Origin: Paenalicyclobacillus mengziensis | Lineage (GTDB): Bacteria > Bacillota > Bacilli > Alicyclobacillales > Alicyclobacillaceae | Direction: 5' to 3' | DNA: 64,000 bases | NCBI RefSeq assembly: GCF_017298635.1 | Contig: NZ_CP071182.1 | Span: 2,666,001 to 2,730,000, forward strand | Part shown: piece by piece, positions 1-64,000 of the stretch | Layout: every line of letters starts with the position of its first letter | How positions within the stretch are numbered: position 1 is the first letter of the stretch | Notes under the pieces: model-generated | Database searches by the model: none | Told to the model about the DNA's origin: nothing | Seen by the model: only the letters and a program-made list of their open reading frames with translations | Program-made: the position numbers and the translations under genes

Positions 1-1
1 G

Positions 2-1657
2 GCAAGAAAACGACAAAAATTGTCGGTGATTCCCCTCGGTGGCGTTGGGGAAATCGGCAAGAATATGACTGTATACAGATATGGCGACGACATCATTGTC
101 GTCGATGCAGGTTTGAAGTTTCCGGAAGAAGAGATGCTTGGAATTGACATCGTCATTCCTGACATTAGCTACCTCGTGGAGCACAAGGACAAGGTTCGGG
201 GCATATTCATCACGCATGGACATGAGGACCACATCGGTGGCCTCCCGTATGTCTTGAAGCAGGTCAATGCCCCTGTTTACGGCACGCGGCTCACGCTTGG
301 ACTGATTGAAAACAAGTTGAAGGAACACGGCCTGACGGATACGACAAAAATGTACAAGTTGACAGCGGATTCCGTGGTCCAAGCTGGGGCTTTCAGTGTG
401 TCATTTTTCTATTTAAACCACAGTATTCCTGACACCGGTGGATTTGCCATTGGTACCCCGGAAGGGCTTGTCGTTCATACAGGTGACTTCAAGTTCGACC
501 ACACGCCAGTAGATGGCCGCCCGGCGGATGTACACAAGCTGGCCGCGTTCGGTTCAGAAGGCGTACTCGCCCTTGTGGCGGACAGTACAAACGCAGAACG
601 AGAAGGATACACACCTTCAGAGCGGGTTGTTGGGGGCAAAATTAACGAGATCGTCGGCAACGCACCGGGTCGAGTCATCCTGGCTACATTTGCATCGAAC
701 ATTCACCGCATGCAGCAGGTCGTCCAGGCAGCGGAGCGTTACGGCAGAAAAGTGGCCGTGGTTGGGCGCAGCATGGTCAACAACATGCAAATTGCCATTC
801 AACTCGGCTATCTCCAAGCTGAACCGTCTACATTGATTGACGCGGATGAGGTGAACAAGTACCCACCGGAAAAGGTTGTCATCTTGTCAACCGGAAGCCA
901 AGGCGAACCGATGTCCGCTCTGACCCGGATGGCGAGGGCAGCGCACCGCAAGATCGAGATTGTGCCTGGCGATACGGTTGTGCTTGCGAGTTCACCGATT
1001 CCCGGGAACGAAAAGTACGTTGCCCGCACCATCGACCAGTTGTTCCGAGCTGGTGCGCATGTGATATACCGCGGCGTGCACGTTTCTGGACACGGAAGTC
1101 AGGAAGAGTTGAAACTCATGTTGAACTTGGTTCGACCCAAGTTTTTCGTACCGGTTCACGGTGAGTACCGCATGCAAAAGACCCACGCCGAACTTGCGAA
1201 ACAGGTTGGAATTGCGTCGGAGGACATCTTTATTCTCGATCTCGGCGACGTCCTTGAGTTCGACAGCGGCCGTGCCCAGATTGCAGGCCGCGTCACAGCG
1301 GGTACCGTCATGATTGACGGGCTCGGCGTGGGCGACGTCGGCAACATTGTTTTGCGTGACAGGAAGCTCTTGTCCCAGGACGGTATCCTTGTCGTGGTTG
1401 TGACCTTGTCCAAAGAGACAGGTCGCGTGCTCTCTGGACCAGACATCATCTCACGCGGGTTTGTCTATGTGCGTGAGTCTGAAGCGCTGCTTGACGACGC
1501 TACGAAGTTGGTTGAGAGCACGCTGACAAGACTCGTGGCGGAGAACGTCAACGAGTGGTCGTCTCTGAAGACCGCAGTTCGCGAAGCACTCGGTCGCTTC
1601 CTGTTTGAACAGACGAGACGCCGCCCGATGATTTTGCCCATCATTATGGAAGCCTGA
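2..1657 (+). CDS. rnjB: Ribonuclease J (RNase J2-position, rnjB-like), 5' end outside window
   Basis: Metallo-beta-lactamase/beta-CASP ribonuclease that matures and degrades RNA in the cytoplasm. The reading frame is open to the left edge, so a few N-terminal residues are missing; a TTG at base 20 is the first possible start inside the window, but the frame reads A-R-K-R-Q-K before it. Visible motifs (numbered from base 20) are THGHEDHIGG near residue 65, LNHSIPDTGG, VHTGDFKFD, HVSGHGSQEE and PVHGEY, so all metal-ligand motifs are present. About 545 residues were seen against roughly 555 for the family. Its position upstream of tepA, ylzJ and spoIIIE matches B. subtilis rnjB, although the intact HxHxDH motif looks like a catalytically complete enzyme. 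The paralogue assignment rests on synteny only. Confidence 0.93.
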   Translation, partial: ARKRQKLSVIPLGGVGEIGKNMTVYRYGDDIIVVDAGLKFPEEEMLGIDIVIPDISYLVEHKDKVRGIFITHGHEDHIGGLPYVLKQVNAPVYGTRLTLGLIENKLKEHGLTDTTKMYKLTADSVVQAGAFSVSFFYLNHSIPDTGGFAIGTPEGLVVHTGDFKFDHTPVDGRPADVHKLAAFGSEGVLALVADSTNAEREGYTPSERVVGGKINEIVGNAPGRVILATFASNIHRMQQVVQAAERYGRKVAVVGRSMVNNMQIAIQLGYLQAEPSTLIDADEVNKYPPEKVVILSTGSQGEPMSALTRMARAAHRKIEIVPGDTVVLASSPIPGNEKYVARTIDQLFRAGAHVIYRGVHVSGHGSQEELKLMLNLVRPKFFVPVHGEYRMQKTHAELAKQVGIASEDIFILDLGDVLEFDSGRAQIAGRVTAGTVMIDGLGVGDVGNIVLRDRKLLSQDGILVVVVTLSKETGRVLSGPDIISRGFVYVRESEALLDDATKLVESTLTRLVAENVNEWSSLKTAVREALGRFLFEQTRRRPMILPIIMEA

Positions 1658-1742
1658 GTATCATCTGCAAACCCCCCCAGGATACCTGGAAGTTTTCGGT
1701 CACTTTCCGAAAACATGAAGTTCCTTTGAAGCAGACGAAACA

Positions 1743-1772
1743 GGGTCACCCGACCGCCCGGGTGGCCTTTTT
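1743..1772 (+). terminator. Rho-independent terminator after RNase J
   Basis: A 9-bp stem GGTCACCCG / CGGGTGGCC (one G-T pair) with a 6-nt loop is followed by TTTTT. It lies about 85 bases past the RNase J stop and separates that gene from tepA. Confidence 0.75.
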
Positions 1773-1824
1773 GCATGCTCGTCTGTTTGTCACGACATAC
1801 TAGATGCGTATTTACAGGTGAGGG

Positions 1825-2631
1825 GTGACGGATGTGCCGGACAACAAGCAAACGCTTTTTCATGATTTGGCAGGAACGAAAGCAGCCGTTCAGGGAGACG
1901 TGAATCCAGAGCAGTACCCGGAAACAGACAACCCGCCAGCACCTGGCGCAGCCGCACAGAACATTGAGGCGCTCGGAACCACGGACCCGCCGACAGCGAC
2001 GGATCCCCGAATCCACTGTTTGACCATCATCGGTCAGGTGGAAGGACACGTCGTGCTCCCGCCGCAAAACAAAACCACAAAGTACGAACATGTCATTCCG
2101 CAACTGGTGGCCGTGGAACAGAATGACGCCATCGAGGGATTGTTGCTTGTTCTCAATACGGTCGGCGGCGACGTGGAGGCAGGACTGGCGATTGCTGAGA
2201 TGGTATCGAGTCTGTCAAAACCGACCGTGTCGCTCGTACTCGGCGGAGGGCACTCTATCGGTGTGCCAATTGCCGTGAGTGCAGACTACTCGTTCATTAC
2301 CGAAACGGCTTCGATGACCATTCACCCGATTCGCTTGACGGGCATGGTGATTGGCGTCCCACAGTCCTTCGAGTATCTCGAACGGATGCAGGAGCGTGTT
2401 ACGCGCTTTGTTGTGAGTCACTCCAACATCAATGAGTCTGTCTTTCGTGACCTGATGCTCAATACCGGGGAACTCGCACGGGACATCGGGACAACTGTGG
2501 TCGGCAAAGATGCGGTTAACTACGGGTTGGTCGACGCGGTAGGCGGACTCGGAGACGCCATCCGAAAGCTGACGGCACTCATGGATGCAAGGGCAAAGAA
2601 CGCGGGAGCACAGAAGGGGCTGGTTCAATGA
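1825..2631 (+). CDS. tepA: ClpP-like serine protease, TepA/YmfB family
   Basis: Crotonase/ClpP-fold peptidase of the TepA (YmfB) type. In B. subtilis this protein is linked to protein translocation and to degradation of small acid-soluble spore proteins at outgrowth. The first ~55 residues are a polar, Pro/Ala-rich leader. The ClpP-like core follows, with a [11 protein letters not shown] segment near residue 145 (nucleophile-serine region) and TIHPIR near residue 168 (likely histidine region). GTG at 1825 is preceded by AGGTGA; a second GTG at 1834 is possible. The stop overlaps the ylzJ start as ATGA, so the two are translationally coupled. Gene order rnjB-tepA-ylzJ-spoIIIE is conserved in Bacillus. 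Confidence 0.88.
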
Positions 2632-2864
2632 GTCTCTTGTGGAGCATCGTTCCGATAGACAGCATCTTTGGCACAGAGAGCAATACGGAATATATGATGC
2701 GCCAAGTTCCAGCCGCGGCGGCCACGTTGATTCTCTCCGACGCAGGCGGTGGCATGGGGAAAGTAGAAAGGCTCATCAGTACCAATCCAAACCATTACCT
2801 AAATCCTGACTGGCAGCCCGGCAGCTTGGTACGGCTGGCGGATTTCGACTCCATTTCCGGCTGA
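2628..2864 (+). CDS. ylzJ: YlzJ-like small protein
   Basis: A 78-residue protein beginning [15 protein letters not shown], which I recognise as the YlzJ-like family found between tepA and spoIIIE in spore formers. No catalytic motif is visible and the function is unknown. The ATG overlaps the tepA stop (ATGA), so co-translation is expected. The C-terminal half is hydrophilic, ending in a [11 protein letters not shown] segment. The assignment rests on the N-terminal pattern, size and position. Confidence 0.75.
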
Positions 2865-2949
2865 CGGCAGGAATGTATCCTCCCCATCGCGAACTCTCTC
2901 AGGTACATGACGAGCAGGGTTCGCTCGTGGGAGGTATTGCATTACAGAA

Positions 2950-5412
2950 ATGGCGAAAAAACAACGTAAGGAACCTATCCTGCAGTATGAACTGTCTGGC
3001 CTTGGATTGCTCACCTTGAGTGCACTCGCTCTCGGTAGGCTGGGGTGGGTCGGACGGTCGCTCGACATTGCAGCCATCTATCTGGCTGGGTCGTGGAGTT
3101 TTCTCATTCCAATCTTCATCGCCTATGGCGCGCTGTATATGATGGTCCGGAGGACTACATTTCCATGGCACAGCAGGCACATGGGGCTCCTTGTGCTCCT
3201 TGTGACGCTTCTCACGCTGGTTGAGTTTGACTTTTACCAGTACCTTGGTCAGTACTACCCCAATGAACCGATTCCTCTCTTTCATGCGTCGCTCTTAGCG
3301 ATGAACGACTTGCGCAACCAGGTCCTGGCCGGTGCACAGGTTGGGTCTGCCGCGGCCAGAATCGGAGGAGGGCTGATTGGGTTTGCTTTCTTTCAGCTAT
3401 TCAACTCCCTGTTTGGCCTCTTTGGGCTGTTAGTTGTTTTGACAGTCTTGGCCTTGGTTGGCATGTTGCTGCTCTTTCAGATGTCGCTTGTCGCAGTGGT
3501 GCAGAAAGGTTCGCGCTGGGTGGAGCGTCAACTGGAAGCCTTGTGGAAGGGCAGCAAGCAGTACATTGTCCTGTTGTTTGGTCCTGAAAAACCAAAAGAC
3601 AAGGACCGCAAGGGTAAAAAGGAGCAGGCAGAAGCCAAACCGAAGCGGTCCAGGGCTTCCAGAGACAATGCTCTCATTGTCGACGCAGAGTGGACGCACG
3701 CAGACGGCACAGCACCAGACGAACCCGTTCCGCCAGTGGTTCATGACTTCGCTTCGACGCGTACTACCCGTTCAGCGTCCGCTGTCGACAGCGAAGCCGA
3801 TGCTGAGGCTGTTAAACCCACACTGACGCAAGTTGGGAGTCAGTTGGTGATGCGCTATCCGGAGCCGAAAGGCGGCAATCGGCCCCTGCAACATGCGGCG
3901 CCTCCTACTTCGGAGAAGAGAAAGCCGATGGAGGAGTATCCCGTTGGTGCGCCTGTGCATGACGAGAACTACCAGGTGCCGCCGGTATCGTTGTTTCGGG
4001 CAGCGGACGCTCGTAAGGCAGGTATCAATCACCGAGGCGTTCAGGAGAACGCACGCAAACTGGAGAAGACCTTCGAGAGTTTCGGTGTTCAGGCGAAGGT
4101 GCTCGAGATTAGCCGCGGTCCAACGGTGACCAGGTATGAGATTCAACCTGCTGTTGGCGTTAAGGTCTCGAAAATTGTCAGCCTGACGGACGACATTGCA
4201 CTTGCGCTCGCGGCGAGAGACATCCGGATTGAAGCGCCGGTGCCCGGCAAGCCGGTGGTTGGCATTGAAGTTCCGAATGATGAGATTGCCGTGGTGACCC
4301 TGCGCGAGGTGCTTGAGTCACCGGAGTTTATGGACGTGACAAGTAAGCTGTCACTCGCACTTGGACGCGACATTTCTGGTCAACCGATTGTCGGCAATCT
4401 GCAGAAGATGCCACATTTGTTAGTCGCCGGTGCTACAGGCTCTGGCAAGAGCGTTGCCATCAACGGCATGATTGCTTCCATTTTGCTGAAAGCAAAGCCG
4501 CACGAGGTCAAGCTGATGATGATTGACCCGAAAATGGTGGAGTTGAGCGGTTACAACGGGATTCCGCATCTCCTTACACCCGTCGTCACCGATCCGCGCA
4601 AGGCTGCTTTCGCACTCAAGCGCGTCATCGAGGAGATGGAGTCGCGCTACCAGTCGTTTGCCGATCGCGGAGCCAGAGACATTGAACGCTACAACGAATT
4701 GATTCAACGAGAAGGGGCCGATCCGCTCCCGTACATCGTCGTCATCGTCGACGAGTTAGCCGATTTGATGATGGTCGCTCCCGGCGAAGTCGAAGATGCC
4801 ATCTGCCGAATCGCCCAAATGGCCCGTGCTGCGGGCATCCACCTGATTGTCGCAACGCAGCGTCCGTCGGTCGACGTCATCACAGGTGTCATCAAGGCGA
4901 ACATCCCGAGCCGCATCGCGTTTTCTGTGTCGTCGATGGCCGATTCCCGGACCATCCTCGACGGAGGCGGCGCTGAGAAGCTGCTCGGACGCGGGGACAT
5001 GCTCTACCTCCCGGTTGGCGCCTCCAAACCTGTTCGGGTTCAGGGTGCATTTGTCTCGGAAGAAGAGATAGAGAAGCTCGTGGACTACGTGAAGTCGCAG
5101 CAAAATGTCGTCTACACCGTGGATTTGAACGGCACGGTCGAAGACGCTTCGTCTGGACACGCGTCTGACCTTGATGACCTGTTTGTGGATGCGGTCGATC
5201 TCGTCGTCGAAGCAGGTACTGCGTCCGTTTCCATGATTCAACGCAGGTTTCGGGTTGGCTACTCGCGGGCAGCGCGGATTGTCGATCAGATGGAACTTGA
5301 AGGCCTTGTAGGCCCATTTGAGGGCAGTAAGCCGAGAGAAGTCACGGTTGGAGCGGAAGAGTGGGCCGTGATGCGTCACAACTACCTTAGTAACCGCAGT
5401 CAGGCGGAGTAG
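2950..5412 (+). CDS. spoIIIE: FtsK/SpoIIIE DNA translocase
   Basis: Membrane-anchored hexameric ATPase that pumps chromosomal DNA through the division septum, into the forespore in spore formers. The N-terminal ~180 residues hold several hydrophobic membrane segments, followed by a charged linker to about residue 340. The motor has a beta-like region, Walker A GATGSGKS near residue 495 and Walker [12 protein letters not shown] near residue 600. The last ~65 residues match the winged-helix gamma domain ([22 protein letters not shown]). Length 820 is close to the family norm. The GGGAGG site (2929-2934) lies unusually far (about 15 nt) from the ATG; an in-frame ATT at 2941 is better spaced, so the start is slightly uncertain. 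Confidence 0.96.
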
Positions 5413-5572
5413 TAGAACAGCAAACGTGAACGGCACCGTCCACTCTGAACGGCAATGGCCAGTCTAGGTGGCACCGGCCACGTTTGTCTCTGCTTCGTGC
5501 TGGCCTTGGACATGCAGGATATTCTCTCAAGTCGACTCATATCGTAGAGAGGAGAAGAGATCTACTTGGGGG

Positions 5573-6199
5573 ATGAATCTTGTGGCCAAACAAGCAAAGG
5601 TGTGGTTGCGCTTTAAGCGGCAATTGTTGTCCGCTGCTGCAGTCGTCGCAGTTGTAGCAGGAGGTGTGTGGTTTTCCAGTCATCCTCTGAGGATAGGTGG
5701 ATTTGGCTTCTTTGCACCGCTTCGTTCCAACACGGATTCAGTCAGTTCGGGAAGTTCGCACGGGCAAAGCGGGGCAAGCAGTGCCAATGTCAACGACCCT
5801 AACCAGCAAAAACTGCAAACCATTCTCGATGGGATTTCCGGGATGCAGCAAGTCGCTCTCGAGAGCGGGAGTAACGGTGAGACGATTACGGTGACCATCT
5901 CTGTTCCGGTCGGATCGAGTTTAAAAACGATTGAGAACAATTTGATCACGCAATACATGTCGGACGTCTTTGACACCGATCCGTTGATTCAGAAGGCAAA
6001 CGTGTATTTTATCTCTGATGGTCAGTTTCTGGCAGGGGGAGGACTGTCAAGAGCTGCGTACAAGGAGTGGAGTGTCTCCGCTACTTCAGGACAGCAGAAC
6101 AATGTGCAGAAGTGGATGGCGACGTTATCGAACCGTGGGACGCCAGGGAGTGCAACCGGTTGGTTCGGAACCGCTAGTCCTCCGCCTTCTGGAAACTAG
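5573..6199 (+). CDS. Membrane-anchored protein of unknown function
   Basis: About 208 residues. After a basic N-terminus (KQAKVWLRFKRQL) comes one hydrophobic segment (SAAAVVAVVAGGVWF), then a Ser/Gly-rich linker and an extracytoplasmic domain of ~130 residues with a V-T-V-T-I-S-V-P-V-G strand and a Gly/Pro/Ser tail. That is signal-anchor topology; I recognise no family. GTG at 5582 has a better-spaced GGGGG site than the ATG at 5573, and either could be used. It follows spoIIIE by about 160 bases in the same direction. The position is occupied by ymfC-type genes in B. subtilis, so this is a local replacement. Confidence 0.65.
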   Translation: MNLVAKQAKVWLRFKRQLLSAAAVVAVVAGGVWFSSHPLRIGGFGFFAPLRSNTDSVSSGSSHGQSGASSANVNDPNQQKLQTILDGISGMQQVALESGSNGETITVTISVPVGSSLKTIENNLITQYMSDVFDTDPLIQKANVYFISDGQFLAGGGLSRAAYKEWSVSATSGQQNNVQKWMATLSNRGTPGSATGWFGTASPPPSGN

Positions 6200-6243
6200 A
6201 GTTTGTTAGAGCAGAAGGATTCGACAGGCGACCCCGAGAACTC

Positions 6244-6303
6244 AAAACCATTCGAATGAAAACCACTCGAATGAAAACCAATAGCATCAAAACCATTGGA
6301 AGG
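6244..6303. repeat. Four tandem 15-bp degenerate repeats (AAAACCATTCGAATG type)
   Basis: Units start at 6244, 6259, 6274 and 6289. Units 1 and 2 differ at one base (ATTCG/ACTCG) and the last two are more diverged. The tract lies in the space between the unknown membrane protein and a minus-strand gene; no coding function is seen. Confidence 0.6.
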
Positions 6304-6344
6304 AGCACTCGAAAGGTGCTTTGCGAGGAGAGCTTGAAACAGAA

Positions 6345-6384
6345 CTTCGGATACCCGAAGAACTCCATCTTTCGGGTACCCGAA
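6345..6384. repeat. Two adjacent palindromes of the same core (CTTCGG-ATAC-CCGAAG; TTCGGGTACCCGAA)
   Basis: The first is a 6-bp stem with a 4-nt spacer at 6345-6360. The second, 6371-6384, is a perfect 14-bp palindrome. Centres are 25 bp apart. They lie just downstream of the minus-strand gene at 6445-6786 and may be protein sites, or a stem ending that transcript. No T-run follows on either strand. Confidence 0.5.
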
Positions 6385-6444
6385 GACGTAGCGTGTGTCA
6401 AATCTGCTAGAACGTGTCAATTTGGTAGAATGGGACCTCAAAAA

Positions 6445-6786
6445 CTAGAAACGACGCGGCATACCTATCATGTACGCCTGGGTAAATTGAATGTCCCGAC
6501 GCCGGATTTCCTTCATCAACGCACGAACAATTGGTTCGTGCCCTGTACGCATCAGCGTTTCGACAATTGTTGCCGACGTGAATGACTCTTCAAGAGCGCC
6601 AGCGGTGTCAGGATTTTCTTGCAACCCCGTCAACCATCGGTCATCATAATGGTCACCACGGCGGTTTTTGTATGCTCGTTCGTACAGGTCCTTCACGGTG
6701 ATTGGCAACTCAAGCGTCTGGAGGTAGAAGTTGAGTTGAACCAGGGCCTTTGCCACAGAAAGGTGTTCTCCTCCGAATCTAGGCAT
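6445..6786 (-). CDS. Hypothetical protein, 113 aa
   Basis: Soluble, charged, mostly helical-looking protein starting MPRFGGEHLSVAKALVQLNF; no signal peptide, membrane segment or known motif that I recognise. On the minus strand an AGAGGTGGG ribosome site lies about 7 bases before the ATG, which supports real expression. It is transcribed divergently from the lipoprotein gene at 6895, the two starts being about 110 bases apart. Function unknown. Confidence 0.6.
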   Translation of the reverse strand: MPRFGGEHLSVAKALVQLNFYLQTLELPITVKDLYERAYKNRRGDHYDDRWLTGLQENPDTAGALEESFTSATIVETLMRTGHEPIVRALMKEIRRRDIQFTQAYMIGMPRRF

Positions 6787-6857
6787 ACGTTATCCCACCT
6801 CTTACTGTCATTATGTTTGAGGGTGTCGTGAAACGCAAGAGAGTCTCGGAACAAAAA

Positions 6858-6866
6858 TGTTACAAT
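6858..6866 (+). promoter_or_regulatory. Extended -10 promoter element (TGT TACAAT) for the lipoprotein gene
   Basis: TG at 6858-6859, one base, then TACAAT at 6861-6866, the pattern of an extended -10 box. No convincing -35 hexamer is seen. The element lies about 30 bases before the lipoprotein start, with the AAGGAG site in between. Confidence 0.45.
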
Positions 6867-6894
6867 AGTACTCATCATGAAGGAGACTCGTTGT

Positions 6895-8043
6895 GTGATG
6901 ATACGTGATTTCATCAAGCGTTCGACAGAACGTCGTCGTTCCTCAAGGGCAAAACTACTGAAGACTACCTGTGTTTTTGCGGCCAGTATGTTTGTTGCAG
7001 GCTGCGGTCCACCGGTTTTGTCGCAAATGCGCCCGACGGTTGCAAAGACATCGGTGTGGGTTGGCATTGTGGATAAGCCATCGGGGTGGAGCATAAGTGC
7101 ACTTGAGCAATCATTTCTTTCCGCAGGGATTATTCCTCAGGTTCAGCGCCTCACTGCCAACAACGTCAGTACGGAACTCGCACATGCGCTCGCTTCGATG
7201 CCGGCGAGTCTCTACGTATTAGCTGTCGACGGTCCGGTTAACAACCAAGTTCTTACGGTGATGGCGCATCATCCGAATCGTCACTATGAGATCGTTGTCC
7301 CTGAAGCTGCGGCGATGCCGGGAGCCAGAGTTTACGCCAACTCGGGAGCGGCGTCGGGTTATGTCTTGGGTTATCTGGCGGGCTTGGCTGCATCGGATCA
7401 CCTTGATACGAGCGTTGGTATTGTTACCGATGGGACCGTGACAGCGACCAAGGCAGAAATCGAAGGGGCACTCCTTGGTGTGTATGCTTCGAACAGCCAG
7501 TTGCAGTTGCAGGCCGTAAATTGGCCTGCAACAGGAACAGGAACAGGAACAGGAACAGGAACAGGAACAGGAACAGGAACAGGAACAGGAACAGGAACAG
7601 GAACAGGAACAGGAACAGGAACAGGAACAGGAACAGGAACACTGGCCGTGGGCTTCCCTCACGTTCTCATCGCCACAAGGCCGCTTTCGACGGCAGAGTG
7701 GCAGACTGTAAGGCAGGCTGGCAGTGTTGTTGTATCCCTGGTGCGCAATAACGCCCAAAACCCACTGGTTATCGGCCAGCCGGCGCTTCCTTCGCCGGAT
7801 GGACTCATCGCGGATGCAAAGAGCATGTCAAGTGGCCAGTGGACCCCGGGCGTTCATTTAGCCAACACGGCTCCGAACTTTCAAATTGAGTCGGCCGCTT
7901 TATCGGCCGCTTCATTGAATGCTTTCAAAGTCATTTTGCAGGGGTCGAGTCCAGCTAGCCTCCATCTAAATCAAGCATGGCAAGTCCTGCCGGCTTCACT
8001 TCGGGCTGCATGGACGCAATGGGTTAACTTGGGGAGGGTGTAA
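6895..8043 (+). CDS. Lipoprotein, periplasmic-binding/BMP-like, with a long (Thr-Gly)n linker
   Basis: GTG 6895 or ATG 6898 fits the AAGGAG site at 6880-6885; the ATG at 6877 lies inside that site. A basic N-terminus and hydrophobic segment end in the lipobox VAGC, so the protein should be a diacylglyceryl-anchored surface lipoprotein. The core has alternating strand/helix character with VWVGIVDKPSGWS, ALASMPASLYVLAVDGP, GYVLGYLAGL and VGIVTDGTVTATKAEIEGALLGVYAS, like basic-membrane-protein (BMP) or type I periplasmic-binding folds. Between the lobes a Thr-Gly run of about 40 residues is encoded by the hexanucleotide tract at 7531-7638. The ligand is unknown. The family call is inference from pattern. 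Confidence 0.72.
   Translation: MMIRDFIKRSTERRRSSRAKLLKTTCVFAASMFVAGCGPPVLSQMRPTVAKTSVWVGIVDKPSGWSISALEQSFLSAGIIPQVQRLTANNVSTELAHALASMPASLYVLAVDGPVNNQVLTVMAHHPNRHYEIVVPEAAAMPGARVYANSGAASGYVLGYLAGLAASDHLDTSVGIVTDGTVTATKAEIEGALLGVYASNSQLQLQAVNWPATGTGTGTGTGTGTGTGTGTGTGTGTGTGTGTGTGTGTLAVGFPHVLIATRPLSTAEWQTVRQAGSVVVSLVRNNAQNPLVIGQPALPSPDGLIADAKSMSSGQWTPGVHLANTAPNFQIESAALSAASLNAFKVILQGSSPASLHLNQAWQVLPASLRAAWTQWVNLGRV
7531..7638. repeat. Perfect hexanucleotide microsatellite, (ACAGGA)18
   Basis: Eighteen uninterrupted copies of ACAGGA, followed by a further AC. Read in the gene frame it encodes alternating Thr-Gly. Because the unit is 6 bp, gain or loss of copies keeps the frame and changes only linker length. 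Confidence 0.97.
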
Positions 8044-8149
8044 GTCGTTGTCGTGACGATGCAAGGTGACTGGACGCCTTACCGGGAGTTGCTTGATTTG
8101 TATAGATTTCGACTTGCGCAGAAACATTAGGAAAGGAGATGGGCTAAAG

Positions 8150-8950
8150 GTGTCGAATCTAGACGCAGAAGTGGAAAATCCAGAAAGCGAGTTTTATTTT
8201 CAGTACCAGATTGTTAGGGATCGACCCGGGTTACTAGGAGACATTGCGTCGCTACTTGGTATGCTGGGGTTCAACATCTTGCAACTCGGCAGTGTTTCGG
8301 AGGTTGGGCGAGGTTTTCTCCTCAAGACCCACAAGCCGGAAAGCGCGGATGTGTTACGCTTGATGGCCGAAACAATGGAAGATGTGAAATTGACTGCACT
8401 TCGGGAACCGTCACTGCGTGACCGCATGGCTTTACGCCATGGGCGTTTCATCGAACGCAGTGATACTGAAACGCGTACATACCGATTTGTTCGGGATGAA
8501 CTTGGCGTCCTGGTCGATTTCCTCGGCGAGTTGTTGAAGCGAAGCGGGCATCGCGTGATTGGTGTCCGCGGACAGCCACGTGTCGGAAAAACGGAGTCGA
8601 TCGTTGCGGCAAGTGTCTATGCCAATCGAAGATGGGCATTTGTGTCTTCCACCTTGCTCAAACAAACCATCTTGCGTGAATTACCCGACTATGAGCTTGA
8701 CTCCGACTCCTATGTCTATATCATTGACGGAGCTGTAAGCACCCTTCGGGGAGACGAAAAACACTGGGAGGTAGTGGAAGAAGTATTGACACTGCCTGGA
8801 CCGGTTGTTATCGAACACCCGGACATATTCGTCAAACGGTCGCATTACGGCTGGGACGTGTTTGACATGATCATCGAACTTCGACGAAATCCGGAGGAAT
8901 TGATTCAGTATGAGGAATATGAGCGCGAGGCTGCTCGCTGGCAGGAGTGA
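8150..8950 (+). CDS. ymfK: YmfK-type protein (DUF3388): ACT-like domain plus P-loop
   Basis: About 266 residues. The N-terminal ~90 residues look like an ACT regulatory domain (YFQYQIVRDRPGLLGDIASLLGMLGFNI is the typical small-molecule-binding pattern, seen at residues 15-42). A segment near residue 145 reads GVRGQPRVGKTES, a Walker A-like GxxxxGKT, and the remainder is mixed alpha/beta. GTG 8150 is chosen because GAAAGGAGATG lies about 10 bases upstream; upstream in-frame sequence lacks family similarity. Position before the RodZ-like gene matches ymfK-ymfM of B. subtilis. The biochemical role is unknown. Confidence 0.78.
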   Translation: MSNLDAEVENPESEFYFQYQIVRDRPGLLGDIASLLGMLGFNILQLGSVSEVGRGFLLKTHKPESADVLRLMAETMEDVKLTALREPSLRDRMALRHGRFIERSDTETRTYRFVRDELGVLVDFLGELLKRSGHRVIGVRGQPRVGKTESIVAASVYANRRWAFVSSTLLKQTILRELPDYELDSDSYVYIIDGAVSTLRGDEKHWEVVEEVLTLPGPVVIEHPDIFVKRSHYGWDVFDMIIELRRNPEELIQYEEYEREAARWQE

Positions 8951-8995
8951 CGAGCTTAAACATACCACGGCGGTCAGAGAAACGGGGGGAGTTGG

Positions 8996-10120
8996 ATGAT
9001 CGAACTCGGGCAGTTGCTGAAGGAGCGACGTGTCGTCCTCGGCATGGACCTTGAAGACGTAGAGCGACGCACCAAAATTCGCAAGCGGTATCTGGAGGCA
9101 CTTGAGTCTGGAGATTGGAGTGTACTCCCGGGAGAGGTATACGCACGTGGATTTGTTCGTTCCTACGCTGAGTGTGTGGGACTCGACGGGCTTGAGTTGC
9201 TCGAACGATACATCGATGAGCCTCATGCGCAGGCGCTCGCTAATCAGAGTCGCGTGCAGGTGGACCAACCTCCGGCACGTCGGACAACTGAGCCACCTCG
9301 GACGGATAGTGTCCGCATGACGGATAGCGTCCGGATGAGCAATCAAGCGGGTTCGCAGAGTCCGAAAGCAGAAGTAGAGTCCCCGGTGTCTCAGAACGCC
9401 AAAGTTTCGCCGCCAACTCCGAAGAAGTCTCCGCAAAGCGATGGCATCCCTTATGTGCCTGCGTCCATACGCGGGGGGGCAAGGCCAGGCAAACCTCGGC
9501 GAGAGAAGCGCGGTTCATATATCGGGGGAGCAGTGGGGCAGGGCATCGCCGTCGTTGCAGCCTTCGCCGTTCTTGCCGGAGCTTGGTGGTGGATTCAAAA
9601 TTCCCATCACACAGCCCAAGCTCCCGTTGCTACAGACAATCTGCCGCAAAATACCGCCAGCGTTTCAAGCAACAATGCGGGTGTCGGCAACCAGGCTGCA
9701 GGTGCAAATACAGTGGCCAACAGCACAGCTTCTACGTCCAACGCAGCAGCTGCAAACGCGACTGCGAACAACGGCGTGTCTAGTGGTCCAGGCAATGCGA
9801 CAGGCGCCACAGCGGTGTTGACGCCCCAGCCCTTTAATGCAGCGAGTGGCATTTACACGGTCTTTGCCACTACTTCAGGCCCGCTTGTGATGAACGCGAC
9901 AGCACAGGGCGGACAGTGCTGGATTCAGGTCCTGTCTGATGGGAAATCGGTCGACCCTAATGATTTTCTTGTACCCGGAAAAACAAAGACTTGGACCGCA
10001 AACCAGGAGCTGCGGATTGACCTCGGAAATGTACCTGTCGCTGTGTTGACGGTGAACGGCCAGCCCGTGACGCTGCCGACTGTAACGCATCCGGTGTGGG
10101 TTGTCGTAAAGAAACAATAG
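8996..10120 (+). CDS. rodZ: RodZ-like helix-turn-helix membrane protein (YmfM family)
   Basis: Cell-shape protein that links MreB to the membrane in studied bacteria. The N-terminus (IELGQLLKERRVVLGMDLEDVERRTKIRKRYL, residues 2-33) is the HTH_25 domain. A Pro/Ser-rich cytoplasmic linker follows, then one membrane segment near residues 180-200 (GIAVVAAFAVLAGAWWWI). After it comes an Asn/Ala/Gly/Thr low-complexity stretch (roughly residues 210-275) and a C-terminal beta domain of the DUF4115 type (SGPLVMNATAQGGQCWIQV). The ATG at 8996 has a GGGGGAG site. Synteny with ymfM supports the call. Confidence 0.88.
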   Translation: MIELGQLLKERRVVLGMDLEDVERRTKIRKRYLEALESGDWSVLPGEVYARGFVRSYAECVGLDGLELLERYIDEPHAQALANQSRVQVDQPPARRTTEPPRTDSVRMTDSVRMSNQAGSQSPKAEVESPVSQNAKVSPPTPKKSPQSDGIPYVPASIRGGARPGKPRREKRGSYIGGAVGQGIAVVAAFAVLAGAWWWIQNSHHTAQAPVATDNLPQNTASVSSNNAGVGNQAAGANTVANSTASTSNAAAANATANNGVSSGPGNATGATAVLTPQPFNAASGIYTVFATTSGPLVMNATAQGGQCWIQVLSDGKSVDPNDFLVPGKTKTWTANQELRIDLGNVPVAVLTVNGQPVTLPTVTHPVWVVVKKQ

Positions 10121-10139
10121 TGCAGGGGAGGATTTACGG

Positions 10140-10631
10140 GTGGCAAAAGATGCTTCCTTTGATATTGTAAGTGAACTGGATATGCAGGAGGTAACGAACG
10201 CTGTTCAGCAAACGATGAAAGAGATTGAAACCAGGTTTGACTTTAAGGGTAGCAAGAGTAGCGTCGAGTTTGACGGCAAGGAACTGACGCTTCTTTCCGA
10301 CGACGAGTTTAAGCTTGCTGCCTTGTACGACGTGCTCCAGTCCAAGTGTGTCAAGCGCAACGTGTCGCTGAAGGCGCTGAAGCCAGCCAAAGTGGAACCC
10401 GCGTCAGGAGGAACGGTTCGACAGAAGGTCGCACTTTTGCAGGGGATAGAGACGGAGAAAGCCAAGGCGATTGTAAAGCTCATCAAGGATACAAAGTTAA
10501 AGGTACAGGTGAGCATTCAAGGCGATCAAGTGCGCGTCTCGGGCAAGAGTCGGGATGACCTGCAAGCGGTCATTGCTGCGGTTCGGGAGTCGGACCTCGA
10601 CATTCCGCTGCAGTTTACAAACTATCGCTAA
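10140..10631 (+). CDS. YajQ family nucleotide-binding protein
   Basis: 163 residues starting AKDASFDIVSELDMQEVTNAVQQ, the characteristic YajQ/UPF0234 N-terminus; two ferredoxin-like repeats are expected. Members bind nucleotides or nucleic acids, and some bind c-di-GMP. GTG 10140 follows GGGGAGG by about 9 bases and only 19 bases after the rodZ-like stop, so the two are likely co-transcribed. In B. subtilis the homologue (yitK) is elsewhere, so its location here is a lineage difference. Confidence 0.9.
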   Translation: MAKDASFDIVSELDMQEVTNAVQQTMKEIETRFDFKGSKSSVEFDGKELTLLSDDEFKLAALYDVLQSKCVKRNVSLKALKPAKVEPASGGTVRQKVALLQGIETEKAKAIVKLIKDTKLKVQVSIQGDQVRVSGKSRDDLQAVIAAVRESDLDIPLQFTNYR

Positions 10632-10647
10632 CGAACTTTGCTGAATT

Positions 10648-10677
10648 TTGACGTTGGATTCCCAACTGATGTATACT
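10648..10677 (+). promoter_or_regulatory. SigA-type promoter for pgsA
   Basis: TTGACG (10648-10653), an 18-bp spacer, and TATACT (10672-10677). It lies between yajQ and pgsA; transcription from it begins downstream of 10680, so the upstream in-frame extension of pgsA cannot be translated from this message. Confidence 0.7.
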
Positions 10678-10737
10678 GATTTGCGTCATAGGTTACGGTG
10701 CGGTTCGATGCTATTCCTGGAATGGGGCGTGTTGAGA

Positions 10738-11316
10738 TTGAATCTGGCTAACCGGATCACGATAGCCAGAATTTTTTTGGTGCCGGTGGTAACGTTTCTC
10801 CTGCTTGTGCGTTTTCACTTCTGGACGTTGACCATCAACCATCGTACAACCACAGGCAGTGAAATGATTGCAGCGCTCGTGTTTATTCTGGCGGCGAGTA
10901 CGGATGGATTGGATGGATATATCGCGCGGAAACACCAAATGATTACGAACTTCGGAAAATTTCTCGATCCGATAGCAGATAAGCTCCTCATCTCGGCGGT
11001 GCTCATCAGTCTCGTGGAGATGCAGAGGTTGTCTGCATGGGTTGCCATTCTCATCATCAGTCGGGAGTTTGCCGTTACGGCCTTACGTCTGGTTGCTGCC
11101 GTAGAGGGGATTGTGATTGCGGCAAGCAGGATTGCTAAGTGGAAGACGGCAATCCAGATTGTTGCGATGGTGGCACTGATGCTGAATAATTTCCCGTTTT
11201 CGTATGTCGGCGTGCCTTTTGATACCATCATGGTCTACTTGATGGTGTTGTTCACGCTGTGGTCGGGTATCGATTACTTTGTGAAAAACAAGTCTATCAT
11301 CAACGTGAATGCTTGA
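10738..11316 (+). CDS. pgsA: CDP-diacylglycerol-glycerol-3-phosphate 3-phosphatidyltransferase
   Basis: Integral membrane enzyme that makes phosphatidylglycerophosphate from CDP-diacylglycerol and glycerol 3-phosphate. The TTG at 10738 gives MNLANRITIARIFLVPV, the normal family N-terminus, with GGGG about 10 bases before it. The CDP-alcohol phosphotransferase motif DG-x2-AR-x8-G-x3-D-x3-D is visible as STDGLDGYIARKHQM followed by GKFLDPIADK. Several membrane helices follow. It sits between yajQ and cinA, as in the ymfM-pgsA-cinA order of Bacillus. Confidence 0.93.
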   Translation: MNLANRITIARIFLVPVVTFLLLVRFHFWTLTINHRTTTGSEMIAALVFILAASTDGLDGYIARKHQMITNFGKFLDPIADKLLISAVLISLVEMQRLSAWVAILIISREFAVTALRLVAAVEGIVIAASRIAKWKTAIQIVAMVALMLNNFPFSYVGVPFDTIMVYLMVLFTLWSGIDYFVKNKSIINVNA

Positions 11317-11416
11317 AGAGGGACGCGACCGCTTGAAGAGACTGCTTTATGTCTCTTGTCGGCTTTCTCTTGCCTGCTGTGTGGTGTGATTCGCTGTTCA
11401 ATGCAGGGGTTGAGCC

Positions 11417-11637
11417 AAATAGCGCGTTGTAAACGCGCTATTTCCAAAGCTGAGGTTACTTTATGACGGAAATAACGCGTCGTGGACGCGTTATGGATTT
11501 TTCAGGCAGACAGGTGTCAAAATAACGCGTTTAAGACGCGTTATTTTGCTCGGAGGTTCGGTAACGATTTGAGAACGCGTTATTTTGCCTCTACGGAGGC
11601 AAGTGTGACGCAAATAACGAGTTACAAACGCGTTATT
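11417..11637. repeat. Array of five ATAACGCGTT-type palindromes
   Basis: Hairpins at 11417-11443 (12-bp arms AAATAGCGCGTT, loop GTA), 11472-11494 (10-bp arms ATAACGCGTC), 11519-11547 (12-bp arms AAAATAACGCGT), a copy with a decayed left arm ending at 11586, and 11613-11637 (11-bp arms, one mismatch). Centres are roughly 40-53 bp apart. The spaces between are not repeated. A second array of the same family is at 20822-20940. Together they fill most of the pgsA-cinA gap. Confidence 0.85.
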
Positions 11638-11683
11638 CGGTGTGATGTGACGGATGTTTGTCAAGATGGATATCACTGGCAAT

Positions 11684-11729
11684 TTCCGTTACGGTGAGGG
11701 GTCAGTTAAACTTCCGTCAAAGTGAGGGG
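11684..11729 (+). repeat. Two direct repeats carrying GTGAGGGG ribosome-site-like ends
   Basis: Copies at 11684-11701 and 11712-11729 begin TTCCGT and end GTGAGGGG. The second copy's GTGAGGGG is the likely ribosome site of cinA (TTG at 11735); the first is a decoy one repeat (28 bp) upstream. Confidence 0.55.
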
Positions 11730-11734
11730 TTTAG

Positions 11735-12976
11735 TTGGAAACAGTTCACGGTGAACATATTGCGGTCGGATCGGAGATCCTGCTTGGCCAGTTATTGAAC
11801 GCGCACGCCCGGACGGTTTCGCTTGCGTTTGCGGAGGAAGGCTTCTTCTTATTTCATCACGTTGCGGTAGGGGACAACCTAGAACGCATTGCGCACGTTT
11901 TGAGGCAAGCTGCTGCCAGGTCCAATGTTATCATTCTCACAGGTGGACTCGGGCCCACTGAAGACGACTTAACACGTGATGCCCTTGCGGCAGTGCTCGG
12001 CCGAGAGCTGAAACTGGTCCCGGAAGCTGTAGCTGAAATCGAGTCCTTTTTTGCTCTGCGCGGGCGCCCGATGCCCGAGGTCAATCGGAAACAGGCGATG
12101 TTGATTGAAGAGGGCGAGTTTCTGCCCAATCCAAATGGAACAGCGCCTGGCCAATATGTCTTCGGTGACGGTGTTCACTACTTTCTCTTGCCGGGGCCGC
12201 CGCTTGAGATGCAGCCGATGCTCAAGAACCATGTGATGCCACGTCTTCGCAAACTCTTTCCAGGAGCGTCATCACTGGTCTCGCGCACGCTTCACTTCTG
12301 TGGTATTGGAGAGTCAACGGTCAATGAGCAAGTCATGGACTTGCTTGCCCTGACGAATCCAACTGTGGCGCCGCTTGCCAGTGAAGGTGAGATGATGCTG
12401 CGCATCACAGCTTCTGCAGACAACAAAGAATCGGCGACGCAGCAAATTGCTCCGATTGAAGCACAGTTACGAGCGCAATTTGCACCGTATATTTACGGGG
12501 CGGACAATGACTCGCTGCCATCTGTGGTTGGAGATCGACTGCGCGCACGAAAAGAGACGCTTGCTGCCGCCGAAAGTTGCACAGGCGGGTTACTATCGTC
12601 TATGATTACTGCTGTCCCCGGTGCCTCGGAGTATTTTGGGGGCGGAGTCGTGTCTTACGACAATTCCGTGAAATCGGGAGTACTTGGTGTATCAAAGGAG
12701 ACGCTTGCGACGTACGGTGCCGTTTCCGAAGAGACAGCGAGAGAAATGGCCCTGGGGGTAAGAAAGGTGTGCGGGACCACTTACGGTGTTTCGATTACCG
12801 GGATTGCCGGGCCGGATGGTGGGACCGAGTTAAAACCTGTGGGTTTGGTTTATATAGGTTTGGCTGATTCGAGCGTATGCAATGTGTTTAAACTGCAACT
12901 AAGAGGTTCTCGAGAGCAGATTCGGCTGAGAGCGGCCAAACAATTGCTGTGGAGACTCTGGGGTATGCTTGGCTGA
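11735..12976 (+). CDS. cinA: CinA: competence/damage-inducible protein, nicotinamide-nucleotide amidohydrolase family
   Basis: 413 residues in two parts. The N-terminal MoaB/MoCF domain (ERIAVGSEILLGQ-like start, TGGLGPTEDDLTRDALA near residue 70) corresponds to the pyrophosphatase part. The C-terminal CinA domain (residues ~260-413) has AAESCTGGLLSSMITAVPGAS and GISGIAGPDGG-type motifs of NMN deamidase. The role is salvage of pyridine nucleotide by-products; in Gram-positives it is often co-expressed with recA. The start is TTG 11735, placed by the GTGAGGGG site and the family N-terminus. Its own upstream region is full of palindromes. Confidence 0.92.
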   Translation: METVHGEHIAVGSEILLGQLLNAHARTVSLAFAEEGFFLFHHVAVGDNLERIAHVLRQAAARSNVIILTGGLGPTEDDLTRDALAAVLGRELKLVPEAVAEIESFFALRGRPMPEVNRKQAMLIEEGEFLPNPNGTAPGQYVFGDGVHYFLLPGPPLEMQPMLKNHVMPRLRKLFPGASSLVSRTLHFCGIGESTVNEQVMDLLALTNPTVAPLASEGEMMLRITASADNKESATQQIAPIEAQLRAQFAPYIYGADNDSLPSVVGDRLRARKETLAAAESCTGGLLSSMITAVPGASEYFGGGVVSYDNSVKSGVLGVSKETLATYGAVSEETAREMALGVRKVCGTTYGVSITGIAGPDGGTELKPVGLVYIGLADSSVCNVFKLQLRGSREQIRLRAAKQLLWRLWGMLG

Positions 12977-13048
12977 AGCGTCAGAGACAAGACGAACCGT
13001 GGCACCGTATATGCAGTGTGATGCAAGGATGAACTTGATGATGATGTG

Positions 13049-13092
13049 GACAGGCAAAGTTGTACCGATTGACAGGCAAAGTTGTACCGATT
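13049..13092 (+). repeat. Two perfect 22-bp tandem repeats upstream of the DEAD-box gene
   Basis: Identical units at 13049-13070 and 13071-13092, starting GACAGGCAAAG and ending ACCGATT. They lie in the leader between cinA and the helicase gene; the junction creates a TTGACA hexamer with no good -10 behind it. Confidence 0.85.
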
Positions 13093-13165
13093 GGCGAGCA
13101 GTGTGAAAACAGAATGTGAGAAACCGCGGAAAATTTCGCGGGTGGCGGAAAGAAAGGTTGAGAGT

Positions 13166-14746
13166 ATGAGTTCATTTCAGGATTTTGCACTTAGCAGGCG
13201 GGTACAGCAAGCGATTGACGGAATGGGTTTTGAAGAGCCGTCTCCGATTCAGGCAGCGTGTATCCCACTCGTCCTCACTGGACGGGATGTGATTGGACAG
13301 GCCCAGACAGGTACTGGGAAGACGGCAGCTTTTGGTGTGCCGATGATTGAACAGGTGTCAACAGAAGGACGAGTTGAGGGTCTTGTGCTAACTCCGACGC
13401 GTGAGTTAGCGATTCAGGTCGCAGGAGAGTTTCGCAAGATTGGCAAATTCAAGCGGGTACGTACACTGCCGATTTATGGCGGACAGTCTATCGGGCACCA
13501 GATTCGTGCACTGCAACAGGGTGTCCAGATTGTTGTCGGAACACCCGGACGTGTACTAGACCACATTCGGCGCGGTACGCTGCGGTTTGACAACTTAAAG
13601 ACCGTGGTCCTCGATGAGGCCGACGAGATGCTCGACATGGGCTTCATTGAAGACATTGAAACCATTCTGAAGGAAACGCCAGCACATCGGCAGACGATGC
13701 TTTTTTCAGCGACGTTCACTCCTGAGATTAAGCGCCTTGCTGTTCGCTACATGAAGGACCCGGAACATGTTACAGTAAACCGCGGAGAGATCACCGTTCC
13801 CCTCACCGAACAGGTGTACTACAAGGTGCTCGAGCGGAACAAACTCGAGAGTTTGTGCCGGGTCATCGACAGCGAAGAGGTAGAACTCGGCATCATTTTC
13901 TGCCGGACCAAGCGTGGCGTCGACGAACTGGTGGAAGCTCTTGTCGCTCGCGGATACCTTGTCGACGGACTGCACGGGGATTTGAGCCAAGCTCAACGCG
14001 ACAGGGTCATGCGCAAGTTCCGCACCAACGAGATCGAACTGCTGGTTGCGACAGACGTCGCCGCTCGTGGCATCGACGTCGACAACGTCACGCATGTGAT
14101 TAACTACGACATTCCACAGGACCCTGAGTCATATGTGCACCGCATCGGCAGAACGGGGCGTGCAGGCAAGCGCGGTCTCGCTATCACACTCGTAACCCCG
14201 CGCGAGTTCAAACTGCTCAAGCAAATCGAACGCGAGACAAAAACTTCCATGACGTCTCGTGAAGTGCCAACACTGGCGGATGTTGCGGAGCGTCAAGCAG
14301 AAATTTGGCGCAATCGCCTCGTCGAGACCATTCAAAGCGGTGGTCTCGGACATTACCGTGCACTTCTTGGCAACATGGTGGATGAGTACGATCCGGTGGA
14401 CATTGCCTGCGCGGCCCTGAAGCTCTCTTCGGCCGGTGAACTGCAGGGTGACGAGGAAGAAGAGTACGATTTTGGCGAAACAGGCGGCGGCCCTGGCATG
14501 GTTCGTTTCTTCGTGAACATCGGCCGCGGTGCACACATTGGCCCGGCGGATTTGGTCCGTGCCATTTCCGAAGAGGCAGGTGTGCCGGGTCAGGTGGTCG
14601 GCAAGATCGACATCTTTGACCGCTTCACGTTTGTAGAGATCGAGGAAGATTCAGCACCGTTCGTCTATGAGGCAATGCGCAAAGGCCGCATCAATGGCGC
14701 CCGCATCAACATGGAACCTGCCCGTCCACGCGCTCGCACACGCTGA
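13166..14746 (+). CDS. DEAD-box ATP-dependent RNA helicase with C-terminal RNA-binding domain
   Basis: 526 residues. Visible motifs are the Q motif GFEEPSPIQAA, I AQTGTGKT, Ia PTRELAIQ, II VLDEADEM, III SAT, and VI HRIGRTGRAGK. The last ~80 residues (MVRFFVNIGRGAHIGPADLVRAISEEAG, then FTFVEIEEDSA) match the DbpA-type RNA-binding domain, as in CsdA/DeaD and YxiN; this argues against a plain CshA with an RG tail. The probable role is unwinding in ribosome assembly or mRNA turnover. ATG 13166 has AAGG about 9 bases upstream and starts MSSFQDFALS; the longer frame lacks family similarity. Four RNA-decay genes are within 20 kb. Confidence 0.92.
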   Translation: MSSFQDFALSRRVQQAIDGMGFEEPSPIQAACIPLVLTGRDVIGQAQTGTGKTAAFGVPMIEQVSTEGRVEGLVLTPTRELAIQVAGEFRKIGKFKRVRTLPIYGGQSIGHQIRALQQGVQIVVGTPGRVLDHIRRGTLRFDNLKTVVLDEADEMLDMGFIEDIETILKETPAHRQTMLFSATFTPEIKRLAVRYMKDPEHVTVNRGEITVPLTEQVYYKVLERNKLESLCRVIDSEEVELGIIFCRTKRGVDELVEALVARGYLVDGLHGDLSQAQRDRVMRKFRTNEIELLVATDVAARGIDVDNVTHVINYDIPQDPESYVHRIGRTGRAGKRGLAITLVTPREFKLLKQIERETKTSMTSREVPTLADVAERQAEIWRNRLVETIQSGGLGHYRALLGNMVDEYDPVDIACAALKLSSAGELQGDEEEEYDFGETGGGPGMVRFFVNIGRGAHIGPADLVRAISEEAGVPGQVVGKIDIFDRFTFVEIEEDSAPFVYEAMRKGRINGARINMEPARPRARTR

Positions 14747-14845
14747 GTGGCTCGAGCAGGCAGAGCCCCTCAATTCGGGAAGACTGAATGGCTGAGTCAC
14801 TAAAGCGTCAGTTGCTGTAGGCTGAGTCACAATAACGCAGTATCG

Positions 14846-14875
14846 ATGGGAGCCTGTATGCGGGTTCCCATTTTT
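14846..14875 (+). terminator. Rho-independent terminator before recA
   Basis: Stem ATGGGAGCC / GGGTTCCCAT with a short loop, followed by TTTTT. It ends the helicase transcript just ahead of the recA SOS promoter. Confidence 0.8.
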
Positions 14876-14888
14876 CTGACGGAAAATG

Positions 14889-14902
14889 CGAACAGGTGTT
14901 TG
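14889..14902 (+). promoter_or_regulatory. LexA (SOS) box of recA
   Basis: CGAACAGGTGTTTG matches the Bacillus LexA operator consensus CGAAC-N4-GTTYG at every constrained base. It overlaps the recA -35 region, so LexA would block RNA polymerase. Confidence 0.9.
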
Positions 14903-14927
14903 CATTCGTTTAAGAAACTGATACAAT
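14899..14927 (+). promoter_or_regulatory. recA promoter
   Basis: TTTGCA (14899-14904), 17-bp spacer, TACAAT (14922-14927). TTGCAT with a 16-bp spacer is an equivalent reading. The SOS box covers the -35 hexamer. Leader to recA is about 130 bases. Confidence 0.75.
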
Positions 14928-14978
14928 AAGCAGCAGGAAGCAAAACCTGCGAGACGAATAGTTTATAAGATGCTCAGA

Positions 14979-15033
14979 TTGTCCCAGATGCACGGTAGTT
15001 TGCCCTGATGCATCATAGTTGCCCAGATGATAG
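14979..15033 (+). repeat. Three degenerate ~20-bp direct repeats in the recA leader
   Basis: Units at 14979-14998, 14999-15018 and 15019-15033 share TTG-CCC-GATG...TAG; the third is shortened. They are transcribed in the 5' leader, between the SOS promoter and the ribosome site. Confidence 0.6.
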
Positions 15034-15064
15034 TTTGGTAGATACGTTTAAGGATGGTGTACCC

Positions 15065-16111
15065 ATGAACGACCGACGCGCGGCACTTGATATGGCACTG
15101 AAACAGATTGAAAAGCAATTCGGCAAGGGCTCGATTATGAAGCTCGGTGAAGCGTCTGCACATATGAATGTTGAAACGGTGCCGACTGGTTCCCTCGCAC
15201 TAGATATCGCACTCGGAGTCGGTGGATTGCCACGGGGAAGAATTATTGAAATCTATGGACCAGAATCATCTGGTAAGACAACCGTTGCACTGCATGCAGT
15301 GGCAGAAGTGCAAAAGCGCGGTGGGCAGGCGGCGTTTATTGATGCAGAACACGCTCTCGATCCGGTGTATGCATCCAAACTCGGCGTCAACATCGATGAA
15401 CTTCTTATCTCGCAGCCAGACACAGGTGAGCAGGCTCTTGAAATTGCCGAGGCGCTTGTACGCAGCGGTGCGGTCGAGATTATCGTCGTCGACTCGGTTG
15501 CGGCTCTCGTTCCGAAGAGTGAACTGGAAGGCGACATGGGGGATTCGCACGTCGGTCTCCAGGCTCGTCTGATGTCTCAGGCGCTGCGCAAGCTTGCTGG
15601 GGCCATTAGTAAATCTCGTACGATTGCCGTCTTTATCAACCAGATTCGTGAGAAAGTTGGCGTTATGTTCGGAAACCCCGAGACAACGACCGGCGGACGA
15701 GCATTGAAGTTTTATTCTACGGTGCGTCTCGAAGTTCGTCGTGCAGAAGCGCTCAAGCAGGGCAATGATGTGGTTGGCAACCGTACACGTATTAAGGTCG
15801 TGAAGAACAAGGTTGCACCGCCGTTTAAGCAGGCGGACGTAGACATCATGTTCGGTGAAGGCATCTCGCGCGAAGGAAGTATCATTGATATTGGTAGCGA
15901 GATCGACGTGATTCAAAAGAGCGGTGCCTGGTATTCCTTTGGCGATGAACGACTTGGTCAAGGCCGCGAAAACGCCAAGTTGTTTCTCAAAGAGCACGCA
16001 GACATCTGTGAGAAAATCGAGAATCAAATTCGCGATGCGTACCAGCTTGGGGCTGTGAAATCCCTAACGCCTGGGGCCAACGATGAAGAAGTGTTTGACT
16101 TTGACGAATAA
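15065..16111 (+). CDS. recA: Recombinase RecA
   Basis: DNA-dependent ATPase for homologous recombination and SOS induction. ATG 15065 gives [22 protein letters not shown], the standard N-terminus, with AAGGATGG upstream. Walker A is GPESSGKT (near residue 67), followed by EHALDPVYA and Walker [11 protein letters not shown]; the L2 region [12 protein letters not shown]-type motif reads [16 protein letters not shown]. The acidic tail ends EEVFDFDE. 348 residues, normal length. It is under the LexA box at 14889 and overlaps recX by 29 bases. Confidence 0.98.
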
Positions 16112-16778
16112 TCCGCTGTCCACGATTTTGGGACACGAACCAGCAAACCATAACCCGGATTTAATCCGGATTCTTTTTGACAATCGGGATCCCTTGGAGG
16201 TCCCGATTTCTACATGGGTGGACTTTGGACTGAAGGACGGCTTACCCGTCATCCCCGAGGTGATGCTTGAGCTTGAAGAGGCAGCAGCCCTCTCGAAGTG
16301 GGAGGTGCGGGCACTCAGTTACATCAGTTTCAAACCGAGAACGAAGTCCGAGGTCATACGCTACCTGACTCGCAAAGGTGCCACGGTTGAAGCTGCAGAG
16401 CTGGTCACGGAGAAGTTGCGGCAACACGGCTATCTCTCGGACAAAGACTACGCCCTGATGTTTGTTCAAAGCTATGAAAAGCGCGCAAGCCGTAAAGAAA
16501 TTGCCTGGCGACTCGGTCAGCGCGGAGTGCGACAGGAGGACGTGAGTGAGGCACTAGGGGACCCGGAGGTCTATGAGGGCGAACTTGAGGCCGCCATCCT
16601 GATTGCAAAAAAGACACTCCGGTCCGGAAAACAATCCGATATGCAGACGATTCGGCAACGTATCTGGAATCGCTTGCAGCGCAAGGGCTTTTCCGTAGAG
16701 ACCGCTCGGATGGCGATGGACCGCGTGATGTCCGAAATCGAGAGTATAGCACACTCGGATTTCCTTGACAACGATTGA
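16083..16778 (+). CDS. recX: Regulatory protein RecX
   Basis: Modulator that binds RecA filaments. The three-helix repeats are visible, with [23 protein letters not shown] (residues ~78-100), a [31 protein letters not shown] segment, and a third repeat ending [13 protein letters not shown]. RecX similarity begins near residue 25 ([10 protein letters not shown]), so the exact start inside the recA overlap is uncertain; ATG 16083 is the furthest in-frame start. A terminator-like hairpin sits inside its first 35 codons. In B. subtilis recX is not next to recA, whereas in many other bacteria it is. Confidence 0.88.
16155..16178 (+). terminator. Terminator-like hairpin inside the 5' part of recX
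   Basis: CCGGAT-TTA-ATCCGG (16155-16169), then ATTC and TTTTT (16174-16178). It lies 44 bases past the recA stop but within the recX frame, so it could act as the recA terminator or as an attenuator of recX. A second hairpin, AATCGGGA / TCCCGATT, follows immediately. Confidence 0.55.
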
Positions 16779-16872
16779 CACTGAATTATAGAATGAAATT
16801 GCGTATGCATTACGGCCTCTAGCTCAGGTTCTGTGCAGGTTGGCAGACTGTGGGCAAGGAGGCACTATCATA

Positions 16873-18414
16873 TTGGCTACGTTGATATGGATTGTTGTTG
16901 CCGTTGTAGCGTTAGCCGCTGGTTTCGGAGTAGGCTACTTCAGCCGAAAATCGCTTGCTGAAGCGAAAATCGGTAGCGCCGAAGTGAAAGCGCTCGAAAT
17001 CATCGAGTCCGCACAACGGGACATTGAAGCAAAGCAAAAAGAAGCACTTCTTGAAGCCAAGGATGAAGCCCATCGCATCCGCCAAGAGGCAGAACGCGAG
17101 GGCAAGGAACGTCGGTCTGAACTGCAAAAGTTGGAGAAACGTGTACTTCAGAAAGAAGAGTCGCTTGACCGCAAGTTGGAATCATTGGAGAAGAGAGCCG
17201 ACGGCCTAAGGGACAAAGAGCGTGAACTTGCAGAGAAAGAGACAGAGATTGCCGCACTTCATCAGAAGCAGGTTGAAGAGTTGGAGCGCATCTCAGGGTT
17301 TACGCAAGAAACTGCTCGCTCGTTGATATTGGCCCAGGTCGAGCGCGATAGTCGGCACGAAGCTGCAGTACTCATGAAAGAGATTGAGCAGCAGGCGAAA
17401 GCGGAAGCCGACAAGAAAGCGAGAGACATTGTGGCCACGGCCATCCAACGGTGTGCAGCGGATCATGCGTCTGAGATTACCGTATCAGTTGTGAATCTGC
17501 CGAATGATGAGATGAAAGGTCGAATCATTGGGCGTGAAGGTCGAAACATCCGCACACTTGAGACATTGACTGGAATTGACTTGATTATTGATGACACTCC
17601 GGAAGCGGTAATCTTGTCAGGGTTCGACCCCGTACGCCGTGAAGTGGCACGGGTGTCCTTGGAGCGACTGGTAGCGGACGGTCGTATTCATCCGGCGCGG
17701 ATTGAAGAAATGGTTGAGAAAGCGCGCCGCGATATCGATGAGTTGGTTCGCGAAGAAGGCGAACAGGCAACGTTTGAGACGGGGGTCCATGGGATTCATC
17801 CGGATTTCGTCAAACTGCTGGGGCGACTTAAATTTCGGACAAGTTATGGACAGAACGTTCTCAAACATTCTGTTGAAGTGGCGCACCTCGCTGGACTGAT
17901 GGCCGCGGAACTCGGCCTTGACGTGAATCTTGCCAAACGCGGCGGACTGTTGCACGACATTGGCAAGGCGGTCACCCACGAGGTAGAAGGTTCACATGTA
18001 GAAATTGGTGTGGATTTGGCGAAGCGTTATAAGGAAAATCCGATTGTGATTAACGCCATTGCTGCACACCATGGGGATGTCGAGTTTACTTCCCCGATAT
18101 CTGTGATTGTTGCCGCTGCCGATGCCATTTCGGCTGCACGCCCAGGTGCTCGTCGTGAGACGCTCGACATTTACATGAAACGGCTCGAGAAACTCGAATC
18201 CATCGCGGAATCGTTTGAAGGTGTAGAGAAGTGCTACGCGATTCAGGCAGGTCGTGAGGTACGCATTATCGTGCGTCCTGATGTCATTGATGATGCTGAG
18301 AGTGTACGCATTGCCAAGGAGATTTCGAAGAAGATTGAAAATGAACTGGATTACCCAGGCCAAATTAAAGTCACAGTAATTCGTGAGACTAGAGCCGTTG
18401 AATACGCAAAATAG
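16873..18414 (+). CDS. rny: Ribonuclease Y
   Basis: Membrane-tethered endoribonuclease that starts mRNA decay in Gram-positives. TTG 16873 follows AAGGAGG by 10 bases and gives [23 protein letters not shown], the single N-terminal membrane helix. A long coiled coil (residues ~25-190) is rich in Glu, Lys and Arg. The KH domain carries [15 protein letters not shown], and the HD domain carries [12 protein letters not shown] with AAHHGD further on. 513 residues against about 520 in B. subtilis. Its RicA partner gene lies at 42110. It is followed by ymdB as in Bacillus, but a strong terminator separates the two. Confidence 0.97.
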
Positions 18415-18440
18415 AGTAGCCTTTTGGCTACTCTATTTTT
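18410..18440 (+). terminator. Strong Rho-independent terminator after rny
   Basis: Perfect 12-bp stem AATAGAGTAGCC / GGCTACTCTATT with a TTTT loop, followed by a T-run. The rny stop codon lies inside the left arm. Confidence 0.95.
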
Positions 18441-18456
18441 TGCACAGAAGTCGTTG

Positions 18457-18513
18457 CGGTATTGAATCGTAAGGACGGTATTGAATCCTAAGGACGGTAT
18501 TGAATCGTAAGGG
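18457..18513 (+). repeat. Three tandem 19-bp repeats ahead of ymdB
   Basis: Units CGGTATTGAATCGTAAGGA start at 18457, 18476 and 18495; the second has one change and the third ends GGG. Each ends in an AAGGA/AAGGG ribosome-site-like core; the last serves the ymdB TTG at 18524. Confidence 0.85.
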
Positions 18514-18523
18514 TGGGAGCAAT

Positions 18524-19300
18524 TTGAACGTACTGTTTATTGGTGACATTGTGGGACTTGAGGGGCAGGAATACGTCGAAGAGGTCTTGGGTCGGTTGTC
18601 GAGCCGGCAAAAACTCGATCTCATCGTGGCGAACGGCGAGAATGCCGTTCACGGGCGCGGGTTGAATCGCAAGGCGGCGGAGAGATTGTATGACGCTGGC
18701 GTCGAGATTATTACGCTTGGAAACCACACGTTTGACCAGCGCGAGCTTCAAGAGTTCATCGATGAAGACGCGCGTATCATTCGGCCGTGTAACTATCCTC
18801 CGGGTACCCCTGGCGGTGGCTTCACGGTCTGCAAGGTGGGAAAGAAAAAGGTTCTGGTTATCAATGTCATGGGCCGTACGTTCCTCAGCCAGTTGGATTG
18901 CCCCTTTCGGACCGTAGACGCCATCCTCGAAGCCCATCCGGACATCAAACACGTGATTGTCGACATGCATGCCGAAGCGACGTCGGAAAAACTGGCCATG
19001 GGGTGGTATCTTGATGGCCGAGTTTCTGCCGTTCTTGGCACGCACACGCACGTTCCAACCTCCGATGAACGTGTTTTGCCGCAAGGCACGGCATACATCA
19101 CCGACGTTGGCATGGTTGGACCGCGAGACGGGATTCTCGGGATGGACAGGGATATCGTCATCGGCCGGTTACTGAGCCAGATGCCCGCACGATTTTCGGT
19201 GGCCAAGGGTCCGCGACAGTTTCACGCCGTCTTGTTTGAGCTCGACGAGGAGACGGGTAGGGCTGTAAATATTTCTCGGGTCCCAGTGTACGAGCCTTGA
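18524..19300 (+). CDS. ymdB: YmdB-type metallophosphoesterase (2',3'-cyclic nucleotide phosphodiesterase family)
   Basis: Calcineurin-like phosphoesterase. Metal-binding motifs in order are FIGDIVG, VANGENAVHG, LGNHTFDQ, DMHAEATSEK and GTHTHVPT. 258 residues. In B. subtilis YmdB affects the choice between biofilm formation and motility. TTG 18524 follows AAGGGTGGGAG; the family start NVLFIGDIVG agrees. The linkage rny-ymdB-spoVS is conserved. The gene is read through or driven from the repeat-rich leader, as no clear promoter is visible there. Confidence 0.93.
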   Translation: MNVLFIGDIVGLEGQEYVEEVLGRLSSRQKLDLIVANGENAVHGRGLNRKAAERLYDAGVEIITLGNHTFDQRELQEFIDEDARIIRPCNYPPGTPGGGFTVCKVGKKKVLVINVMGRTFLSQLDCPFRTVDAILEAHPDIKHVIVDMHAEATSEKLAMGWYLDGRVSAVLGTHTHVPTSDERVLPQGTAYITDVGMVGPRDGILGMDRDIVIGRLLSQMPARFSVAKGPRQFHAVLFELDEETGRAVNISRVPVYEP

Positions 19301-19344
19301 CCCGACGGGTGAGGCTCTGTTCAAACGACAACTTTCATGGTTCT

Positions 19345-19373
19345 ACAGGAATAAATGTCCCTTTGGCGAATAT
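19345..19373 (+). promoter_or_regulatory. SigH promoter of spoVS
   Basis: ACAGGAATA (19345-19353), 11-bp spacer, GGCGAATAT (19365-19373). Both hexamer regions match the SigH consensus (RnAGGAwWW, RnnGAATww) without mismatch. spoVS of B. subtilis is known to depend on SigH. Confidence 0.88.
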
Positions 19374-19422
19374 CTCTATATTGTGCTAGTCCAGTTCCTG
19401 GTCGCCGAAGGAGGTCGCTTTA

Positions 19423-19683
19423 GTGGACGTGTTAAAGGTATCTGCCAAATCTAATCCGAATTCTGTAGCAGGTGCTCTCGCAGGAGTGCTTCGGGAACGG
19501 GGCTCGGCTGAAATCCAGGCCATTGGGGCCGGAGCGTTAAATCAGGCTGTCAAGGCAGTGGCCATTGCGCGCGGATTTGTTGCCCCGAGCGGGGTTGACC
19601 TCATATGTATTCCTGCATTCACGGATATCGTCATAGACGGGGAGGAACGCACAGCGATTAAGTTGATAGTGGAACCCAGATGA
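19423..19683 (+). CDS. spoVS: Stage V sporulation protein S
   Basis: 86-residue Alba-like protein MDVLKVSAKSNPNSVAGALAG..., nearly invariant in spore formers. It acts early in sporulation and later in coat and core maturation. GTG 19423 lies 8 bases after GAAGGAGGTC. A textbook SigH promoter is about 50 bases upstream. The family is strongly conserved and the sequence leaves little doubt. Confidence 0.97.
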   Translation: MDVLKVSAKSNPNSVAGALAGVLRERGSAEIQAIGAGALNQAVKAVAIARGFVAPSGVDLICIPAFTDIVIDGEERTAIKLIVEPR

Positions 19684-19791
19684 TTCCTGTCACAATGGTT
19701 CTGAGAAGTGCGAACGTTTTATCGACAGTTGAATGTTACAGGCCAGTTTGCGGTTGAATGTGGACAGTTGTGGTTCGTGGGGGTGGAGTGT

Positions 19792-20730
19792 GTGCCTATC
19801 GCTGATGCACACGTTGACGTACTATGGAGAATGTTGCGAAGTGGCGCTCGTTTCTACGGCGAGTCACAGCTTCAAGCCAGTTATGACAAACTGCACAAGT
19901 CCGGGGTGGGCACACAAGTGTTCGCCCTGTTTGTCGATCCGGCAGACCCGGATACCCGCCAGTTGGAGGACGTCTTGGTGTCGATAGATAAGTTTTACCG
20001 CCAGGTCGTCTCGCCCGGCTTGGTTCATGCCGTTCGATCGGTGGACGAGCTTTTGGCCGCACGGAGCGAAGGTGTGATTGCAGGGCTCCTTTCGATTGAG
20101 GGCGGCGGTTGTCTGCGCGGGAAACCTGAGTTGTTACGGGTGATGTTTGACCTTGGGGTTCGTGGAATGGGACTGACGTGGAACCTTCCCAATGCCCTCT
20201 CGGACGGGTGCATGGAGCCGCGCGGAAGTGGACTGACAGGAGCGGGGCGAGAAGTGGTGGAGGAGATGGGACGCCTTTCGATGTGGGTCGATCTCGCTCA
20301 CCTATCGGATCGGGGTGTGGAAGACGTCTTTTCCCTTACGAATGGGGCTGTGATGGCCTCTCATGCCAATGCACGCCAAGTTCACAACCATCCTCGCAAT
20401 CTCTCTGACGCGGTCATTGTGGAACTCATTCGCCGGCAGGGGTGGATGGGGATGGTGTTTGAATCGAGCTTTGTGGATAGAGGGGACAACGTCCCATATA
20501 CGCAGCTATTCCGACATATGGATCATGTGCTCGAACTCGGCGGTGAGGACATTCTCGGCTTGGGATCCGATTTTGACGGCACGACGACCCCTGTTTCCGG
20601 CCTTGCTGATGCCGGGGATTACGCCGCCTTTGCTGCCGCTGTGAAGGAACGTTACGGGGCCAACCTGGCAGACAAGATCTTGTTCCAAAATTTTGAGGAC
20701 TTTTTGCTGCGTTCTTTGCCGCAATCGTAA
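19792..20730 (+). CDS. Membrane dipeptidase family (M19) metallohydrolase
   Basis: Zinc dipeptidase of the renal-dipeptidase family. The start GTG 19792 gives MPIADAHVDVLW, carrying the first HxD ligand pair. Further motifs are LLSIEGGGCL (bridging Glu), WVDLAHLSDRGVEDV, VMASHANARQVHNHPRN (His ligands) and GLGSDFDGTT. About 312 residues. GGGGGTGGAG precedes the start; GTG 19783 is an alternative. Such genes are often linked to spore or cell-wall peptide turnover. In B. subtilis tdh and kbl sit at this position, so the content differs here. Confidence 0.87.
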   Translation: MPIADAHVDVLWRMLRSGARFYGESQLQASYDKLHKSGVGTQVFALFVDPADPDTRQLEDVLVSIDKFYRQVVSPGLVHAVRSVDELLAARSEGVIAGLLSIEGGGCLRGKPELLRVMFDLGVRGMGLTWNLPNALSDGCMEPRGSGLTGAGREVVEEMGRLSMWVDLAHLSDRGVEDVFSLTNGAVMASHANARQVHNHPRNLSDAVIVELIRRQGWMGMVFESSFVDRGDNVPYTQLFRHMDHVLELGGEDILGLGSDFDGTTTPVSGLADAGDYAAFAAAVKERYGANLADKILFQNFEDFLLRSLPQS

Positions 20731-20821
20731 TTCTCTCTCGAGATGGCAGTTCTGACGGACCTGCCTTCGGCGGGTAAGAAATACCGCGTTGTGGAAGCGT
20801 TACGACGTCAACGTGGACAAA

Positions 20822-20940
20822 TAGCGCGTTGAAAACGCGCTACCCCATCTGGTTTGGACGATAACGCGCCACGAGCGCGTTATTTCCACTTTCACCTGTT
20901 TCGCGCAGGTTGAGTAACGCGTTCAGAGCTCGCTATGCAC
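20822..20940. repeat. Second array of ACGCG palindromes
   Basis: Same family as at 11417: arms TAGCGCGTT / AACGCGCTA at 20822-20842, ATAACGCGC / GCGCGTTAT at 20861-20883, and a degenerate copy around 20914-20936. Centres are about 40-50 bp apart. No array member is in a gene. The rest of this ~500-base gap (20731-21240) holds a stem at 20758-20776 without a T-run, and short repeats near 21100-21127. Confidence 0.8.
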
Positions 20941-21240
20941 GACAGCCCAAGGAAAGCCATAAGGTGCGACGGGGCCGCCCGAGCCGATCAAGCCCGATTT
21001 TACCCTCCCGCCGTGTCACCAATAACAGTCATTCGCCCTTCCGCATAGGATGTGGCGTAATGTCTGGGCGGTGGCAGATGCCCCATGTGCATAGGCACCA
21101 CAGCAAGGCCAGCACAGCAAGGCCAGCACAGAAATAGGCACCACTGGCATCCGTCCAGCATACTGTTGCATTACGAGCCGGGCTCGGCAACCGTCAGGCG
21201 CCAGGTTGCAAAAGCCCGGAGGTACAGAGGAGGTTTCCGC

Positions 21241-21780
21241 ATGGTGCTCTCAAACAAGGACCTCAACTACCGGGAAATCGTTGCAAACGCGGTATGTGGT
21301 CGCGGCAGCAAATACTCTCAAACCACCTATACGCTCCGACCTGCAAATCGACCAACTACGATTGGCGGTTGCTGGGTGATGAACCACAGCTGCGAGGCAG
21401 AACTCGTCGGTGATTATGTTGAGGTGCACGGTCGATTCGACTGCAATGTCTGGTATTCGTATAACGGCAACTCCGAGACCGCTGTCGCCAAGGATACCGT
21501 CTCCTATGTCGAACAGATCGCCCTGCGCGATCTCGATATGGATGCGGACCGCGACAGCCGAGAGGTGCAGGTGCGGGTACTGCAGAATCCGAACTGCCTG
21601 GATGCAACTGTGACCGGCAACGGGTCGGAAATCCTGGTTCGGGTCGAGAAAGAGCTTGGTGTCGAAGTCATTGGCCGGACAAAGATCACCGTTTTGACGG
21701 CTGACTTGGCAGAGAAGAAAGAAGAGGACTTCATCGATGATGAGGAAGACCTGTTGGAGGAAGTTGAAGTCGAGGACTGA
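21241..21780 (+). CDS. cotE: Outer spore coat morphogenetic protein CotE
   Basis: 179 residues. The sequence LNYREIVANAVCGRGSKYSQTTY followed by GCWVMNHSCEAELVGDYVEVHG and DCNVWYSYNGNSETAVAK is characteristic of CotE, which organises assembly of the outer coat on the mother-cell side of the forespore. A strongly acidic C-terminal tail (EEDFIDDEEDLLEEVEVED) is the usual interaction region. ATG 21241 follows GAGGAGGT. It directly precedes the ATP-grasp/amidoligase run, so those enzymes may act at the coat. I see no convincing SigE or SigK promoter by eye. Confidence 0.95.
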   Translation: MVLSNKDLNYREIVANAVCGRGSKYSQTTYTLRPANRPTTIGGCWVMNHSCEAELVGDYVEVHGRFDCNVWYSYNGNSETAVAKDTVSYVEQIALRDLDMDADRDSREVQVRVLQNPNCLDATVTGNGSEILVRVEKELGVEVIGRTKITVLTADLAEKKEEDFIDDEEDLLEEVEVED

Positions 21781-21828
21781 CCTAAAGAAGGTCGAGATTG
21801 ACTCAACTGAAAGTTCTTCAACGCGGGC

Positions 21829-21859
21829 GACGGGGCGGTATACGCCCCGTCTTTTTCTT
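21829..21859 (+). terminator. Rho-independent terminator after cotE
   Basis: GACGGGGCG / CGCCCCGTC with a GTATA loop, then TTTTTCTT. It separates cotE from the ligase genes, which therefore need their own promoter or read-through. Confidence 0.92.
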
Positions 21860-21879
21860 GATAATCGGCGTGTGGCCCA

Positions 21880-21895
21880 TGCACAGTGTTGTGCA
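21880..21895 (+). other. Hairpin just ahead of the first ligase gene
   Basis: TGCACA-GTGT-TGTGCA, a perfect 6-bp stem ending 7 bases before the GGAGGTGG ribosome site at 21903. It could affect translation start or be a protein site. Confidence 0.45.
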
Positions 21896-21918
21896 GGAAC
21901 ACGGAGGTGGAACCCTTG

Positions 21919-23328
21919 ATGGTGCGGTTCTGGGTAGATCCCTCTGTCCCAAAACAGCAACTCACATGTACTGGAAAAAAATTCGCATCTGACGGTGCCA
22001 TCAAAATCAGGTATGGCAACCGCGTGGTAACTTGTGTCGTCCGTAACCAGCCGGCAGCAAAAGGCACCACAGTCGACACCGGAGCAGTGTCTGTTGATGA
22101 CGGTCAGGTGCGGATGAGCAGCCAACTGCAAAAGACGCTGAGGCTGCCTTCCGAAGGCAAGCTGCACTTCATGCCGGAAAACGGGGCCTGGAGACTAGGG
22201 CCTATTCTTGGTGTGTATGTGACGAAGGAGAAAAATCCGCAGCGCATGTTCGGCGAACAGACAAGGCTGCTCGAGGACCTTACGCGTTATGCAGAAGAAG
22301 AGTGCGTCGACATCGTCGTGTTGACGCCAGGCTTTAAGGACTATCAGCGGGGCTGGCGCTACGACACAGGACTCGGGACGTGGCGTGAGTCCTTGGTGAC
22401 GCTTCCTGATGTCGTGCTTCGGCGCTCCGGGACATTCCATGAACAAGGCGCCAAAGTCGCGGCGGACTTGAATGCCTTTCAAAGGTCCGGCCGACTGCAC
22501 AGCCTGCCGCGACACAGCAGCAATAAGTGGACTTTTTATCGAGTCATGCAAGAGAACAGCAAACTGCGGTCCTATCTCCCTGCCACCGTCCGTGTGACGT
22601 CTGCCACGGAATTGAAGACAGCCCTGCAACAGATGAAAGACGCGTATCTCAAACCCATGAATGGTGCGCAAGGGGTGTGCATTCATCGCCTGCAACTGCG
22701 AAACGGGGGCACCATTGTCATGGCCAGGGAAGACAGAGTGGTCCCGCGGCAAGCGGAAAGATTGTCGACGCGCTTTCGCCCGGATACGCGCCTAGTGACC
22801 TCAGAGTTGCACGGTGATACCGAACTTCAGTCGTTTTGGCATTCGATTCAGGATAAGTTTCACAAATGGGTGCTTCAGGAGTCTGTTCACCTCCTGCATA
22901 CTACGGACGACCGCCCAGTTGACTTCCGCTGGCTGGTTCAGTATACCGACGGGCCAAAGGTCATCGGCCGTGTAGCGCGGGTTGGATCCCCCGGGGCCAT
23001 CACAACCAACCTGCACACGGGTGGAAAAGCCATGGATGCCAAACAGGTTCTCGAGCTTCTGCCGAACGTCGATACGGACAAGACCCTTGCCGATATGGAT
23101 ACGCTTGCACTCGGCGTTGTTGAACAGTTGCGACACGCTTTCGGTCCATTTGCGGAGGTGGGAATTGACATTGGTATTGACGAAAGTGGCAAGGTTGTGG
23201 CCTTTGAAGTGAATCCGACGCCGGGTAGGCGAATGTTGAGATCGCTCTCGGACAACGTTCGCAAGCTGTCACTCGTTACTCTGGTTGAATATGCTATCAA
23301 GGCCGCTGGGTTTGAAAACGGAAAGTGA
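21919..23328 (+). CDS. YheC/YheD family endospore coat-associated ATP-grasp protein (copy 1)
   Basis: 469 residues. The N-terminal ~130 residues form a beta-rich domain (FWVDPSVPKQQ...). The ATP-grasp region has the AYLKPMNGAQGV nucleotide-binding loop, the WVLQESVHLL adenine strand, DFRWLVQ, and the metal motif VGIDIGIDESGKVVAFEVNPTPG; the catalytic residues look intact. ATP-grasp enzymes join a carboxylate to an amine through an acylphosphate. YheC/YheD proteins are spore-coat associated in Bacillus and no substrate is established. ATG 21919 follows GGAGGTGG. First of four closely packed genes. Confidence 0.9.
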   Translation: MVRFWVDPSVPKQQLTCTGKKFASDGAIKIRYGNRVVTCVVRNQPAAKGTTVDTGAVSVDDGQVRMSSQLQKTLRLPSEGKLHFMPENGAWRLGPILGVYVTKEKNPQRMFGEQTRLLEDLTRYAEEECVDIVVLTPGFKDYQRGWRYDTGLGTWRESLVTLPDVVLRRSGTFHEQGAKVAADLNAFQRSGRLHSLPRHSSNKWTFYRVMQENSKLRSYLPATVRVTSATELKTALQQMKDAYLKPMNGAQGVCIHRLQLRNGGTIVMAREDRVVPRQAERLSTRFRPDTRLVTSELHGDTELQSFWHSIQDKFHKWVLQESVHLLHTTDDRPVDFRWLVQYTDGPKVIGRVARVGSPGAITTNLHTGGKAMDAKQVLELLPNVDTDKTLADMDTLALGVVEQLRHAFGPFAEVGIDIGIDESGKVVAFEVNPTPGRRMLRSLSDNVRKLSLVTLVEYAIKAAGFENGK

Positions 23329-23347
23329 CGAAAAGGGAGTCGTTCGG

Positions 23348-24724
23348 ATGGGGACAGGAGAGAAGATGCGTCTTGTAATCTTTGACAACCCACGAGTGTT
23401 CATTCGAATTCACCCCACTCTCGTGTCCCGCCTCTCGCTGCGGCCAGATTCAACCTGTAACCTGACGTTTGGGAGTAAGCATGCGTCCGTTCCTGTTGTG
23501 GTGGACCAAGAAGCGCCGACGGATAGCGTGCTGGTCAGCCGGACGTTTCATCAGCAATTGTCTCCCGATGTTGACCTGGATTTCGTGCACGTCACAACTG
23601 AGAACAATGAGCTTACCGTGGGCCCGCTTATTGGCATCCTCTGCAATCCGGTGTGGAAACCGAAGCAGGGGCGGCTCAAAAATAACAACCAACTGCCTGG
23701 ACTGCAAAAGATGGCCGAAGTCGGTCGCCGTGAAGGGGCACTCGTCTATCTGTTTGGGCTGTCGGCCGTGGACTTTCGAACACACTCTGTCACAGGCTAC
23801 GTGTGGAACGGCGGGCGCTGGACACGCACGGTAATGCCTTTGCCAGATGTGATTTACGACCAGGTCATCTCGCGAAAGATTGAGAATTCGAAAGCTTACA
23901 TGGAGAAACGCAAACGTTTGAGTGAGTTGTATCAGGACCGAATCTTCAATGACGGATTCTTTGACAAGTGGAAGGTCTATGAATGGCTGGTCAGTGACAA
24001 ACGCACAAAGCCGCATGTGCCGGCGACGGTGCGGTACACCGGAGCACAGAGTTGCGCAAGGTTTATTCATACGCACGACATCACCTTCCTGAAACCTGTT
24101 CACGGAAGCCTCGGACTTGGCATCATTCGTGTCACGAAGCAGGGAGAGAAGTCGCTGCGCTATGAAGTCAAACATAAAAATCAACAGGAACAAGGGGTTG
24201 CTGCTTCTCCTCTGCAACTCGCCGAAACACTGCGCCCGCGCTTGGTGAGGCGACCGTATGTCATGCAACAGGGGCTCCGATTAGCAAGGTACCACGGATG
24301 CCCCTTTGATGTGCGCATCGTCCTCCAACGGGACGGAACGGGTGAGTGGAAACGAACCAAGATGTTCGCACGGGTCGCAAAGGAGGGAGACTTTACGTCC
24401 AACCTCAGCAGTGGCGGTGAGGCCTTGCCGGTGTCGACCATCCTGCAGTCATTCTATGCCAAGGAAGCGGATCGGAAAAAGGCAAGAACGCGCATGAACC
24501 GGGTGGCGACGTTAGTGACAGAAGTAATGGAGGCGCAGTCGGAGAAGCAATTTGGCGAGCTTGGCATCGACATTGGTCTTGACGAGAAGGGACACGTCTG
24601 GGTGATTGAGGTGAATTCAAAACCATGGAAGCGGCCGTATACAGAAAAAGGTCGGCAGGACCTCGTCGATCTCGCTTTTACGCGGCCAATCGAGTACGCC
24701 ATCTACCTGGCAAATAAACGGTGA
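23348..24724 (+). CDS. YheC/YheD family ATP-grasp protein (copy 2)
   Basis: 458 residues. The same layout as copy 1: N-terminal beta domain, linker, then ATP-grasp with VPATVRYTGAQ, FLKPVHGSLGLGIIRV, YVMQQGLRLARYHGCPFDVRIVLQ and LGIDIGLDEKGHVWVIEVNSKPW. All key acidic and basic positions are present. ATG 23348 follows AAAAGGGAG by about 10 bases; ATG 23366 with AGGAG is an alternative. Only 19 bases separate it from copy 1, which argues for one transcript. It has diverged well away from copy 1, so the copies likely use different substrates or act in series. Confidence 0.9.
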   Translation: MGTGEKMRLVIFDNPRVFIRIHPTLVSRLSLRPDSTCNLTFGSKHASVPVVVDQEAPTDSVLVSRTFHQQLSPDVDLDFVHVTTENNELTVGPLIGILCNPVWKPKQGRLKNNNQLPGLQKMAEVGRREGALVYLFGLSAVDFRTHSVTGYVWNGGRWTRTVMPLPDVIYDQVISRKIENSKAYMEKRKRLSELYQDRIFNDGFFDKWKVYEWLVSDKRTKPHVPATVRYTGAQSCARFIHTHDITFLKPVHGSLGLGIIRVTKQGEKSLRYEVKHKNQQEQGVAASPLQLAETLRPRLVRRPYVMQQGLRLARYHGCPFDVRIVLQRDGTGEWKRTKMFARVAKEGDFTSNLSSGGEALPVSTILQSFYAKEADRKKARTRMNRVATLVTEVMEAQSEKQFGELGIDIGLDEKGHVWVIEVNSKPWKRPYTEKGRQDLVDLAFTRPIEYAIYLANKR

Positions 24725-24752
24725 ACCGCCACCAGAAAGGAGTTGTCGCCTT

Positions 24753-26219
24753 GTGACGTACTACTTACTGCATACGGGGCAACCGTCAGCAAAGCGTCTG
24801 CTCAAACGGGTGGCAGATTTAAGAGAGTATAAGTCAGCGGCAGACGTGAAATCGGAAGATGTCATCATCCGCTTCGGCGAGTCGTTTGAGGCAGACCCGC
24901 CGCAGGGAAGAGTGCTGAATCCCCGAAACGCCATGGAGCGGGCGAAGGTCCGGCAGTCGATGATGCTGTTTTTGCGCAGGATGGGTGTGCGTACGCTGCC
25001 GAAAAACCCGAGTTCCCAAGGCATTAATATTGCACGGCATTATCGTTTTCCGATTTATGACCTCAGAGGGTTAACCTGTTTTCGATCGGACAGCGGCCCC
25101 GCCTGGATGAATCAGCGCATCCAGCGGATTCAGGATAATTTCCATGAGGTCGCCCTTGACGACGACAAAGTGACGACTCGGGCGATGTACCTTGCTGTGC
25201 GGGCACTTCACGCGCTGGGTCTCGACAATGGACTCGTCAGCATTGCAATGGGGCAAAAAGGGGTTCTTTACGTTGTTGATGTGACACCAACCCCTGTACT
25301 CAAAGGCCGCCTCCTCGACTTGTTTGCGAATGCTGTGGAACGGCACATGGACGACGACGCTGAACTCGCAAAAAACGGTGTCGGACCGTTTCTCATGGGT
25401 ACAGACGTCGAGGTGATGCTCAAAAACGCCAACTCTGGGAAGATGGTGCTCGCGAGCCAGTTTTTTTCGCGGAAAGGCAAGATTGGCTGTGATGACCGCA
25501 GTATACAGTTTGACGGCAAGCGGTTGCCTTTGCTTGAACTCCGCCCGGATGCGGATTCAAACCCGCTTGCTCTCATTGCCAATCTCAAGAAGTTGATGGT
25601 AGAGGCTTCCACAACCATCAATCGGCGAGGAATTGAGTGGCGGGCCGGCAGCATGCCGTTTAAACCGTATTCCATCGGGGGTCACATTCATTTTTCCGGC
25701 GTGCCGTTCACGGGCCATCTCGTTCGTGCCCTTGACAACTATGTGGGACTGCCGCTAATGGTCGTTGAGGACCCAAGGACGGCCGTGCCGCGGCGCAAGC
25801 GCTACGGCTTTTACGGAGACATCCGGCATAAAGACTACGGGGGGTTTGAATACCGCACCCCAGGCAGTTTTCTTGTGAGTCCGGAAATTACTGCCGCCGC
25901 AATTTGTTTGTCGTATATCGTGGCGATTCACCATAGAGAGTTACCCGTCTTTGACATCTATGACCGAAACCTACAGGAGAGTTTTTTCAAAGGGCAAGCG
26001 GCAGCACTTGCACCGATCGCGGAGCGAAACCTGTCGCTTCTCGCGCGCACGTCTACGTATGCGAGATACCGCGAGCAGATTGAACCACTTATCGCGATGA
26101 TCCGCTCCGGAACCTTCTGGGATGAGACAAAAGACGTCAGAGCCGCCTGGGGGATTCCGCTTGTGAAACCAAAGGCAACACAAACATCAACACGTAAGCG
26201 GGTTGCGTCACGAGGCTAA
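24753..26219 (+). CDS. Putative amidoligase (GS-fold, phiEco32-like COOH-NH2 ligase type 2) with degenerate ATP-grasp N-terminus
   Basis: 488 residues. Residues 1-205 resemble an ATP-grasp reduced to its edges: the final strand reads VLYVVDVTPTPVLKG where active relatives have EVNPTP, so the metal-binding Glu and Asn are replaced, and the central loops are missing. Residues ~210-400 are GS-like, with FLMGTDVEVML, DGKRLPLLELRPDADSNP, GGHIHFSGVP and GGFEYRTPGSFLV matching the Glu, Arg and His positions of the GS-fold COOH-NH2 ligase family. The expected chemistry is ATP-dependent amide formation. GTG 24753 has an AAAGGAG site. It lies between ATP-grasp copies 2 and 3. Confidence 0.82.
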   Translation: MTYYLLHTGQPSAKRLLKRVADLREYKSAADVKSEDVIIRFGESFEADPPQGRVLNPRNAMERAKVRQSMMLFLRRMGVRTLPKNPSSQGINIARHYRFPIYDLRGLTCFRSDSGPAWMNQRIQRIQDNFHEVALDDDKVTTRAMYLAVRALHALGLDNGLVSIAMGQKGVLYVVDVTPTPVLKGRLLDLFANAVERHMDDDAELAKNGVGPFLMGTDVEVMLKNANSGKMVLASQFFSRKGKIGCDDRSIQFDGKRLPLLELRPDADSNPLALIANLKKLMVEASTTINRRGIEWRAGSMPFKPYSIGGHIHFSGVPFTGHLVRALDNYVGLPLMVVEDPRTAVPRRKRYGFYGDIRHKDYGGFEYRTPGSFLVSPEITAAAICLSYIVAIHHRELPVFDIYDRNLQESFFKGQAAALAPIAERNLSLLARTSTYARYREQIEPLIAMIRSGTFWDETKDVRAAWGIPLVKPKATQTSTRKRVASRG

Positions 26220-26246
26220 AGCATGGCAGAGGGGAGCGTGATTGCG

Positions 26247-27524
26247 ATGAGTGAAACGGATAGCGCGCAGTTGGTATGGATACGGGATGGCGGCAGGATT
26301 CGGGTGGTCCTCTACACGAGCACAGGTCTGAAGCGGGACATCAACAGCAAGGCAGCGACCGTCCGCTTGTCCAATCTGCGCCTCCCGTGGGTGACATCAC
26401 TTCCGACGAAAAAGATTGTCTACAGGCACCCCACGCATCTGAAACAGCATGGAACGGATGTTGTCGCAGGACCCGTTTTTGCGATTCTTGCAGGCAATCG
26501 GCACTTTACCGGGAGTCGGGCGGACTTCCGGGACATGTTAGAGACAGGAAAAGCCGGCGGCGAGTTCGTCTATGTCCTGCCAACCGAGTGCGTGACGGAG
26601 GGAAAAACCTGGACCGGGTATGTGCGCATCGGGTACCAAAAGTGGATCCCGATTCCCTGTCCCCTGCCCGAGGCTGTCTATAACCGCATTCCCAACCGAG
26701 TCCTCGAGCGAATCAAGCCAGCCCTCGCCGCAAAGCGGCAACTCGAGCACTTTGGCATCCCGATGTTCAACCCTGACTACTTCAGCAAGGCAGAGACCTA
26801 CGATGTCCTTCGGCACGCCGGACTCGGACACTACCTGCCGCGCACGCTTGACCTCATGACGTGGTCAGGGTTCTCCGCGATGCTGCGCCAGTCTCGGGGG
26901 GTGTATCTCAAGCCGACCCACAGTTCGGTTGGACACGGCATCATGCGCGTGGACAGAAGCGGATCGGAATGGCGTGTCCGGGTCTTGAAGAATCTCAAAC
27001 ACAGCGAGTACCACGCACACTCGCTTGATGCGGCATGGAAGTTGGTGCAGCAAAACCGTATCCCCGGGAAATACGTCATTCAGCGCGCCATCTCGCTTGT
27101 CGAGTGGGAAGGTAAACCGTGTGACCTTCGCGTCCTGCTGCAAAAGCAGGGGAGGGGTTGGCATGTCGTCGGCAAAGGCGTCCGCGTCGCTGGGGCAAAG
27201 TCCATCACGACGCACGTGCCTGCAGGCGGATCAATTGTCGCCCTCTCGGAGCTTCTCGCCCGCTCATTTCCAGATAGGGCGAAAGACGTGGAAGAGAAAG
27301 TTGAGTCACTGGCACTTTCGTGCGCCGAGGCCATTGACGCTCACTACAACGGGCAGCTCGGCGAGATGTCGATGGACATCGGGATTGATAAGGACGGTAA
27401 GGGATGGTTGTTTGAGGCCAACTCGAAGCCGATGAAGTTCGACGAGCCACAGATTCGGGAGCATTCATTAAGGGGCGTCCTGAGACACCTGACAGAGTTG
27501 CGCCGGGGACCTGAAGTTCGCTAA
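26247..27524 (+). CDS. YheC/YheD family ATP-grasp protein (copy 3)
   Basis: About 425 residues. The ATP-grasp signature is complete: YLPRTLDLMTWSGF, GVYLKPTHSSVGHGIMRV, YVIQRAISLVEWEGKPCDLRVLLQ and MSMDIGIDKDGKGWLFEANSKPMKF. ATG 26247 is placed by GAGGGGAG at 26229-26236; ATG 26223 is possible and would leave 3 bases after the amidoligase stop. It is the last of the four-gene ligase run; the PhzF-like gene follows 64 bases later. Confidence 0.88.
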   Translation: MSETDSAQLVWIRDGGRIRVVLYTSTGLKRDINSKAATVRLSNLRLPWVTSLPTKKIVYRHPTHLKQHGTDVVAGPVFAILAGNRHFTGSRADFRDMLETGKAGGEFVYVLPTECVTEGKTWTGYVRIGYQKWIPIPCPLPEAVYNRIPNRVLERIKPALAAKRQLEHFGIPMFNPDYFSKAETYDVLRHAGLGHYLPRTLDLMTWSGFSAMLRQSRGVYLKPTHSSVGHGIMRVDRSGSEWRVRVLKNLKHSEYHAHSLDAAWKLVQQNRIPGKYVIQRAISLVEWEGKPCDLRVLLQKQGRGWHVVGKGVRVAGAKSITTHVPAGGSIVALSELLARSFPDRAKDVEEKVESLALSCAEAIDAHYNGQLGEMSMDIGIDKDGKGWLFEANSKPMKFDEPQIREHSLRGVLRHLTELRRGPEVR

Positions 27525-27588
27525 CCTGTGCTTATGAGCCTGAAATTCATAATCGAGGCTTATGATAGATGCGACGGGGGTCAGTGAG

Positions 27589-28497
27589 ATGGGAAGAGAA
27601 GTATGGTTGGTCGACGCGTTTACAAGTCAGATGTTCGGCGGCAATGTCGCCGGTGTGGTTCCGGATGCAAATGGACTCACGGATGAACAGATGCAGGCTA
27701 TTGCGGCTGAACTGGCAGCGTCAGAGACCGCGTTTGTATTGTCTCCGTCAGCTGGTGTCGACGCGGACTTGCGGCTTCGCTACTTCACGCCGGCGGTAGA
27801 AGTTGACCTGTGTGGACATGCGACAATCGGTTCAATGTCTTCACTGTTTGCAAACGGCCGCATTGGCGGTGCGGGGGCTCGCACTGCCGTTTGCCGCATC
27901 GAGACGCGCGTAGGGGTCCTGCCCATCGTGCTTGGCTACAAAGATGGGTTGGCTTACGCGGAGATGGGACAAGCTGCCCCAAGGTTTCGGGAGACGGATG
28001 TGAATTTGGACCAACTCGCTTCGTGGCTCGGCATCAACCCGGATGACTTTGACCTGACGCTGCCGCTTGGTATGAGTTCGACGGGGCTCTGGGACCTGTT
28101 TGTACCGGTCAAGACACTCGCCGTGATGAATGCGCTGAACCCCGATTTCGGACGCCTTGCAGCGTGGAACAGGGAACTCGAAGTGGCAAGCACGCACCTG
28201 TACACGAAGGAAACTGTACACACGTCGAGCGATTATCATGCGCGCGACTTCTCTCCTGCACTCGGGATTCCGGAAGACCCGGCAACCGGCACAGCCAGTG
28301 GCGCTCTGGCAGCGTTGCTGCACGCGCACGGACATGTCGCCTATGGACAGCACGTTACGTTCGAACAGGGGTTTGAGATTCACCGCGACAGTTACATCGA
28401 AGCGCATGTGGAACAAGGCCAAAACGGCGAGGCGGACTCAGTGTTTGTCGGTGGACCTGCCGTCATTTCGCTAAAAGGCGAGCTGGCGGGGCTGTAA
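27589..28497 (+). CDS. PhzF family isomerase/epimerase-like protein
   Basis: 302 residues of the diaminopimelate-epimerase-like fold. The N-terminus VWLVDAFTSQMFGGNVAGVV and ELAASETAFVLSPS (with the Ser-Glu-Thr carrying the proton-shuttle Glu), VDLCGHATIGS and GIPEDPATGTASGALAALL are the usual PhzF motifs. The substrate is unknown in most Gram-positives. ATG 27589 has GGGGG 9 bases before; ATG 27562 would add 9 residues. It may share the ligase transcript; if so it could supply an isomerised amino-acid-like substrate, which is speculation. Confidence 0.85.
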   Translation: MGREVWLVDAFTSQMFGGNVAGVVPDANGLTDEQMQAIAAELAASETAFVLSPSAGVDADLRLRYFTPAVEVDLCGHATIGSMSSLFANGRIGGAGARTAVCRIETRVGVLPIVLGYKDGLAYAEMGQAAPRFRETDVNLDQLASWLGINPDDFDLTLPLGMSSTGLWDLFVPVKTLAVMNALNPDFGRLAAWNRELEVASTHLYTKETVHTSSDYHARDFSPALGIPEDPATGTASGALAALLHAHGHVAYGQHVTFEQGFEIHRDSYIEAHVEQGQNGEADSVFVGGPAVISLKGELAGL

Positions 28498-28557
28498 GGC
28501 CGCCTTCCTCTGAATTCGTCGGAATTTGTTTTGGCGCTTGCCGAAAACTTCTGTTGC

Positions 28558-28579
28558 ACGAAAATTTCGTTGCGATAAT
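28558..28579 (+). promoter_or_regulatory. Candidate promoter and operator for the galactoside locus
   Basis: A perfect palindrome ACGAAA-A-TTTCGT (28558-28570) abuts an extended -10 element, TG-C-GATAAT (28571-28579). No good -35 is seen, so an activator or repressor site is plausible. The leader to the GH42 gene would be about 165 bases. The rest of the 28498-28752 gap holds imperfect inverted repeats near 28529-28547 and 28689-28706. Confidence 0.5.
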
Positions 28580-28752
28580 TTTGAATCGATTGACATGGTT
28601 CGTAGGGAAGTGCCAAACTTTGAGAGAGTCAATTTCTTCGTTGTTTGACTCTGTTGGACGTTTTCTCTGCGTCTGTCACATTGGTTCGAAAAATCTCCAA
28701 CAAGATTTAAAAATGCGAATCTGGACACTTATGTTGTCTAGGGGGGGCACCG

Positions 28753-30795
28753 ATGGCGAAGCTGGTTCAGTCCAAGATTGCCTATGGAGGCGATTATAAT
28801 CCCGAACAGTGGCCAAGAGACGTCTGGGATGAAGACGTCCGCATGTTTGAACTCGCGAACATTGATATCGCGACAGTGGGGGTGTTTTCTTGGGTCAAGT
28901 ATCAACCGAATGAAGAAACGTACACGTTCGAGTGGATGGACGAGGTGCTTAATTATCTCTCCAACCACGGTATTCGCGCTAGTCTAGCAACGGGGACAGC
29001 TGCGCATCCGGCTTGGATGGCGAAAAAATATCCAGACATCTTGCGGGTTGACTTTACCGGACGTAAGCACACATTTGGACAGCGGCACAATTCTTGCCCA
29101 AACAGCCCCACTTACCGGAAGTTTTCTGCTGCGCTGGCTGAAAAACTTGCCGAGCGCTACAAGGACCATCCCGCCTTGGCGGTCTGGCACATCAGCAATG
29201 AGTATGGCGGCGCGTGTTACTGTGAGAACTGCGCCAGAGAATTCCGAGTCTGGTTAGAGGGCAGGTATCACACCATCGACCGCCTGAACGAAGTTTGGAA
29301 TACGTCCTTCTGGGGACATACGTTTACACACTGGGATGAAGTGGTTCCTCCGAATCTCCTCAGTGAGCACATGAGTGAATTACAACCGACCAAGACGGCG
29401 TTCCAGGGAATCTCGCTTGACTATTCACGATTTATGTCGGACAGCATGTTAGCCTGCTACCGACTGGAGTACGACGCAATTCGCAAGCACACGCCCGATA
29501 TCCCTATCACCACCAATCTGATGGGTACGTTTAAGCCGCTTGATTACTTTGAATGGGCAAAGCACATGGATATTGTCTCTTGGGATAACTACCCGTCCTA
29601 CGACACACCGCCGTATCAAGTCGCATTTCGGCACGATTTGATGCGGGGGCTCAAACATGGACAGTCGTTCATGTTGATGGAACAGACACCGAGTCAGCAG
29701 AATTGGCAGCCTTACAACTCTTTGAAACGGCCGGGGGTCATGCGCTTACAGAGCTATCAAGCCGTTGCACATGGTGCGGACACGGTGATGTTCTTTCAAC
29801 TGAGGCGCTCTCGAGGCGCATGTGAGAAATTTCACGGTGCAGTCATTGAGCATGTCGGTCACGAACACACTCGGGTGTTTCAGGAGGTTGCACAACTTGG
29901 ACATGAACTGAAACAACTTGGCCATCAACTTCTCGAGGCGAGAACCCTGGCAAGAGTCGGTATTTTGTTTGACTGGGCCAATTGGTGGGCGGTGGAATAT
30001 TCGAGTGGCCCGAGTGTGGATTTAAAGTACGTGAACGAAGTCACAAAGTACTACGAGGCGTTGTACAGCGAGCACATTGCAGTTGATGTCATCGGTAAAG
30101 AAACTGACTTCAGTCAATATGACATCGTCATAGCACCCGTGCTTTACATCGTGTCAGGCCAAGATGCCGCGAAAATCAGGAAGTATGTGAAAAACGGCGG
30201 CAAGTTTATAACCACATTTTTCAGTGGGATTGTGGATGAACACGATCTCGTTCACCTCGGTGGCTATCCTGGTCCGCTCCGCGATGTTCTTGGCATTTGG
30301 TCAGAAGAAATCGACGCGCTACCGCCAAACAAGCACAACCAGATTGTCATTTCACACGCAGACGGGCGTCTCCAAGGCTCCTACGATTGCTTTATGTTGT
30401 ACGACCGAATCCATTGCGAAGGTGCCGAAGTTTTGGCAGTGTACGGCCAGGATTTCTATCGTGGTGAACCCGTCTTGACCAGGAACCACTTTGGGCAAGG
30501 TATTGCGTATTATGTGGCCTCGAGTCCAGATGACAGATTTTTGCGTGATTTTTTGCGCTCGATCTGCGCGGAATCTGGCGTCGAAAGTCTCATCGAAGCG
30601 TCAGACCATGTGGAATCAACAATCCGCCAGAAAGATGGCCAGGCCTATCTCATGGTACTCAATCACAGCAGTGATCCGCAGGTAGTGAGGCCGCTCGTAG
30701 GACAGGGAATGGATGTACTAACCGGTACGTTTCTGGGAGGTTCATTTGTTGCCGAGCCCTACGGAGTGTATATATTGCGTCTTGAAAATTCTTGA
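28753..30795 (+). CDS. Beta-galactosidase, glycoside hydrolase family 42
   Basis: 680 residues, cytoplasmic (no signal peptide). The GH42 start YGGDYNPEQWPRDVWDED is unmistakable. The acid/base Glu is in AVWHISNEYGGACYC and the nucleophile Glu in SFMLMEQTPSQQNW. Cys residues in HNSCPNSPTY and CYCENC match the zinc-cluster positions of the family. It hydrolyses beta-galactosides delivered by the importer downstream. ATG 28753 has a GGGGGG site. A strong terminator follows, so it forms its own transcript. Confidence 0.94.
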   Translation: MAKLVQSKIAYGGDYNPEQWPRDVWDEDVRMFELANIDIATVGVFSWVKYQPNEETYTFEWMDEVLNYLSNHGIRASLATGTAAHPAWMAKKYPDILRVDFTGRKHTFGQRHNSCPNSPTYRKFSAALAEKLAERYKDHPALAVWHISNEYGGACYCENCAREFRVWLEGRYHTIDRLNEVWNTSFWGHTFTHWDEVVPPNLLSEHMSELQPTKTAFQGISLDYSRFMSDSMLACYRLEYDAIRKHTPDIPITTNLMGTFKPLDYFEWAKHMDIVSWDNYPSYDTPPYQVAFRHDLMRGLKHGQSFMLMEQTPSQQNWQPYNSLKRPGVMRLQSYQAVAHGADTVMFFQLRRSRGACEKFHGAVIEHVGHEHTRVFQEVAQLGHELKQLGHQLLEARTLARVGILFDWANWWAVEYSSGPSVDLKYVNEVTKYYEALYSEHIAVDVIGKETDFSQYDIVIAPVLYIVSGQDAAKIRKYVKNGGKFITTFFSGIVDEHDLVHLGGYPGPLRDVLGIWSEEIDALPPNKHNQIVISHADGRLQGSYDCFMLYDRIHCEGAEVLAVYGQDFYRGEPVLTRNHFGQGIAYYVASSPDDRFLRDFLRSICAESGVESLIEASDHVESTIRQKDGQAYLMVLNHSSDPQVVRPLVGQGMDVLTGTFLGGSFVAEPYGVYILRLENS

Positions 30796-30841
30796 TATTC
30801 CTTGGTTTTGAGGGAGATCGGAAGACTTGTGATCTGTTCAT

Positions 30842-30885
30842 AAGAGGGTTGGAGCGGACGTTTTACTCCTAACCCTCTTAATTTT
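30842..30885 (+). terminator. Rho-independent terminator after GH42 gene
   Basis: AAGAGGGTT-GGAG pairs with CTCC-TAACCCTCTT (one bulged base), 11-nt loop, followed by AATTTT. Confidence 0.88.
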
Positions 30886-30900
30886 CGGATTAAATTACGA

Positions 30901-30930
30901 TTGACGAACAAGAGGCCCGAATGATATAAA
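30901..30930 (+). promoter_or_regulatory. Promoter of the sugar importer operon
   Basis: TTGACG (30901-30906), 18-bp spacer, TATAAA (30925-30930). It leads into a leader of about 190 bases before the binding-protein gene. Confidence 0.7.
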
Positions 30931-30939
30931 CGGATTAAA

Positions 30940-30951
30940 GAAAACGCTTTC
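30940..30951 (+). promoter_or_regulatory. LacI/CcpA-type operator at the importer transcription start
   Basis: GAAAACGCTTTC is an imperfect palindrome with a central CG, the form bound by LacI-family regulators including CcpA (two departures from the cre consensus). It covers the expected +1. The LacI-type regulator encoded at 34366 is the obvious candidate. Confidence 0.55.
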
Positions 30952-31128
30952 CGTAGTTCGGACATCTTGTGACGGTTGGAGACGCGAAACGGCCCAGAAG
31001 CGTTTTTGGAAATGAAGGCTGTCGTCTTACTGTGTGAGTCTCAATCTGTATGGAATGTGGTCACGTGTCCACATTCGCCGAAAAGTGTATCACTGCGTGG
31101 TACACACAGATGACTTGGGGGTGCTTGT

Positions 31129-32499
31129 GTGAGGAGTAAATTCAAAAGAGTTGGTATTGCGGGAATGGGCGTCCTAGGTATCACAGCTCTGCTCGCAGGT
31201 TGCGGGTCAGGGAGTTCAAGCAGTTCATCAGGTGGGCCTGGGTCATCCAATGCTGTAAACTCAAGTTCTAGTTCAGGGCCGACCACGAAGCCAGTCACAC
31301 TCAAAGTCATGGGTTGGAACATCGCAGAGGGGACGCTCGTCTCTGACGAAGTCCTGTTCAAAAAGCTGCATCCGAACGTGAGCTTTAACAACGTGACGGT
31401 CGACAGTACGACAAATACTTACACGAAGTACAATGCTGAACTTGCTGCTGGTGCCGACGTACCAGACGTCATGATTGTGGAAACCAGCCAGGCTGCCAGC
31501 TTCTTAAAAAAGTTCCCGAACTCCTTCCTCAACCTGACCAGTTATATGACCCCACTCAAGAGCGACTTCGCCGCGTCCAAGTGGCCAGCACTGACGATGA
31601 ACGGAAAGATTTATGGGGTTCCCTGGGATGTGGGTCCGGCAATGGTGTTTTATCGGACGGACTTGTTTAAACAGGCAGGCATTAACCCGAGCAGCATCAA
31701 GACCTGGGCCGATTACATCGCAGCCGGTAAGAAGTTGACCCAGCACTTTGGCGGCAAGGTGAAGATGACCACCGCTTCCTACGCGAATGACGGATTGTTT
31801 AAACTGCTGCTGAATGAACAAGGATCCTACTATTTCAATCAGAAGGGCGATATCACCCTGACCACGCCCGCGGCGCAAACGGCAGTCAGCATTGAAAAGA
31901 AGATGTGGGATGCAGGCATCCTGATGCACGTGCCAAGTGCGAACGGGTGGAATGACACCATCAAGGCGTTTGTGAATAATCAAATCGCCTCGGCGATTAT
32001 GGGCATCTGGTACGTGGGTACGATTGAGGGGTCAGCCCCCAGCCAGTCTGGGAAGTGGGCAGTCATGCCGCTGCCAGCAGTGACACCCGGCGGAAATCAG
32101 GCGGCAAACTCGGGCGGTTCCAACCTGATGATTTCAGCGACCACACAGCATCCGAAAACCGCAGAGGAATTTGCCCAGTTCTGTATGACCAACTCTAAGG
32201 CGCTCGACATCTCGATGAAGAATGGCATCTACCCGTCCTATCTACCGTATCTGAAGAGTTCTCCGCTGATTTCCCAAGCACAACCGTTCTTTGGCGGACA
32301 AAAGGTGTTTCAGATTGCCTCGAACGAGGTATCGAAGATTGCGCCTGCCAACCATACATCTGACTTCACAGTGGCTGAAAACTACGTCGATACGGCACTT
32401 GGCCAGATCTTCACCAACAAGTCTTCTATCTCCCAAGGACTCAACTCAGCAGCAAACAAGTTGGCCCAGGAAACTGGTCGCAAGATTGTGTCCCAGTGA
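31129..32499 (+). CDS. Sugar ABC transporter substrate-binding lipoprotein
   Basis: 456 residues. The signal peptide ends with lipobox LLAGC, followed by a Ser/Gly-rich tether. The family-1 binding-protein fold is visible through LKVMGWNIAEGT, KYNAELAAGADVPDVMIVETSQ, YGVPWDVGPAMVFYRTDLFKQAGINP and the C-terminal ISATTQHPKTAEEFAQF. GTG 31129 follows GGGGGTG. It should capture an oligosaccharide outside the membrane for the two permeases encoded next; the ATPase subunit is not in the window, so a shared MsmX-like ATPase is likely. Confidence 0.93.
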   Translation: MRSKFKRVGIAGMGVLGITALLAGCGSGSSSSSSGGPGSSNAVNSSSSSGPTTKPVTLKVMGWNIAEGTLVSDEVLFKKLHPNVSFNNVTVDSTTNTYTKYNAELAAGADVPDVMIVETSQAASFLKKFPNSFLNLTSYMTPLKSDFAASKWPALTMNGKIYGVPWDVGPAMVFYRTDLFKQAGINPSSIKTWADYIAAGKKLTQHFGGKVKMTTASYANDGLFKLLLNEQGSYYFNQKGDITLTTPAAQTAVSIEKKMWDAGILMHVPSANGWNDTIKAFVNNQIASAIMGIWYVGTIEGSAPSQSGKWAVMPLPAVTPGGNQAANSGGSNLMISATTQHPKTAEEFAQFCMTNSKALDISMKNGIYPSYLPYLKSSPLISQAQPFFGGQKVFQIASNEVSKIAPANHTSDFTVAENYVDTALGQIFTNKSSISQGLNSAANKLAQETGRKIVSQ

Positions 32500-32552
32500 G
32501 AGAAAGCATGGTCAGTACGTACAAATCCTGATTCAAGCAGCATAAACACGGT

Positions 32553-32572
32553 AGGGCCGCGAACGCGGCCCT
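32553..32572 (+). other. GC-rich stem between binding protein and permease genes
   Basis: AGGGCCGC-GAAC-GCGGCCCT, 8-bp perfect stem followed by only TT. Such stems often reduce read-through or protect the upstream mRNA, giving more binding protein than permease. Confidence 0.65.
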
Positions 32573-32605
32573 TTCCACAAATATCAGGAGGGAGGTTGGA
32601 TAGAC

Positions 32606-33520
32606 ATGTCATCTACGCTAGAGCGTGAAAGAATCACCACACGTGGGAAACATAGAGGGAACGTTTTGTATCCGGCCTCGACGCCGTACTGGTTTGTCGC
32701 ACCGTTTCTCATCATCTTTCTCGCGTTCCTGGTATTTCCGATTATCTACTCGCTGGTCATCAGTTTTTCTCAGTGGACAGCTGGGTCGCTGCACTTCAAG
32801 GGATTTTTTCAATATGCAAAACTGCTCTCTGACGGCCAATTTTGGCACTCCCTCGCAAACACCTTCATCATCCTCATCATCCAGGTTCCGGTGATGATTG
32901 GGCTGGCAGCCCTGTTTGCAACATTGCTGAACTCCCCGCGGTTGAGGTGGAAACCGTTGTTTCAATTGGGATTCTTCTTACCGATTTTGATTGACACTGT
33001 AGCGTACTCTCTGACGTGGTCATTCATCCTCGATAATCACGGACTCATCAACCATATTCTGAGTACGTTCGGGATTCCGAGTGTGAACTGGTTGGGGAAT
33101 GCTGTGGCCGCGAAAGCCAGCATTATGCTCGCTATTACCTGGCACTGGACAGGTTACAACGTCGTCATTTTGCTTGGTGGTATGCAGTCGATGCCTTCGG
33201 AGGTATATGAGGCTGCACGTGTGGATGGGGCAAGTGCTGTTCGACAGTGGTTCTCCATGACGTTACCGCTGCTTCGGCCAATTCTCTTGTTTGAGGCCGT
33301 TTTGTCTACAATTGGAACGATGCAGTTGTTCACTGAACCATTCATTCTGACGGGTGGCGGCCCGGCGAACTCGACACTTACACCCGTATTGTATTTGTAC
33401 AAAATGGGATTCCAGACTTTTGACTTTGGTTATGCCGCGGCCATTGCCTATGTGTTGGCCATCATTATTGCGGTGTTCTCAGTCATCCAGATGCGGTTGA
33501 CCCGTGGGGGTGATATTTGA
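32606..33520 (+). CDS. Sugar ABC transporter permease (MalF-like)
   Basis: 304 residues with about six membrane helices (YWFVAPFLIIFLAFLVFPIIYSLVISF is the first). The EAA loop that docks the ATPase reads VYEAARVDGASAVRQWFSMTLPLLRP. ATG 32606 follows GGAGGGAGG. It overlaps the next permease gene as TGATG. Partner of the downstream permease in the membrane core of the importer. Confidence 0.93.
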   Translation: MSSTLERERITTRGKHRGNVLYPASTPYWFVAPFLIIFLAFLVFPIIYSLVISFSQWTAGSLHFKGFFQYAKLLSDGQFWHSLANTFIILIIQVPVMIGLAALFATLLNSPRLRWKPLFQLGFFLPILIDTVAYSLTWSFILDNHGLINHILSTFGIPSVNWLGNAVAAKASIMLAITWHWTGYNVVILLGGMQSMPSEVYEAARVDGASAVRQWFSMTLPLLRPILLFEAVLSTIGTMQLFTEPFILTGGGPANSTLTPVLYLYKMGFQTFDFGYAAAIAYVLAIIIAVFSVIQMRLTRGGDI

Positions 33521-34359
33521 TGCGCACAAAACGCCGTTTTACGGTTCCCGATTTCTTCTTGCATCTTGTTGTGTTGGTTGGCTTTGTCGTCTCAATCTAT
33601 CCCATCTACTGGATGTTTGTGGCGAGCACGCAGGACAACGAGCAGATCTTCGGAAAAAGTACCTATCTTGGGCTGGGGCGTTCTTTGGCAACAAACTTTC
33701 ACGACTTGATGGTGAAATCCGGCATCAATATCTTCCGAGCGATTGGCAACAGCCTAGAGATTGCCATCATCTCGACAGTGGTAGCTGTGTTGTTGGCGAC
33801 CCTCGCCGGATACGCATTTGCCATCTATCGCTTCCGCGGTTCTAAAACAATGTTCAACATTTTCCTCATTTCGCTCATGATTCCGCCGCAGGTGACGATG
33901 ATACCGCTGTTCATCCTGATGAGCAAATTCCACCTCATCAACACAAGGTGGGCCATCATCTTGCCAGCGCTGGTTACTGTATTCGGCGTGTTCTTAATGC
34001 GGCAGTCATTTATGACCTTTCCAGTGGAGCTTTTGGATGCAGCACGCATCGACGGACTCGGAGAAGGTCGGATATTTTTGCGAATTGTATTACCATTGAT
34101 GCGGCCCATTCTGTCGTCACTCGGTATATTGACCTTTCTTGCTTCCTGGACCAACTTGCTGTGGCCGTTGATTGTCTTGGATAGCGCAACGAAATACACC
34201 ATCCCTGTTGCTTTATCCACTTTGATGAGTACACAAACGTCACCAAATTATGGGATGATAATGCTTGGAGCATCGATTGCGACAATTCCGATGCTCGCTA
34301 TCTTCTTGTTGCTGCGCAAACAGTTTGTTGCCGGTATCATGAGCGGATTTTACCGCTAA
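33520..34359 (+). CDS. Sugar ABC transporter permease (MalG-like)
   Basis: 279 residues, about six membrane helices. The EAA loop reads ELLDAARIDGLGEGRIFLRIVLPLMRP, and the C-terminus VAGIMSGFYR is typical of MalG-type subunits (GxxAGxxKG-type tail). ATG 33520 shares bases with the stop of the first permease, so translation is coupled. Confidence 0.93.
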   Translation: MRTKRRFTVPDFFLHLVVLVGFVVSIYPIYWMFVASTQDNEQIFGKSTYLGLGRSLATNFHDLMVKSGINIFRAIGNSLEIAIISTVVAVLLATLAGYAFAIYRFRGSKTMFNIFLISLMIPPQVTMIPLFILMSKFHLINTRWAIILPALVTVFGVFLMRQSFMTFPVELLDAARIDGLGEGRIFLRIVLPLMRPILSSLGILTFLASWTNLLWPLIVLDSATKYTIPVALSTLMSTQTSPNYGMIMLGASIATIPMLAIFLLLRKQFVAGIMSGFYR

Positions 34360-34365
34360 TAGGCC

Positions 34366-35472
34366 GTGGTCACGAACCTGTCGACTGGCCACGTACAATA
34401 TAAATCATTCTCTCGGGGAAGTGCGGAAGAGTTCGATTCCGCAAAAGGGGTGGTCGTTCTGGTAACACGAAAAGATGTCGCTGAACTGGCTGGCGTTTCA
34501 TCTTCCACTGTGTCACGCGTTTTGAATCACGGCTATGTGTCTGAAGATGTTCGGGTGCGTGTGGAGAGGGCGATTCAAACGCTAAATTATGTTCCGAATC
34601 GTGTTGCCCAAAGCTTGCGTATGCAAAAGCTGCGGCAGATTTCCTGTATTACGCACAATATCGCAAACCCGTTTTACAGCGAGGTTTTGCTCGGTATTGA
34701 AGAGGCAGCGTATCACAGTGGCTACACGTTTTCACTCTATAACGCGAATTTTGAAGTCCGCGACTACGAGCACGTCGTTCAACAAGGACTCCATGACGGG
34801 CTTATCGTCATGTCTCCCGTTGAACTGATGAGTCAGTTGAAAAACGTGATGCAAACCTTACCCACCGTCGTATTTTGGGACTGGAGCAGTCAATCACCGA
34901 TTCCGTCTGTCCATGTCGATCTTGAGAAAACCATGCGTACGGGGGTCGAATATCTGGTGCAAAATGGCCACGAGAGAATCGTCTTTCTCGGTATGGATGC
35001 CAGAGACAGCCGGGAAAATCCACGGTTGCACGGCTACGTACAGGCCATGAAAGACTATGGGCTCATGGTCGACGAGTCGATGCTGCAACTGATTCCAAAA
35101 TGGCAAGACAACTTTCGAAATGGTTACAACCAAATGAAACGCCGTTTACTAGCTGGACTGGACTTTACCGCCGTGGCTGCCTCCAATGACCTCCTGGCTG
35201 TCGGTGCTCTGCGCGCCATTCAGGAGAGCGGACTGCGGGTACCGGAAGATGTTTCTATCGTCGGTATTGACGATATTGAACTCTCTCAGATGGTGACTCC
35301 ATCCTTGACAACGGTGCGTATTCCGAAGCGCGAAATCGGATGGTCGTTATTTGAATTGTTGCATGGATTGATGAATGGCGCTGTAAAAAAGAATGCCGCA
35401 GTTGAGCACAAGACGGAACTTGTCGTACGTGAGTCGGTTGCCTCGATACGCACTCGTCTACGAGCACGATAG
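34366..35472 (+). CDS. LacI family transcriptional regulator
   Basis: The LacI DNA-binding domain begins with VTRKDVAELAGVSSSTVSRVLNHGYVSEDVRVRV, followed by the hinge and a periplasmic-binding-like ligand domain (ANPFYSEVLLGIEEAA, then AASNDLLAVGALRAIQ and VSIVGIDDIELSQM). The frame opens with GTG 34366, but the helix-turn-helix starts only at residue 34. AAAAGGGG at 34443-34450 is spaced for a CTG at 34459 or nearly so for a GTG at 34450, so the true protein is probably about 28-31 residues shorter. It sits inside the sugar operon and presumably controls it, acting at CG-centred palindromes such as 30940-30951. Confidence 0.92.
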   Translation: MVTNLSTGHVQYKSFSRGSAEEFDSAKGVVVLVTRKDVAELAGVSSSTVSRVLNHGYVSEDVRVRVERAIQTLNYVPNRVAQSLRMQKLRQISCITHNIANPFYSEVLLGIEEAAYHSGYTFSLYNANFEVRDYEHVVQQGLHDGLIVMSPVELMSQLKNVMQTLPTVVFWDWSSQSPIPSVHVDLEKTMRTGVEYLVQNGHERIVFLGMDARDSRENPRLHGYVQAMKDYGLMVDESMLQLIPKWQDNFRNGYNQMKRRLLAGLDFTAVAASNDLLAVGALRAIQESGLRVPEDVSIVGIDDIELSQMVTPSLTTVRIPKREIGWSLFELLHGLMNGAVKKNAAVEHKTELVVRESVASIRTRLRAR

Positions 35473-35520
35473 ATACAGATTTCTATACACCAGGCAGCAG
35501 AGACAGAAGGAGTGTGCAGC

Positions 35521-37818
35521 GTGGATGCCATCCGTCCATATCTAGGGCAAAGACAGATATATGACTTCAATCAACATTGGAAGTTTACCCCCCAAGATGA
35601 AGACAGGTTTAAAGATGTGGATGTAAACGATGCACCGTGGGCTACAATTCACTTGCCAGCCCCAAATCGCGTACTCCCACATAAGGATTTTCCGGTTGAA
35701 ACCTACCAGTTTTGCAGTTGGTATCGAAAACACTTCACGGTGCCGGAGAGTGCTGCCGGGAAGCGGATCGTCCTCATGTGTGATGGTGCAATGGTCGTTG
35801 CAGAGATGTTTGTAAATGGACAAAAGATGGGCACACACGTCGGCGGATACACCTCGTTCTCAATTGATATCACGAGTGCTGTCAGATTGGGACCGGGAAA
35901 CGTGGTGGCCATCCGCCTCGATTCGACACGCCGAACTGACGTTCCACCCGAGGGTGGGATTGTTGACTATATGCTCTTTGGCGGCATGTACAGAAATGTG
36001 TACTTGGCCGTGTATGACCCTGTACATTTGCAGGACGTTTTTCTCGCGACACGAGAAGTGACGGATGAAGGGGCTGTGCTTCGCGCGAACGTAGACATCG
36101 CAAATCAAACGATGGACGGCTGGGCGGGAACGGTCTCCATCCGATTCAACCGCCGGAGTGGTGGTGACGCATTCGAAAGTTCTCATGAAGTTACGCTGTC
36201 GGCACAAGCTGTCGATACCGCGCAATGGGAGTTTTTTATGCCTGGCGCCACACTGTGGGATGTTGATGACCCGCAGTTGTACGACGTCGCAGCGAGCCTA
36301 GTGGCTGGCAGCGGAGAAACAGTTGATGATGTTGTGTTTCCTTTTGGGGTTCGCACGGTCAGCCCCAAAGCAAACGGGCTGTTACTCAATGGTAGGGTTG
36401 TAAAACTACGCGGGTTAAATCGACACCAGTCGTTCCCTTATGTAGGGGGAGCCGCACCCAAGCGGTTGCAGCGGCGAGACGCGTATATCCTAAAGCACGA
36501 GCTTGGTCTAAACTACGTCCGAACGTCTCATTACCCACACGATCAAAGCTTCTTGGACGCCTGTGATGAGTTCGGGTTACTGGTCTTTACGGAACTACCA
36601 GGATGGCAACATATTGGTGACGACGCCTGGCGCAATCAAGCGCTTCATGACCTGAGATCTCTCATTATTCGAGACCGAAATCATCCGTGCATTTTTATGT
36701 GGGGCGTCCGTATCAACGAGTCACGGGATGATCACGATTTCTACGCAGCAACAAACCAATTGGCAAAATCGCTCGATCCGACGCGACCGACAGGCGGCGT
36801 TCGCAACTTTCGGACGAGTGAGTTCTTGGAAGATGTATTTACCTTGAACGATTTCTCTATGGACCTGATGCCGACCGTGCACACGCCGCAGCTCATCACG
36901 GAATACATGGGGCATATGTATCCGACGTCTTCGTTTGATGCGGAACCAAGGTTAGTCGAGCACGCTTTGCATCACGCGAGGATTGTGAACAGTCTATATG
37001 GCCGCAGCGATTTAATGGGTGGCTCCGGCTGGTGCGCATTTGACTACAATACGCACAGACAATTTGGACCAGGAGACATGGTTTGCTACCACGGTGTCAT
37101 GGACATGTTCCGCCAACCCAAATTTGCGGCCTGGTTTTATGCGTCACAGCAGTCGACAAAGGAGCAAATTGTGCTTCACGCAGCGAGTTACTTTACCTTT
37201 GCAAGTGTCCCTCACGATGCCATGTTACGGGAACTCATCGAGGCGGCGGAGATGGAACAAGAACTTGTGTCCGGGAAATATCGCTGGCCCATCTACGTGT
37301 TTAGTAACTGCGACGAAATCGAGGTACACGTCAACGAACAATCACTCGGTAGACTATTGCCGGATAGGGACACCTTCCCGAACCTTCCCCATCCACCGTT
37401 CGTGTTTTCGGTTCAAGGTTACCAAGTTTGCGGCAAGGTAGACATTATGGGATACAAGGATGGCCAACTGGTTGCAGAGACTTGTTTACAGACTCCCGAG
37501 GGTGGCACCCGATTGACGCTTCGGGCTGATGACATGGAACTTGTGGCAGACGGAAGTGATATGACGCAGGTCGTCGTGGAACTCGTGGACAGGAACGGAA
37601 TCCGTGCACCGTATGGCAACCGAGCGGTCACCTTTACGTGTGACGGGGCAGGCGACCTTATCGGTGAAACCCCCGTGGCGATGGAAGGTGGAAGGATCGG
37701 TGTCTTTGTTCGTGCGGGCATTCTTCCGGGGAAGATTCGGATTGCGGCATCAGCGTTTGGGGTAGACAGCGCAGAGATAGAAATTGAAACGGTGTTGGAT
37801 ACAGAACCGCGACTATGA
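35521..37818 (+). CDS. Glycoside hydrolase family 2 protein (beta-galactosidase-like)
   Basis: 765 residues, cytoplasmic. The N-terminal sugar-binding domain (WKFTPQDEDRF to YRNVYLAVYDPVHLQDV) is followed by an Ig-like domain and a TIM barrel with LRGLNRHQSFPYVG and VRTSHYPHDQSFLDACDEFGLLVFTELPGW. The acid/base motif NHPCIFMWGVRINES keeps the Asn-Glu pair; the nucleophile Glu is in QLITEYMG. A C-terminal DUF4982-type region follows. GTG 35521 lies 8 bases after AAGGAG. Beta-galactosidase is favoured by context; mannosidase or glucuronidase activity cannot be excluded. Confidence 0.87.
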   Translation: MDAIRPYLGQRQIYDFNQHWKFTPQDEDRFKDVDVNDAPWATIHLPAPNRVLPHKDFPVETYQFCSWYRKHFTVPESAAGKRIVLMCDGAMVVAEMFVNGQKMGTHVGGYTSFSIDITSAVRLGPGNVVAIRLDSTRRTDVPPEGGIVDYMLFGGMYRNVYLAVYDPVHLQDVFLATREVTDEGAVLRANVDIANQTMDGWAGTVSIRFNRRSGGDAFESSHEVTLSAQAVDTAQWEFFMPGATLWDVDDPQLYDVAASLVAGSGETVDDVVFPFGVRTVSPKANGLLLNGRVVKLRGLNRHQSFPYVGGAAPKRLQRRDAYILKHELGLNYVRTSHYPHDQSFLDACDEFGLLVFTELPGWQHIGDDAWRNQALHDLRSLIIRDRNHPCIFMWGVRINESRDDHDFYAATNQLAKSLDPTRPTGGVRNFRTSEFLEDVFTLNDFSMDLMPTVHTPQLITEYMGHMYPTSSFDAEPRLVEHALHHARIVNSLYGRSDLMGGSGWCAFDYNTHRQFGPGDMVCYHGVMDMFRQPKFAAWFYASQQSTKEQIVLHAASYFTFASVPHDAMLRELIEAAEMEQELVSGKYRWPIYVFSNCDEIEVHVNEQSLGRLLPDRDTFPNLPHPPFVFSVQGYQVCGKVDIMGYKDGQLVAETCLQTPEGGTRLTLRADDMELVADGSDMTQVVVELVDRNGIRAPYGNRAVTFTCDGAGDLIGETPVAMEGGRIGVFVRAGILPGKIRIAASAFGVDSAEIEIETVLDTEPRL

Positions 37819-37849
37819 GTGCCGTTCACATCCCCAAAGGAGGAGCAGA

Positions 37850-40261
37850 ATGATTCGCGAGCTCGATGTGTTTTCGAACGATCCAAACAACCACCGAATC
37901 GCCCGGCCTCAGGCGTGGGTTCTGGAGACGAAAACGTCAGCCTATTGCATTGCCGTGGTTCCCAGCCAAGAAGAATTTGCGTTGCTACGCGGGAGTGTCG
38001 ATGCGCCCTCGGATACGCCAGCGGCGCCAAACCGGGCAGTGTCACAGCTGATTCACTTGTACTGGGGACCTGCTTTGCCGCGCGATGAAGACTACATACA
38101 GAAGGTACACTTTCCTGAACGCAGCAGTTTTGACGACGCACCACTCGTCTGGCCGCATGAGTATCGGCCATGGCAAGGTCGCATGTACCAGGAACCGTCC
38201 CTGAAAGTGACTTTCCCCGACGGAACACGGGACGTGGCATGGCAGTTTGAGCGCGCAGAACTGACAAAAACCGCACAAGTGACAAAAACCGCACAAGTGA
38301 CAAAAACAAAGGATGAACATCGTTTCATCATCAAGGATGTACATCAATTGAGCCTTCACTTCTCGGACCCGAAAGGGCTCCACATCCAACTGCACTACCA
38401 GGCGTTGGAACATGAGGATGCAATCGTTCGCTGGGTAGAAGTTACAAACGTGTCACAGGACATTGTAAAGGTTACTCAACTTTCGTCAGCCGTCTGGAAC
38501 CTTCCGATTTTGCCATCATATCGAGCCACAACCGTTTACGGGGACTGGGGGCGCGAGTTTCAACTGCAACATTCGTACTTGCCGTTCGGCAAGCAAGTCA
38601 TGGAGAGCCGAAAGGGCCACACAAGCCATCAGGCGAACCCGTTTTTCATGCTCGACAGCGGTAGCGGGACCGAGGAGTCTGGTGACGTCTGGTTTGGTGC
38701 GCTTGCGTGGAGCGGAAACTGGAAAATCTCCTTTGAACGGAATACGCATCATCAACTTTCTGTGTCCGGTGGCTGGAACGACTTCGACTTTATCAAGGTG
38801 CTTGGTCCTTGTGAAAAGGCAACGTCACCAATCTTCTATGCGGGCTATACCAACGGCGGTTTCGGTAGCGCGAGCCGAAAGATGCATCGGTTGGCGCACC
38901 GCGTCCAACAGGAATTCGCGACAAAGGAACGCCCCACACCCGTCCTCTACAATTCTTGGGAAGCCACGAACTTCGATGTCAACGAGTCCAGTCAGATAAA
39001 GCTTGCTGAAATTGCCGCGAGCCTTGGCGTCGAACTGTTTGTGGTGGATGATGGGTGGTTCGGACGACGAAACTCGGATACAGCCGGACTCGGGGATTGG
39101 ACGGTGAACCCAGAGAAGTTTCCGAACGGGCTTCATCCGCTGATTCACCACGTGCAAGGCCTCAGTATGAAATTTGGCATCTGGGTTGAGCCGGAGATGG
39201 TTAACCCAGACAGTGACCTGTACAGGGCGCATCCGGACTGGGTGTTGCATTTTCCGCATCGTCAGCGGACGCTTGCGCGGCACCAGGCAGTCCTCGATTA
39301 CTCGAATCAGGAGGTGCGGGAGCACATTTTTCGACGGCTCGACCACCTGCTCTCGGACCACGCGATTGCGTTTGTGAAATGGGATATGAATCGACCTCTG
39401 ACCGAGCCAGGTTCTGCCGCGCTTCGACCAGACATGCAACCCGAGATCTGGACGCGGCATGTGGAGGGTTTGTATGAGATTCTGGGACGGCTTCACACTC
39501 GTCATCCGAACGTGGTGTTTGAGTCGTGCAGCGGTGGCGGAGGTCGTGTCGATCTCGCTATGCTCCAGTTCGCCTCCCAGTTCTGGACGAGCGATAACAC
39601 GGACGCGTACGATAGGCTGCGCATCCAGGAGGGCTTCAGCTATGCCTATCCTGCGTCCACCATGCGGGCTTGGGTGACGGATTCACCGCAGTTTGTGAAT
39701 GCCCGAAAGGTGCCGCTTGTGTTTCGTTTCCACAGTGCGATGATGGGGGCACTTGGAATCGGGGCGGACATTGCGGGGTGGACCAAGGAGGAACGCGACG
39801 AAGCGGCAAGGCTTGTGAAGATATACCAGTCCATCCGACATCTCGTCACAGACGGTGAGTTGTATCGCTTACTGTCTCCCACCTTTGGCACGGTGTCAGG
39901 CGATAATATGGGTTTTGGCGCGGGCGATGGAGGCGGATATGGGGTCGCCGCAGGGGGAGCAGGTGCATGGACGGCTGTAGAATATGCAGACTCGGAAGGA
40001 AAAGAAGCGGTCGTGTTTGTGCTCGGGCGCGGGACACAGTATGGCGATCCGACACCGGTTATTCACCCTGCAGGCCTCGCGGCAGACAGCGTTTATTCCC
40101 TCGCGGTCCTTGATGTTCATACCGCAGACGAGACGCGATTTCGCAGTATGTTGGACCTGGCGCCGCGCTCAGGATTGGCGTGGTCTCGTATGGGATTCCG
40201 GCTCATCTTGCGCGGGGATTATGCGAGCGCCATCATACGCTTTGCGGTAGTCAGAAAATAG
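37850..40261 (+). CDS. Alpha-galactosidase, glycoside hydrolase family 36
   Basis: 803 residues. The nucleophile Asp is in FVKWDMNRPLTEPGS, and the acid/base Asp in FWTSDNTDAYDRLRIQEGF. FVVDDGWFGRRNSDTAGLGDW and KFGIWVEPEMVNPDSDLY are standard family signatures. It releases alpha-1,6-galactose from raffinose-type sugars. ATG 37850 has an AAAGGAGGAG site. A short repeat (TKTAQV twice, then TKTK) near residue 140 is a local insertion coded by an 18-bp DNA repeat at 38265-38305. Last gene of the importer operon. Confidence 0.93.
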   Translation: MIRELDVFSNDPNNHRIARPQAWVLETKTSAYCIAVVPSQEEFALLRGSVDAPSDTPAAPNRAVSQLIHLYWGPALPRDEDYIQKVHFPERSSFDDAPLVWPHEYRPWQGRMYQEPSLKVTFPDGTRDVAWQFERAELTKTAQVTKTAQVTKTKDEHRFIIKDVHQLSLHFSDPKGLHIQLHYQALEHEDAIVRWVEVTNVSQDIVKVTQLSSAVWNLPILPSYRATTVYGDWGREFQLQHSYLPFGKQVMESRKGHTSHQANPFFMLDSGSGTEESGDVWFGALAWSGNWKISFERNTHHQLSVSGGWNDFDFIKVLGPCEKATSPIFYAGYTNGGFGSASRKMHRLAHRVQQEFATKERPTPVLYNSWEATNFDVNESSQIKLAEIAASLGVELFVVDDGWFGRRNSDTAGLGDWTVNPEKFPNGLHPLIHHVQGLSMKFGIWVEPEMVNPDSDLYRAHPDWVLHFPHRQRTLARHQAVLDYSNQEVREHIFRRLDHLLSDHAIAFVKWDMNRPLTEPGSAALRPDMQPEIWTRHVEGLYEILGRLHTRHPNVVFESCSGGGGRVDLAMLQFASQFWTSDNTDAYDRLRIQEGFSYAYPASTMRAWVTDSPQFVNARKVPLVFRFHSAMMGALGIGADIAGWTKEERDEAARLVKIYQSIRHLVTDGELYRLLSPTFGTVSGDNMGFGAGDGGGYGVAAGGAGAWTAVEYADSEGKEAVVFVLGRGTQYGDPTPVIHPAGLAADSVYSLAVLDVHTADETRFRSMLDLAPRSGLAWSRMGFRLILRGDYASAIIRFAVVRK

Positions 40262-40339
40262 GGCCCAGGGTGTCGCTCGTACTGCTCGTACTGCTCCTCT
40301 ACCTGGGTGTGTTGCCGCAGCATAAGACACCGAAATCAT

Positions 40340-40363
40340 GCCGCCCATTGGGTGGCCCTTCTT
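40340..40363 (+). terminator. Probable terminator of the galactoside operon
   Basis: GCCGCCC-ATT-GGGTGGC (7-bp stem, one G-T pair), followed by CCTTCTT. The rest of the 40262-40565 gap holds a TATAAT at 40444 and direct repeats TCGTACTGC near 40276. Confidence 0.55.
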
Positions 40364-40443
40364 ATGTGATATGATAGAGAGCAGTCACATCTTGGTATTT
40401 GCACAGAAACATTTGGTGTTCGTGTGATTGGGGAGAGATCCTT

Positions 40444-40449
40444 TATAAT
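40444..40449 (+). promoter_or_regulatory. Probable -10 element for miaB
   Basis: TATAAT, perfect -10 hexamer, about 115 bases before miaB. The -35 region is not clear. Confidence 0.4.
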
Positions 40450-40565
40450 AGACGTGTCGCGGCTTGAATTGTAGAGGGAAGTCGGTGGCTTCGATTGTAC
40501 AGGGACGGCGTGACTTGTCTCCGACACGGACCGACCGCGAGACGTACCGAAAGTGAGGTGGGCGT

Positions 40566-42113
40566 ATGGAAAACCTGATTGACCAGCTTCGTCAGGGCAA
40601 GCTTGAGGGCAAACTCCAAGGCAAACTTCAGCCTGGTGCGGGGCTGACTTTTGGGACGCACCGACCGAACCCTGTCGAACGGGTGGTCTTCGATGCGTCG
40701 ACACTAACACAAAATTATCAAATGGGGACAAAGGCATCCGGCGTCCCTTATCGATATATCATCAAGACCTACGGTTGTCAGATGAACGAGCACGACACAG
40801 AGACCATGGCAGGACTGCTCGAAGCGATGGGCTACAAACCTGCAACGACAGACGAAGAGGCCGACTTTATCCTCTTTAACACCTGTGCCGTCCGTGAGAA
40901 CGCGGAGGACAAGGTGTTTGGCGAAGTGGGGCGGCTTCGTCCGCTCAAGTACCGCAATCCTGAACTGTTGATTGGCCTGTGCGGCTGCATGGCTCAGGAA
41001 GAAGGCGTCCAGAAGCTCGTGCTCGACAAGTTCCCTTGGGTCGATGTCGTCTTTGGCACGCACAATATCCACAGACTGCCGGAACTCGTGTTTCGCGCTA
41101 GAGAGAGCCAGGATACGGTTCTCGAGGTGTGGGACGCGGCAGCGCAGACCGTGGAGGCGGTACCGAGGTCGCGCAAGGAGTCGACCCGCGCCTGGATCAA
41201 CATCCAATACGGCTGCAACAAGTTTTGCACCTACTGTATCGTGCCATACACGCGCGGCAGCGAACGCAGCCGTCTCCCGGAAGACGTGCTTCAGGAGATT
41301 TCTGCACTCGTGGCGGACGGTGTCCGGGAAGTCACGTTGCTTGGACAAAACGTCAACGATTACGGTGTCGATCTCGGTACAGTCACCTTTGCCGGTCTCT
41401 TGCGGCAGGTGAGCGAGATAAAAGGACTAAAGCGCATCCGCTTTACCACGTCGAATCCGTGGAACTTCACGGATGAGCTGATTGACGCGATTGCCGAGTG
41501 CGACAAGGTTGTGCCGCATATTCACCTGCCTGTGCAGTCCGGCAACAACCGCGTCTTAAAACGCATGAACCGCACCCATACGCGGGAGTTTTACCTTGAA
41601 CTCGTGAAGAAGATACGAAGCAAAATTCCGGGTGTCAGTCTGACAACGGACATCATCGTCGGGTTCCCTGGTGAGACCGAAGAGGAGTTTCTCGACACGG
41701 TCAGCCTTGTAGAAGAGGTCCGTTACGACAACGCATATACGTTTATCTATTCACCGCGTGAGCATACACCCGCGGCAACATTTGCGGACGACGTAACCGC
41801 TGAGACGAAAAAGCAGCGTTTGCTGCGGTTAAACGATGTTCAGTACGCCATCAGCCTCGAACACAATCAGAAGCTCATGGGCGAAGAACTCGTCGTACTT
41901 GTGGAAGGACAGAGCAAGACCAACGCAAACGTGCTTGCCGGCAGGTCTGATACCAACAAACTGGTCCTCTTCGAAGGCCCGGTATCCTTGACAGGACGCC
42001 TCGTACGTGTGCGCGTCAAGGAGCCGAAGACCTGGACACTATACGGTGACATCGTCGAAGTGCCGGACGAAGGATTTGCAAACGGCGGATTCACACAGGA
42101 GGCTATGGCATGA
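40566..42113 (+). CDS. miaB: tRNA-2-methylthio-N6-dimethylallyladenosine synthase MiaB
   Basis: 515 residues. Radical-SAM methylthiotransferase that adds the 2-methylthio group to i6A37 of tRNA. The UPF0004 domain starts YIIKTYGCQMNEHDTE (first cluster Cys), with further Cys in FNTCAVRENAEDK and GCMAQEE. The radical-SAM site is GCNKFCTYCIVPYTRGSERSR. A C-terminal TRAM domain follows. An N-terminal extension of ~55 residues, with a KLEGKLQGKLQPG internal repeat, precedes the domain, as also in B. subtilis MiaB. ATG 40566 has a GAGGTGGG site. Its substrate is made by MiaA, encoded 8 kb downstream. Confidence 0.96.
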   Translation: MENLIDQLRQGKLEGKLQGKLQPGAGLTFGTHRPNPVERVVFDASTLTQNYQMGTKASGVPYRYIIKTYGCQMNEHDTETMAGLLEAMGYKPATTDEEADFILFNTCAVRENAEDKVFGEVGRLRPLKYRNPELLIGLCGCMAQEEGVQKLVLDKFPWVDVVFGTHNIHRLPELVFRARESQDTVLEVWDAAAQTVEAVPRSRKESTRAWINIQYGCNKFCTYCIVPYTRGSERSRLPEDVLQEISALVADGVREVTLLGQNVNDYGVDLGTVTFAGLLRQVSEIKGLKRIRFTTSNPWNFTDELIDAIAECDKVVPHIHLPVQSGNNRVLKRMNRTHTREFYLELVKKIRSKIPGVSLTTDIIVGFPGETEEEFLDTVSLVEEVRYDNAYTFIYSPREHTPAATFADDVTAETKKQRLLRLNDVQYAISLEHNQKLMGEELVVLVEGQSKTNANVLAGRSDTNKLVLFEGPVSLTGRLVRVRVKEPKTWTLYGDIVEVPDEGFANGGFTQEAMA

Positions 42114-42535
42114 GCCACGAGCTGCTCTTAACAAAAGCGGATGACATCGGGCGCTCGATTGCAAGAAGCGAGTGCGCCCGTCAATTCTGGCAGGCAAGAG
42201 AAAAGATGGCGAAAAACCCACAGGCGCAAAGCCTGTTTGAAGACTTAAAACTGAAGACGAACAACAAGCTGGGGCTGATGCAGGCGGTCGGAAGCAATCA
42301 TCCAAAACTGAAGGAACTGGACGCACAGATAGAGGCCATCGAGACGAAGCTTTATGAAATACCGGTTGCCATGCAGTACAAGGATGCCCAGGACGAGTTG
42401 AACGCCATCATGCAGGAACTGATGAGTGCTTTGATGGACAGGCTGTCGACCGAGCTCCCGCTCGAGTTTGGCCCGCGGCAAGGCTGCGGTCAGGGCCCTG
42501 ACGGGAACGGCTGCAACTGCGGCGAGCGCGACTAG
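42110..42535 (+). CDS. ricA: YlbF/YmcA family protein, RicA-like
   Basis: 141 residues, helical, with the YlbF/YmcA pattern (DDIGRSIARSECARQFWQAREKMAKNPQAQSLFEDLKLK). RicA acts with RicF and RicT to direct RNase Y and phosphorelay output in B. subtilis, and the complex carries Fe-S clusters. The last 17 residues hold three Cys (GCGQGPDGNGCNCGERD), suitable for cluster binding. The gene overlaps miaB by 4 bases (ATGA). Linkage miaB-ymcA is conserved in Bacillus. Confidence 0.88.
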   Translation: MSHELLLTKADDIGRSIARSECARQFWQAREKMAKNPQAQSLFEDLKLKTNNKLGLMQAVGSNHPKLKELDAQIEAIETKLYEIPVAMQYKDAQDELNAIMQELMSALMDRLSTELPLEFGPRQGCGQGPDGNGCNCGERD

Positions 42536-42552
42536 ACATCCGGGGAAGTCAG

Positions 42553-42574
42553 AGGGCGCCTGAAACGGCGCCCT
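42553..42574 (+). terminator. Strong stem after ricA, weak T-run
   Basis: AGGGCGCC-TGAAAC-GGCGCCCT, 8-bp perfect stem followed by TGATGATATATATT. It may terminate partly ahead of mutS. Confidence 0.55.
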
Positions 42575-42608
42575 TGATGATATATATTGATTCTGGTGGT
42601 GACAGGGT

Positions 42609-45230
42609 TTGGCGTTGACACCCATGATGCAGCAGTACCTCGAAATCAAGGAGTCCAATCCGGATGCACTGTTGATGTTCCGGCTTGGGGACTTTTACGA
42701 ACTGTTTTTTGAAGATGCAGTCACAGCCAGCAAGGTGCTCGAAATTACACTCACAGGGCGTGATGCCGGTGAGCAAGGCCGCGTCCCTATGTGCGGTGTG
42801 CCCCATCACGCAGCACAGCAGTACATCGGCCGCCTCATCGATAACGGGTATTGCGTCGCCATCTGCGAGCAAGTCGAGGACCCGAAGGCGGCGAAAGGCC
42901 TCGTCAAACGCGAGGTCATTCAGGTCGTGACACCAGGGACATGGTTGAAAGACGGGGAGTCGGAGAGTCGATTTCTGGCAGCGGTGACGAAGGTTGGGTT
43001 GCTTATCGGCATTGCGTTTGTCGACGTCGGCACCGGGGAAGTATGGTACGGGTCGGCAAGCGATGAAGAAGCACTGCGGGAACTGCTGGTCAGTTATCGG
43101 CCGCTTGAGATGCTCATCTCGGACGCAGAGTCTGCGTTGGCACCCAAACTCGAGGAATACTGCAAAGAAACGACTGCGAGGCTCAGCACAGTGCCCCACA
43201 GCAGTACACGAAGTAAGCAAGAACTCTCGTCCATCACCCGCCAATACCGGGTTGTACATACAGAGGCCCTCGGCCTTGAGACTCCATCGGCAGAAGCTGC
43301 CGCTGTTGGGCGCTTGATGCTCTACTTGGAGGAGACGCAAAAACAGGTCCTCAGTCACTTAAAGTCGCCGCGGAGCTTTGAAAACGCCGGACAAGCCTTT
43401 CTCGACGTGGTGGCAAAACGAAACCTCGAACTCTTGGAAACGCAGCGGAACAGACAGAAGAAGGGGTCACTGTACGGACTCCTCGACAAAACGAAGACTG
43501 CCATGGGGTCGCGGCAGATGCGCCGCTGGATTGAGCATCCCTTGATGAATGTGGCGCGCATCGAAGCCCGGCTTGAAGCCGTCGAGTGGCTGCTTGGGGA
43601 ACTCTTTGTCCGCGCAGAGCTGCAAGAGTGGCTGGCGCGCGTCTACGACCTCGAGCGGCTTATCGGCAAGGTTGGTTTCGGTTCGGCAAACGCGAGGGAC
43701 CTCGTGGCCATTGCGCAAAGCCTGCAGGCCGTACCGCAGGTGCAAGCGCGCCTCAACGCTGCACCACCACGGCTGTTGTCGCAGCTCTCACAGGACCTGC
43801 CTGATCTGTCGCAGCGCGCGGCTCAGATTCTCAATATACTTGTCGATCAGCCGCCCTTATCCGTCCACGACGGTGGCATGATTCGGGAAGGGGCCGATGA
43901 GGACTTAGACGCCTTTCGCCACATGCACGTAGACGGCAAAGAGTGGCTTGCACAGTTCGAGCAGGAAGAGAAGGAAAAGACCGGTATTCGCACGCTCAAA
44001 GTCGGTTACAACAAGGTGTTCGGCTACTTTGTCGAGGTCTCAAAGGCAAACGTGCACCTCGTACCGGATCGTTATGAGCGCAAACAAACTCTCGCATCCG
44101 CAGAACGCTACACGCTGCCAGAGCTGAAAGCGCGAGAAGACGAGATTTTGCACGCGGAAGAGCGGGCACTCGCGCGGGAGTACGAGATCTTCGTCAGCCT
44201 GCGCGACGAGGTCGCAGCGGCGATTCCAGCCATCCAGAAAACGGCAGAGCGGCTTGCAGAGCTTGACGCCATTTTGTCCCTCGCCACAGCAGCGGTCGAG
44301 TACGGCTATGTGCGCCCCGTCGTCGTCGAGGAGCGCGGGATTGAGATTGTAAACGGGCGCCACCCGATGGTCGAAGCCGCAGCACCCTTGTCGTTTGTGC
44401 CAAACAGCGTCGACCTTGGGTCAGGATGCGACTTCATCCTCCTCACGGGCCCGAACATGGCCGGTAAGAGCACGTATATGCGGCAGATCGCGCTGATTGT
44501 GCTGATGGCGCAAATCGGATCGTTCGTGCCCGCTGACTCAGCGCGCATCGGCGTCGTGGATAGGGTGTTCACCCGCATCGGAGCGTCCGATGACCTTGGA
44601 GCCGGGCAGAGTACGTTTATGGTTGAAATGGTGGAACTCGCACAGATTTTGCGTCAGTCGACACCGCGCAGCCTGGTCCTGCTCGATGAGATTGGACGGG
44701 GGACAAGCACGTACGACGGCATGAGCTTGGCTGAGGCCGTCATGGAGGCATTGCTGGTGCCGGGGCGCAACCCGCTCACCCTGTTTGCCACCCATTATCA
44801 CGAACTGACAGAGCGCGCCGTGGCGCTCAAGCGCGTCGAAAACTTTTCTGTCGCGGTGCAGGAGACCAAAGACGGCGTCACCTTCCTGCACGCCGTCGTG
44901 CCGCGGCCGGCAGACAAGAGTTACGGCATTCAGGTCGCGAAACTCGCGGGGGTTCCGGGGGCGGTCATCAAGCGCGCGACCGAGATTTTAGCCGAGCGGG
45001 AGCAAGAAGCCGCCAGCGGCAGGCGCATGTTGGCGGGCGCAGATGCTGCTGCGGAGGCCGCGACGGCGGTGGAAGCAGAGGCTCCGACAGTCCCCGCTGA
45101 AGTGCTTGACTGGCTCGCTGAGGTGGAGGGTCTTGCCGTCGAACGCATGACCCCGATTGAGGCCATTGGTCGCTTGGACGAAGTGGTGCGCAGAGCAAGG
45201 GAGGTGTCGACATGGGCCAAATCCAGGTAA
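42609..45230 (+). CDS. mutS: DNA mismatch repair protein MutS
   Basis: 873 residues. The mismatch-recognition motif DFYELFFEDA (Phe and Glu of the FYE type) lies near residue 35. The ATPase has Walker A GPNMAGKSTYMRQ, the signature DLGAGQSTFMVEM, Walker B LVLLDEIGRGTSTYDG and the H-loop TLFATHYHEL. TTG 42609 gives MALTPMMQQYLEIKE, which fits the family start. It overlaps mutL by 19 bases, so the repair pair is co-translated. Confidence 0.97.
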   Translation: MALTPMMQQYLEIKESNPDALLMFRLGDFYELFFEDAVTASKVLEITLTGRDAGEQGRVPMCGVPHHAAQQYIGRLIDNGYCVAICEQVEDPKAAKGLVKREVIQVVTPGTWLKDGESESRFLAAVTKVGLLIGIAFVDVGTGEVWYGSASDEEALRELLVSYRPLEMLISDAESALAPKLEEYCKETTARLSTVPHSSTRSKQELSSITRQYRVVHTEALGLETPSAEAAAVGRLMLYLEETQKQVLSHLKSPRSFENAGQAFLDVVAKRNLELLETQRNRQKKGSLYGLLDKTKTAMGSRQMRRWIEHPLMNVARIEARLEAVEWLLGELFVRAELQEWLARVYDLERLIGKVGFGSANARDLVAIAQSLQAVPQVQARLNAAPPRLLSQLSQDLPDLSQRAAQILNILVDQPPLSVHDGGMIREGADEDLDAFRHMHVDGKEWLAQFEQEEKEKTGIRTLKVGYNKVFGYFVEVSKANVHLVPDRYERKQTLASAERYTLPELKAREDEILHAEERALAREYEIFVSLRDEVAAAIPAIQKTAERLAELDAILSLATAAVEYGYVRPVVVEERGIEIVNGRHPMVEAAAPLSFVPNSVDLGSGCDFILLTGPNMAGKSTYMRQIALIVLMAQIGSFVPADSARIGVVDRVFTRIGASDDLGAGQSTFMVEMVELAQILRQSTPRSLVLLDEIGRGTSTYDGMSLAEAVMEALLVPGRNPLTLFATHYHELTERAVALKRVENFSVAVQETKDGVTFLHAVVPRPADKSYGIQVAKLAGVPGAVIKRATEILAEREQEAASGRRMLAGADAAAEAATAVEAEAPTVPAEVLDWLAEVEGLAVERMTPIEAIGRLDEVVRRAREVSTWAKSR

Positions 45231-47407
45231 TGTCTGAGGCTTTAGCCAACCAGATTGCTGCCGGTGAAGTCGTCGAGCGCCCGGCATCGTGCGTCAAGGA
45301 ACTGGTGGAGAACAGTCTTGACGCGGGGGCGAAGACGCTTGTCGTTCAACTCGAAGAAGGCGGCATCAAGCGTATCCGCGTACAGGACGACGGACATGGG
45401 ATGGATGAAGACGACCTTCGGCTGGCATTTGCCAGACACGCCAGCAGTAAGGTCAAGTCCTCCCGCGACCTGTTTCGCATTGGCACATTAGGGTTTCGCG
45501 GCGAAGCTTTGGCTTCGATTGCCGCCGTGGCCCGCGTGAGTCTGCAGTCGCGAATGGCGGGCAGTGAGCAAGGATACGGCATCACGGTCGAAGGCAGCAC
45601 CACGAAAAGTCCGGTTACGCCGGTTGGAATGCCGGTTGGCACCATCATCGAAGTTGCCGATCTGTTCTTCAACACCCCAGCCCGCCTCAAATACCTTCGC
45701 ACCGTTCAGACCGAGCAGGCGCGGTGTGTCGAGGTTGTGCAAAAGGCTGCCCTTAGCCGTCCAGACGTGCGGATGCGCGTGCTGGTGGACGGCCATGTCC
45801 TGTTTCAGACGACGGGCACCGGGAATCCGCAGAACGTGCTTGCGACGCTGTATGGCGTCGGCGAGGCAGGCCAGTTTCTGCGCGTGGAAGGACAGACGCC
45901 CGATTACCGCGTCCTCGGTTACATTGGGCGGCCGACGCAGGCACGCTCCAATCGCACGCACGCCAATCTTTTCGTGAACCAGCGGCCGATTCGAAACATC
46001 GCCGTGCACCAGGCCGTTGCCGCAGGATACGGGCAGCGGCTGATGGTCAACAAACAGCCCATTTACGCGCTCTACATCGACCTCGACCCCGGACTTGTCG
46101 ATGTGAATATCCATCCGCATAAATCAGAGGTCCGCTTCAGCGAGGAGCGCGACCTGACTCAGCTTGTGCAGACCATCGTCCGCAAGGCCCTCGACGAGGC
46201 GTTCCTCGTACCGACGGCGCGGTTCAGCAACCCGACTAGCCGGGCGGAACAGACACCGCGGCCTGTCCAGACGGGACTTGGCATCATCGCAAAGTCACCG
46301 TGGCATGACGGCAGCCGTCCAGAGGGCGGCAACCCGGCCAATAAAGCGGAGGCCAAGCCGCAAGAGGCCAACCGTCCGGAAGCCAACCTGCAGAGAGACG
46401 AAGCCGTGCAATCAGAGCACTCCCGGGGGCCATCGACGCAAACGAGTGGTTCGTCGTACGCCGCTCGCCCGCCGCAGCCTGGCATATCACTTCAGGGAGT
46501 TCAGTCTCGCCCATCTGCAATCGGCAGCCGTTCAACCAACGTGCCAGGGGCAGCACAGCAGGTGAAATATCCCGCGGGCAGCCGCTCTCTATCCCCTGAG
46601 GTCCTTGAGACCATGTACGGTACGGAAGGCGCGAGCGAGATTCACGTGCGGGAACGCCCAGTTGACAGGGACGATGTCGCGCTTGCCACCGAAGATGCCG
46701 CGCTTGCCACCGAAGATGCCGCGCTTGCCACCGAAGATGCCGCGCTTGCCACCGAAGATGCCGGACCTGCCAGCGAGGGTGCCCAACTCATTCAAGCAGA
46801 GGCTGCACCCGCGCCCACCAGAGAAGGCTGGCGCCTGCGACCCATCGGCCAGACGCTTGGCATGTACATCCTCGCCGACGACGGGGAAGACCTGTACATC
46901 ATCGATCAGCACGCTGCCCACGAACGCGTCCTCTATGAACGGTTCACAAAGCAGATGGCGGCGAGGTCAGCGCACAGCATCGAGCTCTTGACGCCACTCA
47001 CGTTTCACCTGTCACCAGGCGATGCCGCCGTGCTGACGCAGCACATTGACGTGCTCGCCGAGATGGGGCTCTCGTTTGAGCCGTTTGGCGGCTATTCGTT
47101 TATGCTCCGATCGATTCCTCTTGTGTGGGACGGGCTGAATCCGACCGCCCTCGCAGAGGACCTCGTGTCTTCGCTCGCAGAGGACGCCCGCGCTGTCGAC
47201 GTGAAGGGGGCGCTCAAGGAGCGGATCATCCTGCGTGCCTGCAAAGCCGCCATCAAGGCCAATCACAGGTTGTCGGACATGGAAATGCGGGCGCTGATTG
47301 ACGCCTTTTCCGACCTTGACGATCCGTTCCACTGCCCCCACGGCCGCCCGGTTTTCGTTCGTTTGACGAGCCGCGATCTGGAAAAGGAGTTTCGGCGCAT
47401 TGTCTGA
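45212..47407 (+). CDS. mutL: DNA mismatch repair protein MutL (endonuclease type)
   Basis: 731 residues. The GHKL ATPase N-terminus (ANQIAAGEVVERPASCVKELVENSLDAGA, with DDGHGM and GFRGEALASI) spans residues 1-330. A long Ala/Pro/Gln/Ser linker contains four exact 7-residue repeats (ALATEDA), encoded at 46679-46762. The C-terminal endonuclease motif DQHAAHERVLYE matches DQHAX2EX4E, and CPHGRPV is also present, so this is a nicking MutL. ATG 45212 is inside the mutS end. The 3' end overlaps the methyltransferase gene by 8 bases. Confidence 0.97.
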   Translation: MGQIQVMSEALANQIAAGEVVERPASCVKELVENSLDAGAKTLVVQLEEGGIKRIRVQDDGHGMDEDDLRLAFARHASSKVKSSRDLFRIGTLGFRGEALASIAAVARVSLQSRMAGSEQGYGITVEGSTTKSPVTPVGMPVGTIIEVADLFFNTPARLKYLRTVQTEQARCVEVVQKAALSRPDVRMRVLVDGHVLFQTTGTGNPQNVLATLYGVGEAGQFLRVEGQTPDYRVLGYIGRPTQARSNRTHANLFVNQRPIRNIAVHQAVAAGYGQRLMVNKQPIYALYIDLDPGLVDVNIHPHKSEVRFSEERDLTQLVQTIVRKALDEAFLVPTARFSNPTSRAEQTPRPVQTGLGIIAKSPWHDGSRPEGGNPANKAEAKPQEANRPEANLQRDEAVQSEHSRGPSTQTSGSSYAARPPQPGISLQGVQSRPSAIGSRSTNVPGAAQQVKYPAGSRSLSPEVLETMYGTEGASEIHVRERPVDRDDVALATEDAALATEDAALATEDAALATEDAGPASEGAQLIQAEAAPAPTREGWRLRPIGQTLGMYILADDGEDLYIIDQHAAHERVLYERFTKQMAARSAHSIELLTPLTFHLSPGDAAVLTQHIDVLAEMGLSFEPFGGYSFMLRSIPLVWDGLNPTALAEDLVSSLAEDARAVDVKGALKERIILRACKAAIKANHRLSDMEMRALIDAFSDLDDPFHCPHGRPVFVRLTSRDLEKEFRRIV
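46679..46762. repeat. Four perfect 21-bp tandem repeats inside mutL
   Basis: Identical 21-bp units start at 46679, 46700, 46721 and 46742. They encode Ala-Leu-Ala-Thr-Glu-Asp-Ala in the interdomain linker. Copy-number change stays in frame. Confidence 0.97.
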
Positions 47408-48323
47408 GCAAACCAGAGGAGTGGAAGCCGAGAATCAAGGAGTAGACAGCGGGGAAGCGGGAACTCGAGGTCTGCCAAACCGTGCGGTGCAGTTGGGCCT
47501 AGAGGCCCGACACCAAAGCCCGGCGCGCCGGCTCGTCTGCACCACACCGTGGCGTGAGACCGCTGCCCAGAGACGCCTTGCAGACCATCTCGCCGGTTGG
47601 TTTCACTGCCGTCTCGTTCGCCGCGGCGACAGAAACCTCGTCCAGATCTGTGCCGACGAAGGGGTTGATACCGTCGTCGTGGCGGATAAGTGGCCGAAAG
47701 TGTACCTGCTGGAGGACCCTGAGACACCCGTCTTCTTTCACCCTGGCATGGGGATGATGCGCATCCAGCGGATGGAGCGCGGGGAGACCGATCGCCTCGT
47801 GACCGCCGCCCGCCTTAAACCGGCCGAGACGGTGCTCGACTGTACCCTCGGAGCGGGATCGGACACCTTAGCCCTTGCCTATGCCCTCGGCCCCTTAGGA
47901 CGCGTCATCAGTTGCGAGGTGGAGCCCGTGCTTGAGCGCCTCTTCAGCTACGCCAAGGCGCACGGTTTTGAGCCTTATACAGAGCTCGAGGCGTTAGCCA
48001 ATCGCATCGACGTCGTCCACATGCACCACCTCGACTGGCTTCGCTCTTTGCCGGACGGATTTGCGGATGTGGTCTATTTTGACCCGATGTTTCGCGCAGA
48101 GTCCCTCGGCCGATCCGCTAGCATGGACGCGCTGCGCGGCCTGACACACCCGGAGCCCTTGTCTTTGGAGGCCGTGAAAGAGGCGAAACGCGTGGCAAGA
48201 CAGGCGGTGGTCGTCAAGGAGCGTCCGCGGTCTGGGGAGTTTCACAGACTTGGTCTTGTTCCCGACAAACTGCGGGCCAAGATTGCGTACGGCGTGTGGC
48301 GAAAGGGGGAGGCATCCGAATGA
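47400..48323 (+). CDS. Class I SAM-dependent methyltransferase (RsmJ/YhiQ-like)
   Basis: 307 residues. After a ~35-residue variable leader, the SAM motif I is VLDCTLGAGSDTLALAYAL (near residue 145) and the catalytic-type motif VVYFDPMFR (near residue 223) resembles the DPMFP motif of RsmJ, a 16S rRNA m2G methyltransferase. The FHPGMGMMRIQRMERGETD segment is typical of this DUF548-like group. TTG 47400 follows AAAAGGAG and overlaps the mutL stop. The stop overlaps miaA as ATGA. The substrate is inferred, not shown. Confidence 0.8.
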   Translation: MSEQTRGVEAENQGVDSGEAGTRGLPNRAVQLGLEARHQSPARRLVCTTPWRETAAQRRLADHLAGWFHCRLVRRGDRNLVQICADEGVDTVVVADKWPKVYLLEDPETPVFFHPGMGMMRIQRMERGETDRLVTAARLKPAETVLDCTLGAGSDTLALAYALGPLGRVISCEVEPVLERLFSYAKAHGFEPYTELEALANRIDVVHMHHLDWLRSLPDGFADVVYFDPMFRAESLGRSASMDALRGLTHPEPLSLEAVKEAKRVARQAVVVKERPRSGEFHRLGLVPDKLRAKIAYGVWRKGEASE

Positions 48324-49291
48324 TGGACGCAAAGCCACCCGTTCTTTGTATTGTTGGGCCGACCGCGACCGGTAAGAGCGACCTTGGCATTCTTGTCGCG
48401 AAGGCGGTTCACGGCGAAGTGTTGTCGGCCGACTCGATGCAGGTGTACAGAGGCATGGATATCGGCACAGCGAAGCTGTCGAAAGCCGAGATGGAAGGTG
48501 TGCCGCACCACTTGCTTGATTTGGTCTATCCCGATGTCCCCTTTTCCGTCGCCGAGTGGACGGCTGAAGCGGACGAGGTGATAGGGCGGCTCCACCGCGA
48601 AGGGAAGTTGCCGATTGTCGTTGGCGGGACGGGCCTATACATTCGCGCGGTTACAGAAGACCTGGACTTTGCAGAACAGCCAGGGCTGCTGGCCATCCGC
48701 GAGAAGTGGCAGGCGTATGCCCTGGAGCACGGACCGGAGCGGTTGCACGAGGAGTTGAAACAGCGTGATAGTGTAACGGCGCAGCGCCTTCACCCAAACG
48801 ACGTACGCCGCGTCATTCGCGCGCTTGAGGTGGGGGAGGCGACCGGAAAGCCGATGTCGAGCACGTACGACTGGACTTTGCAAGGCGGCCGTTATCACAC
48901 AGCCTTATTTGGCCTTACCATGCCGAGAGAAGCGTTGTACGAACGCATCAACCTGCGCGTCGACAAAATGGTCGAGAGCGGACTTTATGACGAAGTGAAA
49001 CGCCTGCTCGAACGCGGATACAACGAGCAGAACACGTCCATGCAGGCCATCGGCTACAAGGAGATGGTCCGGGCCGTGCATGGTGAAATGGCGCTCGAGC
49101 AGGCGATTGAAGACATCAAACAGGCGACGCGGCGGTTTGCAAAGAGACAGCTGTCTTGGTTTCGACGCGACAAGAGAATCGAGTGGATTACCCTTGACGC
49201 CTCGGGAAACTTGACGAATGTAGACAAAATGCGTATTTTGCAAGTAGCAGAAGCCCTCTCAGCAGGAATTGTACAGACAAACCTAGAATAG
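48320..49291 (+). CDS. miaA: tRNA dimethylallyltransferase MiaA
   Basis: 323 residues. Adds the dimethylallyl group to A37 of tRNAs reading UNN codons, producing the substrate for MiaB. Walker A-like GPTATGKSDLG is at residues 12-22; SADSMQVYRGMDIGTAK, PHHLLD, VGGTGLYIRAV and the C-terminal RRFAKRQLSWFRRD are family signatures. ATG 48320 follows GGGGGAGG; the frame extends upstream to GTG 48296 without support. miaA-hfq is a conserved pair. Confidence 0.97.
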   Translation: MMDAKPPVLCIVGPTATGKSDLGILVAKAVHGEVLSADSMQVYRGMDIGTAKLSKAEMEGVPHHLLDLVYPDVPFSVAEWTAEADEVIGRLHREGKLPIVVGGTGLYIRAVTEDLDFAEQPGLLAIREKWQAYALEHGPERLHEELKQRDSVTAQRLHPNDVRRVIRALEVGEATGKPMSSTYDWTLQGGRYHTALFGLTMPREALYERINLRVDKMVESGLYDEVKRLLERGYNEQNTSMQAIGYKEMVRAVHGEMALEQAIEDIKQATRRFAKRQLSWFRRDKRIEWITLDASGNLTNVDKMRILQVAEALSAGIVQTNLE

Positions 49292-49325
49292 GTGTAAGTA
49301 ACTACAGAGGAGCGGAGGATTTGTC

Positions 49326-49571
49326 ATGACCAAACAACCCGTGAACATTCAGGATACCTTTCTCAACCAAATTCGCAAGGACAAAATCCCTGTCATCGTG
49401 TACCTGGTGAACGGGTTTCAGATTCGCGGGAATGTGAAGGCGTTTGACAACTTTACAATCGTACTCGATGCGGATGGCAAGCAACAACTCATCTACAAGC
49501 ATGCCATTTCCACATTTACGCCGATGCGAAGCGTGAATCTGAACTTCGAATCCTCTGCGAGCGATTCGTGA
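49326..49571 (+). CDS. hfq: RNA-binding protein Hfq
   Basis: 81 residues. Sm-like hexameric RNA-binding protein. Sm1 covers [23 protein letters not shown] and Sm2 ends [12 protein letters not shown] (the YKHAI signature). The polar C-terminal tail is short. ATG 49326 has a GCGGAGG site and lies 35 bases after miaA. Confidence 0.97.
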
Positions 49572-49578
49572 CAATCTG

Positions 49579-49598
49579 CGTCCGTTGATGGACGTTTT
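49579..49598 (+). terminator. Short terminator after hfq
   Basis: CGTCC-GTTGAT-GGACG, then TTTT. Only a 5-bp stem, so moderate strength. The remaining gap to the first tRNA also holds a repeated TGTTAGGTnCAGATnG (about 49659-49691) with no assigned role. Confidence 0.55.
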
Positions 49599-49848
49599 CG
49601 CATTCATGGGCTTTTTCACATGGCAGGACGAGATGCTGACATTGTTGGTCCAGACGAGTGTTAGGTCCAGATTGATGTTAGGTACAGATGGGGTTGTTTG
49701 ACGCCAGTGGTTCGCTCTTATGGGCGAATTCGGTGCGGCAAACGCCCATCTTTCGTATGGCTCGCATGGGAACTTCTTACTTGTGTTCCATCGCAAGACT
49801 CTTTTTGTAAGTGGTAGAAACTGTATCATAGAAGTTGTGAAACCATCG

Positions 49849-49876
49849 TTGACAAGGCGCTTCAGGATGTGATAAG
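49849..49876 (+). promoter_or_regulatory. Promoter of the tRNA cluster
   Basis: TTGACA (49849-49854), 16-bp spacer, GATAAG (49871-49876) preceded by TGT, giving an extended -10. It lies 18 bases before the first tRNA. Confidence 0.7.
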
Positions 49877-49893
49877 TTATTTCCTGTCGCTGC

Positions 49894-49969
49894 GCCAGCG
49901 TAGCTCAGCAGGCAGAGCAACTGACTTGTAATCAGTAGGTCGCAGGTTCGATTCCTGTCGCTGGCTCCA
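49894..49969 (+). tRNA. tRNA-Thr (TGT)
   Basis: Acceptor GCCAGCG / CGCTGGC, discriminator T, encoded CCA. Anticodon loop CTTGTAA gives TGT. First gene of a 12-tRNA cluster. Confidence 0.96.
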
Positions 49970-49975
49970 AGCCGT

Positions 49976-50059
49976 GGAGGGGTACCAAAGTGGCCAAATG
50001 GGGCGGACTGTAAATCCGTTGCGAAAGCTTCGTGTGTTCGAATCACACCCCCTCCACCA
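49976..50059 (+). tRNA. tRNA-Tyr (GTA)
   Basis: Acceptor GGAGGGG / CCCCTCC, discriminator A, encoded CCA. Loop CTGTAAA gives GTA; a long variable arm fits tRNA-Tyr. Confidence 0.96.
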
Positions 50060-50101
50060 CAAGCAACAAATGCGTGTCCAAGCAGTTGGGACATGCCAAA
50101 T

Positions 50102-50177
50102 AGGGGCGTAGTTCAGCTGGTAGAACGGCGGTCTCCAAAACCGCATGTCGTGGGTTCGAATCCTGCCGCCCCTGCCA
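50102..50177 (+). tRNA. tRNA-Trp (CCA)
   Basis: Acceptor AGGGGCG / CGCCCCT, discriminator G, encoded CCA end. Anticodon loop CTCCAAA gives CCA. Confidence 0.96.
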
Positions 50178-50180
50178 TAT

Positions 50181-50257
50181 GGTGAGTGTGGCGAAGTGGT
50201 TAACGCACCGGATTGTGGTTCCGGCACTCGTGGGTTCGATTCCCATCACTCACCCCA
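50181..50257 (+). tRNA. tRNA-His (GTG)
   Basis: Acceptor GTGAGTG / CACTCAC with the extra G-1 at 50181 facing discriminator C, as required for HisRS. Loop TTGTGGT gives GTG; CCA encoded. Confidence 0.96.
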
Positions 50258-50260
50258 TAT

Positions 50261-50335
50261 TGGGGTGTAGCCAAGCGGTAAGGCAACGGACTTTGACTCC
50301 GTCACGCGAAGGTTCGATTCCTTCCACCCCAGCCA
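50261..50335 (+). tRNA. tRNA-Gln (TTG)
   Basis: Acceptor TGGGGTG / CACCCCA, discriminator G, encoded CCA. Loop CTTTGAC gives TTG. Confidence 0.96.
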
Positions 50336-50366
50336 GTCCTTACTCACGGCGAAAGCCGTGGAAGAT

Positions 50367-50443
50367 GTGCCCGTAGCTCAGCTGGATAGAGTGCTTGACT
50401 ACGAATCAAGAGGTCGGGAGTTCGAATCTCTCCGGGCACGCCA
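50367..50443 (+). tRNA. tRNA-Arg (ACG)
   Basis: Acceptor GTGCCCG / CGGGCAC, discriminator G, encoded CCA. Loop CTACGAA gives ACG (A34 expected to become inosine). Confidence 0.96.
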
Positions 50444-50446
50444 CAT

Positions 50447-50523
50447 CGGGTATTAGCGCAGCTTGGTAGCGCGCCTGCCTTGGGAGCAGGAGGTCGCAGG
50501 TTCAAATCCTGCATACCCGACCA
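50447..50523 (+). tRNA. tRNA-Pro (TGG)
   Basis: Acceptor CGGGTAT / ATACCCG, discriminator A, encoded CCA. Loop CTTGGGA gives TGG. Confidence 0.96.
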
Positions 50524-50524
50524 C

Positions 50525-50540
50525 GCTGTTTTCGAACAGC
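50525..50540 (+). other. UUCG-loop hairpin between tRNA-Pro and the repeat block
   Basis: GCTGTT-TTCG-AACAGC, perfect 6-bp stem with a stable tetraloop; likely a processing or stability element in the tRNA precursor. Confidence 0.5.
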
Positions 50541-50622
50541 GACTGTAGGGAATAGTGACTGTAACAAAACGGTGACTGTAGGAAAGCTGTGACTGTTGCG
50601 AAGCAGTGACTGCAGAACTGGT
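50539..50622 (+). repeat. Five ~17-bp direct repeats (GTGACTGTAG type) in the tRNA cluster
   Basis: The core G-YGACTGY recurs at 50539, 50555, 50572, 50589 and 50606, a period of 16-17 bp; the rest of each unit is diverged. It fills the 123-base gap between tRNA-Pro and tRNA-Ala. Confidence 0.75.
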
Positions 50623-50646
50623 GAGGTTCGTCAAAGCATCCATCAT

Positions 50647-50722
50647 GGGGGTATAGCTCAGCTGGGAGAGCACCTGCCTTGCACGCAGGGGGTCATCGGT
50701 TCGAATCCGTTTACCTCCACCA
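50647..50722 (+). tRNA. tRNA-Ala (TGC)
   Basis: Acceptor GGGGGTA / TACCTCC (one G-T pair), discriminator A, encoded CCA. Loop CTTGCAC gives TGC. Confidence 0.95.
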
Positions 50723-50756
50723 GGTACCTGCCGCTCCAAAGGCGGCAGGCAAGCAT

Positions 50757-50831
50757 TCCTCGATAGCTCAGCGGTAGAGCATCCGGCTGTTAACCGGAGG
50801 GTCGTAGGTTCGAATCCTACTCGGGGAGCCA
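50757..50831 (+). tRNA. tRNA-Asn (GTT)
   Basis: Acceptor TCCTCGA / TCGGGGA, discriminator G, encoded CCA. Loop CTGTTAA gives GTT. Confidence 0.95.
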
Positions 50832-50833
50832 AT

Positions 50834-50909
50834 GCTCCCATAGCTCAGTCGGCAGAGCGCATCCATGGTAAGGATGAGGTCATCGGTTCAAATCCGATTG
50901 GGAGCTCCA
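50834..50909 (+). tRNA. tRNA-Thr (GGT)
   Basis: Acceptor GCTCCCA / TGGGAGC, discriminator T, encoded CCA. Loop ATGGTAA gives GGT. Loop position 32 is A rather than the usual pyrimidine. Confidence 0.94.
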
Positions 50910-50988
50910 TGTATCGATGTGTTGCTGGGAAAGCTAGACGGCGGCACAAAGGTTCAGTAAAATAGCAGCATTAATCCATCTTTTCGAT

Positions 50989-51064
50989 GGGCGGTTAGCT
51001 CAGTTGGGAGAGCACCTGCCTTACAAGCAGGGGGTCAGCGGTTCGAGCCCGTTACCGCCCACCA
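50989..51064 (+). tRNA. tRNA-Val (TAC)
   Basis: Acceptor GGGCGGT / ACCGCCC, discriminator A, encoded CCA. Loop CTTACAA gives TAC. Confidence 0.96.
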
Positions 51065-51068
51065 CAAT

Positions 51069-51162
51069 GGAGTGATGGCCGAGTAGGTCGAAGGCGCTCG
51101 CCTGCTAAGCGAGTATACGGGCAAAACCCGTATCGAGGGTTCGAATCCCTCTCACTCCGCCA
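51069..51162 (+). tRNA. tRNA-Ser (GCT)
   Basis: Acceptor GGAGTGA / TCACTCC, discriminator G, encoded CCA; long variable arm (ATACGGGCAAAACCCGTAT stem). Loop CTGCTAA gives GCT. Last tRNA of the cluster. Confidence 0.96.
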
Positions 51163-51166
51163 ATTA

Positions 51167-51200
51167 AAATGGGTACACCACTTGGTGTACCCATTTCTCA
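51167..51200 (+). terminator. Terminator of the tRNA cluster
   Basis: AAATGGGTACACC / GGTGTACCCATTT, perfect 13-bp stem, 4-nt loop, followed by CTCAT. It starts 5 bases past tRNA-Ser. Confidence 0.88.
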
Positions 51201-51259
51201 TAATACTGATGGTTATCGTGGACAACACGTTGCAAGCTCTCGGTGATGGAAGGGCATGA

Positions 51260-52255
51260 TTAGTCGCTGTCATTGTCAAAATCTACCCAGAGTCCATCTA
51301 CGTATCCACCATCGCTGTCGGGTTCGGCACAGCCGCAACTAGAAACGCTAATGGTAGGAGATGTGATGCTTGTTGTGCCACTGACGAGGTCGTCCGACCA
51401 CGAGCCATCAGAAGTTGGTCCCATTCGGAAGCTCGTTTGGCTGTATGGGGTGCTCGAGGAATTCAAATTCAGTGAATACTTACCGGGTGTCAAATTCTGT
51501 GGCAGTGTCAGCGTATAGTACGCAGTGGCGGAAATCGTCGTATTACTTGTGTAGCTTTGGAGATAGGTGATTCCGACCCCAGAGCTTACAGGAGATAGAT
51601 TTTCTGCAACTGTACCCACACTTTGCCCGCTCGCATTCTTAAAGTTTACGTAAATCGTTTGTGGGAAATCGTGTGTCTCGGTCGTTGACTTCGTCCCATT
51701 CTCGTTGAAGTCGCTGCCGTCGGGCCTGGTCTGTGCCACTGTAACGGCAATGTCAATCTGATAGTTTACAGGGTTCTGGGTAACAGTGAAGCCAGTAAGC
51801 GTGAAGTTACTCCCTGGTGCTTGTGATGGTCCTGATGGTCCTGGTCCGTGGGGTTGTCCCTGATTGTGTCCTTGTCCTGGTTGATGGGATTGTCCCTTAT
51901 CGTCGCCTTGTCCAGGTGCATGGGATTGCCCCTTTGTATCACCTTGTCCCGGGAAATCATCACCTTGTCCCGGACCGTTTGGTCGTGCCTGATGAGTTTG
52001 CCCCCACTCATATTGCTGTCCCGGAGTATGAGGTGCCCCGCCAGGAGACATGGTCAGGGTTGTTTGAGGACTATACAGTGCGGATGGGCCATCGGTCGGC
52101 CGCTGCTGGTGCAGACCACTTGGTCCTGGAGCTGTGGCGGCAAAGGCTGCAGGAGCCATCAGTATTGACGCGGCTACCGCTGAAACAGCAGCTAACCCTG
52201 TCCAGGTTGCTTTTCGCATCTTTTCATCCCGCTTTCGAATTAGTGTTGCTGTCAT
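51260..52255 (-). CDS. Secreted Gly/Gln/Pro-rich protein of unknown function
   Basis: 331 residues. The signal peptide (RKATWTGLAAVSAVAASILM) ends at a likely AFA-AT cleavage site. Residues ~80-145 are a low-complexity, hydrophilic region of PGQGDDKGQSH-type repeats. The C-terminal ~180 residues look all-beta (FTLTGFTVTQNPVNYQIDIAVTV) and end in a Cys-Gly-Cys and an Asp-rich tail (DGGYVDGLWVDFDNDSD). A GGGAGGG site precedes the ATG at 52255. The repeat-plus-beta layout suggests a surface or matrix protein. A variant of the GTTC-N8-GAAC palindrome lies about 60 bases upstream. I recognise no family. Confidence 0.7.
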   Translation of the reverse strand: MTATLIRKRDEKMRKATWTGLAAVSAVAASILMAPAAFAATAPGPSGLHQQRPTDGPSALYSPQTTLTMSPGGAPHTPGQQYEWGQTHQARPNGPGQGDDFPGQGDTKGQSHAPGQGDDKGQSHQPGQGHNQGQPHGPGPSGPSQAPGSNFTLTGFTVTQNPVNYQIDIAVTVAQTRPDGSDFNENGTKSTTETHDFPQTIYVNFKNASGQSVGTVAENLSPVSSGVGITYLQSYTSNTTISATAYYTLTLPQNLTPGKYSLNLNSSSTPYSQTSFRMGPTSDGSWSDDLVSGTTSITSPTISVSSCGCAEPDSDGGYVDGLWVDFDNDSD

Positions 52256-52313
52256 TCTTGGTGTCCCTCCCGAAAGTCAGCTTACCAATATAATGAACAA
52301 AAATCAATATTTT

Positions 52314-52329
52314 GTTATATTTAAAGAAC
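52314..52329. promoter_or_regulatory. Variant 16-bp operator upstream of the secreted repeat protein
   Basis: GTTATATTTAAAGAAC; on the minus strand it reads GTTCTTTAAATATAAC, containing GTTCTTT, which fits the SinR half-site GTTCTYT. It belongs to the same series as 56752, 56914, 57078 and 60925, but with one weaker half. Confidence 0.4.
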
Positions 52330-52531
52330 AATAATTGACTCAGCAAAAATTGACTCAACAGATTGTGACTTTAAATTTTCAGTGCTGCAGTGAACTGTTC
52401 GACAGGTCTGACAATACGTAGGCGTTCCTACCAACGTAGACTTGTTTGTGCGTACCTATCTTACTTTGGATAGCTGCCCTCATCCCGGGAAACGCTATAC
52501 CCGACTGTTTATTGGAGGGGGAGGTTGCAGT

Positions 52532-54079
52532 TTGGCTCATCAGGCAACAAAGGAACACACCAATCAAACCAAAGACATGCCGCCAATATCCCGAGAACTG
52601 CATCAGAACATGAACTACTTGAACAACCTGCTCGGCATAGGGCAAGGCCCAGGACACAGTTGGGATATCATGGCCAAACCGTTTGAGTTCGGAAACTTCA
52701 AGATGATGTCTTATGTCTTGAACGGTTACTTCCTGACCATGAATATGGTCCTGATTCTCGATGACCTCCAAAAGAATATTCAGGGTTTCTTAGCATCGAA
52801 GCCAAACGGCGAGTTCACGCTGGCGGAGCTGATGGAGTACCTGAACACACGTGTGAACTTCGTCCAGGTACAGCCCGTCAACAAGATGCAGGACGTGGTC
52901 CGCTTTATTCTGTCTGGCCCGTTCATCGTATTCATTGACGGCTTTGACGAGGCCCTGCTCATCGATACGCGTATCTATCCGATGCGCAGCATCGCACCGC
53001 CCCTTGTAGAGCGCGTTGTTCGAGGTCCGCATGACGGGTTCACGGAAACGATGCTGATGAACACCGCGCTCATCCGGCGCCGACTGCGGGACCCCAGTTT
53101 GCGGGCTGAGTTGATGCAACTCGGATCGCGATCGAAAACAGACTGCACCTTGATGTACATCGACGAAATTGCCGATCCGAAAGTGGTTGACAACGTTCGC
53201 ACGAAACTAAAGAACATCGATTTTGACAGCGTCATCATGGCCGAGCAGTCTGTCACGGATTTGATTCAGAAGGTTAAATGGAACCCGTACCCGATGGTCA
53301 GGTATACGGAGCGGCCGGATGTGGCAGCAACAGCCTTGATGGAAGGCCATGTGGTCATTGTGGTCGATACCAGCCCTGAGGTCATCATTGCGCCCATTAC
53401 GCTGTTTCAGATGCTGCAGCATCCGCAGGAGTACCACTCGTACCCAATGGTCGGTACATACACAAGGTGGATTATCCTTGTTGCATATGTTCTGAGCATT
53501 CTCCTTCCGGGATTGTTTTTGCTGATGAACTTTCATCCGCACACCATGCCGAAGGAGTTCAGCTTTTTCCAAGCGAATACGGGCGGTCCGCTTCCATTAT
53601 GGGCTGAGCTGTTGATCGCCGAGTTTATGCTCGATGTCCTAAAGCTTGCCATGCTCAACACACCGCCAGTCATTGGTTCGATGGTCAGTATTGTCTCGGC
53701 CATTGTGTTTAGCCAATTCGCGGCCAAAATCGGATTGTTGGAACCCGAAGTGCTCGTCTACATGGCTTTCGTACTCGCTTGTCAATTCGCTATGCCGACG
53801 TTCGAAGTCTCAATGGCGAACCAGATGAGTCGGCTGTGGATCCTCGCCTTAACGCAAATCGGTCACTGGACCGGTTTCTCATATATCGGATTTTGGGTGG
53901 CAGTGTTTTCGCAATTCGTATACCTTGCCACCCGGAAGTCATTCGGTGTTCCCTACCTATGGCCACTCATTCCATTCAAGTGGACAAACGGCATGAAACA
54001 GATACTGATTCGACAGCCAACCACCAATAATGAGGGTGTGCCGAGAGTCATCGTGCGCTCGAAGATTCGGGGAAGATAA
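52532..54079 (+). CDS. spoVAF: Spore germination protein, GerA family, SpoVAF-like
   Basis: 515 residues. The cytoplasmic N-terminal half carries the GerA-family signature PPLVERVVRGPHDGFTETMLMNTALIRRRLRDPSLR and LGSRSKTDCTLMYIDEIADPKVVD. About five membrane helices follow in the C-terminal half (WIILVAYVLSILLPGLFLL and others), along with the PPVIGSMVSIVSAIVFSQFAAK segment. The overall pattern looks closer to SpoVAF than to a GerAA subunit. TTG 52532 follows GGAGGGGGAGG by 7 bases; the longer frame upstream is not supported. No spoVA partner genes are nearby, so this is an orphan copy. Confidence 0.85.
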   Translation: MAHQATKEHTNQTKDMPPISRELHQNMNYLNNLLGIGQGPGHSWDIMAKPFEFGNFKMMSYVLNGYFLTMNMVLILDDLQKNIQGFLASKPNGEFTLAELMEYLNTRVNFVQVQPVNKMQDVVRFILSGPFIVFIDGFDEALLIDTRIYPMRSIAPPLVERVVRGPHDGFTETMLMNTALIRRRLRDPSLRAELMQLGSRSKTDCTLMYIDEIADPKVVDNVRTKLKNIDFDSVIMAEQSVTDLIQKVKWNPYPMVRYTERPDVAATALMEGHVVIVVDTSPEVIIAPITLFQMLQHPQEYHSYPMVGTYTRWIILVAYVLSILLPGLFLLMNFHPHTMPKEFSFFQANTGGPLPLWAELLIAEFMLDVLKLAMLNTPPVIGSMVSIVSAIVFSQFAAKIGLLEPEVLVYMAFVLACQFAMPTFEVSMANQMSRLWILALTQIGHWTGFSYIGFWVAVFSQFVYLATRKSFGVPYLWPLIPFKWTNGMKQILIRQPTTNNEGVPRVIVRSKIRGR

Positions 54080-54149
54080 GGCGTCGAGGTAAGAAATTAA
54101 GAGACATTTGGGGTTTTATAGTAAGGTTTTGGTTCGAGCAGCCTGCGTG

Positions 54150-54163
54150 GTTCTAACAAGAAC
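54150..54163. promoter_or_regulatory. GTTCT-AACA-AGAAC palindrome
   Basis: A perfect 14-bp palindrome, 2 bp shorter than the related 16-bp sites in the exopolysaccharide region, followed by a further AAGAAC half-site at 54170. It sits after spoVAF with no obvious promoter, so its role is uncertain. Confidence 0.35.
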
Positions 54164-54195
54164 AATAACAAGAACATTCGACCCTATGTAAAGCT

Positions 54196-54240
54196 GACTG
54201 GCCCGCGTGGGATAAGAACTGTGCGGGCCAGTCGATTTGC
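54196..54240 (+). terminator. Terminator after the SpoVAF-like gene
   Basis: GACTGGCCCGC / GCGGGCCAGTC, perfect 11-bp stem with a 16-nt loop, followed by GATTTGCG. Strong stem, weak T-run. The remaining bases up to 54353 hold nothing else I can name. Confidence 0.65.
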
Positions 54241-54353
54241 GACGATTGGGCCAATCACGGATTTCGGACTGTATGAAAAACGATAGCGACGAGAAGCCCC
54301 GTGGGGTCAGGTGCGCTGCCGTTTTGCCTAAAAACAAGTCCGGTAGAGAGAAC

Positions 54354-54545
54354 TCAGTGCTCTTTTAGATCCTGAACTGGTACGTTTATAACAGTTCCGT
54401 CCTCATAGTGACCTTCCACATAACCGTTTGTCTCGAACACTTTATCGAGGTGGATGGCGTTTCCTCGAAAGGTTACCGGGATGATATCCGGTGATGCAAT
54501 GATGTCCTTTGCGCGCTGTACGTCTATCGTAAACACATCCTTCAA
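54354..54545 (-). CDS. sspH: Small acid-soluble spore protein, H type
   Basis: 63 residues. The sequence TIDVQRAKDIIASPDIIPVTFRGNAIHLDKVFETNGYV matches H-type SASPs (MDVKRAKQI...SPxxxVxYxGxPVWI pattern). It is packed in the spore core and made only in the forespore. The TTG start at 54545 has GGAGTG upstream. A candidate forespore promoter is at 54568-54597. The stop is followed by the unassigned stretch below 54354. Confidence 0.82.
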   Translation of the reverse strand: MKDVFTIDVQRAKDIIASPDIIPVTFRGNAIHLDKVFETNGYVEGHYEDGTVINVPVQDLKEH

Positions 54546-54567
54546 TTTGTACTTTCACTCCAGTATG

Positions 54568-54597
54568 AAGGATGCTTAAAGTCGCAAGAACTATGCA
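54568..54597 (-). promoter_or_regulatory. Candidate SigG/SigF promoter for the SASP gene
   Basis: On the minus strand TGCATA (54597-54592), 17-bp spacer, CATCCTT (54574-54568). The -35 matches the SigG form TGMATR fully; the -10 fits only in part (CATNMTA expected). Confidence 0.45.
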
Positions 54598-54700
54598 AAT
54601 AAATCAAAATGGAAACTACAAACAGAAATCACAAATGAAAATTACACAACCGTCATCTCGTGACCGCGTTGGTCCCGTGAAAACGTATGATGGCACCGTC

Positions 54701-55201
54701 CTAGTGCTGGGATGAATGTCTTGGCCAGCTTTCGTAGAGAAACCCAATCACCGCAATACCGAGTGTGTCGATGTAAACGTCATACAACCGGCCGTCTCGG
54801 CCAAACGGGATCTGCAGTAACTCGGTTCCAACTGCAAACAAAAACGCCAGGACTGAGGAGAAAAAGTGCCTGCGAAAGGACAGGGAAATCAGAACATCAA
54901 GGATGCCAAATCCGATAAAGTGACCTAACTTTGTAATAATCCATCCTTGGTTGTCCAGATGAGAATAGAAGTCCACAAAGAAAAACGACCTCCAGACGGG
55001 ATGCGGGTCTAAGTGAAAACTGATGGAGGATAGATGTATCAGTGCTGCCACACTTGATGTCATAACGCCAACGAGCAATAGACAGCACCACAGTATCGTC
55101 CCGACAAGATAGCCAACATGGACCTTCTTTTGGCTCCTCTTTGTGATGGCATTCGTTTCGGTGACGCCATCTATTTGTACAATCTCTCTTTGATTGGACA
55201 C
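54701..55201 (-). CDS. VanZ-like membrane protein
   Basis: About 166 residues with several membrane helices. The VanZ pattern is visible in KLGHFIGFGILDVLISLSF, VGTELLQIPFGRDG and RLYDVYIDTLGIAVIGF (conserved Lys-His, Glu-Gln, Asp-Asp-Gly). I start it at GTG 55201 because GAGG lies 6 bases upstream; the longer frame to 55282 runs back through a terminator stem whose AAGGAGAGG only looks like a ribosome site. Members relate to glycopeptide tolerance or cell-envelope processes; the role here is unknown. It lies downstream of the CpsC/CpsD pair. Confidence 0.75.
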   Translation of the reverse strand: MSNQREIVQIDGVTETNAITKRSQKKVHVGYLVGTILWCCLLLVGVMTSSVAALIHLSSISFHLDPHPVWRSFFFVDFYSHLDNQGWIITKLGHFIGFGILDVLISLSFRRHFFSSVLAFLFAVGTELLQIPFGRDGRLYDVYIDTLGIAVIGFLYESWPRHSSQH

Positions 55202-55238
55202 GAGGATTCCTCGTTTCTGTTGAAGTGAAACCGAAGGA

Positions 55239-55274
55239 AAAGGAGAGGACGAATGTTCTTTAGTCCTCTCCTTT
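55239..55274 (-). terminator. Terminator of the CpsC/CpsD transcript
   Basis: AAAGGAGAGGAC / GTCCTCTCCTTT, perfect 12-bp stem, 12-nt loop; on the minus strand it is followed by TCC TTC. It lies about 65 bases past the CpsC-like stop and ahead of the VanZ-like gene. Confidence 0.8.
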
Positions 55275-55336
55275 GCAAGCAAATCGTATTGAATGGTTCG
55301 TTCTTGTGTGTTCGTAGCGAGCGGACAGCAATCATG

Positions 55337-55999
55337 TCATCCAATCTTCCGCTTGGACTTTCCTGATTTCTTTTGTCTAATTTTGTACTCCTGGACGGTA
55401 CCGAGCACTGGGATGTTGAGAAAGCGAGACATATCGGTCTCTGTTTTAATCCGCAGATCGAGATACTCGCGCATAAAGGCGATACCAAGTGCCAGAATCA
55501 GCCCTATCACCCCAGCCATAATGACGGTTTTCTTGGAGCTCTTAATGGTGGCTGGGGCAGTGGGACTTGCTGGGTTGATGACGGTGGCACTGGGAAGACC
55601 AAACGCGCTTCCTTGGTCAACGAAGGTCTGCGCCACGGCGTTGGCCACGGAGGCTGCATAGGGTTCGTTGGGCCCTACGGAAGTAATGTAAATTAGGCTG
55701 CCACTGGTGGCTGGTTGAATCAGACTGGCAATTTCGGATGGACTCAGGAGCAACGACGGGAACTCCTTTATCACGTCTTGGTCGAATGCTTGGCTCGTGA
55801 GTATGCCGAATAAAGTTGTTGGGCCAGGTCCGGATTGAGACGATGCGCTTGCGGTCGTGAGCAATGTTGCCGTGGCTTGATAGACTGGCTTGGTCGTTTT
55901 ATGCGCGTAGTAGTAGGCGACGAACGAGGTGACAATCGGGATGAGTAGGATCAGCCAAAGGCTGCGTCTAATAATTTTCCAATATTCGCGTAGTTCCAT
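55337..55999 (-). CDS. Polysaccharide co-polymerase / kinase modulator (CpsC, YveK, Wzz family)
   Basis: 220 residues. Membrane helices at residues ~13-30 (SLWLILLIPIVTSFVAYYY) and ~160-180 (TVIMAGVIGLILALGIAF) flank an extracytoplasmic domain (PVYQATATLLTTA to FGLPSATVINPASP), with a short C-terminal cytoplasmic tail ending in Lys/Arg. That tail normally activates the partner tyrosine kinase, encoded immediately upstream. Together they set exopolysaccharide chain length. 20 bases separate the two genes. Confidence 0.92.
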   Translation of the reverse strand: MELREYWKIIRRSLWLILLIPIVTSFVAYYYAHKTTKPVYQATATLLTTASASSQSGPGPTTLFGILTSQAFDQDVIKEFPSLLLSPSEIASLIQPATSGSLIYITSVGPNEPYAASVANAVAQTFVDQGSAFGLPSATVINPASPTAPATIKSSKKTVIMAGVIGLILALGIAFMREYLDLRIKTETDMSRFLNIPVLGTVQEYKIRQKKSGKSKRKIG

Positions 56000-56019
56000 T
56001 CGATAATCTTCTCCTCTCG

Positions 56020-56733
56020 CTAGTTGAGGGGCATGGTGGACTCGTGACTTGGCGGATCAAAGGTTGGCGTATAGTAATATGCGTTGTCGTTGTCCCTCGG
56101 ACCCCGGTTGAGAATACCCCCAATGATTTTCCCTTGGACTTTGTGGATCTCGTTTATCGCCCGCAATGCCGCGAGACGATTGCTCGCCGCTCCATCGACC
56201 ACAAAAACGATTCCGTCAACGTTTCGACTCAAAACCAGTGCATCACTCACGGGCAATACGGGTGGTGCGTCGAAGATGACTAAATCGTACTTCGACTTGA
56301 GTTTTCCGACGAGCGAGGTAAACGCCAGGCTAGAAAGTAAACTTGGCGAGTTGATGCCAATCGGACCACTCGGGAGTAAATGGAGCCCTTCAACTTCTGT
56401 GGGGAGTACTGCCTCTTGTAATTCACAACCCTGTCGAAGTACCTTGGTGAGGCCCGTGTTCGTACTGACGTGAAATCGATGAGCCAGTTGCGGGTGTCTC
56501 AAATCGGCATCCACAAGCAAAACTCTCTTCGTGGCCTGAGCTGCAACAATGGCAAGGTTGGCAGCAGTCGATGTTTTGCCCTCTCCAGGACGTGCACTTG
56601 TCACGAGGAAAGCTTTAACGTTCATTGACAGCAACTGAATATTCGTTTCTATCGTTCTGTACGCCTCTGCATAGGAGGACTCCGGGTCGGTTTGCGTAAT
56701 CGGATAGATTGGCGTCGTCGTTTTTATGGCCAT
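56020..56733 (-). CDS. Bacterial tyrosine kinase, CpsD/CapB family
   Basis: 237 residues. Walker A SARPGEGKTSTAANLA, Walker A' VLLVDADLRHPQ and Walker B LVIFDAPPVLPVSDA are all present. The C-terminal tail NAYYYTPTF is the autophosphorylated tyrosine cluster. It controls capsule or exopolysaccharide assembly together with the CpsC-like protein. The gene is driven by the minus-strand promoter at 56778-56806, with an operator-like palindrome at its start site. Confidence 0.95.
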   Translation of the reverse strand: MAIKTTTPIYPITQTDPESSYAEAYRTIETNIQLLSMNVKAFLVTSARPGEGKTSTAANLAIVAAQATKRVLLVDADLRHPQLAHRFHVSTNTGLTKVLRQGCELQEAVLPTEVEGLHLLPSGPIGINSPSLLSSLAFTSLVGKLKSKYDLVIFDAPPVLPVSDALVLSRNVDGIVFVVDGAASNRLAALRAINEIHKVQGKIIGGILNRGPRDNDNAYYYTPTFDPPSHESTMPLN

Positions 56734-56751
56734 GAAAATTCACCTCATAAC

Positions 56752-56767
56752 GTTCTGTATCAAGAAC
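56752..56767. promoter_or_regulatory. 16-bp operator-like palindrome at the cpsD start site
   Basis: GTTCTGTATCAAGAAC, 5-bp arms GTTCT/AGAAC. It begins about 11 bases downstream of the -10 box of the minus-strand promoter and ends 18 bases before the kinase start codon, so a bound protein would block transcription. Confidence 0.65.
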
Positions 56768-56777
56768 ACACAACAAG

Positions 56778-56806
56778 ATACTATATCTGGCTGCTGGATA
56801 CGTCAA
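56778..56806 (-). promoter_or_regulatory. Promoter of the CpsD/CpsC transcript
   Basis: On the minus strand TTGACG (56806-56801), 17-bp spacer, TAGTAT (56783-56778). Confidence 0.72.
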
Positions 56807-56913
56807 CCTTGTCAAAAATTAAAATTGCTTGTGAAAGCAGCAACTCTCTGTGATACAAGAACGTCGTAGGGTAATCAGCTGAAGGCGGAATCGCAAAGAC
56901 ACAAAACACTTTT

Positions 56914-56929
56914 GTACATTATAATGAAC
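56914..56929. promoter_or_regulatory. 16-bp operator-like palindrome in the divergent intergenic region
   Basis: GTACATTATAATGAAC, one mismatch in the outer arms, with TATAAT inside. A GTTCTTT half-site (minus strand) is 20 bp away at 56943-56949. It is central in the 442-base gap between cpsD and the first glycosyltransferase gene. Confidence 0.55.
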
Positions 56930-57042
56930 ATCGAACGTGATTGAAAGAACAACATTAGCGTCTGTGAGTGAGAAACAGGAAGAAAACGAAAGAAAAATGG
57001 TGGAATCGTTCCATAAAACGAATATAACTAGCGATTTTGGAC

Positions 57043-57070
57043 TTGGTGAGAACAAACTCTAAGGATATAC
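57043..57070 (+). promoter_or_regulatory. Promoter of the exopolysaccharide glycosyltransferase genes
   Basis: TTGGTG (57043-57048), 16-bp spacer, TATACT (57065-57070). It lies inside the upstream open frame, which shows that the first glycosyltransferase starts further downstream. Confidence 0.6.
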
Positions 57071-57077
57071 TGATAAC

Positions 57078-57093
57078 GTTCTTAACAAAGAAC
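57078..57093. promoter_or_regulatory. 16-bp operator-like palindrome at the glycosyltransferase start site
   Basis: GTTCTT-AACA-AAGAAC, perfect 6-bp arms. It covers the expected +1 region of the promoter at 57043-57070. Confidence 0.7.
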
Positions 57094-57174
57094 AACCGTA
57101 CCTGGTTTTACCCCATCAGATGTAGCTTCGGTAGAAAGCAAAGTCCACGAGGCTTTCTTGAGGAGGACAAGGCG

Positions 57175-58410
57175 TTGAGAGTTTTGTCAACGGGGATGGA
57201 ATGGTTTAGTGAAAGTCCAGGCGGGCTTCCTCGGTACTTTGCGGATTACCTTGAAGCATGGCAACGCTCTGGGGAAGATGTCCAGGCACTTATCCAAGTA
57301 CAAAATCCGCGCGTTCGGGAAGAATTGCCTTCCTATGTACAAGGTGTAACTCTTGAACGCAACCATTTGTGGTCCGTGCGCTGGCAGTGGAGAGAACGTC
57401 TCGAATTAGCAGTAAGTGGTCAGACATATGACGTATGGAATCCACACTTCTCCTATTATGCGTGGGGGGCTGTGAACCGTCCATTGTTCTGCGAGATACC
57501 GATGGTGACTCATTTTCACGGCCCATGGGCGTACGAGTCAAAAGTGGAGCACGGTGGACTGTTACAACAAACCCGCTTTGCCATCCAGAAAGCGATTGAG
57601 AAGCGGGTGTATCGAGCCAGTGACCAGTTCATTGTACTGAGCCACGCCTTTAAAGACGTCCTGGTTGACAACTACGATGTACCTGCGGACAGAGTCCATG
57701 TGATTCCGGGAGGTGTCGATGTCAGGCGATTCTGTCCCGGAGATGATGAAGGTCGGGTGCGGCAAGAACTAAACCTGCCGCAGGACAAAACCATCCTCGT
57801 CAGTGTACGCCGACTTGCACACCGAATGGGATTAGATAGATTGATTCACGCTGTGTCCACGTTGCGTCACGACTTTCCCAAATTGCTGCTCGTCATCATT
57901 GGTACGGGTGGGCTTGAGCGAGAATTACGTGCATTGGTCACGGAATTGGGTGTTGAAGCCCATGTGTACTTTGCAGGCCGAGTGTCCGATGAAGATTTGC
58001 CAAAGTACTATCAGGCTGCCGACCTGTCCGTCGTCCCAAGCGTAGCCTTTGAAGGTTTTGGGCTCATCACAACGGAGTCCCTGGCATGTGGGACACCCGT
58101 TGTTGGGACACCCGTAGGTGGCATACGAGAGGTGTTGCAGGGACTTGATGGCGAGATGTTGTGCCCAGGTTCGAGTGTTCCCCATCTCGTTGAGGGACTA
58201 GGTCGAGCCCTTGGTCACGTGTCCCGTCTTCCGACGGCAGAACAATGTCGAGCGTACGTTCTACAGAATTACACGTGGGACGTTATCATTCCACAAATTA
58301 AGGAAGTGTTTGTATCAGCAAGGGATGGAAAACACAGCAAAGAAGGAACCCAATCTGTTGCGCTATCTAGCAAGCAGATCGCAGTAGCTGAAAGAACAAA
58401 AGGCGTCTGA
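57175..58410 (+). CDS. Glycosyltransferase family 4
   Basis: 411 residues. GT-B fold: acceptor side VLSTGMEWFSESPGGLPRYFADYLEAW, donor side ILVSVRRLAHRMGLDRLIHAVS, VIIGTGGLERELRAL, and the nucleotide-sugar motif SVAFEGFGLITTESLACGTPVVGTPVGGIREV. It adds a sugar to a growing exopolysaccharide repeat on the cytoplasmic face. TTG 57175 has AGGAGG 8 bases before it; the upstream frame to 57037 spans the promoter and is not translated. First plus-strand gene of the cluster. Confidence 0.93.
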   Translation: MRVLSTGMEWFSESPGGLPRYFADYLEAWQRSGEDVQALIQVQNPRVREELPSYVQGVTLERNHLWSVRWQWRERLELAVSGQTYDVWNPHFSYYAWGAVNRPLFCEIPMVTHFHGPWAYESKVEHGGLLQQTRFAIQKAIEKRVYRASDQFIVLSHAFKDVLVDNYDVPADRVHVIPGGVDVRRFCPGDDEGRVRQELNLPQDKTILVSVRRLAHRMGLDRLIHAVSTLRHDFPKLLLVIIGTGGLERELRALVTELGVEAHVYFAGRVSDEDLPKYYQAADLSVVPSVAFEGFGLITTESLACGTPVVGTPVGGIREVLQGLDGEMLCPGSSVPHLVEGLGRALGHVSRLPTAEQCRAYVLQNYTWDVIIPQIKEVFVSARDGKHSKEGTQSVALSSKQIAVAERTKGV

Positions 58411-58449
58411 ATGGCTCATGTGGATACTTGACGGACAAGAGGGGTCGCA

Positions 58450-59646
58450 ATGAATAAGCTTAAAAAAGTTGTGCTTGTCGCCAACGACGTCGGCGGCGTT
58501 GGGGGAATGGAGAGACACCTGGAAGAAATGATACAGCGAATGAAGAATGACTATGAAGTGACGGTCGTGTCTTCCAGCCTACGAATACCGAGTCAAGACG
58601 GGATTCGATTCATTCACATTCCCGCAGTTCGCCGTCCGTTTCCCCTGATGACCCTGATGTTCTCTACATATGCTTCACTCAGAGTACACTTTCTGGCACG
58701 TCACTCCATTGTACACACCACTGGGGCTATCCTTCTTACAAAGGCTGACGTTTGCACAGTTCACTTCTGTCATGCAGGGTGGCAGTCAGCCGCAGGGGAG
58801 AGCCAGACGTATGACTCAGTACTCCACCGCGTCAACCATAAAGTTGGCATGTGGATAAAATTGTGGATGGAACGGTATTGCTATCATCCTGCGCAGACTA
58901 GACACCTGGTCCCAGTATCGCAGAGAGTCAATCGGGAACTTGCAGAGTTTTACCCGTATCCACGTCGTCAGGTTCGGGTTATTTCAAATGGTGTGGATAC
59001 AGAAAAGTTCCATCCTGCGACTCATACGGAAAAGCACCAACTGCGCGCACAGTTTGGCTTGCCAACTGATGGGACCTACGTAATTTTTATGGGGGGGGAC
59101 TGGGAGCGTAAAGGTGTTCGTTATTTGCTCGAAGCGTTCAATCAACTCGCACCAGTCTACGCAAACTTGCACGTCCTCATTGTCGGTTCTGGAGACGCGG
59201 CACGATTTGCAGAATATGTTGATGACAAGTATATCCACCACATTCACTTCGTCGGCAAGCAGTCCAATCCGGACATCTGGTACCGGATGAGTGACGTGTT
59301 TGTCTTTCCTTCCAATTACGAGGCCTGTTCTCTTGCCGTTCTGGAGGCCGCCGCAAGCGGACTTGCAATGGTCGTGACAAACGTCGGCGGAGCGGATGAC
59401 ATTGTCAAAGATGGTGAGACGGGATACCTTGTCGAGCGAGATGTGGACAGCATCCGATTCAAGCTGCAGTATCTTCTGGATTTTCCCCACGAAATTGAGC
59501 GGGTCGGAAATCAGATTCGTCAGGTCGTTGCGTCACTGACATGGGATGAGACGTATCGGCAGTTTTCGAATTTGTACCAATCAATTGCACGTGAAAAAGG
59601 ACATCATGGGTTAGAACAGCCACAGCAGCCTGCTCTGAATCGGTAG
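58450..59646 (+). CDS. Glycosyltransferase family 4
   Basis: 398 residues. VVLVANDVGGVGGMERHLEEMIQRM is the Gly-rich acceptor-side start; PVSQRVNRELAEFYP, VIFMGGDWERKGVRYLLEAF and VFPSNYEACSLAVLEAAASGLAMVVTNVGGADDIV are GT4 motifs. ATG 58450 follows AAGAGGGG. It lies 39 bases after the previous gene, so they share a transcript. The sugar donor is unknown. Confidence 0.93.
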   Translation: MNKLKKVVLVANDVGGVGGMERHLEEMIQRMKNDYEVTVVSSSLRIPSQDGIRFIHIPAVRRPFPLMTLMFSTYASLRVHFLARHSIVHTTGAILLTKADVCTVHFCHAGWQSAAGESQTYDSVLHRVNHKVGMWIKLWMERYCYHPAQTRHLVPVSQRVNRELAEFYPYPRRQVRVISNGVDTEKFHPATHTEKHQLRAQFGLPTDGTYVIFMGGDWERKGVRYLLEAFNQLAPVYANLHVLIVGSGDAARFAEYVDDKYIHHIHFVGKQSNPDIWYRMSDVFVFPSNYEACSLAVLEAAASGLAMVVTNVGGADDIVKDGETGYLVERDVDSIRFKLQYLLDFPHEIERVGNQIRQVVASLTWDETYRQFSNLYQSIAREKGHHGLEQPQQPALNR

Positions 59647-59667
59647 TAAGACTTGAGGAGGCGACGT

Positions 59668-60882
59668 ATGCATCAGAATACATTTCAACGGGGTAAAGGT
59701 GAGGCTCCGACCAAGATAGTAGCTTTTGCTACACAGGGTGAGCAAAGTGGTGATGCGGAACGCCTTCGAACACTCCTCTCTCAGCTAGATGCGCGAATGT
59801 ACCCTTTTCAGCGGGGCGAGAAGGGCAGGCAGTTCATTCATCTTGTAAAGTTCTTACAACAAGAGAAACCGGACCTCGTGGTGATGGAGGGGACTGGCAT
59901 CGCGGGTGGAATGGCGCTGATTCTCACTCGGATTTTATGGAAAACGCGTTATGTGGTGAGTAGTGGCGATGCAGTGGGTCCTTTTGTTCGAATGTTTCAC
60001 CCTGTGATTGGACTTTTTTTTAGCGTCTATGAGCGGATTCTCTGCCGCTTGGCGGCCGGGTATATTGGTTGGACACCGTATTTATCCGGCCGGGCTTTAA
60101 CGTTCGGGTGCAGTCGTGCAATGACTGCACCCGGATGGGCGCCCGTTGAGAAAACTGCGGAAGAATTGTCTGAGGCCAGAAAGACAATTCGAGACCAACT
60201 TCATATCTCTGACGATATGATTGTATTTGGCATTGTCGGTTCACTGCAGTGGAATCCGCGAGTAGGCTATTGTTATGGGGTGGAATTGGTACAAGCCGTG
60301 ACTCGAGTTTCACGTCCTGATGTCGTCGTCCTCATTGTGGGTGACGGAGACGGGAAGCCACAACTCGAAGGCATGGCCGGTTCCGAGCTCGGTCGGAGAG
60401 TCATTTTAACAGGACGTGTTGAGCGGGAACAGGTGGCGAATTACCTGGCGGCCATGGACGTGGCAAGTTTGCCGCAATCCATGGACGGCGTGGGGAATTT
60501 CCGTTATACAACCAAATTGAGCGAGTATATCGCAGCTAGCCTACCGATTCTAACTGGACAGTTGCCAATGACATATGATTTGCCATCGGCATTCTGGCGC
60601 ATTCAGGGATCTGCCCCTTGGGATGAACAATACATCTCGAACCTAGTGCGTTTTATGAACAGAGTCAGTACCGAGGAGATCTGTCGTAAGCGCCAGTTTA
60701 TAACCGACTCTGCTGCCGCCGTTTTTGACAAAAACCTTCAGGTGCAAAACGTGACGGCATATATCGCTGCGATGTTTGATGATACGGAGGTTTACGAAGA
60801 GTTCGAAGTCACTACGTCGCCCTCTAAGGTTCAGCCGTACGGGGATCGACAAAACAATACGGCCATCTCTCCGCTAACTTAA
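59668..60882 (+). CDS. Glycosyltransferase (GT-B, diverged)
   Basis: 404 residues. The C-terminal half carries FGIVGSLQWNPRVGYCYGVELVQAV, VVVLIVGDGDGKPQLEGMAG, LTGRVEREQVANYLAAMDVASLPQSMDGVG and KLSEYIAASLPIL, like GT4-type donors' domains but without the usual E-x7-E motif in full. The N-terminal domain is less typical (GTGIAGGMALILTRILWKTRYVVSSGDAVG) and has hydrophobic stretches. ATG 59668 has GAGGAGG before it. It lies 21 bases after the previous gene. The assignment as a glycosyltransferase is good; the donor is unknown. Confidence 0.82.
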   Translation: MHQNTFQRGKGEAPTKIVAFATQGEQSGDAERLRTLLSQLDARMYPFQRGEKGRQFIHLVKFLQQEKPDLVVMEGTGIAGGMALILTRILWKTRYVVSSGDAVGPFVRMFHPVIGLFFSVYERILCRLAAGYIGWTPYLSGRALTFGCSRAMTAPGWAPVEKTAEELSEARKTIRDQLHISDDMIVFGIVGSLQWNPRVGYCYGVELVQAVTRVSRPDVVVLIVGDGDGKPQLEGMAGSELGRRVILTGRVEREQVANYLAAMDVASLPQSMDGVGNFRYTTKLSEYIAASLPILTGQLPMTYDLPSAFWRIQGSAPWDEQYISNLVRFMNRVSTEEICRKRQFITDSAAAVFDKNLQVQNVTAYIAAMFDDTEVYEEFEVTTSPSKVQPYGDRQNNTAISPLT

Positions 60883-60908
60883 CCCGTTGAATGTATCAAA
60901 AATAAGAG

Positions 60909-60936
60909 TTGATTTAATTTGTTTGTTCTTTATAAT
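60909..60936 (+). promoter_or_regulatory. Internal promoter ahead of the polymerase gene
   Basis: TTGATT (60909-60914), 16-bp spacer, TATAAT (60931-60936). The -10 lies inside the palindrome at 60925-60940. Confidence 0.65.
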
Positions 60937-60940
60937 GAAC
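60925..60940. promoter_or_regulatory. 16-bp operator-like palindrome over the -10 box
   Basis: GTTCTTTATAATGAAC, one mismatched pair, containing GTTCTTT. It is flanked by a further T and A on each side, extending the symmetry. Same family as 56752, 56914 and 57078. Confidence 0.7.
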
Positions 60941-60986
60941 AATAGTTCCTGCATTGCGTATTGAGGGAGCCGAAAGGAGGATCTAC

Positions 60987-62432
60987 GTGTTAGCGAGACT
61001 TTATTATCGAACCTGGTTAAAACCCGTCCTCCTTAAAATCGCCTTGGTTTCCATCGTTCTAGGTCTGAGTCTCTACATTGGCCGCTCAGTGATACATCCT
61101 GGCAACATTCGGACTTTGCTTGGACTAACGCTCATCTTTCTGACACTCGCCCTCAGCATTGTCAAGCCGAACGCCAGTATTGTATTCGTGATGATGTACC
61201 TCCCGCTATTGGGGTTAATCCGCCGTATCCTGATTCCGATTGCCGGGTGGGGCTCGTTCGATCCACTCGTCATTGTCGCCCCTTCGGTCGCATTGCTCAC
61301 CGGCTCTTATTGGTTTTATCGCCTATTGTTCCTGCGTGAGCCAATTCTCAACGATACACCAGTATTTAAACTGGTGCGGTTGATGGTACTGATTGACCTT
61401 TTGGAGGTCATCAATCCCCGACAGGGCAGTCCGATGGTTGGCATAAGTGCCATCATTTTTTACGTGGTTCCCTTGTTCTGGATGGTTACAGCACGGACCG
61501 TCGTAACCGAGAAAGCCATGAAGACCATCATTCACATTGTCTTTGTTATGGGTATTATTGCGGCGCTCTACGGACTCAAGCAAACGTATTTTGGATTTTA
61601 TCCATTTGAGAAAGAGTGGATTAGCATCGTCAAAATCACATCGTTACACGTGGGAAATCTATACCGAGCACTGTCAACGACAGACAACCCACAAGGGTAC
61701 GCGGAGTTTCTCGCGGAAGCCATATGTGTCAGTTGGCTGTATGTATTGCGCGGAAATCCATTAGTCAAAATTATTGGACTTGCAGGTACCTCGGTCATCG
61801 GTTGGGCTCTGTTTATGGAGTCTGCTCGCGGCCCACTAATTCTGGCCGCTGCAGCCATTGCTGTCATGACTGTGATGTACGGAAAGACTACGAAAAGCAA
61901 AGTTATTTTCGGAATCATTGTCGGCGCAGTACTAGCCGTCGTGATTTTAAAAATATTCCACATGCACGCGTCCAATAACGCGCTCGTACAGCACCAAATT
62001 GCCGGTATCACAGGAAAGAACTCCACTCTAAGCGGACATATATCAACAGCCCTTTCCGGGATCTGGAGAGGCGCAAAGTCGGTTATCGGGTATGGCTTAG
62101 GGAGTACAACCACGGCAGCAAGCAAATTTTCGTCTTCGAACACTGGTGCAGAGGTTGACTTTAGCAACATGTTTCTTTCGGACGGGCTTGCAGGTGGAAT
62201 CGTTTACCTCGTGTTAATGGTCCGAATGTTGATATTAGGGATTCGGGCAGCTCTGACTCGTTCACTCGTTGGATTATTCGGGATTGGTGTACTAGTAGCG
62301 ACGTTCGAACAATGGGTTAATGGAGAGCTGTATGTAGTGGCCACCATAGTATGGATCACAATTGGATATATAGATAGAATAAGTGCCCGGTCGGGGGCTG
62401 GTGCGAGCCAAGTGTCTGACTCTAGTTCGTAA
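60987..62432 (+). CDS. Polysaccharide polymerase / O-antigen ligase-like membrane protein
   Basis: 481 residues with about 11-12 hydrophobic segments, e.g. IALVSIVLGLSLYIG and SIVFVMMYLPLLGLI. A large loop near residue 240 includes ALSTTDNPQGYAEFLAEA, and another near residue 290 begins ESARGPLILAAAAIAVMTVMYG (the S-x-S/A-R-G pattern of Wzy/WaaL proteins). It probably polymerises or ligates the repeat units outside the membrane. GTG 60987 follows AAGGAGG by 7 bases. It has its own promoter and operator, unlike the other plus-strand genes. Confidence 0.85.
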   Translation: MLARLYYRTWLKPVLLKIALVSIVLGLSLYIGRSVIHPGNIRTLLGLTLIFLTLALSIVKPNASIVFVMMYLPLLGLIRRILIPIAGWGSFDPLVIVAPSVALLTGSYWFYRLLFLREPILNDTPVFKLVRLMVLIDLLEVINPRQGSPMVGISAIIFYVVPLFWMVTARTVVTEKAMKTIIHIVFVMGIIAALYGLKQTYFGFYPFEKEWISIVKITSLHVGNLYRALSTTDNPQGYAEFLAEAICVSWLYVLRGNPLVKIIGLAGTSVIGWALFMESARGPLILAAAAIAVMTVMYGKTTKSKVIFGIIVGAVLAVVILKIFHMHASNNALVQHQIAGITGKNSTLSGHISTALSGIWRGAKSVIGYGLGSTTTAASKFSSSNTGAEVDFSNMFLSDGLAGGIVYLVLMVRMLILGIRAALTRSLVGLFGIGVLVATFEQWVNGELYVVATIVWITIGYIDRISARSGAGASQVSDSSS

Positions 62433-62475
62433 TGTTGTGTTCGCTATATCGAATTACACTGGGTAGGGTGATGCA

Positions 62476-63582
62476 ATGAATGTATTGATCGTGATGCCAC
62501 TTGGTAAGTTTGGTGGCGGGGCTGAGCAAATGCTAGCGACTTATATTAATGGTAGCCACGACAAAAAAAGTATTTCTTTACATTTTTTATTTCTCAGTGA
62601 CGGAGACTTGGCGTCGGGCGTTCGACGTCTGGGATACCCCGTCGAAGTGCTTAATGCAGGGAGGTTGCGTGAGTTTGGGAGGTGGGTTCACACTCAGTAT
62701 AAGATCGGAAAAATTATGGACAGATGGGAAATTCAAAGCGTATTGGCGTGGATGCCGAAGGCTGGTCTGTACTTGGTTTGGGCCGTGCGGACCAGACGAG
62801 TTCCAGTTCTGATGTGGAGACACGACATCCCTTTTCAAATTGGGCGAATTGATAGATGGACACTACGACTAGCCCGTGTTCGTGCAGTGGCTTGCTCTAG
62901 TACAACTGCGAAGACTGCCTTTCAAAATTGTCTGTCGAGGGTTCCCGCTAGAACGATTCACCCCGGGGCTAGTCGGCTTCTCTTCGACTATCAAGTGGTT
63001 TCCCAAATTCGTCGGGTCGCTTTAGATGGTCGCCGGGGGCCTATCGTAGGAACCATCGCAAGGTTACAGCCTTGGAAGCGAATCGATCTTTTGATAAAGG
63101 CAACAGCCGTACTCAAAGCTGCATTTCCGGAACTGCGAGTTGTGATTGTTGGTGGGGAAAGCCATGGTTTCTCCCGAGGGTATGGAGATGAATTGAGAAG
63201 GCTAGCGAGGAACCTCCTTGGGGATTCAGTGTTTTTTGCGGGGGAGCAGCGTCAAGTAGGAAACTGGATAGAGGCTATGGATGTCTTCGTTCTTCCGAGC
63301 GCCAGCGAGCCATTCGGAATCGTCCTTGTTGAAGCCATGGCTGCCGGCAAGCCGGTAATTGCCTGTGCGGGCGGCGGCCCTGAGGAAATTATAACCAAAG
63401 ACGTGGTCGGTAAGATCCTTCCACCAAGTCCGACTCCAGAGCAAATGTCTGACGCTATAAAAAATTTGCTAGACCCAAATGTACTTAATCGAGCACATCG
63501 GGTTAATGTCCAGGTCGCTAGTAGATTCTCACCGCAAACGATGATTAGCCAGATTGACGCCTGGCTAGAGGCCTCTACTTGA
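62476..63582 (+). CDS. Glycosyltransferase family 4
   Basis: 368 residues. VLIVMPLGKFGGGAEQMLATYI, IVGTIARLQPWKRIDLLIKATAVLKAAFPEL, VIVGGESHGFSRGYGDELRRLARNLLGD and VFVLPSASEPFGIVLVEAMAAGKPVIACAGGGPEEI are standard GT4 motifs, with E-x7-E complete (EPFGIVLVE). ATG 62476 follows GGGTAGGGTG. It continues the exopolysaccharide operon. Confidence 0.94.
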   Translation: MNVLIVMPLGKFGGGAEQMLATYINGSHDKKSISLHFLFLSDGDLASGVRRLGYPVEVLNAGRLREFGRWVHTQYKIGKIMDRWEIQSVLAWMPKAGLYLVWAVRTRRVPVLMWRHDIPFQIGRIDRWTLRLARVRAVACSSTTAKTAFQNCLSRVPARTIHPGASRLLFDYQVVSQIRRVALDGRRGPIVGTIARLQPWKRIDLLIKATAVLKAAFPELRVVIVGGESHGFSRGYGDELRRLARNLLGDSVFFAGEQRQVGNWIEAMDVFVLPSASEPFGIVLVEAMAAGKPVIACAGGGPEEIITKDVVGKILPPSPTPEQMSDAIKNLLDPNVLNRAHRVNVQVASRFSPQTMISQIDAWLEAST

Positions 63583-63629
63583 CGATGTTGAGGTGAGAAT
63601 TTTCGTAGTAGAAAAGGAGGAGTTGGTAG

Positions 63630-64000
63630 GTGCGCATTGCTTGGATAGGACCCATGCCGAGCACAGAGGGTGGGGCGGGTGGGGTATCGAATCTGTTGCT
63701 CTGTGAACTCGATGCTCGTCAGGTAGAGGTGGATTGTTACATGCCGGGTAATGAGGAAGACTTGCCGCAAAACCTGATTGAACTGAAACACGTCCGATTT
63801 TTCTGTGGTCCATCTGCGTGGAGTTGGGACCGATGGTACAGCCGCAACCGTTTACTGGGTTTCATTACCGGGCAAGTGGCAAATCTTCGAAGTGAAAATC
63901 GCTTGGCCAAAATGTTGCTGAGGAACCATCAACGAAAGCCGTATGACGTGGTTTATCAGTTTTCCCATATTGAGTTTTCAGCATTGAGGCACATGCGTTT
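63630..64000 (+). CDS. Glycosyltransferase, 3' end outside window
   Basis: The frame stays open to the right edge (123 codons seen). GTG 63630 follows AAAAGGAGGAG. The start MRIAWIGPMPSTEGGAGGVSNLLLCEL is the Gly-rich acceptor-side start of a GT-B glycosyltransferase, then VEVDCYMPGNEEDL and YDVVYQFSHIEFSAL. Only the N-terminal domain is present, so the family (probably GT4) is not confirmed. Confidence 0.75.
   Translation, partial: MRIAWIGPMPSTEGGAGGVSNLLLCELDARQVEVDCYMPGNEEDLPQNLIELKHVRFFCGPSAWSWDRWYSRNRLLGFITGQVANLRSENRLAKMLLRNHQRKPYDVVYQFSHIEFSALRHMR

Follow-up and report, generated by a model that had tools for sequence, protein, structure and literature searches.

In Paenalicyclobacillus mengziensis, the gene for the outer spore coat morphogenetic protein CotE is followed by four intact amide-ligase genes, and the pairing of cotE with one of these ligases recurs across spore formers but is absent from the Bacillus subtilis lineage, and is therefore a probable sign that chemical modification of the coat is widespread. 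We propose, at about even chances, that the mother cell produces the ligases as a set that forms amide bonds at the expense of ATP, with the CotE layer of the coat as substrate or place of action, a model built on the genes, domains, conserved active sites, fold, linkage and fusions described below. Most knowledge of the spore coat comes from B. subtilis, in whose lineage this amidoligase is missing; that a conserved set of amide ligases adjoins the main organiser of the outer coat in other classes and in most other Bacilli suggests that coat building includes a covalent step hidden from work on the model organism.

Organization of the cotE locus

The sequence analysed was a 64,000-nt window of P. 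mengziensis (NZ_CP071182.1, positions 2,666,001-2,730,000), in which cotE is followed by two YheC/D ATP-grasp ligase genes, a PF14395 GS-fold amidoligase gene and a third YheC/D gene, all intact (Table 1). Profile matches to CotE, YheC/D and PF14395, with cut-offs of 25-27 bits, bore out the arrangement of cotE and four intact amide ligases given in a preliminary description of this DNA, and the short gaps that it reported within the ligase run measured 19, 28 and 3 nt in gene order. Its placing of the run directly behind cotE has to be amended, as a 138-nt gap containing a strong intrinsic terminator lies between.

Table 1 Features of the cotE region (window coordinates). The four-ligase run spans 21919-27524 (+).
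Feature	Position	Strand	Evidence
M19 membrane-type dipeptidase, neighbour upstream of cotE	19708..20730	+	PF01244, 265 bits
Two conserved CATA-type -10 elements, CATAGGATG and, closer to cotE, CATACTGTT	21085..21215 (approximate)	+	Upstream alignment
cotE, outer spore coat morphogenetic protein, 179 aa, ATG start	21241..21780	+	PF10628, 189 bits (cut-off 25)
Intrinsic terminator between cotE and ligase run	21829..21851	+	9-bp stem with 8 G-C pairs, then TTTTTCTT
YheC/D ATP-grasp ligase 1, 469 aa, ortholog group '-2'	21919..23328	+	PF14398, 175 bits (cut-off 26.8)
YheC/D ATP-grasp ligase 2, 458 aa, ortholog group '-1'	23348..24724	+	PF14398, 265 bits (cut-off 26.8)
Amidoligase gene, GTG start	24753-26219	+	PF14395, 322 bits (cut-off 25)
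Amidoligase N-terminal domain, residues 1-207, shrunken RimK-like pseudo-ATP-grasp	24753..25373	+	AlphaFold2 model, fold matches
Amidoligase GS-fold COOH-NH2 ligase domain (PF14395)	25374..26219	+	Profile match, model fold
YheC/D ATP-grasp ligase 3, 433 aa	26223..27524	+	PF14398, 216 bits (cut-off 26.8)

The start codon and ribosome-binding site of cotE were read off the sequence. Alignment of the cotE upstream regions of ten Alicyclobacillaceae loci revealed two conserved CATA-type -10 elements, which are sigma-E/sigma-K-like by consensus only. A terminator-like site was found within 150 nt of the cotE stop codon in 47 of 70 amidoligase-bearing loci, against 1.1 expected, and because a terminator follows cotE, expression of the ligases is not simply coupled to that of cotE; we infer mother-cell timing for them. 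An M19 dipeptidase gene preceded cotE in 7 of 10 scanned loci (one belonging to family f22 and the other six to the order of P. mengziensis), all seven of which carry a multi-ligase run, and was absent from this position in two loci with cotE and amidoligase only and in locus L082. The dipeptidase probably goes with clusters of the multi-ligase kind.

Active sites and domains of the ligases

YheC/D ligase 2 shares 23% identity with each of the other two, yet all three contain every position invariant in the family sample, including the ATP-binding lysine, D-x-R, the metal-binding aspartate and E-x-N (K245, D335, R337, E413, D417, E430 and N432 in ligase 1; K249, D321, R323, E404, D408, E421 and N423 in ligase 2; K230, D301, R303, E381, D385, E398 and N400 in ligase 3), in agreement with their earlier description as strongly diverged but intact. 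In the tree, ligases 1 and 2 each fell in a clade of 18 Bacilli rows (support 98 and 97, respectively), so that the two upstream ATP-grasp positions represent separate ortholog groups conserved across families and the ligases of the run differ from one another, as had been proposed. Ligase 3 joined the second downstream ligase of other families, which implies that the ancestral first downstream ligase seems to have been lost in the window. Searching PDB sequences with YheC/D returned only sub-threshold matches to glutathione synthetase, tubulin-tyrosine ligase and RimK.

The amidoligase is a fusion of a RimK-like ATP-grasp front domain and a GS-fold domain, for which AlphaFold2 models were built from thin alignments. 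In a structure search the front-domain model (pLDDT 79) clearly matched RimK (Z 14.0), ArgX (13.3), PsnB (13.1) and LysX (about 12), whereas profile comparison of this domain with YheC/D was weak (31% probability). The front domain is about 90 residues shorter than RimK, ArgX and LysX, lacks the complete ATP-binding apparatus with E-x-N that these enzymes require, and does not have the metal-motif Glu of E-x-N, position 176 being some other residue in all 41 homologues; it is apparently dead. The GS-domain model (residues 205-467) resembled YbdK-type enzymes (Z 17.2 and 16.7), PafA (16.4), plant GCL (16.3), Dop (15.2) and GshF (15.0), the best YbdK-type match extending over 251 residues with an rmsd of 3.7 Å, which identifies a glutamine-synthetase-like fold. 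Residues D218, E220, E262, R264, H311, H313 and E366 were invariant in all 41 homologues, and catalytic residues are thus intact in all four enzymes of the run, a point in favour of the preliminary interpretation. The same seven residues, together with R368, are present in viral homologues, 15 distant relatives having been detected in viral contigs; searches of PDB sequences and of phage genomes with the window amidoligase gave no match.

These residues bear on whether the proteins are enzymes at all. In B. subtilis, YheD assembles into rings and a shell and interacts strongly with itself (PMC7911427), and YheC/D and the amidoligase might likewise be structural shell proteins in which catalysis is not selected. 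That diverged paralogues keep their invariant catalytic residues, while the amidoligase front domain illustrates what lost catalysis looks like, makes this explanation very improbable. The likeness of the front domain to the graspetide ligase PsnB would fit a system in which ATP-grasp enzymes macrocyclise a ribosomal precursor peptide, but YheC/D belong to a different ATP-grasp family and we noticed no short gene shared among the loci near the run, with ORFs under 80 aa covered unsystematically; we give a graspetide-type system hardly any weight.

Linkage of the ligases to cotE

Among 250 Bacilli genomes surveyed, all 140 with the amidoligase also had CotE, and none of the 71 CotE-less genomes carried an amidoligase. 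The amidoligase adjoined cotE in 125 of 127 placeable Bacilli genomes, always downstream and on the same strand. In most Bacilli it stands alone beside cotE, with no ATP-grasp run and no other gene between, and mutS lies beyond it in a stretch whose gene order is conserved. Outside the Bacilli, YheC/D adjoined or was fused to the amidoligase in 18 of 20 fetched loci, and all 20 amidoligase genomes with CotE had the two linked within 7 kb; CotE was not detected in the remaining 13 of 33. The B. subtilis control genome had no PF14395. The preliminary description had named linkage in related genomes between cotE, YheC/D and the PF14395 ligase as a check, and this linkage proved to be conserved; its recurrence across order, class and phylum puts the arrangement far outside what chance would give. 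The earlier interpretation of the run is weakened in that in most Bacilli the amidoligase alone adjoins cotE and in that a conserved terminator separates cotE from the ligases.

The conserved cotE-mutS order could mean that the amidoligase was inserted once into a stable stretch and then inherited with no functional tie to CotE. This is improbable, as neighbours, gene order and strand vary outside the Bacilli (cotE follows the amidoligase in locus L119, lies between two amidoligases in L120 and is on the opposite strand in L118) and yet genomes with CotE stay linked, and as no CotE-less Bacilli genome has kept the amidoligase.

A weightier alternative is that the product is free: a small molecule or short non-ribosomal peptide, either glutathione-like or polymeric, destined for the coat or for some use in sporulation, with CotE as no more than a neighbour of the same timing. 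Besides the GshF-like logic and fold, this is favoured by the lineages that have the amidoligase without CotE, the M19 dipeptidase upstream in multi-ligase loci, and the surroundings of amidoligase-YheC/D fusions. These fusions, of about 870-925 aa, were found in L088 and L090 (Pfam) and L111 (local profile); copies away from cotE adjoin a Mur-type ligase, and the L088 fusion (L089 by sequence) neighbours PEP mutase, phosphonopyruvate decarboxylase and a nucleotidyltransferase/aminotransferase, which is a small-molecule context. Against a free product stand the very tight link to cotE, with direct adjacency in most Bacilli, and the resemblance of the front domain to enzymes with protein or peptide acceptors; we regard it as somewhat unlikely.

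The CotE tail as a candidate acceptor

CotE, or its acidic C-terminal tail (TADLAEKKEEDFIDDEEDLLEEVEVED), had been suggested as acceptor or scaffold. Since 13 non-Bacilli genomes have the amidoligase with no detected CotE, CotE cannot be the sole acceptor. Tail acidity was rejected as an acceptor mark because lineages that have the amidoligase and those that lack it do not differ in it (acidic fraction 0.45 versus 0.43), and the proposal of an acidic acceptor tail thus gained no specific support. Amidoligase presence instead tracked tail lysine, which was present in the acidic tail at 69 of 70 amidoligase-bearing loci and 6 of 29 amidoligase-lacking loci. The latter form one clade, and the amidoligase state changes once on a MutS tree of 66 taxa, so that the contrast rests on a single loss with no independent repeats of the association. 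The only non-Bacilli cases lacking both were genome G408, which is 83% complete, and some CotE proteins that have no tail.

The tail lysine is a concrete, testable site. As a tentative and rather unlikely specific version of the coat-ligase model, the amidoligase might couple a carboxylate to the acid-flanked CotE-tail lysine or cross-link CotE through it, with YheC/D extending the chain; the system would be old in spore formers, and the ancestor of the B. subtilis lineage would have lost both it and the lysine, so that it was never seen.

Proposed mechanism

In the mother-cell model, the acceptor would be CotE or a CotE-bound protein. The GS-fold domain is predicted to convert a carboxylate to an acyl phosphate that is then joined to an amine, and the YheC/D ATP-grasp enzymes may subsequently add further units stepwise, a division of labour like that of GS-fold and ATP-grasp enzymes in glutathione synthesis (GshF). 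The apparently dead front domain would most likely serve in acceptor docking; RimK, ArgX and LysX act on protein or peptide acceptors, modifying the acidic C-termini of S6 or LysW. The lone amidoligase beside cotE in most Bacilli perhaps performs one step tied to the coat. A spore-wall role for these ligase families was reportedly predicted by Iyer et al. in 2009, and in the literature searched we found no report of YheC/D or PF14395 being biochemically active in spores. Should the ligases add to spore robustness, they would be relevant to the food-spoilage spores of Alicyclobacillus.

Comparison with known systems

The window ligases belong to the same ATP-grasp family (PF14398) as B. subtilis YheC and YheD, which are regulated by sigma-E and SpoIIID, YheD forming a spore shell (PMC517825, PMC7911427), but the window has three diverged paralogues and a GS-fold ligase beside cotE. 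Amide (isopeptide) links are introduced into the B. subtilis coat by the transglutaminase Tgl (PMC6490927), which is ATP-independent, unlike the ligases of the window. Replacement of the amidoligase by Tgl in Bacillus was rejected, as Tgl co-occurs with the amidoligase in families f5, f12, f23 and others; many amidoligase-bearing genomes also have Tgl, and the two are not mutually exclusive.

The Pup ligase PafA and the depupylase Dop are GS-fold enzymes acting on protein carboxylates and lysines, and the amidoligase resembles them in fold but is not known to be accompanied by a Pup-like protein or to act on proteins. Its front domain shares the fold of RimK, ArgX and LysX. GshF pairs a GS-fold with an active ATP-grasp domain in one chain for successive amide bonds, and relatives have a fused architecture; in the window, however, each active ATP-grasp is a protein of its own, and the one that is fused looks dead. 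Finally, the amidoligase is a member of PF14395 ('phage phiEco32-like COOH.NH2 ligase-type 2') and has its core residues in common with viral homologues, to which the spore-former version adds the degenerate RimK-like front domain and the tie to cotE.

Conservation of the cotE-amidoligase locus

The preliminary description had placed a five-gene run, cotE and four amide ligases, directly behind one another in the window. The run was confirmed by Pfam matches, but 138 nt with an intrinsic terminator separate cotE from the ligase genes, which share its strand and lie 19, 28 and 3 nt apart. Upstream of cotE, in order, are recA, recX, rny, ymdB (named by sequence), spoVS (PF04232) and an M19 dipeptidase (PF01244). 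The nearest named relative in the search was Alicyclobacillus ferrooxydans (L047), with 78% amidoligase identity. The dipeptidase also precedes cotE at six other same-order loci and one of family f22; all such loci have a multi-ligase run, and it was absent from both cotE-amidoligase-only loci checked. It is a possible peptide-trimming partner.

Coordinates of features in the window and in compared loci (L-numbers)
Feature	Location	Strand	Remarks
M19 dipeptidase	19708-20730		
cotE	21241-21780	+	ATG start; PF10628, 189 bits
Intrinsic terminator, cotE/ligases	21829-21851	+	GACGGGGCG-loop-CGCCCCGTC-TTTTT
YheC/D ligase 1	21919-23328	+	far above Pfam cut-off
YheC/D ligase 2	23348-24724	+	far above Pfam cut-off
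PF14395 COOH-NH2 ligase	24753-26219	+	far above Pfam cut-off
YheC/D ligase 3	26223-27524	+	far above Pfam cut-off
Region of split cotE	L142 3084-6476		
Region of split cotE	L143 2724-8535		flipped coordinates
Carboxypeptidase neighbor	L123 6468-10124		
Carboxypeptidase neighbor	L109 6805-7785		
Short downstream YheC/D	L055 9322-9888		
Long amidoligase copy, Mur-type ligase neighbor	L088 6548-14001		
Long amidoligase copy, Mur-type ligase neighbor	L089 3602-11001		
Long amidoligase copy, Mur-type ligase neighbor	L087 6011-10105		

Within the order, PF14395 was single-copy in 57 of 59 genomes (one copy spanning two contigs) and CotE was likewise present in 57. In a sample of 250 genomes of the class, with counts that ignore kinship, all 140 genomes encoding PF14395 also encoded CotE, 39 had CotE without PF14395, and none of the 71 CotE-less genomes had PF14395. 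Among the 140 genomes with both, 127 had CotE coordinates listed; in 125 of these the amidoligase followed cotE in the same orientation within 7 kb. The commonest order in Bacilli was cotE-amidoligase-mutS (mutS named by similarity), with no ATP-grasp gene in between. A phylum sample of 299 genomes contained 33 non-Bacilli genomes with PF14395; CotE was present in 20, the pair lying within 7 kb by coordinates in every one, and was not detected in the other 13. Gene order and strand vary at times outside Bacilli (L118, L119, L120), and the linkage is therefore not one frozen segment. In 18 of the 20 non-Bacilli loci fetched, the amidoligase had YheC/D as a neighbor or fusion partner. The predicted linkage of all three families held. 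The cluster is real and conserved, and probably functional.

Amidoligase-linked tandem pairs of CotE-like genes (genomes G343, G297, G381, G414, G443, G467, G491 and G561) indicate that CotE-like proteins, diverged in sequence, occur outside Bacilli; loci fetched from these genomes also hold a YheC/D run. A sporulation-gene survey reported CotE in every spore-forming bacillus studied and in none of the clostridia covered (PMC3533761). At L123 and L109, M14/AstE-AspA-type carboxypeptidases, one with five repeats, adjoin the amidoligase on the opposite strand.

Expression and interruption of cotE

Two CATA-type -10 elements 5' of cotE (CATAGGATG / CATACGATG and CATACTGAT / CATACCGAT) were conserved in most relatives in the upstream alignment and by consensus would suit sigma-E and sigma-K, which act in the mother cell. 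Terminator-like hairpins occurred within 150 nt of the cotE stop at 47 of 70 amidoligase-positive loci, compared to 1.1 expected from shuffled sequence; the terminator is a feature and no accident. In several relatives about 10-85 nt separate cotE from the next ligase start, leaving little promoter space. From the conserved hairpin and this short spacing we infer that CotE, a structural protein, would be produced in quantity and the ligases at a lower level by terminator read-through. The ligases may instead be driven from their own promoter, apart from cotE.

At L142 (Alicyclobacillus suci, on a contig shared with L050) and L143 (genome G008), cotE is split near its 3' end by an element whose large serine recombinase gene runs in the opposite direction. 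The severed tail, with its EKKDED lysines, lies beyond the element just before the first YheC/D gene, and the junctions carry short common cores (CAAACGAA; AAGCT.TGT). This looks like an intervening element of the sigK-skin or gerE-gin type, in the published account of which cotE is not among the genes named. In genomes G004 and G007 the same interruption is likely, since the CotE match ends at profile position 142-148 and cotE lies 7-9 kb from the amidoligase.

The CotE tail

The Glu/Asp-rich CotE tail had been put forward as a possible acceptor or scaffold. Its acidity is not specific, because the tail is equally acidic without and with the amidoligase (acidic fraction 0.43 vs 0.45). A Lys among the first 18 tail residues, almost invariably adjacent or close to Asp or Glu, was present at 69 of 70 amidoligase-positive and 6 of 29 amidoligase-negative loci, after exclusion of three loci whose cotE is interrupted or frame-shifted. 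This striking association amounts to one contrast, since amidoligase state changes only once on a MutS tree. As a lead, this Lys is a candidate acceptor or docking site.

The ligases

In a quick tree of 103 YheC/D proteins, with gene positions assigned mechanically, the gene two before the amidoligase formed a single clade (18 Bacilli rows, support 98), and its neighbor, immediately before the amidoligase, formed a separate one (support 97). Downstream genes split into two groups, window ligase 3 falling with the second downstream YheC/D of other families. The YheC/D genes are distinct old enzymes in an ordered run and not recent duplicates; the ancestral layout was plausibly Y, Y, amidoligase, Y, Y, with one Y lost in the window's lineage. 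All three window proteins keep the Lys, Pro, Asp-x-Arg, Asp and Glu-x-Asn invariant in a family sample. The downstream YheC/D of L055 (genome G040) has just 188 residues and is probably truncated. In B. subtilis, YheD interacts with itself and assembles first into rings and later into a spore-encircling shell (PMC7911427).

The AlphaFold2 model of the whole amidoligase was confident mainly at residues 205-467, which matched YbdK-type ligases (Z 17.2, 16.7), PafA (16.4), plant glutamate-cysteine ligase (16.3), Dop (15.2) and bifunctional GshF (15.0). D218, E220, E262, R264, H311, H313 and E366 were identical in 41 of 41 homologues, and viral homologues (17-25% identity) keep these and R368. The N-terminal 215 residues matched no Pfam family. 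Modeled alone from an alignment of six close sequences, residues 1-207 (pLDDT 79, confidence varying among five models) matched RimK (Z 14.0), ArgX (13.3) and PsnB (13.1) along their full length, lacking some 90 of their residues. In none of the 41 homologues checked does the E-x-N metal motif keep its Glu (24 have Asp there), and the window domain has no Lys-Pro of the YheC/D kind. The gene itself is thus a fusion in which a shrunken, apparently dead ATP-grasp domain precedes a live GS-fold enzyme. Because acidic protein tails are the targets of RimK, ArgX and LysX, the N-terminal domain may reasonably be assigned a docking role.

Joint action and product

A family-level role for these ligases was reportedly predicted earlier by Iyer and colleagues (in Mol Biosyst, 2009), who are said to have placed YheC/D and PF14395 in spore-wall or capsule peptide modification. 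Our literature search found no paper containing both 'CotE' and 'amidoligase'. Three findings would be unexpected to a specialist: the almost unbroken linkage to cotE, the fusion with a pseudo-ATP-grasp domain, and the loss from the lineage of B. subtilis.

Long second amidoligase copies carry a C-terminal YheC/D in the same chain at L088 and L090 (Pfam) and L111 (local profile); those of L087 and L089 equal them in length and in alignment of the N-terminal part compared. In four such copies Ile or Leu replaces active-site Arg 368. A Mur-type ligase adjoins the copies of L087, L088 (Pfam) and L089 (by sequence), and L088 (Pfam) and L089 (by sequence) add PEP mutase, a TPP enzyme resembling phosphonopyruvate decarboxylase and a nucleotidyltransferase/aminotransferase, which makes these gene sets candidates for an amide pathway linked to phosphonates. 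This gene setting keeps alive the rival that the product is a small molecule. We judge amide ligation tied to the spore coat, the general idea of the preliminary description, to be the best reading. The fusions are direct evidence that both ligase types act jointly, and they parallel GshF, in which a GS-fold and an ATP-grasp domain cooperate.
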